Assembly: GCA_903827375.1 (NCBI GenBank)
Contig: CAIKHZ010000119.1
Location: forward strand, 1-39,445
Direction: 5' to 3'
Length of the DNA: 39,445 nt
From: Akkermansiaceae bacterium
GTDB lineage: Bacteria; Verrucomicrobiota; Verrucomicrobiia; Verrucomicrobiales; Akkermansiaceae
Below, piece after piece: positions 1 through 39,445 of this stretch (its first letter is position 1; the number at the start of each line of letters is the position of its first letter). The translations under genes were made by a program, and so were the position numbers. The notes beneath the pieces are model-generated. The model made no database searches. It had not been told where the DNA came from and saw only the letters and a list, made by a program, of their open reading frames with translations.

Positions 1-1
1 C

Positions 2-127
2 CAGAAGGATCAGAAGGATCAGAAGGATCAGAAGGATCAGAAGGATCAGAAGGATCAGAAGGATCAGAAGGATCAGAAGGATCAGAAGGATCAGAAGGAT
101 CAGAAGGATCAGAAGGATCAGAAGGAC
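2..127 (+). repeat. 9-bp tandem repeat coding Gln-Lys-Asp
   Basis: The unit CAGAAGGAT is repeated about 14 times, nearly perfectly, from the first bases of the window; the last unit ends GAC instead of GAT. It is in frame with the partial CDS and encodes a Gln-Lys-Asp polyampholyte. The left boundary lies outside the window, so the true copy number is unknown. Slippage or assembly collapse could change its length by multiples of three residues without breaking the frame. Confidence 0.97.
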
Positions 128-307
128 TCCGACAAAGAGGTTGCAGAGGCCACGGAGCGCAGCAAAAAGCAGGAAATGACGCCGGAGGAAGCCAAGCAAT
201 TGCTGGAGGAACTGCGCAGCGATGAGCGCACGGTCATTCCCATCCCTCAGCAGCGACGCTCTCGCATCCTAACGCCCGATAACTCCACCAAAGGCAAAAC
301 ATGGTAA
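2..307 (+). CDS. C-terminus of a Bat-operon protein with (Gln-Lys-Asp)n tail, partial
   Basis: The 3' end of a gene enters from the left edge and stops with TAA at 305-307. The visible protein starts with about 14 Gln-Lys-Asp units coded by a 9-bp tandem repeat. It continues with an acidic/basic helix and a tail containing TPEEAKQLLEELRSDER. A TPEEA..LL..L..DE tail of this kind is familiar from BatC-type TPR proteins placed just before BatD, and the next two genes are batD and batE, so BatC is the likely identity. No TPR is visible in the window, so this rests on position and tail. The stop overlaps a possible ATG of the next gene at 301, which would couple their translation. Confidence 0.7.
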   Translation, partial: QKDQKDQKDQKDQKDQKDQKDQKDQKDQKDQKDQKDQKDQKDSDKEVAEATERSKKQEMTPEEAKQLLEELRSDERTVIPIPQQRRSRILTPDNSTKGKTW

Positions 308-441
308 GCCAGTTTCCACGATCTAACTTTTTCAGAAAGGTTGCAGATTGGCGGCGGGCAGGATGTCCCATCCACCGCAGTCCGCGTGCTCTGCCCGGAT
401 CCAATCAGGCCCGCGCCCCCATCACGAGCCTGACCCACCAG

Positions 442-2265
442 ATGTTGGCGTGCCTGTGGTTCATCGCAGCTGGAATTTTCACCTCCTCCTGTCTGGCACC
501 TCATGCTGGGGCAGCAACAGTGGACGCCACGCTAGACCGCGATAGCGTGCCGGCCGGAAACGGTGCCCTGCTGTCCCTCACCATCACCGGCAACAGAGTC
601 GGCCAAATCCAATTGCCCGAAGTGGAAAACCTCATCATCCAAGGACGCGACCAAAGCCGGCAAATCCAGATGAATGCCGGCCAGACGATTGTCTCCCTGA
701 CATGCACCTATGCCGTCGGATCTAACACGCCAGGCACCTATCAGATTCCACCGATTGCCGTGAGTATCGACGGCCAGCAACTCACCACCAAGCCGCTCAC
801 TCTCAAAGTGCTCGACGCTGCCGCCGCCCAAGCGCCTACACCCTCCGGCGCGCCGCCCGCCGCCGGCCAAGCCCCCGACACGAGCGGCAAGCGATTCGGC
901 TTCCTAACAGTTGAACTATTGATCAAGGACCGCAACTATCTATACGTCGGGGAAATTGCTCCGGTAGGCATCCGGGCCTGGCTGCCGGAGGACTCCCGCG
1001 CCCAATTGCGCAGCGGCATCCAACCCGAGGGCAAGGCCTTCACTCTCCATAACGTCAGCGAGCGCCCGCAACAGGGCACCGAGATCAAGGATGGCAAGCG
1101 CTACACGGTGATCACTTGGTATGGCGGTATCTCCGCCACCAAGGCCGGCAAATACCCCGCCTCGCTATCCTTGGATGCCACCGTCGCCGTGCGCGACACC
1201 TCCGCCCCCAAACCACGCCGACGCAACGGCGGGCCGTTTGATGATCCGCTTTTCGATAGCATGATGGACCGCTTCAACACGCCGATGATCCAGGAGGATG
1301 TGACCCTCAAGTCGGACGACGAGGAGATTGAAGTGCGGTCGCTGCCCACCGCCGGACGGCCCGATGGATTCACCGGGGCGGTGGGCGATTTCAAGTTTGA
1401 AAGTGCCGACATTCCCGCGAGTTGGAAAACCGGCGAGCCCCAACAAATCAGCGCCAGCCTCAGTGGGTCCGGCAATTTCGCCTTGCTCGGCGCTCCCACA
1501 ATCGTCCCGCCGGACGCATGGAAAATCTATCCGGGCAAGAGCGACCTGACACCGCGCGACGCCGCGGCATTTTCCGCCAGCAAGCGGTTTCAATTCAGTG
1601 CTGTGGCACGCAAAGGCGGCAAGCAGGACGTCACGCTGAGTTTCAGCTTCTTCGATCCGGCCGCCGCCGCCTATAAAACTCTAACCACATCACCCAAGCC
1701 CGTCACGGTCAGCGGCGCGGACCTGGTCGATGTGCAAACTAACACCCCAACCGTAGCCCCGGAACCCGCCAAGCCCAAAGACCCACTCGTTGGCCAACAC
1801 AGCGCCTTGACCCCGGTTGCCTCACTGGCACCGCTCGTTGCCAGACCGGAATTCACCCGATTGTTAGCTCTGGGAGCCACGCTATGCGTGTTAGGCCAGG
1901 CGCTCGCCTGGCTACGCCGCCGCCGGACAGATCCGGCCCGCCTGGCACAGGCCAAGATGGAAATGGCCACCCGCGAGGCGCTGCAAGCGGCTGCCAACTG
2001 CGCCGATCGGCGGGATGTGGCAGGATTTTTCGAGGCCGCGCGCCGTGCCATCCAATTGCGGTTGGGAGCACTGTGGAACCAACCGGCTCCCGCCATCACA
2101 CTGGCGGAAATTTCCGCCCGCATTCCCGCTGAATCGCCCGTCGCCCGATTCTTCCACGAAGCCGACCTCTCCGCTTATGGCCGCCACGCCGCCGACGATC
2201 GGTTGCCCCATTGGCGGTCCCTGCTGGCCGAGGCATTGGCTTCCCTAACGCCTTCAGCGGGCTGA
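442..2265 (+). CDS. batD: BatD-like protein (aerotolerance/Bat operon)
   Basis: A 607-residue exported protein of the BatD family, a membrane-anchored component of the Bat operon thought to act in the cell envelope. From the chosen start there is a hydrophobic signal sequence (residues 1-25, ending near HAGAA). Then come beta-rich repeats beginning TVDATLDRDSVPAGNGALL, typical of BatD, and a transmembrane segment at roughly 475-495 followed by an Arg-rich RRRR stretch and a helical cytoplasmic tail. The same frame is open from an ATG at 301 that overlaps the previous stop. That would put 47 residues of poor signal-peptide character in front, so 442 is preferred, although translational coupling argues for 301. 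batE follows 33 bp downstream. Confidence 0.88.
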   Translation: MLACLWFIAAGIFTSSCLAPHAGAATVDATLDRDSVPAGNGALLSLTITGNRVGQIQLPEVENLIIQGRDQSRQIQMNAGQTIVSLTCTYAVGSNTPGTYQIPPIAVSIDGQQLTTKPLTLKVLDAAAAQAPTPSGAPPAAGQAPDTSGKRFGFLTVELLIKDRNYLYVGEIAPVGIRAWLPEDSRAQLRSGIQPEGKAFTLHNVSERPQQGTEIKDGKRYTVITWYGGISATKAGKYPASLSLDATVAVRDTSAPKPRRRNGGPFDDPLFDSMMDRFNTPMIQEDVTLKSDDEEIEVRSLPTAGRPDGFTGAVGDFKFESADIPASWKTGEPQQISASLSGSGNFALLGAPTIVPPDAWKIYPGKSDLTPRDAAAFSASKRFQFSAVARKGGKQDVTLSFSFFDPAAAAYKTLTTSPKPVTVSGADLVDVQTNTPTVAPEPAKPKDPLVGQHSALTPVASLAPLVARPEFTRLLALGATLCVLGQALAWLRRRRTDPARLAQAKMEMATREALQAAANCADRRDVAGFFEAARRAIQLRLGALWNQPAPAITLAEISARIPAESPVARFFHEADLSAYGRHAADDRLPHWRSLLAEALASLTPSAG

Positions 2266-2298
2266 TATGAACCTGAACTACAAAGTAATAGTCTGATC

Positions 2299-3051
2299 AT
2301 GAATCGCCCCCTCCGGCTCGCAGCTTGCTTGTTGTTGTTAGGAAGCACCCCTCTTCACGCGGCGGCATCCTCCACCCTGGAGCAGGCGAACCAACGCTTT
2401 GCCGCCGGTGAGTATGCCGACGCAGTTACGGCCTACAAGCAACTTCTAACTAGCGAAGGTCCGCGCGCCAGCGTCCTGTACAACCTCGGCAATTCCTATC
2501 AAAGGCTCGGCCAATACGGCCCCGCCATCCTTGCCTACGAGCGTGCCCGGTTACTCACCCCGAGGGACCCGGATTTGCTGGCCAATCTGGCACTCGCCCG
2601 GCAGGCCGCCGCCGCCTTCGAGGAAACGCGCCGCAACCCGCGCATCGATGCCCTGCTTTACCACTTCAGCCGGCACGAATGGTCGTGGTTGGTTGTCGGC
2701 AGCGCGTTGCTGCTAGGTGGTCTCGCCGGGCTCTGCGGAGTGCTGGGCCTGCCCCGCCGCGGCTGGCGCAACGGAGCCCTAACTGCGGCCGCATTAGCAA
2801 GTCTGGCACTGATGACCGGTGCCACGGCTCTCTATCTGCGCGGCGATGAGGCGGCCCTCGGCATCGTGCTCAGCGCAACGGCCGGAGTGCGCCTATCACC
2901 TTTTGACAAGGCCGAAGTGCTCGGCAGCCCGGGTGCCGGCCGCAGTGTGCGTCTCGGCGCGACCAGCGGGGCATTCCACTACGTTGAGGTTCCCGGGACA
3001 TCCCTCCGCGGATGGATGGCAGACACCGAAGTGACCGCCATTTTTCCCTGA
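2299..3051 (+). CDS. batE: BatE-like TPR/SH3 membrane protein
   Basis: A 250-residue protein with a signal peptide (1-22) and a TPR region (about 25-95, including ASVLYNLGNSYQRLGQ and YGPAILAYERARLLTPRDP). Two transmembrane helices follow (about 131-153 and 159-178), then a C-terminal SH3-like domain (about 188-250) with the pattern AGVRLSPFDKAEVLGSPGAG and a final Trp-Met-containing strand. This order matches BatE, the last gene of Bat operons. It follows batD by 33 bp in the same direction, and the gene after it is convergent, so it probably ends the operon. The biochemical role of Bat proteins is poorly defined. Confidence 0.88.
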   Translation: MNRPLRLAACLLLLGSTPLHAAASSTLEQANQRFAAGEYADAVTAYKQLLTSEGPRASVLYNLGNSYQRLGQYGPAILAYERARLLTPRDPDLLANLALARQAAAAFEETRRNPRIDALLYHFSRHEWSWLVVGSALLLGGLAGLCGVLGLPRRGWRNGALTAAALASLALMTGATALYLRGDEAALGIVLSATAGVRLSPFDKAEVLGSPGAGRSVRLGATSGAFHYVEVPGTSLRGWMADTEVTAIFP

Positions 3052-3067
3052 GGATCCTCTGAGAAAT

Positions 3068-4351
3068 TCACGGTTTTTTCTCTATCCGATAAAGGTGGCT
3101 CCGCGAGCGGAGGATGAGCGAATTGTTATACACGGCCGGTGAGGCCATGAAGCCATCGCCGAGTTGGTTGGTGGCTAGCAATTGAAAAGTATCGGCGGCG
3201 GCGATAACTGGCACATCGCCGTCTTCGCCGAAGAAGTAGATGCGCCCTTCTGCAAAGAGCGGCGAAGCCGAGAATGGGCCACCCAGGCGTTTTTGCCAGA
3301 TACTGAGGCCGGATTTGGCATCGACGCACGAGATCACACCTGCGTCACTGATCATGAAAAGTCGCTCGCCTAGCAAAATCTGCGAGGAGCGCGTCGGCAC
3401 GTTCTTGGCAAACTGCCACGCCACATGACTCTCAGTCACATCGCCGCGACCGTCCGGGCGAACGGCAAAGAGCTGATAGCCACCGGCCGCGCTGGTTGCA
3501 TAGACAAGCCCATTGCCAAATAGCGGCAGCGCCGAGGCGTTCATGCCGCCGCTGCGCACCCGCCAAATCTCCTCACCCGTCTTCGGTTCGTAGGCGATGG
3601 TGGCACCGGCGCTGGGACTAACCAACTGCTGGTGCCCCTGAACCGAAATGAGGGCCGGAGTCGAGTAGGCCTTCCAATAATCGTGATCCTCGGTATCATA
3701 GACGATTTTGCGGTCACGTTTCCAAACCGTCTTGCCGGTGAGTTTGTCCAGGGCTGCGATGAATTGCACATCAATCCCGTCGAATGTAAGCACCAGCAAG
3801 TTGTCCACCAAGATGGGTGAAGACGCCGGGCCGCGAAAGTGGTCGCAGGAAAATTCTTGGTGGGTCCACAACGTCTTGGCGTTGGTGGTATCGAGGCAAG
3901 CGCTGCCGTAGGTGCCGAAGTGCAGATAGAGTCGGCCATTTTCGATGACCGGGGTGGGAGTGGCGTAGCTGTTCATTGGGTGGCAGAACAGCGGCTTGTC
4001 GATGTTGAAAGCCACCACATCGAAAAGGATTTTGCCGGATTCGGCGTCGATGCAAACCGCCCCCAACTCCTTGCCATCCTTGGTGGCGGTACTCATCCAA
4101 ATCTGTTGCTCCCAGATCACCGGCGATGACCAAGCCTTGCCATGCACCGGGATTTTCCAGCGCAGATTCTCTGCCTCACCAAAGGTAACCGGCAAACCCT
4201 GCGCCGCCGTCTGACCGTTGGCATGTGGGCCTCGAAATTGCGGCCAATTCTCCCCGCCGCATACCGGCCCGGCGCTCCACAACCCCAGCGCCAGAAGCGG
4301 CACAACCCACAACGCGAGCGTGCTGCGGATGCTGCCGTGCCACCCTGGCAT
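3068..4351 (-). CDS. Exported PQQ-like beta-propeller protein
   Basis: A 427-residue secreted protein with an N-terminal signal sequence (about residues 1-32, hydrophobic STLALWVVPLLALGLW). Next comes the WPQFRGPHANG motif found at the start of many planctomycete and verrucomicrobial PQQ-repeat proteins. The rest consists of beta-propeller blades with the PQQ-repeat signature, for example GAVCIDAESGKILFD, AALDKLTGKTVWKRD and SCVDAKSGLSIWQK. Such proteins are structurally BamB-like; the blades here may be purely structural and no catalytic residue can be assigned. The open frame extends to 4504, but the upstream 51 residues lack export character, so the ATG at 4351 was chosen. It is convergent with batE, with only 16 bp between them. 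Confidence 0.85.
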   Translation of the reverse strand: MPGWHGSIRSTLALWVVPLLALGLWSAGPVCGGENWPQFRGPHANGQTAAQGLPVTFGEAENLRWKIPVHGKAWSSPVIWEQQIWMSTATKDGKELGAVCIDAESGKILFDVVAFNIDKPLFCHPMNSYATPTPVIENGRLYLHFGTYGSACLDTTNAKTLWTHQEFSCDHFRGPASSPILVDNLLVLTFDGIDVQFIAALDKLTGKTVWKRDRKIVYDTEDHDYWKAYSTPALISVQGHQQLVSPSAGATIAYEPKTGEEIWRVRSGGMNASALPLFGNGLVYATSAAGGYQLFAVRPDGRGDVTESHVAWQFAKNVPTRSSQILLGERLFMISDAGVISCVDAKSGLSIWQKRLGGPFSASPLFAEGRIYFFGEDGDVPVIAAADTFQLLATNQLGDGFMASPAVYNNSLILRSRSHLYRIEKKP

Positions 4352-4695
4352 TGGGGATTTTCTTGGCTTTGAAATGGGGACCAGCGCCCCGGGGATATCC
4401 GGGCAGAGGCGGCGGAGATCCGCGGCAATGGCGCAGGTACGATCGGCGGGGCGGGGCGCAACAGGATTCATAGTGGCTTTCACGTGCCGTCGAGCATAAC
4501 CCATGAGATGACCCTTGTCGAGGCAGCGAGTTCATTCGCGATTCATGCTTATCGGCAGTCATAGACACGCCGCTACAAACGACAGATCTTCTTGCGCCGC
4601 TCATGAGCTTCAGAACTCAGTGTTCGACCTCGGAATTGACAACGGAGCGAGCAAGTCGGATTCCCTACGTGTCGGCTGTGGATGACGGCCCGATT
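4352..4695. other. Intergenic region without a supported gene
   Basis: This spacer separates the propeller-protein gene from the 3' end of the upstream sugar kinase gene; both are on the minus strand. It would hold the promoter of the propeller gene, but I see no convincing -35/-10 pair, hairpin terminator or RNA gene. The part up to 4504 is open in the propeller frame and could be an N-terminal extension. Confidence 0.5.
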
Positions 4696-5793
4696 TCAGC
4701 GAACGACTCTGGCACCGCCGCCGGCGATGATTTTTTCAACTTCCTTGCGGGTGGCCATCGAGGTATCGCCGGGGGTTGTGGAGGCGAGAGCGCCGTGGGC
4801 GGCCCCATAATCGACGGCTTTCTGCGGATCATTGAACTCCATGAAACCGAATTGCAAACCGCTAGCAAAACTATCGCCTCCTCCCACCCGATCCAAGATT
4901 TCCAATTCCGGATAGGCCCGGCTTTCGTAAAACCCGCCATCATGCCAGAGGATCGCCGCCCAGTCGTTGCTGGTGGCGCTGATCACGCGCCGCAACGTGG
5001 TGGCTGCCACCTTGAAATTGGGAAAGTCGCCAAGTGCCGTCTCGATCATTGCCTTGAACGCGGCGGTATCAATGGTGCTCAATGTGGGATCGCTGCCGGC
5101 GACCTCGAAGCCCAACGACGCGGTGAAGTCCTCCTCGTTGCCAATCATCACATCCACAAATCCGGCGATTTCGCGGTTGACCTCCCGAGCTTTTGTTAGG
5201 CCGCCGATGGTCTTCCACAAGGACGGTCGGTAGTTGAGGTCGTAGGAGACGATGGTGCCGTGCCGGTTGGCGGCTTTGACGGCTTCGAGGGTGAGTTCGG
5301 CGGTGGATGGGGAGAGGGCGGCGAAGATGCCGCCGGTATGGAACCAGCGCACGCCGAGTTGGCCGAAGAGGTGGTCCCAATCGACGTCGCCGGGTTTGAG
5401 TTGGGATGCGGCGGTATTGCCGCGATCCGGGTTGCCGACGGCACCGCGGATGCCGAATCCGCGTTCGGTGAAATTCAGGCCGTTGCGCACGCTGCGGCCG
5501 ATGCCATCGTCATCGCGCCACTGAATCAACTCCGTGCCCACCCCTCCCTGCATGATGAAGTCTTCGATCAGATGGCCAATCTCATTGTCCACCAACGCCG
5601 TACACACCGCCGTCTTGTAACCGAAACACTTGCGCAAGCCTCGCGACGTGTTGTATTCACCACCTCCCTCCCACGCGCTGAAGTGGCGAGCCGTGCGAAT
5701 CCGCCCCTCCCCCGGATCCAAACGCAACATGATCTCGCCTAGCGAAATTTGATCAAACGTGCAGGCGTGTCGTGCTTTGAGGGGCAGGGCCAT
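4696..5793 (-). CDS. kdgK: PfkB-family sugar kinase, probably 2-dehydro-3-deoxygluconokinase
   Basis: A 365-residue ribokinase/PfkB-fold kinase. KdgK phosphorylates 2-keto-3-deoxygluconate to KDPG using ATP. It starts in the family style (FDQISLGEIMLRLDPGEGR) and has the substrate-side GGGEYN segment near residues 43-48. The SYDLNYRPSLW strand (183-193) is typical of the KdgK branch. The PfkB signature 2 is DRVGGGDSFASGL (301-313), with catalytic base Asp307 in the GGGDSF anion hole. The substrate is inferred from the KdgK-like N-terminus and DLNYRP motif; related hexose or ketogluconate kinases remain possible. It lies 41 bp downstream of the Ser/Thr kinase gene on the same strand, so the two may be cotranscribed. 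Confidence 0.85.
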   Translation of the reverse strand: MALPLKARHACTFDQISLGEIMLRLDPGEGRIRTARHFSAWEGGGEYNTSRGLRKCFGYKTAVCTALVDNEIGHLIEDFIMQGGVGTELIQWRDDDGIGRSVRNGLNFTERGFGIRGAVGNPDRGNTAASQLKPGDVDWDHLFGQLGVRWFHTGGIFAALSPSTAELTLEAVKAANRHGTIVSYDLNYRPSLWKTIGGLTKAREVNREIAGFVDVMIGNEEDFTASLGFEVAGSDPTLSTIDTAAFKAMIETALGDFPNFKVAATTLRRVISATSNDWAAILWHDGGFYESRAYPELEILDRVGGGDSFASGLQFGFMEFNDPQKAVDYGAAHGALASTTPGDTSMATRKEVEKIIAGGGARVVR

Positions 5794-5834
5794 GACTATC
5801 AGTGATGGGTAGGTCGGGTTGTGAGGGCCACCAC

Positions 5835-7703
5835 TCAGGTGCCGGCGGCAGGCTTGCCTCCCGATTTATCATCCCCGGCAGGCGGCTTTTCCCGGGCAAA
5901 AATCGGCGCGGGCGGCCTCGGATCAATCCCGAACGAACGAATCCACGCCTCATTTTCCGCCGCCTTCGCGGAAGCCGCACGCAGCGCGGTGGCTTGTCCG
6001 GTTTGCTTGGCTCGCTCTGCGGTGCCCACTTCTTCCTTGAGGCGATTCAGGTAAAAGGCGCGGAGCTTGTCCACTTCAGACAAAAATGCGCTGTCGATCT
6101 GGCTTTGTTTGGCGGCTCGTCCGGCAATAATTTTTGCCATTTGAGGGGACACGGTGATTCCGTTAGCCTGAGGGTTGCCAACCGGGACCCGCGAATTTCT
6201 AACGACGGTCTTGAATTTGGCGACGGGCAATTGCCAAGTTTCCTGGTCTCCTTTTGACAGGCCGTTGAGCCATTGGTCGAGCTCCCAAGTGTAGGAGCTG
6301 ATGTTGGCGGCGAGTTGTTCCGAGCGTTTTTTATCAGCTGCAGCAATCAGATCCTTGGCCTTTGTGTTCAGGGTGGCGAGCACCGCCGAATCTGCTGGTG
6401 GGGTACTGCCTGGGGTACTCCCTGAGGTCACCGGCCGGGTTGGCGTCTCTTTGTTGCCCGGAGTCGTCACCTTTTCCGGCACCACGGGAGGTTTCTTAGG
6501 AAACGTCGGGTTGTCCGGCGGTCTGGCAACCCCGCCGGTGGTCGGCCTAGAGGGCTTGCCGCCCGTCTCTTGAAGGTGCTTGAAATCCTCCACCGTTTGG
6601 GCGTTTTTTTCGGCGATTTTGACCATCTCCTTGTCATGATCCATCCGGACCTTCCAGAAGTAGGCGGAGAGCCCGACGAGTCCTGCAAGAAAAAGAAATT
6701 GCAATAGGGTGGAGCCTACTCCGCCTTGACGGCGAGGCAGCACCTGGGTGGCGACATTGGCCATCGGCTTGGCCCTGCCGGCCTGCTGGGGGCTTCCGCT
6801 CGCGGCTCCCTTGGCTGGAGAAGTGGCTGCTGCTAGGGGCACGGCTGCTTGACTCAAGCCCTTGGCAGGCGCTGGCCCCATGCTTCTGCGCATGGCGGGG
6901 GAATCTTTGGCGGCAAGCCATTCGGTAAGGGCGGTGCTGAAGGCCGCCGCGCTTTGAAAGCGGCTGGCCGGATTCAAATGGGTGGCATGACGCCAGATGT
7001 CATCCATGCGGTGGTTGCAACCACAGATCGTTGAGGGAGCCGCCGCAGTGGGTTCCTGGCGTTGGCCGGTCAGCAGTTCGTAGAGGATCACGCCGACTGC
7101 AAAAAGGTCCGATCGGTGGTCCGCCACCAACGGGTTGGCCAGTACCTCCGGCGCTGTGTAACCCGGCGTGCCCATCACCAACCCGGAACCCTCGCTGCCC
7201 GCTAACCGGGCCAATCCGAAATCCCCGATTTTTGGCTCGGCCTTGGGGGTGAGCAGAATGTTAGCGGGCTTGATATCACTGTGAATGATCCCGTTTTCGT
7301 GGGCGTGGCTGAGCCCGGCACAAATCCCCTGAACCAATTGCACGGCCTGCACGGGATCGACCATTTTTCCATAGGATGAATGGTAGAGTGACTTGCCGGG
7401 CACATACTCCATGACGATGAAGAGCATGTCCTCGATGGCCCCTGTGTCATAGACGCCGATGAGGTTGGGATGATTGAGCCTGGCCATGGCGCGGGCCTCC
7501 GTCTCAAACGAACGTCGAAACAACGGGTCGAGGCCAACTTCGGGGGGCAGAATCTTGATCGCCACATCCCGCCCCAGTGAGCGCTGCTTGGCCTTGTAAA
7601 CAGCCCCCATCCCGCCTTTGGCAATCAGGCACTCAAAGTCGAATCCTGGCAGCAATCGGCTGAGAACTTCGATGGCGGGGGCGTTGAAGGTGGGTTGGGA
7701 CAT
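5835..7703 (-). CDS. Membrane-anchored Hanks-type Ser/Thr protein kinase
   Basis: A 622-residue kinase. The catalytic domain (about 20-265) shows the Gly-rich loop AKGGMGAVY (29-37), the ATP lysine in VAIKIL (Lys50), a catalytic loop IIHSDIKPANILL (Asp143), DFG at 161-163 and VMGTPGYTAPE. The usual HRD is HSD, so this is a non-RD kinase, but Asp, Lys and Asn of DxKPxN are intact. After an Ala/Pro-rich linker there is one transmembrane helix (about 330-350). It is followed by about 270 residues with a short coiled coil, a Pro/Thr/Gly-rich stretch and a helical region of unknown role, probably on the other side of the membrane. The start at 7703 gives a normal kinase N-terminus; upstream residues to 7787 look untranslated. 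Confidence 0.9.
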   Translation of the reverse strand: MSQPTFNAPAIEVLSRLLPGFDFECLIAKGGMGAVYKAKQRSLGRDVAIKILPPEVGLDPLFRRSFETEARAMARLNHPNLIGVYDTGAIEDMLFIVMEYVPGKSLYHSSYGKMVDPVQAVQLVQGICAGLSHAHENGIIHSDIKPANILLTPKAEPKIGDFGLARLAGSEGSGLVMGTPGYTAPEVLANPLVADHRSDLFAVGVILYELLTGQRQEPTAAAPSTICGCNHRMDDIWRHATHLNPASRFQSAAAFSTALTEWLAAKDSPAMRRSMGPAPAKGLSQAAVPLAAATSPAKGAASGSPQQAGRAKPMANVATQVLPRRQGGVGSTLLQFLFLAGLVGLSAYFWKVRMDHDKEMVKIAEKNAQTVEDFKHLQETGGKPSRPTTGGVARPPDNPTFPKKPPVVPEKVTTPGNKETPTRPVTSGSTPGSTPPADSAVLATLNTKAKDLIAAADKKRSEQLAANISSYTWELDQWLNGLSKGDQETWQLPVAKFKTVVRNSRVPVGNPQANGITVSPQMAKIIAGRAAKQSQIDSAFLSEVDKLRAFYLNRLKEEVGTAERAKQTGQATALRAASAKAAENEAWIRSFGIDPRPPAPIFAREKPPAGDDKSGGKPAAGT

Positions 7704-7929
7704 GCCTGAGCGCTTGGCTGGGCGGAACGTAGCATTCCACATTTCGACAGCGAAGCAAATTTCTGTCGGTATTTTGCAAAAATCCAAGCGAGTGCCGGGA
7801 CGGATTGATGGGTCTCTCCGCAGTCACGATGGGTTCAGCGGATAATTTTGTCACAATTTGCCAGAAAGCGTTGGTTTCTCGATTCGATTCCCTCTAGCAT
7901 GGCAGGCATGCCCGCTATCCATGCCGCCC

Positions 7930-8790
7930 ATGTCTGATCCGACTGTCATCATCCTGCAGGCTTGTTTTTTTGGAGCGGTAGGGATTTTTGCCCTTTGCGC
8001 CGCAGTGAGGGCGCTAGCCGCCGCCTTCCGCCCGGCCACCGAACCGCCGCCCGTTCCGTCGAGCCGCGTGCCGGTTTGGCCCTACGTGCATATCGACCTG
8101 CTGTGGATGGGGTTTATTTTTCTCACGTTCTACAGCATCAGCATCGGCAGTGCCCGCGTGGTTGCGGCCAAAACCGCCATGCCCATCACCCCGCAAGGCC
8201 TGCTGAGTTCCATCGGATTCCACCTGGTGCTCGCCGGGATGACCCTCATGGTCATGGTGTGGCGGATCCGTCCGGTGGCTTGGCTGGGCTTGCGCTGGCC
8301 GAATTGGAAGCGCGTGTTCCTCATCGGCCCACTCGGCGTGGTTGCCATGTGGCTGCTGGCCTTCGCGCTCAATGCCACCGCTTACCCACAATGGATCAAA
8401 TCCCTCGGCGTCGAGCCCATGCAGGACAGTGTGAAATTGCTGCAAAACAGCCAAGACCCGCTCATTCTAGGCTTGATGAGTGTGGCGGCCATGTTCAGTG
8501 CCCCGCTTTGCGAGGAAATCGTGTTCCGCGGATACCTGTATCCCGCCGCCAAAAAATTTGCCGGGCCATGGGTGGCGGGCCTTTGTTCCGCGCTGGTTTT
8601 TGCCGCCGCACACAACAGTCTGTCCGCTCTCCTGCCATTGTTCTATTTCGGTTGCCTGCTAGCCCTCGCCTACGAACTCACCGGCTCACTTTGGGCCCCC
8701 ATCGCCATGCATTTTAGCCTCAATTCCGCCACCGTTCTGGCCGAGGCCCTTGCCCGATTCTACCATATCCCCCTCAATCCCGGTCCGTGA
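7930..8790 (+). CDS. CPBP-family intramembrane metalloprotease
   Basis: A 286-residue polytopic membrane protein of the CPBP (Abi/CAAX protease-like) family. The conserved motifs are visible: EEIVFRG (Glu195-Glu196 and Arg200), FAAAHN (His228) and HFSLN (His261, Asn265), which form the presumed metal site in the membrane. About seven hydrophobic segments are present, starting at IILQACFFGAVGIFALCAAV. The substrate is unknown; family members act in CAAX processing, bacteriocin immunity or signalling. The ATG at 7930 was chosen because the hydrophobic segment follows directly; ATGs at 7921 and 7858 are in frame. The stop overlaps the GTG start of thiL by 4 bp. Confidence 0.88.
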   Translation: MSDPTVIILQACFFGAVGIFALCAAVRALAAAFRPATEPPPVPSSRVPVWPYVHIDLLWMGFIFLTFYSISIGSARVVAAKTAMPITPQGLLSSIGFHLVLAGMTLMVMVWRIRPVAWLGLRWPNWKRVFLIGPLGVVAMWLLAFALNATAYPQWIKSLGVEPMQDSVKLLQNSQDPLILGLMSVAAMFSAPLCEEIVFRGYLYPAAKKFAGPWVAGLCSALVFAAAHNSLSALLPLFYFGCLLALAYELTGSLWAPIAMHFSLNSATVLAEALARFYHIPLNPGP

Positions 8791-9698
8791 CACGCCTCTC
8801 TGACATTGGCGAGGATGCGCTCATCAGCCGCCTCATCCGCCTCGTCCCGCTCGACCCCGCCCCGGCTGCCGGCCCCGGCGATGATTGCGCGGTGATCGAT
8901 CCAGGGTCTGCTCACCCGGCCCTACTCCTGCTCAAAACAGATGCTCTCGTCGAGCACGTTCATTTCCTTCCGGATGCCCCTGCTCGGGCGGTCGGTTGGA
9001 AATCCTGCGCCCGGGTTGTCTCAGACTTTGCTGCCATGGGCGGCCACCCGGCGCACTTCCTCGTCACCCTTGCCCTCCCTCCTCAAACCCCCGTCGCTTG
9101 GGCCGAAGACCTTTACCGCGGCATCGCAGATTGCCTCCAGCGCTTCGGCGGCACCCTCGCTGGCGGCGAAACGTCCAGCGTCCCCCCATCATCCGCCGCC
9201 CTCATCTCCATCGCCGCCACCGGCTCCGTCCTCCGCCACCACCTCACCCTCCGCTCGACCGCCAAACCCGGCCACGCCCTCCTCGTCACCGGCACCCTCG
9301 GCGGCTCCCGCCTCGCCAAACACCTCTCGTTTATCCCGCGGATGAAAGAAACCGATTGGTTGGTATCTCATTTCAAGCCGACGGCGATGATGGACTTGTC
9401 GGATGGATTGGCACGGGATTTGTTGCGGTTGGCGTCGGCGTCGGGATGTGGATTTGTGTTAGATCGGGATTATTTGCCGGTGACGGAGGGGTGCACGGTG
9501 GCTGAGGCGCTGGGTGACGGCGAGGATTTTGAGATATTGCTGGCGATGGAGGAGGATCGGGTGGCAGGGTTACTGGCAGCTTGGGGCCAAGAATTTCCGG
9601 AGTTGGCGCTCACGCGGATTGGCTGCTTGGTCGAGGCGGGCACAGGCGAAATATTGGAGGGCGGTTGGGAGCATTTTACGAAAGACTTGGCAAAGTAA
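8787..9698 (+). CDS. thiL: Thiamine-monophosphate kinase
   Basis: A 303-residue ThiL, which phosphorylates thiamine monophosphate to thiamine diphosphate with ATP. Family motifs appear in order: GDDCAVID (near 30), VSDFAAMGG, LAGGETS, TAMMDLSDGLARDL and GDGEDFEILLA. The protein is slightly shorter than typical (about 320-330), with a compact segment before MMDLSDG. The GTG start overlaps the protease stop in a GTGA arrangement, which suggests translational coupling. Synonymous codon use changes sharply near 9350: Leu is mainly CTC before that point and mainly TTG or CTG after it, although the protein family signature is continuous. No thiamine riboswitch is visible. Confidence 0.95.
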   Translation: MTRLSDIGEDALISRLIRLVPLDPAPAAGPGDDCAVIDPGSAHPALLLLKTDALVEHVHFLPDAPARAVGWKSCARVVSDFAAMGGHPAHFLVTLALPPQTPVAWAEDLYRGIADCLQRFGGTLAGGETSSVPPSSAALISIAATGSVLRHHLTLRSTAKPGHALLVTGTLGGSRLAKHLSFIPRMKETDWLVSHFKPTAMMDLSDGLARDLLRLASASGCGFVLDRDYLPVTEGCTVAEALGDGEDFEILLAMEEDRVAGLLAAWGQEFPELALTRIGCLVEAGTGEILEGGWEHFTKDLAK

Positions 9699-9721
9699 GG
9701 CAAGCTGGATATTCTGGGCAT

Positions 9722-10612
9722 GTGAACGATGTGGAGGAAGCGGCATTTTTTGAATTCCAAGGCACGGAGAAGAGCGCCTCGCCGCGCACCTTGATCAATT
9801 ACCGGGAGGCATTGGCTGCCTATCTGAGTTGGCGGGGGAAGCGGTTTAGCAACTGGCGGGCTGCCACCGCCGACGAATTTCGCGACTACCTGTTTGCCAT
9901 GATGAAGCAAGGGCTTCAGCGCTCAACCATTCGGTTGCGCTTTGCCGCACTGCGGTCCTTTTACAAATTTCTGGTGTTGCGGCGCGGGTTGCCGTGCAGT
10001 CCGGTGGCCGGGGTGTTGCTGCCCAAAGCGGCGCGGGGCTTGCCGGTGGTGCTCAGTTTGGCGCAAATCGATGAATTGCTGGCGATTCCGCTGCACCTGC
10101 CGCTCGACAAGAAGACGCCGACGTGGTTGCCGCTGCGCGACGCGGCCATTCTCGAAATGTTTTATTCTTGCGGCTTGCGCATAGCCGAGTTGCTCGCCCT
10201 AGACGTCAATAACGTCGATTTCATCGGTGAAACCGTCCGCGTTTTTGGCAAGGGAGGCAAGGAGCGGATGGTGCCCGTCGGCAGTCCGGCGCTCAACGCG
10301 ATCCAGCGCTACCGGCAAGCGGCGGCGGTCACCTCGGGTCCACTATTTTTGAGCAAGCGGCGGAGTCGCATTACCCAGCAGGCGGTTGACCAATTGCTCA
10401 AGAAGCACCTCAAGCACAGTTCCATTCCTTTCGGCATCAGTCCGCACAAGCTGCGACACAGTTTTGCGACCCATTTGCTGGATGCCGGAGCGGACCTCCG
10501 CAGCGTCCAGTCCCTGCTCGGTCATTCCTCGCTCTCCACCACCCAGATCTACACCCACGTCACCAAGGAACGCCTCAAAACCGCTTACGACAGCGCCCAT
10601 CCACGGGCCTGA
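9722..10612 (+). CDS. xerC: XerC/XerD-type tyrosine recombinase
   Basis: A 296-residue site-specific recombinase. The N-terminal SAM-like DNA-binding domain spans about 1-110 (SPRTLINYREALAAYL). The catalytic domain carries Arg153 (CGLRIAELLAL), Lys177 (FGKGGKERMVPVG), His242 and Arg245 (HKLRHSFATHLL), His268 (LLGHSSLSTTQIY) and the nucleophile Tyr277. The full Xer length and the complete RKHRH-Y set suggest a housekeeping Xer recombinase rather than a phage integrase; XerC and XerD cannot be told apart here. The frame is open back into thiL, and no ATG fits. GTG at 9722, 23 bp after the thiL stop, gives the expected N-terminus. Confidence 0.92.
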   Translation: MNDVEEAAFFEFQGTEKSASPRTLINYREALAAYLSWRGKRFSNWRAATADEFRDYLFAMMKQGLQRSTIRLRFAALRSFYKFLVLRRGLPCSPVAGVLLPKAARGLPVVLSLAQIDELLAIPLHLPLDKKTPTWLPLRDAAILEMFYSCGLRIAELLALDVNNVDFIGETVRVFGKGGKERMVPVGSPALNAIQRYRQAAAVTSGPLFLSKRRSRITQQAVDQLLKKHLKHSSIPFGISPHKLRHSFATHLLDAGADLRSVQSLLGHSSLSTTQIYTHVTKERLKTAYDSAHPRA

Positions 10613-10871
10613 TCCAGAGGTCCCGATGGTGATAGATAAACCGCGGTTATCTAACTAAATTCTGAGTGCGCACAGGCTCATCCAATATATGCAATCACCT
10701 AGTAAATAGGCGCTTCAAGGGCTCTACCGCCCCCATTTCGCTTCACCCATTATTGTTCGCTTTATTGTTGTTCGTGTGTGGCTAGGTATTCCATGGCAGC
10801 ATGGAGCCGAACTTCCTGAAAGAGGTCAGGCCTCCCCCTGTTGCCATCGTCCTACGAAAAATGACATGGAC

Positions 10872-13800
10872 TTATCGGGCAGAGGCGCGGAAGAACAAGG
10901 CACCCGACGGTGGTGCCGGGCTGACAAAAGAATTGGTTCCGCCGACGAGGACGCAACTGCCGACAATCTCCCAGTTGGACAAGTCGCTCGATGACTCGAC
11001 ATCCACCGCCAGTCCGACTGGACCGCTGATGCCGAAACCAAATGAGCCGTCGCTGACACCTGCCGAGGTCAAGGTCAGCACGGGGCTCGCCAGGAGATAA
11101 GTTCCCGTGCGGATGGTGTTATTGAACGAATCCACGACGTAAAGAATGCCCGCGCTGTCCACCGCCACACCTGCGGGTGAGTCAAATTGCGCGGCTTTGC
11201 CGGTGCCGTCGGCGCTTCCGGTTGTTCCCGCGAATCCGCCGAGCGTAGTGACCACTCCCGCCGGTGTGATCATGCGGATCGTGTTGTTGCCGCTGTCCGC
11301 GACATAAAGATTTCCCGCGCCGTCCACGCTGATGCCCATGGGATTGTTGAAGCTGGCGGCACTGCCGGTGCCATCCGCGCCGCCGCTGCTGCCGACCTGT
11401 CCTGCCAAGGTGGTCACGACGCCCGCTGGAGTGATCATGCGGATCGTGTTGTTACCGGAGTCCGCCACATAGACGTTGCCCGCGCCGTCCACCGCTGTGC
11501 CGGTTGGACTGTGAAAGCGCGCGGTGCTTCCGGTGCCATTCGTCGATCCTGAACTGCCGGCCAGTCCGGCCAGTGTCGTCACCACTCCCGCCGGCGTGAT
11601 TTGCCGGATCGTGTGGTTGTTGGTGTCCGCGACATAAAGATTTCCCGAGCCGCCCACCGCGACACCGGAAGGATGAAAAAACCGTGCATTGCTGCCGGTA
11701 TCATCGGTGCTGCCGGACGTCCCAGCTAGGCCAGCCACGGTGGTCACGACTCCCGCAGGCGTCACCTTGCGGATCGTGTCATTTAAATCCGTCACATAGA
11801 GGTTGCCCGAGCTATCAACTGCAATGCCACTAGGATTGCCAAACCGCGCGTCGCCACCGGTTCCGTCTGCGGCGGGTCCTGCATATCCTGCCAGACCTGC
11901 CAAAGTCGTGGTGACGCCTGCGGCTGTCACTTTTCGGATAGTATAGTTGTAAGAATCCGCGACATAAACGTTGCCAGCACTGTCCACCGCCACGCCCATG
12001 GGTTGATTAAACTGCGCATCGCGACCGGTTCCGTCCGAACCGCTGGCGCTAAGCGAGCCCACCAGAGTGGTCGCGACTCCGGCTGACGTCAGTTCATAGA
12101 TCAGTGAGTTGTAACCATCCGCCACATAGAGATTGCCCGAGCCATCGAACGCAAGTGCGCCAGCGGGAGCGTCCCAACCCGCCCGTGTGGTCACCACGCC
12201 AGCTGGCGTCACGGTCCGGAGGGTGTTGTTGTCCGACACGGTAAGATTGCCGTCACTGCCCAAAACTAGGCCCACGGGATAATTAAACCTTGCGTCGCTA
12301 CCCGTGCCGTCCGCACTGCCAAATACGCTCAACAGCCCGGACCCGGCCAGTGTGGTCACCACTCCAGCAGGGCTTACCAGACGGATGGTGTGATTGTAGG
12401 TATCCGCCACATAAACATTGCCGGTATCGTCCACCGCCAAGCCAATCGGAAAATTGAAGCTCGCTCCGCCGCCTGTCCCGTCTGCCAGTGTGGTGACCAC
12501 GCCTGCCGCCGTGATCTTGCGGATCGAGTTGTTATTGGAATCCGCCACATAGACATTGCCGGCAGCATCCACGGCCACCCCACTCGGACTGTAAAACCGG
12601 GCGTCGCTGCCGGTGCCATTGGCGCTGCCGTGAACGCCCGCAAGTCCGGCCAGTGTTGTCACCACCCCTGCCGGAGTGATTTTACGGATCGTGTGGTTGC
12701 CGGTGTCAGCGACATATACGTTGCCGGAGCCATCCAAAGCGATCCCACCCGGGTCATGGAAGCGCGCGGCGCTACCCGAGCCATCCGCGCTGCCCGGGCT
12801 ACCCGATAGTCCGGCCAGGGTTGTCACCACTCCCGACAGCGTGATTTTTCGGATCACCTGATTGCCCCCGTCCGCCACGTAGATATTGCCCGCGCTATCC
12901 ACCGCCAAACCTGCGGGACCATTGAAACTCGCGGTGGCCAGGGTGCCATCCATGCCGCCCTGCCGTGCCCAACCTGCAAGCGGGGAAAACGTGTAGGGAG
13001 TGGGATAGACAGCCTGTTCCCTGAATGTCACTTGCAGCGCGTGGCTGGCGCTCACTGATGTTAGGGTATAACTGGTGCCACCGGTTTGCGCCACGGTTCC
13101 ATCCACCAGCCATTGATCGACGAGATAAGACGTGGCCGGGGTCGCGGAAAATGTGATGTTGCCACCGGAGACAACCGTTTTCGGGGTGGCAGGGGTGATG
13201 CTGCCGTTTGTGCCCGCGCTGGGTGTGATGATGTATGTCGGCGGAGGCCTTCCTTTGCGGATGGTGTTATTGCTACTGTCGGCCACATAAACATTGCCCG
13301 CGCTGTCCACCGCGATGCCCAGCGGATAGTTGAATCTGGCGGCGCTGCCTGTGCCGTCCGCATTGCCATAACTAAACCGCAGGCCGGCGATGGTCGTCAC
13401 CACCCCGGTCGGAGTCACTTGCCGGAGGATGCTATTGCTATATTCCGCCACATAGACATTGCCCGCGCTGTCCACCGCCACACCGGCAGGGTAGCTGAAC
13501 CGAGCGAGCGAGCCGGTCCGGTCCGCTGTGCCAGACTTTCCCGCGCGCCCGGCCAAGGTGGTCACCACTCCCGCAGGGCTCACTTTGCGGATCGTGTTGC
13601 TCGATGTATCTGCCACATAGACATAGCCCGCTGCGTCCACCGCAACGCCGGACGGATAATTGAAGCGCGCGGAACCACCGGTCGCATCCTTGGAACCGGC
13701 AACACCAGCCAACCCGGCCAGCGTGGACACCACACCCGCAGGGGTCACCATGCGGATCGTGCAGTTGATTTGATCCGCCACATAGACATTCCCCGAGCCA

Positions 13801-15317
13801 TCCACGGCGACACCATAGGGATAATTGAAGCGCGCATAGCTCCCTGTCCCGTCGTCGCTGCCAGGGGTGCCAGCCAGTCCTGCCAGGGTTGATACTTCTC
13901 CGGACGCGGTGATTTTCCGGATGGTATGGTTGTCAGAGTCTGCGACATAAACATTGCCCGCGCCATCCACCGCCACGCCACTGGGTGTGAGAAAGCGCGC
14001 GGCGCTGCCGGTGCCATCGGCGCTGCCAACGAGCCCCGCCGTGCCTGCCAGAGTTGTGACCACGCCGGCGGCTGTTACCTTGCGGATGATTTCATTGGCT
14101 ATGTCCGCGACATAAACATTGCCCGCACTATCCACCGCCACGCCGCCGGGATCATAAAACCGAGCCGCGCTGCCGGTTCCGTTTGTGCTGCCACTTCCAG
14201 AAAGGCCCGCAAGCGTGGAGACCTCGTCTGCCGGGGTGATTTTGCGGATTTCGTGGTTCGCTTGGTCAGCCACATACAGGTTGCCTGATCCGTCTAGCGC
14301 CACGCCGATGGGCATGTTGACCAACGCAACGCTGCCGGCACCATCGGTATTGCCGGGGGTGCCCAACATACCGGCCAGCACGGTCACCACCCCAGACGAG
14401 GTGATTTGCTCGATGACATAGTTAAGGGTATCCGCGACATAGAGCGTGCCCGCCCCGTCCACCGCGATGCCGTTGGGTTGAGAAAACAATCCGTCGCTGC
14501 CCGACAGGCCGGTCGGAGTGGTGACCACACCCGCCGGAGTCACCAAGCGGATGGCGTTGTTGTAAGAGTCTGCGATATAGAGGTTGCCCGACCCGTCGAG
14601 TGCCACTCCAGAGGGATGGTTGAACCTCGCGGCACCACCGGTCCCGTCCACGTTGTCGGCAATACCGGCGAAACCCGCAACTGTGGACACTTCACCCGTC
14701 GTGGTGATTTTGCGGATGGTGCAGTTGCCGGAGTCCCCAACGAATACATTTCCCGAGCCGTCCACCGCCACTCCACTCGGAGAATCGAAGAGAGCGGCGC
14801 TTCCCGGTCCGTCGGCGCTGCCGGGGGTGCCTGCCAGTCCGGCCAGGGTAGTCACCACACCTGCTGGAGTGATTTTCCGAATGGTTTGGTTCCCACTGTC
14901 AGCCACATAAACATTGCCCGCGCCGTCCACTGCCACGCCGTTGGGATTGTCAAACCTCGCGGCTCCGCCGGTCCCGTCCGCGCTTCCAACGGCTCCGGCC
15001 GTTCCCGCTAGGGTGGTCACCACTCCTGCCGGAGTGATTTTCCGAATGGTTTGGTTCCCACTGTCCGCCACATACACATTGCCTGCGCTGTCTGTGCCCA
15101 CGCCGCCGGGGTTGTAAAACCGCCCGCCGCTGCCGGCCCCGTCCGCGCTGCCATAACCCGCATCGCCGGCCAGCGTGGTGAATGTGTACGGCCACGTATA
15201 GACGGACTGCCCGAAACCTAACACAGACAGTTGGAGCGCGCAAATCCCAAACCAAAGGCAAAATAGCAAATGAAGGGATCTGCCTCGAATGGGATGCTGC
15301 AATGGACGCGTATTCAT
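10872..15317 (-). CDS. Giant secreted NHL-repeat (beta-propeller) protein
   Basis: A 1481-residue exported protein. After a signal peptide (hydrophobic LHLLFCLWFGICALQLSVLG) there are about 24 repeats of roughly 55 residues with the core GNVYVADSxNxTIRKITPAG and a GVAVDxAG strand, typical of NHL repeats. They fall into two blocks of about 12. Between them (about residues 690-765, DNA 13030-13255) is a GTNGSITPATPKTVVSGG module resembling bacterial surface beta-repeat domains. The C-terminal 70 residues contain SSDLSNWEIVGS and end FFRASAR, a pattern common at the end of verrucomicrobial exported proteins. Repeats 4, 15 and 17 are shortened. Function is unknown; structural, binding or adhesion roles are plausible. 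The repeats are similar at DNA level, so recombination or assembly errors may alter copy number. Confidence 0.85.
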   Translation of the reverse strand: MNTRPLQHPIRGRSLHLLFCLWFGICALQLSVLGFGQSVYTWPYTFTTLAGDAGYGSADGAGSGGRFYNPGGVGTDSAGNVYVADSGNQTIRKITPAGVVTTLAGTAGAVGSADGTGGAARFDNPNGVAVDGAGNVYVADSGNQTIRKITPAGVVTTLAGLAGTPGSADGPGSAALFDSPSGVAVDGSGNVFVGDSGNCTIRKITTTGEVSTVAGFAGIADNVDGTGGAARFNHPSGVALDGSGNLYIADSYNNAIRLVTPAGVVTTPTGLSGSDGLFSQPNGIAVDGAGTLYVADTLNYVIEQITSSGVVTVLAGMLGTPGNTDGAGSVALVNMPIGVALDGSGNLYVADQANHEIRKITPADEVSTLAGLSGSGSTNGTGSAARFYDPGGVAVDSAGNVYVADIANEIIRKVTAAGVVTTLAGTAGLVGSADGTGSAARFLTPSGVAVDGAGNVYVADSDNHTIRKITASGEVSTLAGLAGTPGSDDGTGSYARFNYPYGVAVDGSGNVYVADQINCTIRMVTPAGVVSTLAGLAGVAGSKDATGGSARFNYPSGVAVDAAGYVYVADTSSNTIRKVSPAGVVTTLAGRAGKSGTADRTGSLARFSYPAGVAVDSAGNVYVAEYSNSILRQVTPTGVVTTIAGLRFSYGNADGTGSAARFNYPLGIAVDSAGNVYVADSSNNTIRKGRPPPTYIITPSAGTNGSITPATPKTVVSGGNITFSATPATSYLVDQWLVDGTVAQTGGTSYTLTSVSASHALQVTFREQAVYPTPYTFSPLAGWARQGGMDGTLATASFNGPAGLAVDSAGNIYVADGGNQVIRKITLSGVVTTLAGLSGSPGSADGSGSAARFHDPGGIALDGSGNVYVADTGNHTIRKITPAGVVTTLAGLAGVHGSANGTGSDARFYSPSGVAVDAAGNVYVADSNNNSIRKITAAGVVTTLADGTGGGASFNFPIGLAVDDTGNVYVADTYNHTIRLVSPAGVVTTLAGSGLLSVFGSADGTGSDARFNYPVGLVLGSDGNLTVSDNNTLRTVTPAGVVTTRAGWDAPAGALAFDGSGNLYVADGYNSLIYELTSAGVATTLVGSLSASGSDGTGRDAQFNQPMGVAVDSAGNVYVADSYNYTIRKVTAAGVTTTLAGLAGYAGPAADGTGGDARFGNPSGIAVDSSGNLYVTDLNDTIRKVTPAGVVTTVAGLAGTSGSTDDTGSNARFFHPSGVAVGGSGNLYVADTNNHTIRQITPAGVVTTLAGLAGSSGSTNGTGSTARFHSPTGTAVDGAGNVYVADSGNNTIRMITPAGVVTTLAGQVGSSGGADGTGSAASFNNPMGISVDGAGNLYVADSGNNTIRMITPAGVVTTLGGFAGTTGSADGTGKAAQFDSPAGVAVDSAGILYVVDSFNNTIRTGTYLLASPVLTLTSAGVSDGSFGFGISGPVGLAVDVESSSDLSNWEIVGSCVLVGGTNSFVSPAPPSGALFFRASAR
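11100..15180 (-). repeat. Tandem array of about 165-bp NHL-coding units
   Basis: Within the NHL gene, units of about 165 bp recur throughout, interrupted at about 13030-13255 by a different module. Segments such as GCCACATAGACATTGCCCGC and GTGGTCACCACTCC on the plus strand reappear many times with small changes. Adjacent units are clearly diverged rather than identical, so the array is not a recent simple expansion. Confidence 0.85.
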
Positions 15318-15890
15318 CTTGTTCTTTCCTGAGGCATGGAAATATGGCAACCGTAGGCTTCACGAACCCTACAGCATATGCCCTTGGGGACGCAAGAAAT
15401 AATTGGTGAGATTTCATTATACCAGCCACAAATCGCCATTGGTCAATAGCGGCACTGACGGACTGACGGGCATTTTTCCAAGCGTATCCTTCTTTTGATC
15501 CATTGCTAGAGACCTCATCTTGAGGCAAAGACCGTTGGGGAAGCCGTGAGGTGGCAATCGTTTTTGGATTTCTGATGGGTGCAAACGACGGGTTGCAGGG
15601 CTTCGGTCACGGGTGTTGTGACGCCAATGGGCTTTATGAGCAGGGCGTTGACTTGTTTGAGATCAACGGTCTTGGTGCGGTCGCGCACGGCTTCGATGAG
15701 TGCTCGGAGACAGGGGTTTCGCACGGCTCGAAGGACGCCATTCTTGGTCCGAGAAACCCCGGCGCATGTCGGCCTAGTGATAGGCTGCCAAAGCCGAAAA
15801 TCGGTGACTCCGGTAGGTTTTTCATCGCAAGGGGTTGCATTCAACCGGGTTCCACCTTATTGCTGCGGCCCCTGACGCCAGCCTATCACA
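15318..15890. other. Intergenic region, no confident gene
   Basis: A 573-bp gap lies between divergent genes (NHL protein leftwards, L,D-transpeptidase rightwards). It must carry both promoters, but no clear consensus pair stands out. Short frames exist on both strands between about 15515 and 15844. The minus-strand one gives a 109-residue peptide with a plausible middle (LRALIEAVRDRTKTVDLKQ) but no recognisable family. I treat it as unsupported or a degenerate remnant. Confidence 0.45.
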
Positions 15891-16538
15891 ATGAAATTCT
15901 CCCGCCTTGTCCCCCACCTTGCCCTACCGTTGGTCGTCTTATTGCTTGGCAATTGTGCCGCCAAGAAGCCGCCTCCCGCTCCCTTGCCCGTGCCCGGCGC
16001 GGTTTACGTCAACCCGTATCCGGTTGGCACCTACCAACACTTCACAGCGGATCCGGCTTATCCGAAAACCTACAAGGTGTGGAAAAACGCCCCCGTGCTC
16101 GCCCGCACCAATCCGACGAACTCGCAGATTCGCATTGATTTGGCAAAGCAGCGCGGTTTGCTGATGAATGGCAAGGAGGTGGCGATGGACTACCCGATTT
16201 GCTCGGGCCGGGAAGGCCACGAGACGCCGCCGGGGGAATACACGATCCTTGAAATGCTGGTGGATAAGAAGTCCAACCTTTACGGTCGAATTTACGACGC
16301 CGATGATAAATGCGTGAACACCGATGCCGACATCACCAAGGACAAGGTCCCCGAAGGCGGGCGCTTTGAAGGTGCCCCGATGCGCAACTGGATGCGCCTC
16401 ACCAATGATGGGGTGGGCCACCACATCGCTCCGGTCCGCCGCTACCCCGCCTCCCACTCCTGCATCCGCGGCCAAGCCGGGCCTATCCTCATCGTCTATG
16501 ACAAGGTCAAACTCGGCACCAAGGTGAGCGTGGAATAA
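15891..16538 (+). CDS. L,D-transpeptidase (YkuD domain) lipoprotein-like
   Basis: A 215-residue exported enzyme. The N-terminus has a signal sequence with a possible lipobox (LLGNC, Cys22; Asn before Cys is not ideal) and a Pro-rich linker. The YkuD domain (about 75-215) includes IRIDLAKQRGLLMNG, TPPGEYTI and the catalytic SHSCIRG at 188-194 (His189, Cys191), the counterpart of the SHGCIR motif. Such enzymes cross-link peptidoglycan by 3-3 bonds or attach proteins to it, acting in the periplasm. Only 6 bp separate its stop from the next start, but no functional link with the U32 gene is evident. Confidence 0.9.
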   Translation: MKFSRLVPHLALPLVVLLLGNCAAKKPPPAPLPVPGAVYVNPYPVGTYQHFTADPAYPKTYKVWKNAPVLARTNPTNSQIRIDLAKQRGLLMNGKEVAMDYPICSGREGHETPPGEYTILEMLVDKKSNLYGRIYDADDKCVNTDADITKDKVPEGGRFEGAPMRNWMRLTNDGVGHHIAPVRRYPASHSCIRGQAGPILIVYDKVKLGTKVSVE

Positions 16539-16544
16539 TCCCCC

Positions 16545-17819
16545 ATGCCTCCACTCCACCCACCCGAACTCATGTCGCCGGCTGGCAATTGGACCAGCCT
16601 GCAAGCTGCCATCCATGCCGGTGCCGATGCCATCTACTTTGGCGTGCACGGCTTCAACATGCGGGATAATTCCAATAATTTTGCCCTGGCCGAGTTGCCG
16701 CGTATCGCCCGCACATGTCGGCAGGCCGGGGTGCGCGCTTACTTGGCGCTCAACACCATCATTTATGAACCCGAACTGGCCCGCATGCGGCGCGTGCTGG
16801 CTGCGGCGAGCGCCGCCGCCATCGACGCGGTTATTTGCTGGGACATGGCAGTCATTGAGGCGGCCACCGCGTTGGGCCTGCCGGTCTTCCTATCCACCCA
16901 GATGTCTGTCTCCAATTCGGCGGCCCTCGCCGGCTTTCACCGGGCCTTCGGGATCCGCCGCTTCGTGCTGGCCCGCGAGTGCTCGCTGGCGCAGTTGCGC
17001 AGCCTGCGCCGCAACCTCACCACCCAACTCGGTGCCACCGCTGCCGCCAACATCCAACTTGAGGTTTTCGCCCACGGTGCCATGTGCGTTTCCATCAGCG
17101 GCCGCTGCTTCATGTCTGAAGCGAGTACCGGCAAATCCGCCAACCGCGGCCAGTGCACCCAACCGTGCCGCCGACCCTATCAAATCAATAGCAGCGAGGG
17201 AGATGTTTCCTTCCGCATGGGCGAGTCCTATCTGCTCAGCCCGCAAGACCTCTGCACCCTCCCGTTTATCGAACAATTGCTCGAATGCGGCGTCAATAGT
17301 CTCAAAATCGAGGGCCGTGGCCGCGCCCCGGAATACGTCAGCAGCGTCACTTCCGCCTATCGCCGCGCCGTCGATTTCTATTTTGCCAATCGTCGAAAAC
17401 CTGGCTTTCAAGCTGAGTTTGAACCACTCAAAGCCGGATTGATGCAACAGCTCGAAGGCGTTTACCATCGCGGGCTGTCCTCGGGATATTACATGGGCAA
17501 GCCCATCGATCAATGGAGTGGTGCCCCTAACAGCCAAGCATCCACCAAAAAAGTGCACGTTGGCGAAGTCGTCAAATTCTATCGCAAGGCGGGTGCTGCG
17601 GAGATCCGCGTCTGCGACTCTGGCTTCGCCCTTGGCGACGAACTGCTCATCCTAGGACCCACCACCGGCGTGCTGCGAGTGGCCGTCACATCTATCCAAA
17701 TCGATCAGCAGCCGGTGCCGGACGCCAAACGCGGCCAGTCTGTGGCCATCGCGCTGGTCTCTCCGGCGCGCCCCGGAGACCGCGTCTATCGGGTGAGCCG
17801 ACGCGCCGTCGTGCCTTGA
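16545..17819 (+). CDS. U32-family (peptidase U32/TrhP-RlhA-like) protein
   Basis: A 424-residue protein of the U32 family, now linked mainly to prephenate- or iron-sulfur-dependent hydroxylation of tRNA or rRNA and to ubiquinone hydroxylation partners. It begins ELMSPAGNWTSLQAAIHAGAD, the typical TIM-barrel entry, and continues GADAIYFG. It has the Cys motifs HGAMCVSISGRCFMS and NRGQCTQPCRRPY, followed by DLCTLPFIEQLL and SLKIEGRGRAPEYV. The four conserved Cys probably bind a [4Fe-4S] cluster. Length and the C-terminal beta domain (GEVVKFYRKAG onward) fit TrhP (YegQ), which makes 5-hydroxyuridine in tRNA, but the exact substrate cannot be read from sequence. It may be cotranscribed with the transpeptidase. 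Confidence 0.9.
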   Translation: MPPLHPPELMSPAGNWTSLQAAIHAGADAIYFGVHGFNMRDNSNNFALAELPRIARTCRQAGVRAYLALNTIIYEPELARMRRVLAAASAAAIDAVICWDMAVIEAATALGLPVFLSTQMSVSNSAALAGFHRAFGIRRFVLARECSLAQLRSLRRNLTTQLGATAAANIQLEVFAHGAMCVSISGRCFMSEASTGKSANRGQCTQPCRRPYQINSSEGDVSFRMGESYLLSPQDLCTLPFIEQLLECGVNSLKIEGRGRAPEYVSSVTSAYRRAVDFYFANRRKPGFQAEFEPLKAGLMQQLEGVYHRGLSSGYYMGKPIDQWSGAPNSQASTKKVHVGEVVKFYRKAGAAEIRVCDSGFALGDELLILGPTTGVLRVAVTSIQIDQQPVPDAKRGQSVAIALVSPARPGDRVYRVSRRAVVP

Positions 17820-17829
17820 ACGGTCAAGC

Positions 17830-17928
17830 TTACTTGCTATTTTTCTTGGCCTGCTTGGCGAGTTTTTTTTCCTTGGCGGTTTTGGTGGGCATCTTCTTGG
17901 TTTCTTTGCGGGTATCCTTGGTTTTCAT
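17830..17928 (-). CDS. Tiny Lys-rich basic protein (32 aa)
   Basis: An ATG at 17926-17928 (minus) opens a 32-codon frame ending TAA at 17830-17832. The peptide begins MKTKDTRKETKKMPTKTAK and is about 45% Lys, with Ala, Thr and Glu. It has no hydrophobic residues beyond Leu, Ala and two Met. It lies convergent to the U32 gene, 10 bp after its stop, in an otherwise gene-free gap before clpB. The absence of Trp, Cys and aromatic residues and the consistent AAG/AAA use look like selection on a basic peptide. A nucleic-acid-binding or ribosome-associated role is only a guess; a chance ORF is possible. Confidence 0.5.
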   Translation of the reverse strand: MKTKDTRKETKKMPTKTAKEKKLAKQAKKNSK

Positions 17929-18108
17929 GAGCGTGTGGGGGTTAGGGATGCACTGGCATTTCGCAGTCCGTGAGTGAATGAACTAACCCATCTGCCACGA
18001 TCACGCAACCCCAAACCCAACGGATCAACAGGGCTTGTTGCAGTGCGCCGGGTTTTCGCCTATGCTCCAACCCGCAAGCGTGATTCACCCTCCAACCAAA
18101 CACCGATT

Positions 18109-20679
18109 ATGGGACTAGAAAAATTGACTCAAAAACTTCAAGAGGCCATCCAATCAGGACAGAGCCTGGCCTCGAAGTCCGCCCATTCAGAACTCAAAAG
18201 CGCCCACGTCCTGCTCGCCCTGCTCCAACAGGATGGAGGAATCGCCACGCCTATTTTGCAAAAGGCCGCCATTGACGTGCCGCGCCTTAAAGCTGCCACC
18301 GCCGCCGCGCTGACTCGCGAACCGAGTGTTCAAGGAGCCTCGACCCAACCGCAGATCAGTATTGGCCTGCGCGCCACCTTGGAAGCCGCTGATGCAGCCC
18401 GCGAGAAACTCGGCGACGACTACCTCAGCGTCGAGCATTTCATCCTCGGGGCTCTTAAAGGTGATTCGCCGGCCGGCAAGCTGCTCAAGGACGCCGGATT
18501 GGACGAAAAATCGGCGCTTGCCGCGATCCACAGTGTGCGCGGTTCCCAAAAAGCCAGCGACGATTCCCCGGAAGGCAAATACCAGACGTTGGAAAAATAT
18601 GGCACTGATCTAACAGCCCGGGCGCGGGAGGGCAAGATCGATCCGGTCATTGGCCGCGATCATGAGATCCGGCGGGTGCTGCAAGTGTTGTCCCGGCGCA
18701 CCAAAAATAACCCGGTCCTCATTGGCGAGCCGGGTGTGGGCAAGACGGCCATCGTCGAAGGGCTGGCCCGGCGCATCATCTCTGGGGATGTGCCGGAGGC
18801 CATGAAGCACAAGCGCGTCATCACCATGGACGTCGGTGCCATGCTCGCCGGGGCCAAATACCGCGGTGAATTTGAGGACCGGCTCAAGGCGTTTCTCAAG
18901 GAAGTGACCGATTCCCAAGGCCAGATCATTCTCTTCATCGACGAGCTTCACACGATCGTCGGGGCCGGTGCCAGCGAGGGTGCGATGGATGCTTCCAACC
19001 TCCTCAAACCCCAACTCGCACGCGGCGAACTCCATGCCATCGGCGCCACCACCCTCGAAGAATATCGCAAACACATCGAAAAAGACGCAGCCCTCGAACG
19101 CCGCTTCCAACCAGTCATGGTCGGCGAGCCGTCCGTTGAGGATACCGTGGCTATCCTCCGCGGCCTCAAGGAGCGCTACGAGGTTCACCACGGCGTGCGC
19201 ATCCAGGACGGTGCCCTCGTCGCCGCCGCCGCCCTTTCCGATAGATATATCTCTGGGCGATTTTTGCCCGACAAAGCGGTTGATCTCATGGATGAGGCCG
19301 CATCCCGGCTCAAGATTGAACTCGACTCAATGCCGACGGAAATCGATGTGCTGGAGCGGCAGATTCTGCAGTTGGAGATGGAGAAAAGGGCACTTGAAAA
19401 AGAGAGCGACAAGGCATCCGCCACACGCCTCGAGAAAGTCAAAGAAGAGCAAGCCAACCTGCGCGAATCCTCCTCCGGCATGCGGGCACAGTGGCGCAAC
19501 GAAAAGGCCGTCATCGATGATGTGAGAGCGGCTCAGGAAAAAATTGAGACGCTCAAGGGTGAGGCCGAGTTGGCCCAACGAATCGGGGATCTGACCCGTG
19601 CCTCGCAAATTACCTACGGGGATCTGCCCGCTGCCAACAAGGCGCTGGAGGTCGCTAAGCAGCAACTCAGCATGTTGCAAAAAAACGGGGCCATGCTCAA
19701 GGAAGAGGTCACCGAGGAAGATATTGCCCGGGTGGTCTCAGCTTGGACAGGCATCCCGGTCACTCGACTGCAGGAAGGCGAAAAACAAAAACTCGTTAAC
19801 ATGGAACCACGCCTCGGCGAACGGGTCGTCGGCCAAAAAAAGGCCATCCTCGCAGTGGCCAACGCAGTGCGCCGCGCCCGTGCCGGCCTCCAGGATGAGA
19901 ACCGGCCCATCGGCTCGTTCTTGTTTCTGGGCCCCACCGGCGTCGGTAAAACCGAGCTTTCCAAGGCGCTTGCCGAATTCCTCTTCGATGACGAGGCGGC
20001 GATGGTCCGCATCGACATGTCCGAATACATGGAAAAACACAGCGTATCCCGGCTGATCGGCGCGCCACCCGGCTACGTCGGTTACGATCAAGGCGGCCAA
20101 CTCAGTGAGCAGGTGCGCCGCCGCCCGTACTCGGTGGTGCTCTTCGATGAAATTGAAAAAGCCCATGCCGATGTCTTCAATGTTTTGCTGCAAGTTATCG
20201 ACGACGGCCGCATCACCGACGGCCAGGGCCGCACCGTGGATTTCCGCAACACCGTGCTTATCATGACGTCTAACATCGGCTCCCAGTACATCCTCCACGA
20301 GTCCAATGCCGAGCAGCGTGAGGCGCTCGTCACCGATGCCCTGCGCAGCGCCTTCCGCCCCGAATTCCTCAACCGAATCGACGAAATCATCATCTTCGAC
20401 CGCCTCACCCGCGCCGACCTCACCACCATCGCAGATCTGCAACTAAACCGTGTTAGAAAACGCCTTGCCAAACAGGGCCTGGCCCTCGCCCTAACGCCGA
20501 CCGCCAAGGAATTCCTCGGCAACCAGGGCTACGACCCGGTTTACGGCGCACGCCCCCTCAAACGCGCCATCCAGCACCACCTCCTCGACCCGCTGAGTCT
20601 CGCCGTGTTGGACGGCAAGTTCAGCGACGGCGACGTGATCCAAGCCGACGTCGAGCACGGGGCGATCGTATTTCGCTAG
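18109..20679 (+). CDS. clpB: ATP-dependent disaggregase ClpB
   Basis: An 856-residue Hsp100 chaperone that works with DnaK to solubilise aggregated proteins. The double Clp N-domain is residues 1-145. AAA1 has Walker A GEPGVGKT (about 206-213) and Walker B ILFIDELH (about 274-281). A long coiled-coil middle domain (about 400-525) with many Glu/Lys identifies ClpB rather than ClpA. AAA2 has GPTGVGKT (about 608-615) and [11 protein letters not shown] (about 675-685), and the C-terminal domain follows. ATG at 18109 gives the family N-terminus [13 protein letters not shown]; the longer open frame back to 17974 is not needed. No CIRCE or sigma-32-like site is obvious upstream. Confidence 0.97.
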
Positions 20680-20700
20680 GGCGGCACCTGCGCTGTGGAT

Positions 20701-20813
20701 TGCGGCAGGATGCCGCAACCAGCCGGCAGGATGCCGGCCCTCCCCGACGCACATGTCAGCAGCGTATTTGGCACGGAGCGCCGCCATCCTGGCGGCAACG
20801 TTCGGCATCTTGC
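20701..20813 (+). repeat. REP-like hairpin repeat cluster, copy A
   Basis: Just after clpB lie three short perfect hairpins, each with 7-bp arms and a 3-nt loop: 20701-20717 (TGCGGCA-GGA-TGCCGCA), 20722-20738 (GCCGGCA-GGA-TGCCGGC) and 20780-20796 (GCCGCCA-TCC-TGGCGGC). The segment 20755-20813 matches the reverse complement of a segment near 39196-39257 at 51 of 59 positions by hand alignment. The hairpins could also serve as transcription terminators or mRNA stabilisers for clpB. Confidence 0.85.
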
Positions 20814-21218
20814 ACCTTGAAAATCCTTGGAAACTTGCCGCCCTTCTCATGTACGGTTCCGACCTGCGCGTCATGGAGTGCATGAACTGCGGGTGGAACG
20901 CCCCCCCAGCCACCGTCCGCATTCACCGTATGGCCTCTCCGGCCCACGACAAGGCCATAGCCGCCCTACTCGATGACCTAACTCAGCTCGCTTTCCTGCA
21001 CCCTGAAACCCATGCCCGCCTGATCTATCAGCTCGTCTGAGCCGCCAAAAGTGTCAAACTATTTTCCGTCGAGGTCAGGAAGTGTGAAGCTGCCAGATCG
21101 TGTTTTTGTTAGATCAAATTTGCATCTTGTCTCTTCGTGCCGTAAGCGAGCGAATCGAATTTTGATTTTTGGATTTCCAACACTCCGTTGGATTGAGTCT
21201 TCCCTGGCTCTCCACAAC
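20814..21218. other. Intergenic, possible gene remnant
   Basis: An open plus-strand frame from 20753 to 21040 starts inside the REP-like repeat, so its N-terminus is repeat-derived. Its 3' part, from an ATG at 20930, could encode a 36-residue peptide with AIAALLDDLTQLAFLHPET. This is not recognisable and may be a remnant. From 21041 to 21218 the DNA is more AT-rich and shows no supported feature. Confidence 0.4.
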
Positions 21219-21965
21219 TCAATGAGTGGGTATCGCCGGGCGGAGATACCCGATAGCCCCACGCACTTGACGGCACACATCCGCCACCCGCGCGTCGTCG
21301 CCATAGCACGTCACAGCGACGAGCGCAAAAATCACCGCAGCCACAAACAGCCAGTAGAAGATGGCCAGCACGATACCGGTGCCGCCCAATTTTTTGTGAT
21401 AGGCGTAGCCGGCCGGGCAGGCGAAGCAGCGATAGCCGACCCAGAGGTTGAGAATGGGAACGAAATGGCCCAAGAACCACCAGCAATTCATGCCGAGGTT
21501 TACCAAGCGCTGCAGTCCGTAGTAGAGGGCGATGAGGCCCAGCGCCAGCAACGTACCGAGGGTCAGGGGATCGGATCCGGCGGGTCCCCGCAGATGAGTC
21601 AGCAGGGCGGACCGGTTGCTGAGCGCAACAGACACCATGAGTGGCAACAGCAGACTGGCCGTGAGGTAGGCGCGACGGCGTGCGCCCGGCCACTCATCAC
21701 TGCGCCTCACCAACTCGGCGAGCGACTCCATCTGGGGCGGCAGGTATGGATGGGTGGTGGACTGGCCCTCGCCCACCCGCTGCTCAAATAGATCCGCTAT
21801 CTCTCCGGCTGCCTGCCACTCCGCCATGCCCGGTGTCCACACCAAATCCAATCTGGGATCAAGGCAGCCTGCCATGGCGATGGCACGCAGGTCGGCCAAG
21901 GCCACCGGGCCGTGGCGTTCGCCTTCGTGCGAGTAAAACCAAGCGTCTTGCGGTGAATGACTCAT
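21219..21965 (-). CDS. GYF-like (DUF4339) domain membrane protein
   Basis: A 248-residue protein. The N-terminal domain (about 8-60) has the GYF_2/DUF4339 pattern: WFYSHEGERHGPVALADLRAI, then DLVWTPGMAEWQAAGEI. After a linker there are four predicted transmembrane helices (about 96-112, 125-145, 155-175 and 195-222), with an Asn/Trp/Cys-rich loop region MNCWWFLGHFVPILNLWVGY. Such proteins are frequent in PVC bacteria; the GYF-like domain probably binds proline-rich partners and no enzymatic role is known. The frame is open to 22193, but the ATG at 21965 directly precedes the GYF domain. It diverges from the next gene. Confidence 0.75.
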   Translation of the reverse strand: MSHSPQDAWFYSHEGERHGPVALADLRAIAMAGCLDPRLDLVWTPGMAEWQAAGEIADLFEQRVGEGQSTTHPYLPPQMESLAELVRRSDEWPGARRRAYLTASLLLPLMVSVALSNRSALLTHLRGPAGSDPLTLGTLLALGLIALYYGLQRLVNLGMNCWWFLGHFVPILNLWVGYRCFACPAGYAYHKKLGGTGIVLAIFYWLFVAAVIFALVAVTCYGDDARVADVCRQVRGAIGYLRPAIPTH

Positions 21966-22107
21966 GCCAAGGGTGTGTACCAGAGCTGCCGGGGATGTCA
22001 ATCCGAGGATGGAAGAGCCCCTCAAAGTAGGCACAGCAGACATCGGCCTGGTGTTACTGAGTTCTGAAGCCACTGGACAAGTTGCGGGGGTTCCTCCATC
22101 CTCGGGC

Positions 22108-22713
22108 ATGATTATCTTTGAGAGTGAACAGCCCTTGGTGTGGGGGGAACTGGATGTGCCATTGTTCGGCTTGGCACAGGACTGGCATGGCACCGATGTG
22201 GCGCCAGCAGCTGGATTTTCACTGGTGTGTGACGCCCAGCGACTGTGGTTTGTGGCTAGCCACCGACGACCCGCTCAGCTTCATCCGCAAGCGCGGCCCG
22301 GGCAATTCCAAGCAGAATTGTGGCGCCACGATGTGGCGGAAATGTTTTTAGCAGATCCCCGAAGCGGACGCTATTTTGAGTTCAACCTCGCTCCAAATGG
22401 AGCTTGGTGGACCTGCGAATTCACCGCTCCAAGGCAGCGTGCCGAGGAGGTCGATATCGCCATGCCTGATGTGGCCACGTTTTCCGAATTGGCACCGGAT
22501 GGGTCGTGGGTGGCGGCGCTGGCGGTACCACTGGACTTGCTGGTGGCCCGGCTGGATTTTGGTCCGGCCACACTGGCAAACGTCGCATTCATCCTCGAAT
22601 CGCCACGCCAACGGTTTCTCAGTGCCACCCAACTGCATGCCTCTGAACCGGATTTCCACCGGCCAGAGCACTTTGCCTCCATTTCAAAGCAACCGCTGCC
22701 GCCATCCGCGTAA
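22108..22713 (+). CDS. CBM9-like (carbohydrate-binding family 9) domain protein
   Basis: A 201-residue protein resembling stand-alone CBM9-like domains of about 200 residues. The central motif HDVAEMFLADPRSGRYFEFNLAPNG matches the D-x-x-E-x-F-x-D...Y-x-E-F core that lines the ligand groove, and the late strands GSWVAALAVPLDLL and NVAFILE fit the beta-sandwich. No signal peptide is apparent, so it may be cytoplasmic. The ATG at 22108 was chosen; in-frame ATGs at 22009 and 21964 would crowd the divergent promoter region. The ligand is unknown. Confidence 0.65.
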   Translation: MIIFESEQPLVWGELDVPLFGLAQDWHGTDVAPAAGFSLVCDAQRLWFVASHRRPAQLHPQARPGQFQAELWRHDVAEMFLADPRSGRYFEFNLAPNGAWWTCEFTAPRQRAEEVDIAMPDVATFSELAPDGSWVAALAVPLDLLVARLDFGPATLANVAFILESPRQRFLSATQLHASEPDFHRPEHFASISKQPLPPSA

Positions 22714-22869
22714 GCCTGGAGTCCTTGAAAAGCCAATGCTATCTTGCGTGTTGCGTCTGAGGTGCGGCTTCGCCGGATACAATCAGTTAGAAAAACCAGC
22801 CTCTCCCGGCAATTCTGGCCTGCCCAATTGCCCCTCAGATGTATCGCCGCTTGGCGGACGCACTTTTGC

Positions 22870-24240
22870 GTGTATCATCCGCTCGTGTTGAGCCGCCGGT
22901 TCGAGATTCAGGACATTGTCGCCCAAGATTCCTCTGGGGTGACTTTTCTTGCCCTTGACGTCCAGACCGGCTTGGCCGCAGCCGTAAGGCGGTTTTTCCC
23001 ATACGGAGCCGACGGCGGTGGCTTGTTCGACGAGGAACGCAGCGACTATAACGCAGTGGCCGCCCGGCTCATCGGCCTGGAACATCCCGGCTTGCGTACG
23101 GTGCTCAGCGGTGGCTGCGATCCGGTGGACGGCATGCCATTTTTTGCCAGCGAGTGGATTGAGGGCGAGTCCCTTGCCGAAATGCTGGAACGTGGGACGT
23201 TCACCGCTGCCGGGGCCATCGATGTGCTGGCACGGGTACTGGAAATTTCCGAGGGCCTCTCAGAAGTGCTTGGAGCCGAGGCTGTGTGGGTGGAAACCGA
23301 TCCCGAGTGGATCATTGACGACGCCGGAGCCAACTGCCGCGGCCTGACGTTTTCGCTGGCCCCGATGAAATGGCTGCACCATGAGTCAGCCCATCGCAGC
23401 TTGCTGCCACTGGCGCTCCTGGCAGAGGATTTGCTCGGCTGGCGCCGCAAGAGAGTGCCCTATCAAGCGGGTCAAGGTCTCGGCGCTTGGCTAAAATGGC
23501 TGCGTGCCAACGCGGATTCTCTCACGCTGCGACAGGTGCGCGAACGCTTGGCGGGTGTCGCCGAGGAAGTGGCTCTCGAGGCTCAGCCTGGTGCGGCCTA
23601 TTCCGGCGGAACGGCCGAGCGGCGCCAAACGCCCGCATTGCCCATTCGCCCTGTTCGGTTGAAAAAATCTTCCTCCAAGGAACCGTGGCTCATGATCGCA
23701 GGCTTGGCCATGTTAGCCGTCGCGGCCGCTTGGTGGCTGTTCCAATATCAGTTTACCCACAAGGCCGCAGCCACAGCCGCAGCAGCCGCCGCAGCAGCCG
23801 CCGCCGCAGACCCACCGGTTGCAGCGGCCAACACCCGGGTGGCACAAAACGTGGCTCCCACTGCGGCTGTAGCAGACACCGGCCAGCAGCAGCCCCCGGC
23901 GGCCGACCCGCTACCCGACGGGGTTTTTGGCAGTGGGGAATCCGCGCGGCTCATGCAGCAGAGGGACCACAAGGTGACCGTTGAGGGGGTTTTGAAAAAC
24001 ATCCGCGTGACGGACTCTGGCAAAACCCTTTATCTGGAATTTCTGGAAACCTCCTCGGCACTGGAGGCCCGCGGCCGATTTGTCACAAAAAACGCCTCTG
24101 CTGATATGTCAGAGGAGGCCCTCAAACCCCTACTCGGCAAACGAATCCGCATCACCGGCATCGTTAAAATCATGCATAAACTCAACGACTGGCCAGAGGT
24201 GCTGCTAAAAAACCGCCAATCCATCGAGGAGGTAAAGTAG
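22870..24240 (+). CDS. Pseudokinase with TM segment, poly-Ala linker and OB-like tail
   Basis: A 456-residue protein. The N-terminal region (about 8-230) has the shape of a protein kinase fold (FEIQDIVAQDSSGVTFLALD; FFASEWIEGESLAEML as hinge) but lacks the Gly-rich loop, ATP lysine, HRD and DFG, so it should be catalytically dead. One transmembrane helix (about 276-294, WLMIAGLAMLAVAAAWWLF) is followed by an Ala tract of about 16 residues. The C-terminal domain (about 360-456; VTVEGVLKNIRVTDSGKTLYLEF, LLGKRIRITGIVKI) looks like an OB fold. Similar kinase-like/OB proteins may act as scaffolds or receptors. The start is uncertain: GTG at 22870 is preferred over TTG at 22744. Confidence 0.65.
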   Translation: MYHPLVLSRRFEIQDIVAQDSSGVTFLALDVQTGLAAAVRRFFPYGADGGGLFDEERSDYNAVAARLIGLEHPGLRTVLSGGCDPVDGMPFFASEWIEGESLAEMLERGTFTAAGAIDVLARVLEISEGLSEVLGAEAVWVETDPEWIIDDAGANCRGLTFSLAPMKWLHHESAHRSLLPLALLAEDLLGWRRKRVPYQAGQGLGAWLKWLRANADSLTLRQVRERLAGVAEEVALEAQPGAAYSGGTAERRQTPALPIRPVRLKKSSSKEPWLMIAGLAMLAVAAAWWLFQYQFTHKAAATAAAAAAAAAAADPPVAAANTRVAQNVAPTAAVADTGQQQPPAADPLPDGVFGSGESARLMQQRDHKVTVEGVLKNIRVTDSGKTLYLEFLETSSALEARGRFVTKNASADMSEEALKPLLGKRIRITGIVKIMHKLNDWPEVLLKNRQSIEEVK

Positions 24241-24341
24241 CCGTGGCCCCGCAGCGGGGAGAACTCCTCTCAAATCCACCGATAGGCGGTGCCAATTGCC
24301 AGGGATCGGGAGGTCGGCTTCATGAGTTCTGAATTTCGATC

Positions 24342-26597
24342 TTGGCCGAAGCCTCCTGGGGAGACAGAGTGGCACGCGTGACCGCCCGGGTTTTGATCGA
24401 TGGCTCCTCCGAGCTGGTGTTTGACTATGCCATTCCGGCAGGGCTTGCCGTGCTGCCAGGCTGCCGGGTTCGCGTGCCACTGCGCCGCAAGTCGGCCACC
24501 GGCACGGTGCTGGCACTCGGCGAGGCTGCCCAGGCCGATTTTGCCATGCGGGAGCTCGAGTGCCTGATAGATCCGGAGCCGCTCATCACTCAGGTATTGC
24601 TGCGTGCCGGTGAATGGATCGCCAATTACTATGGTTGCAGTCTTGAGTCGGTGATTCGCTCGCTGTTGCCGGAAGCGGTTCGCAGCGAGGAGAACTCTGC
24701 CAAAACCCGCCGCCTCGCCGTACTCGCCGCAGCTCCACCCGCTGCCGAGTTAGAGAAACTCGCCAAGCGGGCACCCCGCCAACACGCGGTGATTTCATCC
24801 TTGCTAGACGCGGAGAGCGGCCGCTTGCCGGTGGCCGAACTCGGTGAGGGGGCCGCCGCCACCCTCAAGGCGTTGGAAAAGGCCGGCTGGCTGCGCATTG
24901 AGGTGGAGGAAGTGCGGCGCGATCCGGATGCCGACGAGGTGGAAGAAGTGGTTGAATCCACACCACTGACGCTCAACGCGGCGCAGGCGGCAGCGCTGGA
25001 GCGGGTGCTCAATGCACTGAAGCATCCGTCAGAGGCGAAGCCGATGCTATTGCTGGGGGTGACGGGATCGGGCAAGACCGAGGTCTATTTGCAAGCGGCC
25101 GAGCGGGTGCTTGAGCTGGGCAAAACCGTGCTGGTTCTGGTGCCGGAAATTTCCCTAACACCTCAGACGGTGCGCCGTTTCAAATCACGATTCGCCGCCA
25201 AACAAGAGCAGGTCGCCGTTTTGCACTCGCACCTCTCCCAAGGCGAGCGCTTCGACGAATGGCACCGGATCCGCAAGGGCATTGCACGAATTGTCATCGG
25301 TGCCCGCTCGGCCGTATTTGCCCCGCTGCCCGACCTCGGGCTCATCATCGTCGATGAGGAACACGAGAACTCCTACAAACAGGAAAACCCGCCGCGCTAC
25401 CACGGCCGCGACGTCGCCGTGCTCCGGGCCGCCTTCGAAGGGGCCGCCATCGTGCTCGGCTCGGCCACCCCATCTCTCGAGTCATGGCACAACACCCAGC
25501 TCGGCAAGTACTCACTTCTACGCCTCGACCAACGCGCTGATGGCCAGTCGATGCCCCTGGTGCGCGTCGTCGATATGCGCTTGGAGGCCACCAAGCACAA
25601 AGGCGGCATGGCGATTCTATCAGACAAACTGCGCAGCGCCCTCGAACAGCGCCTCGCCAAAGGCGAACAATCGATCCTCTTCCTCAACCGCCGCGGCTTC
25701 GCCCGCTCCCTCCAATGCCCCGCCTGCGGCCACGTCTGCCAGTGCCCACACTGCGCCGTGGCCCTCACCTATCATCGCACCGACGAACGCCTCATCTGCC
25801 ACGTCTGCGGCCATCAGGCAATCGTGCCGCGCAAGTGCCCAGCTTGCTTGGATCCCTCAATTTTACTCCAAGGCTATGGCACCCAAAAAGTGGAAGAACT
25901 TCTAACTAAAGTTCTGCCGCAGGCGAAATTTGCCCGGATTGATGCTGACGCGATGCGCCGCCGCCATGCCCTGCGCGACACACTTCACGCATTCAAGACC
26001 CACAAACTCGATATTTTGATAGGGACGCAGATGATAGCCAAGGGGCTGCATTTCCCCAACGTCACGCTGGTGGGTATTCTCAATGCCGACCTCGGGCTAC
26101 ACGTGCCGGATTTCCGGGCTGGCGAGCGCACGTTTCAATTGCTCACACAGGTGGCCGGGCGAGCCGGGCGCGGCGACCTAACCGGCGAGGTGATTGTTCA
26201 GACCTTCACGCCGCATTCGCCGTCCATCCAATATGCGCGGCGCCATGACTTTGACGGGTTTTCCGAGCAGGAGCTTGAGTTCCGCCGTCAGTTCGGGTTT
26301 CCGCCTTACGGGCACTGCGCGGTGCTCACGGCCCGATCGAACCACGAGCGGCGTGGTGAGTTCACGCTTCAGACATTGCATCTTCGGCTCAAGGAAAACC
26401 TGCCCCAAGGCATTCAACTGGGCGAGGTGTTGCCTTCGCCGCTGGTCCGCGCTCATGGCCAGTTCCGCTTCCAAATCACCCTCCGTTCGCCACGCGCTCG
26501 TCCCCTCACCAGCCACGTTCAGGCGGTGCTCGCCCGCACCTCACTGCCAGAGGATGTGACCGTCGTCTTTGATATGGATGCGCTGAATTTCTCCTGA
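24342..26597 (+). CDS. priA: Primosomal helicase PriA
   Basis: A 751-residue replication-restart helicase of the 3'-to-5' superfamily 2 type. The N-terminal DNA-binding domain (about 1-105) starts ARVLIDGSSELVFDYAIPAG. Walker A is GVTGSGKTEVYL (about 239-250), the DEAH-like box is VDEEHENSYKQ, and motif III includes GSATPSLES. The zinc-binding insertion has eight Cys in four CxxC pairs (CPACGHVCQCPHC, CHVCG, CPAC; about 458-507). Motifs V/VI include GTQMIAKGLHFPNVTLV and QVAGRAGRG. No ATG suits the N-terminus; TTG at 24342 or GTG at 24369 are the candidates. No functional link to the following channel genes is known. Confidence 0.95.
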   Translation: MAEASWGDRVARVTARVLIDGSSELVFDYAIPAGLAVLPGCRVRVPLRRKSATGTVLALGEAAQADFAMRELECLIDPEPLITQVLLRAGEWIANYYGCSLESVIRSLLPEAVRSEENSAKTRRLAVLAAAPPAAELEKLAKRAPRQHAVISSLLDAESGRLPVAELGEGAAATLKALEKAGWLRIEVEEVRRDPDADEVEEVVESTPLTLNAAQAAALERVLNALKHPSEAKPMLLLGVTGSGKTEVYLQAAERVLELGKTVLVLVPEISLTPQTVRRFKSRFAAKQEQVAVLHSHLSQGERFDEWHRIRKGIARIVIGARSAVFAPLPDLGLIIVDEEHENSYKQENPPRYHGRDVAVLRAAFEGAAIVLGSATPSLESWHNTQLGKYSLLRLDQRADGQSMPLVRVVDMRLEATKHKGGMAILSDKLRSALEQRLAKGEQSILFLNRRGFARSLQCPACGHVCQCPHCAVALTYHRTDERLICHVCGHQAIVPRKCPACLDPSILLQGYGTQKVEELLTKVLPQAKFARIDADAMRRRHALRDTLHAFKTHKLDILIGTQMIAKGLHFPNVTLVGILNADLGLHVPDFRAGERTFQLLTQVAGRAGRGDLTGEVIVQTFTPHSPSIQYARRHDFDGFSEQELEFRRQFGFPPYGHCAVLTARSNHERRGEFTLQTLHLRLKENLPQGIQLGEVLPSPLVRAHGQFRFQITLRSPRARPLTSHVQAVLARTSLPEDVTVVFDMDALNFS

Positions 26598-26701
26598 ATG
26601 GGCGGATCACGCCTGGCTCGAAGCAGTTGACGGAAGGCCCCGGGGCTGCTGATATAGCTGCGAGCCAAGCTCAACCGAACCCAAGCATTTGCTCTCTTGC
26701 C

Positions 26702-28072
26702 ATGATCTTCCAATGCCCCCGCTGTGCCATGCAGCTCAAAGCCGGTCCTGAATTGGCCGGCCAACTTGTCCATTGCCCCGGTTGCAGCGCCCGTATGCAA
26801 ATCCCTAGCGACGTGCCCGCCGATGGCGACTCCCAACCCCAAACACCAAACGCTCCCACTAGCCGCGGCTCGGTGGGCGCGTTCCGCAGCGTCGAGCGCC
26901 GCGGCTGGAAGGAAACCGACCCGACGAATCCAAGGATGCTCGTCAGCTTCGGCCTTGGCCTCGCCATGGTGCTAATCTGGTTTTTCCTGCTGCTGCCCTT
27001 CAACCCCGGCAACCGGCCCGTCGATAGCTACACGCCCGTCCAGTGGCTGGCAGCCCTGTTTTTCAAGCATTTGGTGGTCAGCTCGCTCAACTGCACGTTC
27101 TTCTGTTGGGCCATGGCCATCCTCTATCTTAAATTTAAAAAGCTGCGCCATCAAAAGAGCGCACTGCTGCTAGACGTGTTACCGATGCGTCTGGGCAAAG
27201 AGATCAACGTCAGCAACGTCGCCCAGTTCATCGACCACGTGTACCGCCTGCCACGAAAATTGCGCGACAGCCTGATGGTCAACCGCATCCGCAAGGGCCT
27301 CGAATTGTTTGAAATACGTGCTAACAATGCCGAGGTCGCCAAAATGATGGCCAATCAATCAGATATCGACAGCGCTCGCATCGGCGGCAGCTACACCCTG
27401 CCGCGGGCCTTCCTCTGGGCCATCCCCTTGCTCGGCTTCATCGGCACAGTGCTCGGCCTCTCTCAAGCGATCGGCGGAATGAACTTCGCCAACGTCGAGG
27501 ACGTCGCCAAAATCGTCACCTCTATCAACAATGTCACCAGCGGACTGGGCACCGCATTCGATGCAACATTGTTAGGTCTGGTGCTCGCCATGATTTTAAA
27601 TTTTCCGCTCAATTCACTGGCCAAGCAGGAGGACGACAACCTCAACGAGATTGACGCGTTTTGCAATGAGGTGCTGATGTTGCGGCTCAACGACGGCAGC
27701 GGAGCGGGCGGCGGAGATACAGCAGCGGTGGCGGACGCAGTGGTGGCAGCGCTTGCTGGCGGCCAAGCGGCATTTCTGAGCGATTTGAATGAATTGTCGC
27801 GCCGAATGAATGAGTACGCCACCACTTTGGACGGCCGGATGGCTGCCTTCCAACAATCCGTCACTGACGAATTCGTCACTAAGACTCATGCCATGCGCGA
27901 GCAGTCCCAAGCGTCGATCAAGGAGTCCATGGTCGAGGTATCCAACTACCTCGCCGGGCTAGCCAGCGGCATTAACAGCCTCAACGAAGTGCTCAAACAA
28001 CTCGGCACCAAATCCATTGTCATCGGGCCACCGCCCCCCAAGCGCCGCTGGTTCCGCCGCGGTGGCGCATAA
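26702..28072 (+). CDS. MotA/TolQ/ExbB proton-channel protein with N-terminal zinc ribbon
   Basis: A 456-residue membrane protein. Residues 1-30 form a zinc ribbon (Cys5, Cys8, Cys25 and Cys28 in CPRC and CPGC). Transmembrane helices lie at about 80-99 and 117-144, and the conserved channel core has helices at about 236-259 (AIPLLGFIGTVLGLSQAIGG) and 281-302 (LGTAFDATLLGLVLAMILNFP). The core matches ExbB/TolQ/MotA, which form pentameric ion channels around a two-helix plug. A helical tail of about 120 residues and a basic C-terminus (PPPKRRWFRRGG) follow. Start at 26702 because the ribbon begins there. It is followed by two ExbD-like genes, which form the likely complex. Confidence 0.85.
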   Translation: MIFQCPRCAMQLKAGPELAGQLVHCPGCSARMQIPSDVPADGDSQPQTPNAPTSRGSVGAFRSVERRGWKETDPTNPRMLVSFGLGLAMVLIWFFLLLPFNPGNRPVDSYTPVQWLAALFFKHLVVSSLNCTFFCWAMAILYLKFKKLRHQKSALLLDVLPMRLGKEINVSNVAQFIDHVYRLPRKLRDSLMVNRIRKGLELFEIRANNAEVAKMMANQSDIDSARIGGSYTLPRAFLWAIPLLGFIGTVLGLSQAIGGMNFANVEDVAKIVTSINNVTSGLGTAFDATLLGLVLAMILNFPLNSLAKQEDDNLNEIDAFCNEVLMLRLNDGSGAGGGDTAAVADAVVAALAGGQAAFLSDLNELSRRMNEYATTLDGRMAAFQQSVTDEFVTKTHAMREQSQASIKESMVEVSNYLAGLASGINSLNEVLKQLGTKSIVIGPPPPKRRWFRRGGA

Positions 28073-28105
28073 CATCGGAAGTCACTTTCCCCCACTGTTG
28101 CGAAT

Positions 28106-28921
28106 ATGGCGAAAAGGCGAGAAGGCAACCGCGACGAGGTCATGTTGATCCCGTTTCTGGATATCCTGTGTTCTCTCATCGGCGTGCTCATCCTCATCAT
28201 CGTGGTCCTCTGCGTCGCTCAAACCCAGCAGGCAACCGGACGAAGCGCCGCAGACCTTGCACGAGCCCAGCAACACCGCAGCTTGCTCAAAACCCACCAG
28301 GAATGCCTGCTGGAGGACGCCGCACTGCGAGCCCAACTTGCCGCCGCCAAGCAAGTCCAGGCCGAAATGCAGGAAAAAGAACAGCAACTCACCGCGTTGC
28401 GCCAACACAGCGAGCTGACCGGCGAGGCCGCCACAGCCCTCGCCGAGCGGCTCCGCAAGCAACGCGACACCTTGGCCGCTCAGGTTCTCGCCAACCAACG
28501 CGAAATGCCAGAAGTCCAAACGCAAATCGAGCAACTCAAGAAGCAGCTGGAGCAGCGCAACATCAAGCCCGACACTCATGCCCTGCCCATCGCCATCCGC
28601 CCATCCGGTGGAGGATTCTCCACCCACCACGAATACTTCTTCATCGAACTGAGCGGCAACACGCTCGTCGTCTATAAATCCAAAACCGAAAAACTGCGCA
28701 TTCCCGCCGCCAATGTTGGCAGTGACGCTGCTCTTGATGCGTTCCTAACTAAGCTACGGGCCACACCTGGTGCCGCGTTGGTCTTCCTGTTGCGCGACGA
28801 TGGCTGGCCTAACTACAATCGGGCGGCAGGCTATGCCGAAAGCCGCTTTGGCCTGCTCACTTCGAAACTGCCGCTGCCGGGCACTGGCGAAATCGACCTC
28901 GGACTCTTCAACAACCCATAA
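28106..28921 (+). CDS. ExbD/TolR-like protein with coiled coil (first)
   Basis: A 271-residue protein with one N-terminal transmembrane helix (about 13-38). It contains the ExbD-type Asp in IPFLDILCSLIGVLI (Asp19), the residue that carries protons in ExbD/TolR/MotB. A long coiled coil (about 50-155, rich in Gln, Glu, Ala and Leu) precedes a C-terminal alpha/beta domain (about 165-271; FFIELSGNTLVVY and GAALVFLLRDDG). This is longer than ordinary ExbD (about 140), and no OmpA-type peptidoglycan-binding motif is seen. It is 33 bp after the channel gene and 23 bp before a second paralogue. Confidence 0.8.
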   Translation: MAKRREGNRDEVMLIPFLDILCSLIGVLILIIVVLCVAQTQQATGRSAADLARAQQHRSLLKTHQECLLEDAALRAQLAAAKQVQAEMQEKEQQLTALRQHSELTGEAATALAERLRKQRDTLAAQVLANQREMPEVQTQIEQLKKQLEQRNIKPDTHALPIAIRPSGGGFSTHHEYFFIELSGNTLVVYKSKTEKLRIPAANVGSDAALDAFLTKLRATPGAALVFLLRDDGWPNYNRAAGYAESRFGLLTSKLPLPGTGEIDLGLFNNP

Positions 28922-28944
28922 CCCACAACCTCCCTACCCCAGCC

Positions 28945-30078
28945 ATGGCCAAACGCAGATCTGGCGGAGCCGCCGAACTCCCGTTCGTCGCACTCATGGA
29001 CACCATGACCAATGTCGTCGGGGTTCTAACCATCGTGTTGGTGATGATCGGCATCAGCCTCGCCAAGGCCGTTAGAAAAGTTCTCTCCGAGTTGCCGCCC
29101 GTCAGCATCGAACAGGTCCAAGCCGCCCAAACCCAACTCGAGCAGGCCAACGCCGCGAGGGAAGCTGTGCGCAGTGAGCTCGCTGTCGTCAAGCGCGACC
29201 CACACAGTGATGCAAAACTAAACACCGATATGTTAGCGGAACTCGCCAGCCTCGAACTCACCGTCAAGAACAAGCCGCTGCCGCCGGTTGATATAGATTC
29301 CTTGCGCGCCGAGGTGGCCAAGATCGAAGCCGAACTCAAGGCAAAAACCACCGAAGCCCAGCAATTGGCGGTCGAGCGCCAGCGCCTCTCCGAGTTGTTG
29401 GAAAAAACACCGCTGGTTAAGGCACCCCTCCGAAAAATCGTTAGAATGCCGGAGGCTCGGGACATTCCCACCAGCGCTGATATCTATTATGCCTATGTGA
29501 TAGGCAACCAAATCCATTTACTCGACCCCATTTCCGCGAAAAAGATGGTGATGGATGAATTCCATCAGCAAAGCGCAAAATTCATCCAACAAACGATTAA
29601 GCTCAAACGCGGCAAAACCCATATCATTTACGACCAAGCCAAGGTGGTCGAGCATTTCGGCAAACTCAACCTGAACGTGCGAGGCCAGAAGATCACGGTG
29701 CCGGCCAACCGCACAGGAACCCAACTGGCATTGCATATCGCCATTGATCCCGCGCAAGGCGGAGTGACCATTACCGATCCTCTGGCAGCCAATAGCGAAT
29801 GGCAACGAATCTGTGATCGCTTGCACTGGTTGCCTCGCGCGGTGTTGATGTTCCGGGTGCGCCCGGATGCCTTTGCCACCTACCTGCGGGCCCGCGAACT
29901 CGCCGATTCCATGCGCCTGCCCTGCGGCTGGGAAATCGAGGGCGGCACCACCTTCGACGTCGCCCTCGACGAGTTCGAGGTCAACCGCCTCGAAAACCCA
30001 CCGCCGCCCCCTCCACCCCAACCAAATGTCCCGCAGAGGCCGCCCGAGCCCCCTCCACCCAAGCGACGACTCGACTGA
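28945..30078 (+). CDS. ExbD/TolR-like protein with coiled coil and Pro-rich tail (second)
   Basis: A 377-residue partner protein. The N-terminal helix (about 12-40) has PFVALMDTMTNVVGVLTIVL with Asp19 in the ExbD position. A coiled coil (about 55-160) is followed by a globular domain (about 170-350; DIYYAYVIGNQIHLLDPIS, AVLMFRVRPDAFATYLRARE). The tail is a Pro-rich basic segment with PPPPPPPQPNVPQRPPEPPP. It shares architecture but little sequence with the preceding protein, so the motor may use a heteromeric rod of two different ExbD-like subunits. No TonB or OmpA-domain gene is adjacent. It ends 69 bp before the terpenoid-type operon. Confidence 0.8.
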   Translation: MAKRRSGGAAELPFVALMDTMTNVVGVLTIVLVMIGISLAKAVRKVLSELPPVSIEQVQAAQTQLEQANAAREAVRSELAVVKRDPHSDAKLNTDMLAELASLELTVKNKPLPPVDIDSLRAEVAKIEAELKAKTTEAQQLAVERQRLSELLEKTPLVKAPLRKIVRMPEARDIPTSADIYYAYVIGNQIHLLDPISAKKMVMDEFHQQSAKFIQQTIKLKRGKTHIIYDQAKVVEHFGKLNLNVRGQKITVPANRTGTQLALHIAIDPAQGGVTITDPLAANSEWQRICDRLHWLPRAVLMFRVRPDAFATYLRARELADSMRLPCGWEIEGGTTFDVALDEFEVNRLENPPPPPPPQPNVPQRPPEPPPPKRRLD

Positions 30079-30147
30079 GAATGCACTTACAAATAAAAAA
30101 AACCTTGCCGGGGTCGGATTGACTCCTAGGTTACGCCGGTTCTCAGC

Positions 30148-30612
30148 ATGGAATTCGTCAACTTCAAACACGCCCGCTTCGCTGCCCGCTTGCCCGCCTC
30201 CTACCGCTACTCCAGGTCGCATTACTGGATGGCGCCAGTAGCGGACGCAGCCGGCGAGTGGCGGGTGGGCTTCACGAAATTTGCGACGCGCATGCTCGGG
30301 GAGCTGGTGGAGGCCGAATTCAGCGTCAAGCCCGGTGAAGTGATCAGTCCGGGCCAGGAGATTGGCTGGGTTGAAGGCTTCAAGGCCACCAGCGATGTGT
30401 TTTCGGTCATGGCAGGGACGTTTGCGGGGAAAAACCCGATCCTTGACAGGGATGCCTGCATCGTCCGCTCCGATCCCTACCGCGACGGCTGGCTTTATGC
30501 CGTGCGCGGCGAACCGGAAGATGAAAGTTTCGACGTCATGAGCTACGTTGAATGGCTTCAACAAACGATCGGCCGAATGCAGGCGCACGAGGAAGACGGA
30601 TTGCAAATTTAA
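30148..30612 (+). CDS. Orphan GcvH-like lipoyl-carrier protein
   Basis: A 154-residue protein with the H-protein fold. VGFTKFATRMLGELVEAEF matches the conserved GIT.YA...LG.. entry, and EIGWVEGFKATSDVFSVMAG holds the swinging-arm lysine (Lys79) in the position lipoylated in GcvH. NPILDRDACIVRSDPYRDGWLYAV matches the C-terminal DPYG.GWL segment. Glycine cleavage GcvT and GcvP are absent from the window. The extra N-terminal 25 and C-terminal 25 residues are unlike ordinary GcvH (about 125-130). Placed first in an iron-sulfur/terpenoid operon, it may be a dedicated lipoyl carrier. A weak TTGCCG-16-TAGGTT promoter-like pair lies at 30105-30132. Confidence 0.85.
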   Translation: MEFVNFKHARFAARLPASYRYSRSHYWMAPVADAAGEWRVGFTKFATRMLGELVEAEFSVKPGEVISPGQEIGWVEGFKATSDVFSVMAGTFAGKNPILDRDACIVRSDPYRDGWLYAVRGEPEDESFDVMSYVEWLQQTIGRMQAHEEDGLQI

Positions 30613-30635
30613 CCACCTGAGATTCTCCGCAACCC

Positions 30636-30776
30636 ATGCAAGCCCGCTACATCATGATCGGTGGATTCCTCGAATCCAGAAAAACCACCGTCGTCCGCAA
30701 ATTCGCCCGTCGCCTCAATGCGCAGGGCCTGAAGGTCGGCCTCATCACCGCTTCACCCCATTCCCTCATTTTATGA
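30636..30776 (+). pseudogene. Truncated P47K/CobW-type (G3E) GTPase relic, 46 codons
   Basis: ATG at 30636 opens a frame ending TGA at 30774-30776. Residues 1-38 look like the start of a COG0523/P47K G3E GTPase: MQARYIMIGGFLESRKTT, then a helix and GLKVGLIT. The usual P-loop GGFLGxGKTT has become GGFLESRKTT, losing the two Gly that hold phosphate. After residue 39 the homology stops and the frame ends, whereas real members have 300 or more residues. Most of the gene therefore seems deleted. Its last codons overlap the start of the radical SAM gene (ATGA), so the stub could still couple translation. Confidence 0.65.
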
Positions 30777-31999
30777 TCGCTCAATACGCCGCCCATCTCC
30801 TCACCAGCACCGATAAAAGGCACCTGCTTAAGTTCGCATGGAACTTCGGCGTCAAAGGCATGCGGTCCGTCCATCTTCACAAAAAACGCCTCCGCAAGGG
30901 TGTCTTTTTCCCACCGTTCCTTTACCTTTCTATCATCAATTCCTGCAACCTCCGCTGTCAGGGGTGCTGGGTCGATGTCGATAAACCCGAAACTAAAATC
31001 GATTTTAACCAACTCAACCGTGTGGTCAACGAGGCCAAGGCGCATGGCAATTCATTCTTCGGCATCCTCGGCGGCGAACCGTTCATGCACGACGAACTCT
31101 TCGACTTCCTCGCCCAACACCCGGATTGCGCCTTCCAGATTTTTACCAACGGCCAGCTCATCACCGAAAAGAAAGCCAAACAACTCCGCGCACTCGGCAA
31201 TGCCTCCCCGCTCGTCAGCATCGAGGGCTCAGAGGTCGTCAGCGACGAACGCCGCGGCAAGACTAACGTGCTCTCCCACACGCTGCGCGGCCTCGACCAC
31301 TGCCTCCAACAAAAACTCCTCACCGGCGTCGCCACCAGCCTCTGCCAAACCAATATCGATGACCTGCTCACCGAGTCCTGGCTGCGTTCACTCATCGCCC
31401 GTGGCGTCCACTATGCGTGGTACCATACATACCGACCGGTTGGGCCTAAGATTCATCCTGAGCTAGCGTTGACGCCTGAGCAGACGCTGCGGACGCGGCG
31501 ATTTGTGGTTGAGATGCGATCCAAGCTACCGATAGCGCTGATAGACGCGTACTATGACCATCGTGGGCAGGCGCTCTGTCCGATGGCGACGGGCATCAGT
31601 CACCATGTATCACCGGGAGGGGCGATCGAGCCATGTCCGATCATTCAGTTTGCAACGGACCGGATCGACGACAAGCGTGGCATTTATGAAACGATGACCT
31701 CCTCGGCCTTCCTCCGGGATTTCCGCGAGACTGCGGCGCGCCACACCCGCGGCTGCATCGTGCTGGAGCGACCCGATCTGGTGAAGGCGCTCGCCGAAAA
31801 GCACGGTGCCAGCGACACCACGATCCGGCAAACCGCCATCGCCGAGCTTAACAGCATGGAGCCGCGCAGCAGCCAGCATCTTCCGGGCCAGGAGGTTCCG
31901 GAGAAGAACTGGATGTACTGGCTGGCGAAGAAGTATTTTTTCAACGACTTCGGGGCCTATGCAAAGCTTGCTGAAGATGCCTCAAAACCCAAAGTATAG
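30773..31999 (+). CDS. Radical SAM enzyme of the terpenoid-type operon
   Basis: A 408-residue radical SAM protein. The cluster motif is CNLRCQGCW (Cys58, Cys62, Cys65), followed by GILGGEPFMH (GGEP at 100-103, SAM binding), FQIFTNGQLI and LVSIEGSEVVSDERRGK. Three later Cys (269, 288 and 328, in ALCPMATG, IEPCPII and RGCIV) suggest an auxiliary cluster, though not a canonical SPASM set. It starts in the ATGA overlap with the GTPase relic and ends 7 bp before the next gene. The reaction is unknown; carbon-skeleton modification of a lipid is inferred only from context. An internal stretch at about 31430-31680 uses different synonymous codons (ATA, CTA, GCG) from its flanks. Confidence 0.88.
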   Translation: MIAQYAAHLLTSTDKRHLLKFAWNFGVKGMRSVHLHKKRLRKGVFFPPFLYLSIINSCNLRCQGCWVDVDKPETKIDFNQLNRVVNEAKAHGNSFFGILGGEPFMHDELFDFLAQHPDCAFQIFTNGQLITEKKAKQLRALGNASPLVSIEGSEVVSDERRGKTNVLSHTLRGLDHCLQQKLLTGVATSLCQTNIDDLLTESWLRSLIARGVHYAWYHTYRPVGPKIHPELALTPEQTLRTRRFVVEMRSKLPIALIDAYYDHRGQALCPMATGISHHVSPGGAIEPCPIIQFATDRIDDKRGIYETMTSSAFLRDFRETAARHTRGCIVLERPDLVKALAEKHGASDTTIRQTAIAELNSMEPRSSQHLPGQEVPEKNWMYWLAKKYFFNDFGAYAKLAEDASKPKV

Positions 32000-32006
32000 C
32001 CAACGG

Positions 32007-32300
32007 ATGTCCCACACTCTGTACTGCCGCTGCGCCTACGCCCAGGTCATTTCGGGACCGGTGAAAAATGCCCGGCTTGAACAACTCTGCGCCTCGGGCG
32101 AAGAGTTTGAGGCCGTCCCCGATCTTTGTGAGATGGCCGCCGCCCGCGATCCCCGTCTCGCCGAACTGGCGCACAAGGACGATCTGCGGATCATCGCCTG
32201 CCACCCCCGCGCTGTGAAGGGGCTTTTCGCCCAGGCCGGGTGCCCGTTGCCGCCTACCGCTGAAATCGTCAACATGCATGAAGCCCTGCCAGCTTCTTGA
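32007..32300 (+). CDS. Small Cys-rich protein (97 aa), redox-module candidate
   Basis: A 97-residue soluble protein with six Cys: CRC (Cys7, Cys9), Cys28, Cys41, Cys65 in IIACHPRAVKGLF, and Cys79. The start MSHTLYCRCAYAQV places a Cys pair at the N-terminus. The spacing does not match a standard ferredoxin; the IIACHPRAV segment after a strand suggests a small alpha/beta fold. It sits between the radical SAM gene and the ferredoxin gene with gaps of 7 and 13 bp, so it is probably part of the same electron-transfer or sulfur-handling module. No family name can be given with certainty. Confidence 0.75.
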   Translation: MSHTLYCRCAYAQVISGPVKNARLEQLCASGEEFEAVPDLCEMAAARDPRLAELAHKDDLRIIACHPRAVKGLFAQAGCPLPPTAEIVNMHEALPAS

Positions 32301-32313
32301 CACCAAGCCAACC

Positions 32314-32994
32314 ATGCCTGCCAACGCCTCAGAAATTGCCGCCCTCCTGGATTCTGGAAATGCCGTCACGGTGTCCGCCGACGGCTACCGGGCAAGGCAC
32401 ACCGGAAACACGCCGCCCGCTGCCGCCGGAGCCTCCACCACAACCGCGACACGATCCTGGAAGCCATGGTTTCCGGTGATCGACTACGACCGCTGCACCA
32501 ACTGCATGCAGTGCCTCAGTTTCTGCCTATTCGATGTTTACAACGTCGATGAGAACTCCCTCATCGAGGTCCGCAACCAAGAGAACTGCAAAACCAACTG
32601 CCCGGCATGTTCCCGGGTCTGCCCGGAAGTTGCCATCATGTTCCCAAAATACTCTGGCAGTCCGATCAACGGCGAGCCGGTCAACGCGAGCGACCTGTCC
32701 CGCGAGAAAATGAAAGTCAATGTCTCGTCGCTACTGGGCGGCGACATCTACTCGACCCTGCGCAATCGCTCGGATCAAGCGAAGTCACGCTTCTCCACAG
32801 AACGCAGCGCGGACAAGGCCCTCGCCGAACGCAAGCGCTGCCTCGACAAACTGCAGCGCGACGGATTTATCCCAGCCGAAGTATTGGCCGAAATTGATCT
32901 CACCAATCTTCCCTCGCCTGAAGAAATCCAGCGTCGCGCCGCCGCGGCATCCGCCAAAGCACAAGCCGCGCTAGCCGCAAACGCCGCGAAATAG
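32314..32994 (+). CDS. 2x[4Fe-4S] ferredoxin-type protein
   Basis: A 226-residue protein. The first cluster motif is CTNCMQCLSFC (Cys61, 64, 67, 71) in WFPVIDYDRCTNCMQC; the second is CKTNCPACSRVCP (Cys92, 96, 99, 103), whose first spacing is CxxxC rather than CxxC. A sequence after Pro104 (EVAIMFPKYSGSPINGEPVN) is followed by about 100 residues of charged helix ending Ala-rich. The N-terminal 50 residues are low-complexity with some helix. It likely passes low-potential electrons to the radical SAM enzyme or to the DUF116 domain. ATG at 32314 was chosen over 32278, which would overlap the previous gene. Confidence 0.87.
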   Translation: MPANASEIAALLDSGNAVTVSADGYRARHTGNTPPAAAGASTTTATRSWKPWFPVIDYDRCTNCMQCLSFCLFDVYNVDENSLIEVRNQENCKTNCPACSRVCPEVAIMFPKYSGSPINGEPVNASDLSREKMKVNVSSLLGGDIYSTLRNRSDQAKSRFSTERSADKALAERKRCLDKLQRDGFIPAEVLAEIDLTNLPSPEEIQRRAAAASAKAQAALAANAAK

Positions 32995-33012
32995 CCCCTC
33001 CCTCCTGCAAGC

Positions 33013-34764
33013 ATGTACAATCTCGAAGCCCTCCGCATTCCCAAGCTCATCTCGGCCACCACCACATGGTTTCGTCCGCCGAAGAAAAACATACCTCAGA
33101 CGAAACCTGCCCGAGACTCCGTCAGAGCCCATATTCGCGCCTACATCGAACGTGAAAAACCGGTGCCACCGATGCCCTTGGAAGTGCTGGAGGTGCATGC
33201 CCGCCAAATCCTCGCAGAGGCAAACATCGAGGAAACCTACCTCCACTACACGGCCGTCTGCCTCAACAACGAGATGTGGAGCGAGACTCTGGCCAGCATT
33301 CCCTACGAGCGCCGCTTACTGCTCATGCCGAAGTGCCTGCGCGTCGAGGATAAATGCCCGGCTCCCTTTGATGAACTCGGATTGTTGTGCAAACAGTGCG
33401 GCCTCTGCACCATCCAGGATTTCCAGAACGAGGCCGAGCGACTCGGCTACGCAGTGCTCGTCGCCGAGGGCTCGGCCGTGGTGATGTCACTGATCCAGAC
33501 CGGTAAAATCGAGGCAATCGTCGGCATTTCCTGCCTGTCTGTTCTTGAGCGCACCTTCCCTTACGTCGAAGCTGCGGCCATTCCCTCCATTGCGGTGCCA
33601 CTCCTCCAAGACGATTGCATCAATACCACCGTCGATATCGACTGGGTCTGGGACTATATCCATCTGAGCTCCGACGATAAAACCCGCCGCCTCAATCTCA
33701 ACGCCCTCCACGACGACGTGGCCGAGTGGTTCTCCGCCGACTCACTGGCGGAAATCATGGGGCCGCCTGCAGGTCGGCAGGAGGAAATCGCCCGTGACTG
33801 GCTGGCCCTTGCCGGCAAACGCTGGCGCCCGTTCCTCACCGTCGCCGCGTTCCAAGCCCTGCGCGACGATCGCAGCGAACCCATCCCCGAGGATCTGAAA
33901 AAAGTAGCGGTCGCGGTTGAGTGTTTCCACAAGGCCTCACTCATCCACGATGACATCGAGGACGACGACGACGGCCGCTATGATCAACCGACTTTGCATG
34001 CACGGGAGGGCATTGCGGTGGCACTCAATGCGGGCGATCTTCTCATCGGCGAGGGCTACAGACTGCTCGGGGAATGCAACGCCGACGCCGCCCACAAAGT
34101 TGAAATGTTGTTAGTCGCGGCCCACGGTCAGCGCGAATTGTGTCGGGGCCAAGGAGCTGAACTCATCTGGGCCAAACATCCGGCACTGCTCAAGACAGCC
34201 GACGTCCTCGAAATCTTCCGCCAAAAAACTGCGCCGGCTTTCGAGGTGGCACTCAAACTTGGCGCCAGCTACGCCGGTAAGCTCCCGGCCGTCGCTGACG
34301 TCATCGCCTCTTACTCCCAAAACCTCGGTATCGCCTATCAAATCCGCGACGACATGAACGATCTCGCCGCCGACGCCGGTGCGAACCAAGGGCAGAAGAT
34401 GCGACCTTCGGTGATGCTCGCGGTGGCACACGACCGGGCCCGCGGTGACGGCAGGGCCCTGCTGGAGTCGCTCTGGCATCATGAGCCACTCGCCGCCGAT
34501 ACCTCGGAGCAAATCCGCCATCTCGTGCATGCCGTGAAAGCCGACGAAAAGTGCCTGCTGCTCCTTGAGAGCTACAAGGATCAGGCGATCAAGGCCTTGG
34601 GAGACCTCGATAACGCCACCCTCAAAGGCCTGCTGCGGAGGGTCATCGGCAAAATCTTCAACGATTTGGTCATCAAGGGCTGGTGCCATGAATTTGAGGA
34701 ACAACACAGCAAGACCCGGGATCAACCGGACCCGGCCAGCTTCGCAGAATTAGCTGCCAGTTAG
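33013..34764 (+). CDS. DUF116-polyprenyl diphosphate synthase fusion
   Basis: A 583-residue two-domain protein. The DUF116 domain (about 95-215) has Cys108, Cys115, Cys126, Cys129 and Cys132 (MPKCLRVEDKC, LLCKQCGLC), plus Cys174 and Cys202, probably for an iron-sulfur cluster. The C-terminal trans-isoprenyl diphosphate synthase domain (about 255-570) shows AGKRWRPFL (267-275), the first Asp-rich motif DDIED (313-317) and the second DDMND (446-450). It should condense IPP with an allylic diphosphate; the residues before the first motif (CFHKASLIH) do not let me fix chain length. Most polyprenyl synthases are about 300-350 residues, so the fusion is notable. The next gene starts 4 bp after its stop. 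Confidence 0.9.
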   Translation: MYNLEALRIPKLISATTTWFRPPKKNIPQTKPARDSVRAHIRAYIEREKPVPPMPLEVLEVHARQILAEANIEETYLHYTAVCLNNEMWSETLASIPYERRLLLMPKCLRVEDKCPAPFDELGLLCKQCGLCTIQDFQNEAERLGYAVLVAEGSAVVMSLIQTGKIEAIVGISCLSVLERTFPYVEAAAIPSIAVPLLQDDCINTTVDIDWVWDYIHLSSDDKTRRLNLNALHDDVAEWFSADSLAEIMGPPAGRQEEIARDWLALAGKRWRPFLTVAAFQALRDDRSEPIPEDLKKVAVAVECFHKASLIHDDIEDDDDGRYDQPTLHAREGIAVALNAGDLLIGEGYRLLGECNADAAHKVEMLLVAAHGQRELCRGQGAELIWAKHPALLKTADVLEIFRQKTAPAFEVALKLGASYAGKLPAVADVIASYSQNLGIAYQIRDDMNDLAADAGANQGQKMRPSVMLAVAHDRARGDGRALLESLWHHEPLAADTSEQIRHLVHAVKADEKCLLLLESYKDQAIKALGDLDNATLKGLLRRVIGKIFNDLVIKGWCHEFEEQHSKTRDQPDPASFAELAAS

Positions 34765-34768
34765 AAAA

Positions 34769-35647
34769 ATGTCCCTGCGTCTCGAAATGCTCCAGGTGGC
34801 GCGGCTAGGGCCAGGAATGCTCGGACCCGCAGCCGACTTGGTCGCATCGTTCGTCTGCTCGCAACAGAATCCGGACGGGGGCTTTCGCGATCGTTCCGGT
34901 CGGTCGGATCTTTACTACACGTCATTCGGAGTTGATGCGCTTATGGCGCTGCGCTTGGAGGTTCCCGCAACCTTGGCGGGCTATCTGCTTCCGCACGATC
35001 CGGCGCAACTGGATTTCGTCCATGCGGCCTGCCTAGCCCGCTTGTTTTCCGCTATTCCGGGGAAAGTCGGACAAGCGGCCATTGACGCCGCGCTTGGCCG
35101 TTTAGAGAATTTTCGTTCGCCGGATGGCGGCTACAACCAGCAACCGGGAGCGGCGGCGGGCTCGTGTTATGCCTGCTTTCTCGCTTATGGGGCGTATGCG
35201 GATCACGGTCGGCAGCCGCCGCAGCCGGGCGGCATCAAGGATTGTTTGCGGAGCCTCTACCAACCCGACGGCGGATGGGCCAATGATTCCTCTTTCCCAG
35301 TCTCCAACGTGCCTGCCACGGCAGCCGCTGTCGCCATTTCTAAAAACCTGCGGCTGCCAATCGTCTCCACAACTTCCGATTTCCTTCTCAGCGCGTTTCA
35401 TCCACCATCCGGCGGATTCGTTCCGTTTCCTGGAGGTCCTCTGCCCGATCTCTTGAACACTGCGGTTGCGCTCCATGCCCTCGACGGTCTGCAAACCGAC
35501 TTTTCCGTCATCAAAGACTCCTGCCTCGACTTCGTTGACACGCTCTGGACGGCGGAAGGCGGCTTCCACGGCCACTGGGACGACGACACCCTGGACTTGG
35601 AATACACCTATTACGGGCTGCTCGCACTGGGCCACTTGGCATTGTAA
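34769..35647 (+). CDS. Small prenyltransferase/squalene-oxidase-repeat protein
   Basis: A 292-residue alpha/alpha-barrel protein with about five QW/PFTB repeats: QQNPDGGFRDRSG (about 32-44), RSPDGGYNQQPG, YQPDGGWAND, HPPSGGFVPFPGG and TAEGGFHGHWDDD. It ends LDLEYTYYGLLALGHL, like protein prenyltransferase beta subunits. The Zn ligands of those enzymes (Asp, Cys and a His in an HTYY-like motif) are not all apparent; Glu-Tyr replaces the expected His. It has no DxDD motif, so it is not an obvious class II cyclase. It may bind the prenyl substrate or act with the larger cyclase 14 bp downstream. Confidence 0.85.
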   Translation: MSLRLEMLQVARLGPGMLGPAADLVASFVCSQQNPDGGFRDRSGRSDLYYTSFGVDALMALRLEVPATLAGYLLPHDPAQLDFVHAACLARLFSAIPGKVGQAAIDAALGRLENFRSPDGGYNQQPGAAAGSCYACFLAYGAYADHGRQPPQPGGIKDCLRSLYQPDGGWANDSSFPVSNVPATAAAVAISKNLRLPIVSTTSDFLLSAFHPPSGGFVPFPGGPLPDLLNTAVALHALDGLQTDFSVIKDSCLDFVDTLWTAEGGFHGHWDDDTLDLEYTYYGLLALGHLAL

Positions 35648-35661
35648 CACCCCGCAGCCCA

Positions 35662-37458
35662 GTGATCGCAAATTTCGACCCCTTCCTCGCGAACGCTCAA
35701 GCCGCGCTGATCGCGGAGTTGGTGGATGATTCCCACTGGGAGGGCCAACTCTCGTCCTCCGCGCTTTCCACCGCCACCGCCATCATCGCACTTCACACCG
35801 TCGCTGCCGGAGCCCACGCGGAACACATCGCCGCCGGTGCAGCGTGGCTGCAGCAACACCAAAACCCGGATGGCGGCTGGGGTGACACGACCGATTCGTT
35901 TTCGAATATCTCAACAACCCTGCTCTGCCGCGCTGCCCTTGCGCTTGTGGCCAGCGACGGTGCCACCAAGGACCGAGCCGATCAATGGATCGCCAACTAC
36001 TGCGGCTCAGGCTCGCCGGACGATATCACGGCTGCAGTGGTTGCCCGCTACGGCAGGGATCGCACGTTCTCCGTTCCCATTCTGATGGCCTGTGCAATCG
36101 CGGGCCGACTCGGCAATACCATGCAGGAAAACTGGCGCCGCGTCCTGCCGCTGCCCTTCGAACTCGCCGCCTTTCCCCGATCCTGGTTCGGTGCCCTGAG
36201 GATGCCCGTCGTTAGCTACGCATTGCCAGCCCTGATCGCCATCGGCTACGCCCGCTTCGTTCATATCCCGCCACGATTTCCTGCCAGTCGCTATCGCAAA
36301 GCCCTCTGGCCCAGGGTGTCCGCCCTGCTCGACCGGATCCAACCGCCAAACGGCGGCTTTCTGGAGGCCACCCCACTGACGAGCTTCGTGACGATGGCGC
36401 TGGCGTCCGCTGGCCAGGCGCAACACCCGGTGGTGGCTCGCTCGGTCGGCTTCCTGCAGCGCTCGATGCGACCCGACGGATCGTGGCCCATCGATAGCAA
36501 CCTCGCGACTTGGACGACGACCCTGGCGATCAAGGCCCTTGGGGATTTTTCCGGGCTCGATCCATTGCGCCGAGACAAGATCCGTCGCTGGCTACTCAAT
36601 CAGCAGTATCATGAACGCCACATCTATACCGATGCTCCAAGCGGCGGCTGGGCGTGGTCCGACCTGCCGGGCGCTGTGCCCGATGCGGATGACACGCCGG
36701 GGGCGCTGCTCGCGCTGCACCTGCTGCACGACGAAGCATCGCACGCCGAATCAACCGCCGCTGCGGAGCGAGGCGTCGAGTGGCTGTTGAACATTCAGAA
36801 TCGCGATGGCGGCATTCCGACATTTTGCCGGGGTTGGGGCACACTGCCGTTTGACCGCTCGAGCCCTGATCTAACAGCCCACACCCTGCGTGCTTGGAAG
36901 GCCTGGCTACCAGACCTCAGCCTCCCCTTGCAGCAGCGCGTGGGGCGGCAGACGGTCTCCGCCTTGGAGTATCTAAAACGCGTGCAGCAAGCCGACGGCT
37001 CCTGGCATCCACTCTGGTTCGGAAACCAGCACCGCTCAGACGAGGCCAACCCCACCTACGGCACCACACAAGTTCTGCGTGCTTTGCTGCCGCTGGGGGA
37101 TTTCCCCCGCGAGGGCACCGGACGCGGCATAACATGGCTGCTAGATCATCAAAATCCGGACGGAGGCTGGGGAGCGGGCGAGGGCTCGCCATCTTCCATC
37201 GAGGAAACCGCGCTCGCTCTCGATGCACTCGCCGAAGCCCCCGGCGATGCCGGAGCCGTGCTCCAACGCGGCATCGCATGGCTCACCGCAGCGACCGACC
37301 ATGGCACCCGTTTTCCCAGCACCCCGATCGGATTTTACTTCGCCAAACTCTGGTATCATGAACGACTCTATCCAATCATTTGGACCGTCTCCGCATTGCG
37401 CCGGATCAAAGCTCGGACGAATCGTCGCGCTTCTGCAATTGAATCAACTTCTTCTTGA
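35662..37458 (+). CDS. Squalene-hopene-cyclase-like class II terpene cyclase
   Basis: A 598-residue protein of the SHC superfamily. The class II acid motif is PDADDTPGALLAL with Asp341, Asp343 and Asp344 (DxDDT), preceded by GGWAWSDLPG as in SHC. QW-type repeats include QQHQNPDGGWGDT (65-76), RPDGSW, QNRDGGIPTFCRGWGTLPFD, QQADGSW and DHQNPDGGWGAGE. The N-terminus has SSSALSTATAIIAL. It is close to SHC in length (about 630) but diverged, so the substrate need not be squalene. Class II cyclases protonate a polyene end and build fused rings. GTG at 35662 is the only suitable start. Its 3' end overlaps a small convergent gene by 53 bp. Confidence 0.87.
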   Translation: MIANFDPFLANAQAALIAELVDDSHWEGQLSSSALSTATAIIALHTVAAGAHAEHIAAGAAWLQQHQNPDGGWGDTTDSFSNISTTLLCRAALALVASDGATKDRADQWIANYCGSGSPDDITAAVVARYGRDRTFSVPILMACAIAGRLGNTMQENWRRVLPLPFELAAFPRSWFGALRMPVVSYALPALIAIGYARFVHIPPRFPASRYRKALWPRVSALLDRIQPPNGGFLEATPLTSFVTMALASAGQAQHPVVARSVGFLQRSMRPDGSWPIDSNLATWTTTLAIKALGDFSGLDPLRRDKIRRWLLNQQYHERHIYTDAPSGGWAWSDLPGAVPDADDTPGALLALHLLHDEASHAESTAAAERGVEWLLNIQNRDGGIPTFCRGWGTLPFDRSSPDLTAHTLRAWKAWLPDLSLPLQQRVGRQTVSALEYLKRVQQADGSWHPLWFGNQHRSDEANPTYGTTQVLRALLPLGDFPREGTGRGITWLLDHQNPDGGWGAGEGSPSSIEETALALDALAEAPGDAGAVLQRGIAWLTAATDHGTRFPSTPIGFYFAKLWYHERLYPIIWTVSALRRIKARTNRRASAIESTSS

Positions 37459-37618
37459 TAACCTCCAGTTCGACGGTGAGCCGATGCGCCGCCGTTAAGA
37501 TGGCCGACTGCGTTGGCTCGTCGTCCAGGGCCCCCACCGCCGGATGGATCTTCATCATCTGCAGGGCAATCGTTTTGCAGTTTTCCTGAATTTGCCGAAT
37601 GGCTTCGTCTTGGGTCAT
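37406..37618 (-). CDS. Small helical protein (70 aa), unknown function
   Basis: A 70-residue protein beginning MTQDEAIRQIQENCKTIALQ, with two amphipathic helices and a charged end (KKKLIQLQKRDDSSEL). Composition is normal for a soluble cytoplasmic protein, with an even spread of Glu, Lys, Ile and Leu. The gene overlaps the end of the terpene cyclase gene by 53 bp on the opposite strand and ends there. The cysteine desulfurase gene lies upstream of it on the same strand, with a 30-bp gap, so they may share a transcript. No family recognised. Confidence 0.6.
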   Translation of the reverse strand: MTQDEAIRQIQENCKTIALQMMKIHPAVGALDDEPTQSAILTAAHRLTVELEVIKKKLIQLQKRDDSSEL

Positions 37619-37648
37619 GACACAAATTTTCGGTTTGCTCGGGGGGGA

Positions 37649-38803
37649 CTAAAGATTGGATAGAGAAACTTTTGTTGTGCTGCGGTTGCCACCCTGCAGT
37701 GCCTTCCAGCAATCTTCCAGCGCCGCGGCGAGGGCTAGCCACTCGTCCGAGGTTGTCGCGGGTCCACTGCTGAAACGCAGCACCCGCCCCATTTCATCTG
37801 GATCCAATCCCATGGCCGCAAGAGTATGCGAAGGATTGCCCCTCCCGGCACTGCAAGCCGACCCCGTCGAAACGGCAAATCCGCGCTCGTCGAGCCGGGT
37901 CAGCCATTTCAGATTCCCGTGTCGCGGCATCACTGCCATCGAGGTATTGGCAAGACGCGGGGATTTCGCGCCGAGCAACCGGGCACCGGGAACCGCCGCC
38001 ATCAGCGCGCTCTCGAAACCATCCCGACCCCTTGCATCTCCGTCCACAATCCGGGTTTCCAGGGCGGCGAGCATGGCGGCAATACCGGGAAAATCCTCGG
38101 TTCCACCCCGATGCCCCGACTCCTGCGCTCCGCCCGCTTGCAGAGCCAGCGGCCGTGTGACGTCGGCCGGAATGATCACCAACCCGACCCCTTTCGGCCC
38201 GCCGAATTTGTGCGCGCTAACCGTCACCCAATCGCAGCCAGCCAAGCCCTCCGGCGGCATCTTGCCCAGCCATTGCGCCGCATCACAGTGAAAGCGCAGC
38301 CCCTCACTCCGGCAAAACTCCGCCAACTCACGCCACGGCTGCAGCACGCCCGTTTCATTGTTCGCAGCCATCACTGATACCAGCGTCGGCCGAGACGCCT
38401 CAATCACCCGTAGCGCCTCCCCAAGATCGAGACGCCCGGACGAATCAACCGGTAGCTTGCTCACACCAGTGGCTCCAAACGATTTTTGGGCGGCCGAGCC
38501 TATGCAGGAATGCTCGACGGCGCTCAGGCAAATTCGAGCGTGCGGTGCCGCCTGGCGGGCCTCGTGCGCCAGCACCGTGTTGCAGCCTTCCGTGGCTCCG
38601 GAATTAAAGATAATCCGTTCCGCCTCACAACCGAAAATCTCGCCGAATGCCTCGCGGGCATCTTCGAGACGACGTTTCACCGCTCCCGCCCCACGGTACA
38701 AACTGGACGGATTCTGCCAAAAATCCGCCTGCGCCGCCAACCACGCCTCGCGGGCTGGTGGTGACAATGGCGTGGTGGCGTTGTGATCGAAGTAATGGGT
38801 CAT
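37649..38803 (-). CDS. Cysteine desulfurase (NifS/IscS class)
   Basis: A 384-residue PLP enzyme that takes sulfur from cysteine for Fe-S clusters or thio-cofactors. It opens MTHYFDHNATTPLSPPARE, has NPSSLYRGA and RIIFNSGATEGCN, and the His stacked on PLP in SAVEHSC. The PLP Asp is in FHCDAAQWLGK and the Schiff-base Lys in VSAHKFGGPKGVG. The catalytic-Cys loop is STGSACSAGRGNPSHTL. The Cys in the SACSAG loop and the length fit class I (NifS/IscS). The frame extends to 38869, but ATG at 38803 gives the standard N-terminus. Proximity to an Fe-S-rich operon is suggestive, but it is on the opposite strand. Confidence 0.93.
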   Translation of the reverse strand: MTHYFDHNATTPLSPPAREAWLAAQADFWQNPSSLYRGAGAVKRRLEDAREAFGEIFGCEAERIIFNSGATEGCNTVLAHEARQAAPHARICLSAVEHSCIGSAAQKSFGATGVSKLPVDSSGRLDLGEALRVIEASRPTLVSVMAANNETGVLQPWRELAEFCRSEGLRFHCDAAQWLGKMPPEGLAGCDWVTVSAHKFGGPKGVGLVIIPADVTRPLALQAGGAQESGHRGGTEDFPGIAAMLAALETRIVDGDARGRDGFESALMAAVPGARLLGAKSPRLANTSMAVMPRHGNLKWLTRLDERGFAVSTGSACSAGRGNPSHTLAAMGLDPDEMGRVLRFSSGPATTSDEWLALAAALEDCWKALQGGNRSTTKVSLSNL

Positions 38804-39193
38804 GCAATCCCTCCGGCGTGGCTGATTTTCAGACGTTAGCCGCCGGAACCCTAGGGGCTCAATACTCAAATGACAATGCCTGATTGGTCGTCACAGACTG
38901 AGTATCGCCGAGTTGCGCCGGCCAATGCTGGGCACCTCATGCACCAGCACCTTCCAAATCTACCCCAAAAAACGCTGGTGCCCACATGGTTCGGCCACTC
39001 CCAACTTTCTCTGGTGTTTCAATCGGAAAATTGACAGGCACCCGTAAAACCATACACTCACCCATATATGAAAACCACCCTGGACCTGTAGCAATCCAAA
39101 GCGCAAGTGCCGTTCCAGCGAAAGCCGTGCGCTCCAGCGATGCTCATTCCGCAGAGCGGGACCAGTTCTCTCCAGGCGCTTTCCATCCACGCA
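38804..39193. other. Intergenic region without a supported gene
   Basis: Upstream of the cysteine desulfurase, 390 bp hold only short frames on both strands with no coherent protein. No tRNA cloverleaf, riboswitch or clear promoter pair was seen. Confidence 0.45.
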
Positions 39194-39260
39194 TTCGGCA
39201 GGATGCCGAACGCTGCCGCCAAGATGGCGGCGCTCCCCGACAAATGCGCTGCTGTCATGC
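39194..39260 (-). repeat. REP-like hairpin repeat, copy B
   Basis: Two perfect 7-bp-arm hairpins with 3-nt loops occur at 39194-39210 (TTCGGCA-GGA-TGCCGAA) and 39215-39231 (GCCGCCA-AGA-TGGCGGC). The reverse complement of this stretch aligns without gaps to 20755-20813, with 51 of 59 bases identical. Orientation is inverted relative to copy A, 18 kb away. Confidence 0.85.
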
Positions 39261-39343
39261 TCCGGCGAGACGCCGCCATCACGGCCTGCCGCAGGACGCG
39301 TCAGCCACGCCTCATGGGACACTTGGCTCGAACCGCTGGATCG

Positions 39344-39445
39344 TCACGGATTGAGTATCTTGGCGTCCTTGGCGTCCTTGGCCCGGTGGGTGTCTTGAAG
39401 CCTGGGATGATCGATAAGCGCTTTCAAGTTTTCCGCGACGAGGCC
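39344..39445 (-). CDS. C-terminal end of an unidentified protein, partial
   Basis: On the minus strand an open frame enters from the right edge and stops at TGA (39344-39346). The visible 33 residues include AENLKALIDHPRLQDTH and end AKDAKDAKILNP. The first part has normal protein character. The KDAKDAK end comes from a two-copy GACGCCAAG-type repeat, which may be a repeat-derived extension. The protein cannot be identified from this fragment, and a chance frame is possible. Confidence 0.4.
   Translation of the reverse strand, partial: GLVAENLKALIDHPRLQDTHRAKDAKDAKILNP

Follow-up and report, generated by a model that had tools for sequence, protein, structure and literature searches.

A protein in which a DUF116 domain is joined to a polyprenyl synthetase has already been mentioned, namely Psta_0175 of Pirellula staleyi (Makarova et al. 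2015, PMC5898192). The section of that paper dealing with DUF116 describes at least six conserved cysteines, archaeal gene neighbours such as components of sulfite/nitrite reductases and, for some bacteria, a fusion with polyprenyl synthetase; electron transfer was judged the best fit, and a flavodoxin-like fold was proposed. Compared by description, the fusion studied here has the same two-domain architecture as Psta_0175; however, a gene cluster, a cyclase, a radical SAM partner and an altered IPP site are not mentioned in the section. With the trans-isoprenyl diphosphate synthases (FPP, GGPP and octaprenyl, PF00348) our fusion shares the fold, both Asp-rich motifs and the Arg, Lys and Gln of the allylic site, but it differs from them in having another residue for the second Arg of RR, in carrying DUF116 and in being clustered with a class II cyclase. 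The trans-IDS-like prenyltransferases ComQ, ChrPC, PalQ and Ord1 again have the same fold, and set a precedent both for acceptors other than IPP and for a link with cyclisation, Ord1 being a tryptophan farnesyltransferase and ChrPC coupling prenyl transfer with cyclisation (PMC13290415). In the relevant part of that source no Fe-S domain is described for them, and in contrast to them the fusion family keeps most IPP contacts. Squalene-hopene and other class II cyclases resemble the 598-aa protein of the cluster in the DxDD acid, and this protein matches SHC profiles and 1GSZ, but with 97.5 bits it falls far short of the curated cut-off for hopene cyclases (431 bits), has a half-size toroid alongside and occurs in hosts of which 34 out of 45 have no detected squalene source. 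A full-text search of the openly licensed literature found no report of the gene cluster of the fusion. As far as this literature was searched, the cluster is new, as are the co-occurrence with cyclase and radical SAM genes where squalene synthase is often absent, the altered IPP site, and the presence of IspH and CrtI genes near unfused DUF116.

The window, by which we mean the whole stretch of 39,445 nucleotides that was analysed, carries the fusion on the forward strand at 33013..34764, exactly where the earlier note had placed a DUF116/polyprenyl synthase fusion. It is a single open reading frame of 583 aa, from the ATG at 33013 to the stop at 34764, and both domains were recovered by Pfam: DUF116 (PF01976) at residues 65-215 (E 1.5e-35, 122.4 bits against a cut-off of 25) and polyprenyl_synt (PF00348) at residues 258-457 (E 1.7e-41, 142.5 bits against a cut-off of 27). 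Conservation, a full-length AF2 model and PDB fold matches agree with this assignment. By profile search, the genome of the window has one DUF116 match and three polyprenyl_synt matches.

The fusion lies within a run of genes on the same strand, in the order GcvH-like, radical SAM, small CxC, ferredoxin-like, fusion, half-toroid and cyclase. The GcvH-like gene (30148..30612; PF01597, E 5.9e-17) has a lysine at the lipoyl position. It is followed by a radical SAM gene (30773..31999, by Pfam, with the start inferred from homologues) and by a gene for a small protein with a CxC and two more invariant Cys (32007..32300, start inferred), for which no Pfam match was obtained and of which 14 homologues adjoin fusions. 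A two-cluster ferredoxin-like protein identified by Pfam (32278..32994) ends 18 bp upstream of the fusion. A half-size alpha/alpha-toroid protein of 292 aa (34769..35647; Prenyltrans, PF00432, 41.3 bits against a cut-off of 26.5) begins 4 bp downstream; a search of PDB sequences gave no match to it at E 0.01. The squalene-hopene-cyclase-like class II cyclase (35662..37458), assigned by Pfam, by its DADDT motif and by co-occurrence, completes the run. Upstream of the cluster, at 26627-30078, are a MotA/ExbB-like protein and then two proteins of unknown family; among the best 80 of 535 relatives, only the near-identical locus L002 has this trio next to the fusion.

To describe the distribution of the fusion we used two samples. 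A scan of genome contigs for relatives gave 535 stretches encoding one, of which the best 80 were kept; these have Verrucomicrobiota-type titles, match most of the query and show 61-97% identity in the best segment. The second sample was 240 genomes of the phylum, each at least 80% complete, and our genome searches were confined to this phylum; the DUF116 genes of M. jannaschii and M. acetivorans were control hits in the DUF116 search. DUF116 was present in 53 of the 240 genomes, and 45 of these, including that of the window, were classed as fused, the other eight having short frames only. Two rows were left unfetched before counting, G094 with a DUF116 match of 58 positions and G383 below the cut-off. 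All 45 fused genomes have a single frame with both domains, cut at the contig end in G205 and G218, and one of the best 80 of 535 relatives (L036) has the frame broken late, into 513 and 80 aa. In an unrooted DUF116 tree of nine unfused rows and a thinned set of 31 fused ones, two rows being long-branched, fused and unfused domains fall on opposite sides of one branch with a support of 100/100. This fits a single fusion event, and altogether an old fusion, conserved and under selection, is supported. A tblastn search of plasmids with the fusion found no record covering 80% of the query, the 40 of 85 matches listed hitting mainly the prenyl part.

The DUF116 domain (33205..33657) was assigned by Pfam and by alignment. 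The earlier note had counted seven cysteines in the first 202 residues of the protein, and there are actually eight (83, 108, 115, 126, 129, 132, 174 and 202), five of them within 25 residues as it had claimed (108-132). Cys83 is variable, being present in 29 of 112 fused rows of a first alignment, and the other seven are invariant in all 112 fused and all nine unfused rows of that alignment and again in the 126 fused rows of a larger one. DUF116 probably carries an Fe-S cluster and would act as an electron-transfer module. The earlier note took the Fe-S domain to act on, or to sense for, prenyl diphosphate formation; electron transfer for a radical SAM enzyme or for another redox step fits the neighbouring genes better. 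A PDB sequence search with DUF116 gave no relative even at E 10, and the AF2 model of DUF116 alone was weak (pLDDT 63, Cys loop below 50) and had no match among PDB folds at E 0.001. In the full-length model, residues 82-177 form alternating strands and helices at low confidence; a flavodoxin-like fold is what the DUF116 section of PMC5898192 suggests.

An operon-like cluster of ferredoxin, radical SAM, fusion, half-size alpha/alpha toroid and DxDD squalene-hopene-cyclase-like genes occurs in many lineages. Among the 120 loci first examined (the 80 best of 535 plus 40 others, with nine of the 120 unfused), partners were nearby in 39; these comprised ferredoxin-like genes in 33 loci, radical SAM in 29, the half-toroid in 26, the cyclase in 18, a G3E GTPase in nine and a GcvH-like gene in eight. 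Partners were also found in 10 of 13 further fused loci. The DADDT sequence of the cyclase, which is the DxDD proton-donor motif, is kept by all but one of the 18 relatives aligned (17 of 18), and the one without it is truncated. In the radical SAM protein the CxxxCxxC cysteines (C59, C63 and C66) are conserved in at least 95% of cases over 27 relatives and three invariant C-terminal cysteines are kept besides; the protein scores below the cut-off of every one of the 25 NCBIfam models listed out of 45.

Several other genes lie in or beside the cluster. The GcvH-like protein, with its lipoyl-position lysine (K79) invariant over nine relatives, sits inside the terpenoid cluster in the window (30148-30612). 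Nine cluster loci (e.g. L024:6343-7464 and L039:4850-6022) contain a CobW/G3E GTPase in which a CFCC stretch is invariant, and seven of these loci also have a GcvH-like gene. BamB/PQQ-like propellers, an NHL protein, a probably anchored ferredoxin and a NapH-like membrane 4Fe-4S protein adjoin the cluster in L117:2059-7103, L124, L148 and L213-L216. Relatives of the BamB-like propeller occur in 20 of 49 cluster loci, compared with 2 of 75 loci with the fusion alone and none of 27 unfused loci. The probably membrane-anchored 4Fe-4S protein and the membrane 4Fe-4S protein were each found in 13 of the 49 cluster loci and in none of the other 102. A glycosyltransferase beside the cluster is rarer (5/49 versus 1/75 and 0/27, respectively). 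The propeller, 4Fe-4S and glycosyltransferase neighbours may be parts of the system or lineage hitchhikers.

We then considered whole genomes rather than gene neighbourhoods. Across the 240 genomes, with thresholds of E 1e-20 for the cyclase and E 1e-60 for the radical SAM protein, the cyclase was found in 44 of the 45 fused genomes versus one of the 195 others, and the radical SAM protein in 41 of 45 versus none of 195. The sole non-fused genome with a cyclase is G139 (175-aa frame), in which only an unfused DUF116 is present. At the same thresholds, the radical SAM protein was not detected in the fused genomes G114, G124, G209 and G218, nor the cyclase in G213. Counted by family, the cyclase is present in all 21 fused families and the radical SAM protein in 19. 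The Fisher values for this co-occurrence are extreme, but because of kinship among the genomes the counts are not independent and the values are no true probabilities. We also took 34 genomes picked mainly for a lone fusion, five of which bear the cluster (those of L024, L039 and L040, plus G191 and G230); the radical SAM gene was found in 32 of them and the cyclase in all 34, once as a 78-aa fragment. Prosthecobacter-like loci, considered as a case of the fusion without the pathway, were rejected as such, as the partners sit elsewhere in the genome.

Squalene/phytoene synthases (PF00494) were found in 11 of the 45 fused genomes versus 47 of the 195 others, and therefore have no association with the fusion. 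Since none was found by PF00494 in the other 34 fused genomes, where a distant homologue or an assembly gap is possible in single cases, the cyclase probably acts as a rule on something other than squalene, and squalene as a general substrate is disfavoured. It could still serve in the 11 fused genomes that have such a synthase, the genome of the window included.

The polyprenyl synthetase domain lies at 33784..34455. The basic residues that bind IPP (K, R, H/Q and the second R of the RR pair) were assigned after FPP synthase structures, in which the second Arg of RR is a contact to the diphosphate of IPP. The earlier note had described a complete trans-prenyl synthase with both Asp-rich motifs. 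Both motifs, HDDIED and DDMND, are present and nearly invariant, and the allylic-site residues are kept; the description as complete is only partly right, because one IPP-contact Arg is lost across the family. In the 126-row alignment of fused proteins, from which L212 with its broken frame was left out, D313, D314 and D317 of the first motif, R322, R272, H306 and Ala308 are invariant. K405 of the KT pair (405-406) and Q443 are found in 123 of 123 ungapped rows, D446 and D447 of the second motif in 122 of 123 each, and K269 is kept in 115 of 126 rows. At the second position of the RR pair (Tyr323 here) there are 121 Tyr, four Asp, one Asn and no Arg, and the basic set of the trans-isoprenyl diphosphate synthases is accordingly incomplete. 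The RR pair is intact in both other polyprenyl synthases of the window's genome.

In the relevant passage of PMC7484799 a single Arg change abolishes GGPP synthase activity, and by our mapping this Arg corresponds to R272, which is kept in the fusion family. Given that R272 and most other IPP contacts are kept and the second Arg is lost, the IPP site is altered yet mostly intact. Product length is commonly set by the residue five positions ahead of the first Asp motif, with small residues typical of GGPP synthases, according to the passage concerned in PMC6214179; if the domain is an elongating one, the Ala found there points to a product of C20 or more. The domain matches the PF00348 profile and has an all-helical fold. 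The full-length AF2 model, built with 47 sequences, has a mean pLDDT of 76.5, with a confident prenyl domain and a poor Cys loop, and its top Foldseek matches in the PDB are GGPP synthases (TM to target 0.80-0.85), with Ord1 ranked third.

Taken together, we propose that the fusion serves as prenyl-handling enzyme in a dedicated, uncharacterised and redox-dependent terpenoid pathway that scattered lineages of the phylum possess, with DUF116 as its Fe-S electron-transfer module, a reading for which we consider the chances to be evenly balanced. The C-terminal domain would ionise an allylic prenyl diphosphate, of C20 or longer judging by the small residue before the first Asp motif, and couple the ionised chain either with IPP or with some other acceptor. 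Protonation by the cyclase, possibly aided by its half-toroid partner, would then cyclise the chain. The Fe-S cluster of DUF116 would relay electrons, which would probably come from the cluster ferredoxin and go either to the radical SAM enzyme or into a step that reduces the prenyl product; the fusion would hold this electron transfer close to where the chain is formed. If this is true, isoprenoid redox chemistry becomes an area of function for DUF116, a bacterial and archaeal family of unknown function, and a conserved terpenoid pathway exists that searches based on squalene or carotenoid genes would miss.

A sharper version of this reading, overlapping it in part and favoured only tentatively, is that the domain does not elongate chains but is a trans-IDS-like prenyltransferase. 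It would put an existing prenyl diphosphate on a hypothetical acceptor other than IPP, such as a peptide or small molecule that the radical SAM protein makes or activates, followed by class II cyclisation as in meroterpenoid pathways. The replacement of the second RR Arg in every row while the allylic-site residues are kept points this way, as does the presence of two canonical RR synthases in the same genome. The rank of Ord1 among the fold matches and the coupling of transfer to cyclisation by ChrPC are consistent with it (PMC13290415, in the part concerned). In insects, losses in the IPP-binding motifs mark IDS-derived terpene synthases (PMC10962984); however, in the insect terpene synthase described there, 12 of 15 IPP-contact residues are lost, whereas K269 is mostly and R272 and H306 are always retained in the fusion family. 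Moreover, canonical GGPP synthases equal Ord1 by fold and beat it by sequence. Extending this idea, one may imagine an undescribed, phylum-wide pathway of meroterpenoid type, in which a radical SAM protein, together with its ferredoxin and with DUF116 as electron relay, would make or activate an unusual acceptor, the Tyr-for-Arg enzyme would attach a chain of C20 or longer to this acceptor and not to IPP, and the DxDD cyclase and half-toroid would cyclise it; some lineages might pass the product to the neighbouring membrane electron-transfer chain. As a whole, we regard this scheme as speculative and rather unlikely.

It is also doubtful, in our opinion, that the fusion is an ordinary dedicated GGPP or polyprenyl synthase, with DUF116 as a structural appendage or as a regulatory, redox-sensing one that switches chain synthesis. 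The catalytic Asp residues, R322, K405 and Q443 are intact, which is in its favour, and the position that commonly sets product length is Ala in all 126 rows, a small residue of the kind typical of GGPP synthases (PMC6214179). On the other hand, the Cys set is as strict as in unfused DUF116 and ferredoxin and radical SAM genes are present in the cluster, which indicates redox chemistry rather than sensing.

Unfused forms of DUF116 also have isoprenoid genes nearby. Short-frame copies from 213 genomes of the class of G003 were added to the earlier nine, giving 27 unfused loci, with L211 and L212 counted as fused. IspH-like genes are present in the fetched flanks of 13 of these loci, divergent in all 13 (about 3.5-4 kb away in L198 and L200); the 13 loci represent seven families, with seven loci from one family. 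The IspH copy of L130 passes TIGR00216, and the remaining copies were called by similarity to it. CrtI-type desaturases, three of which pass TIGR02734, are near nine of the 27, and one or the other gene is near 18. The arrangement of unfused DUF116 divergent to IspH, often with CrtI and sometimes with an aldehyde dehydrogenase, is seen in L130:8643-10096, L194, L195, L202, L209 and eight more. Six of the nine loci without an isoprenoid neighbour end near the gene (L193, L197, L203, L204, L206 and L208). No radical SAM, ferredoxin or cyclase partner was found at the 27 unfused loci. The IspH and CrtI genes beside unfused DUF116 support an isoprenoid setting for both forms of DUF116, the unfused one included.

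The divergent IspH genes at 13 of the 27 unfused loci might suggest that DUF116 replaces or serves IspH, the fusion making IPP/DMAPP (or feeding electrons to IspH) and using the product on the spot, but this is very improbable. One fused genome, G205, does have IspG with no detected IspH or HMG-CoA reductase, which may be an assembly gap in this genome of 1030 contigs. IspG was absent from 13 of 29 genomes tested, all 13 with HMG-CoA reductase; 11 of the 13 are fused, out of 27 fused genomes tested, and the fusion is thus found alongside either route to the precursors. IspH itself is present in 13 of 20 fused genomes tested, and six of the seven without it also have no IspG. For the fused clade, a substitute for IspH is thus disfavoured by the genomes with HMG-CoA reductase and no IspG, with G205 as an exception. 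The IspG match is split into two halves within frames of 620-760 aa in G000:C94, G066:C2 and G004:C559, a long form with an insert; in most other genomes the match is single and its frame about 360-420 aa long.

Finally, the earlier note had raised the case of separate genes elsewhere and a stop lost here by sequencing error; we give practically no weight to such an artefact, or to one of assembly, because the best 80 of 535 relatives and all 45 fused genomes share the joined frame and the 100/100 branch separates fused from unfused DUF116. The fusion is also present in two named isolates, Verrucomicrobium sp. BvORR106 (L045) and Brevifollis gellanilyticus (L079). The genomes of both (G248 and G258) have the radical SAM and cyclase genes as well, and the product and the cluster are therefore directly testable in them.
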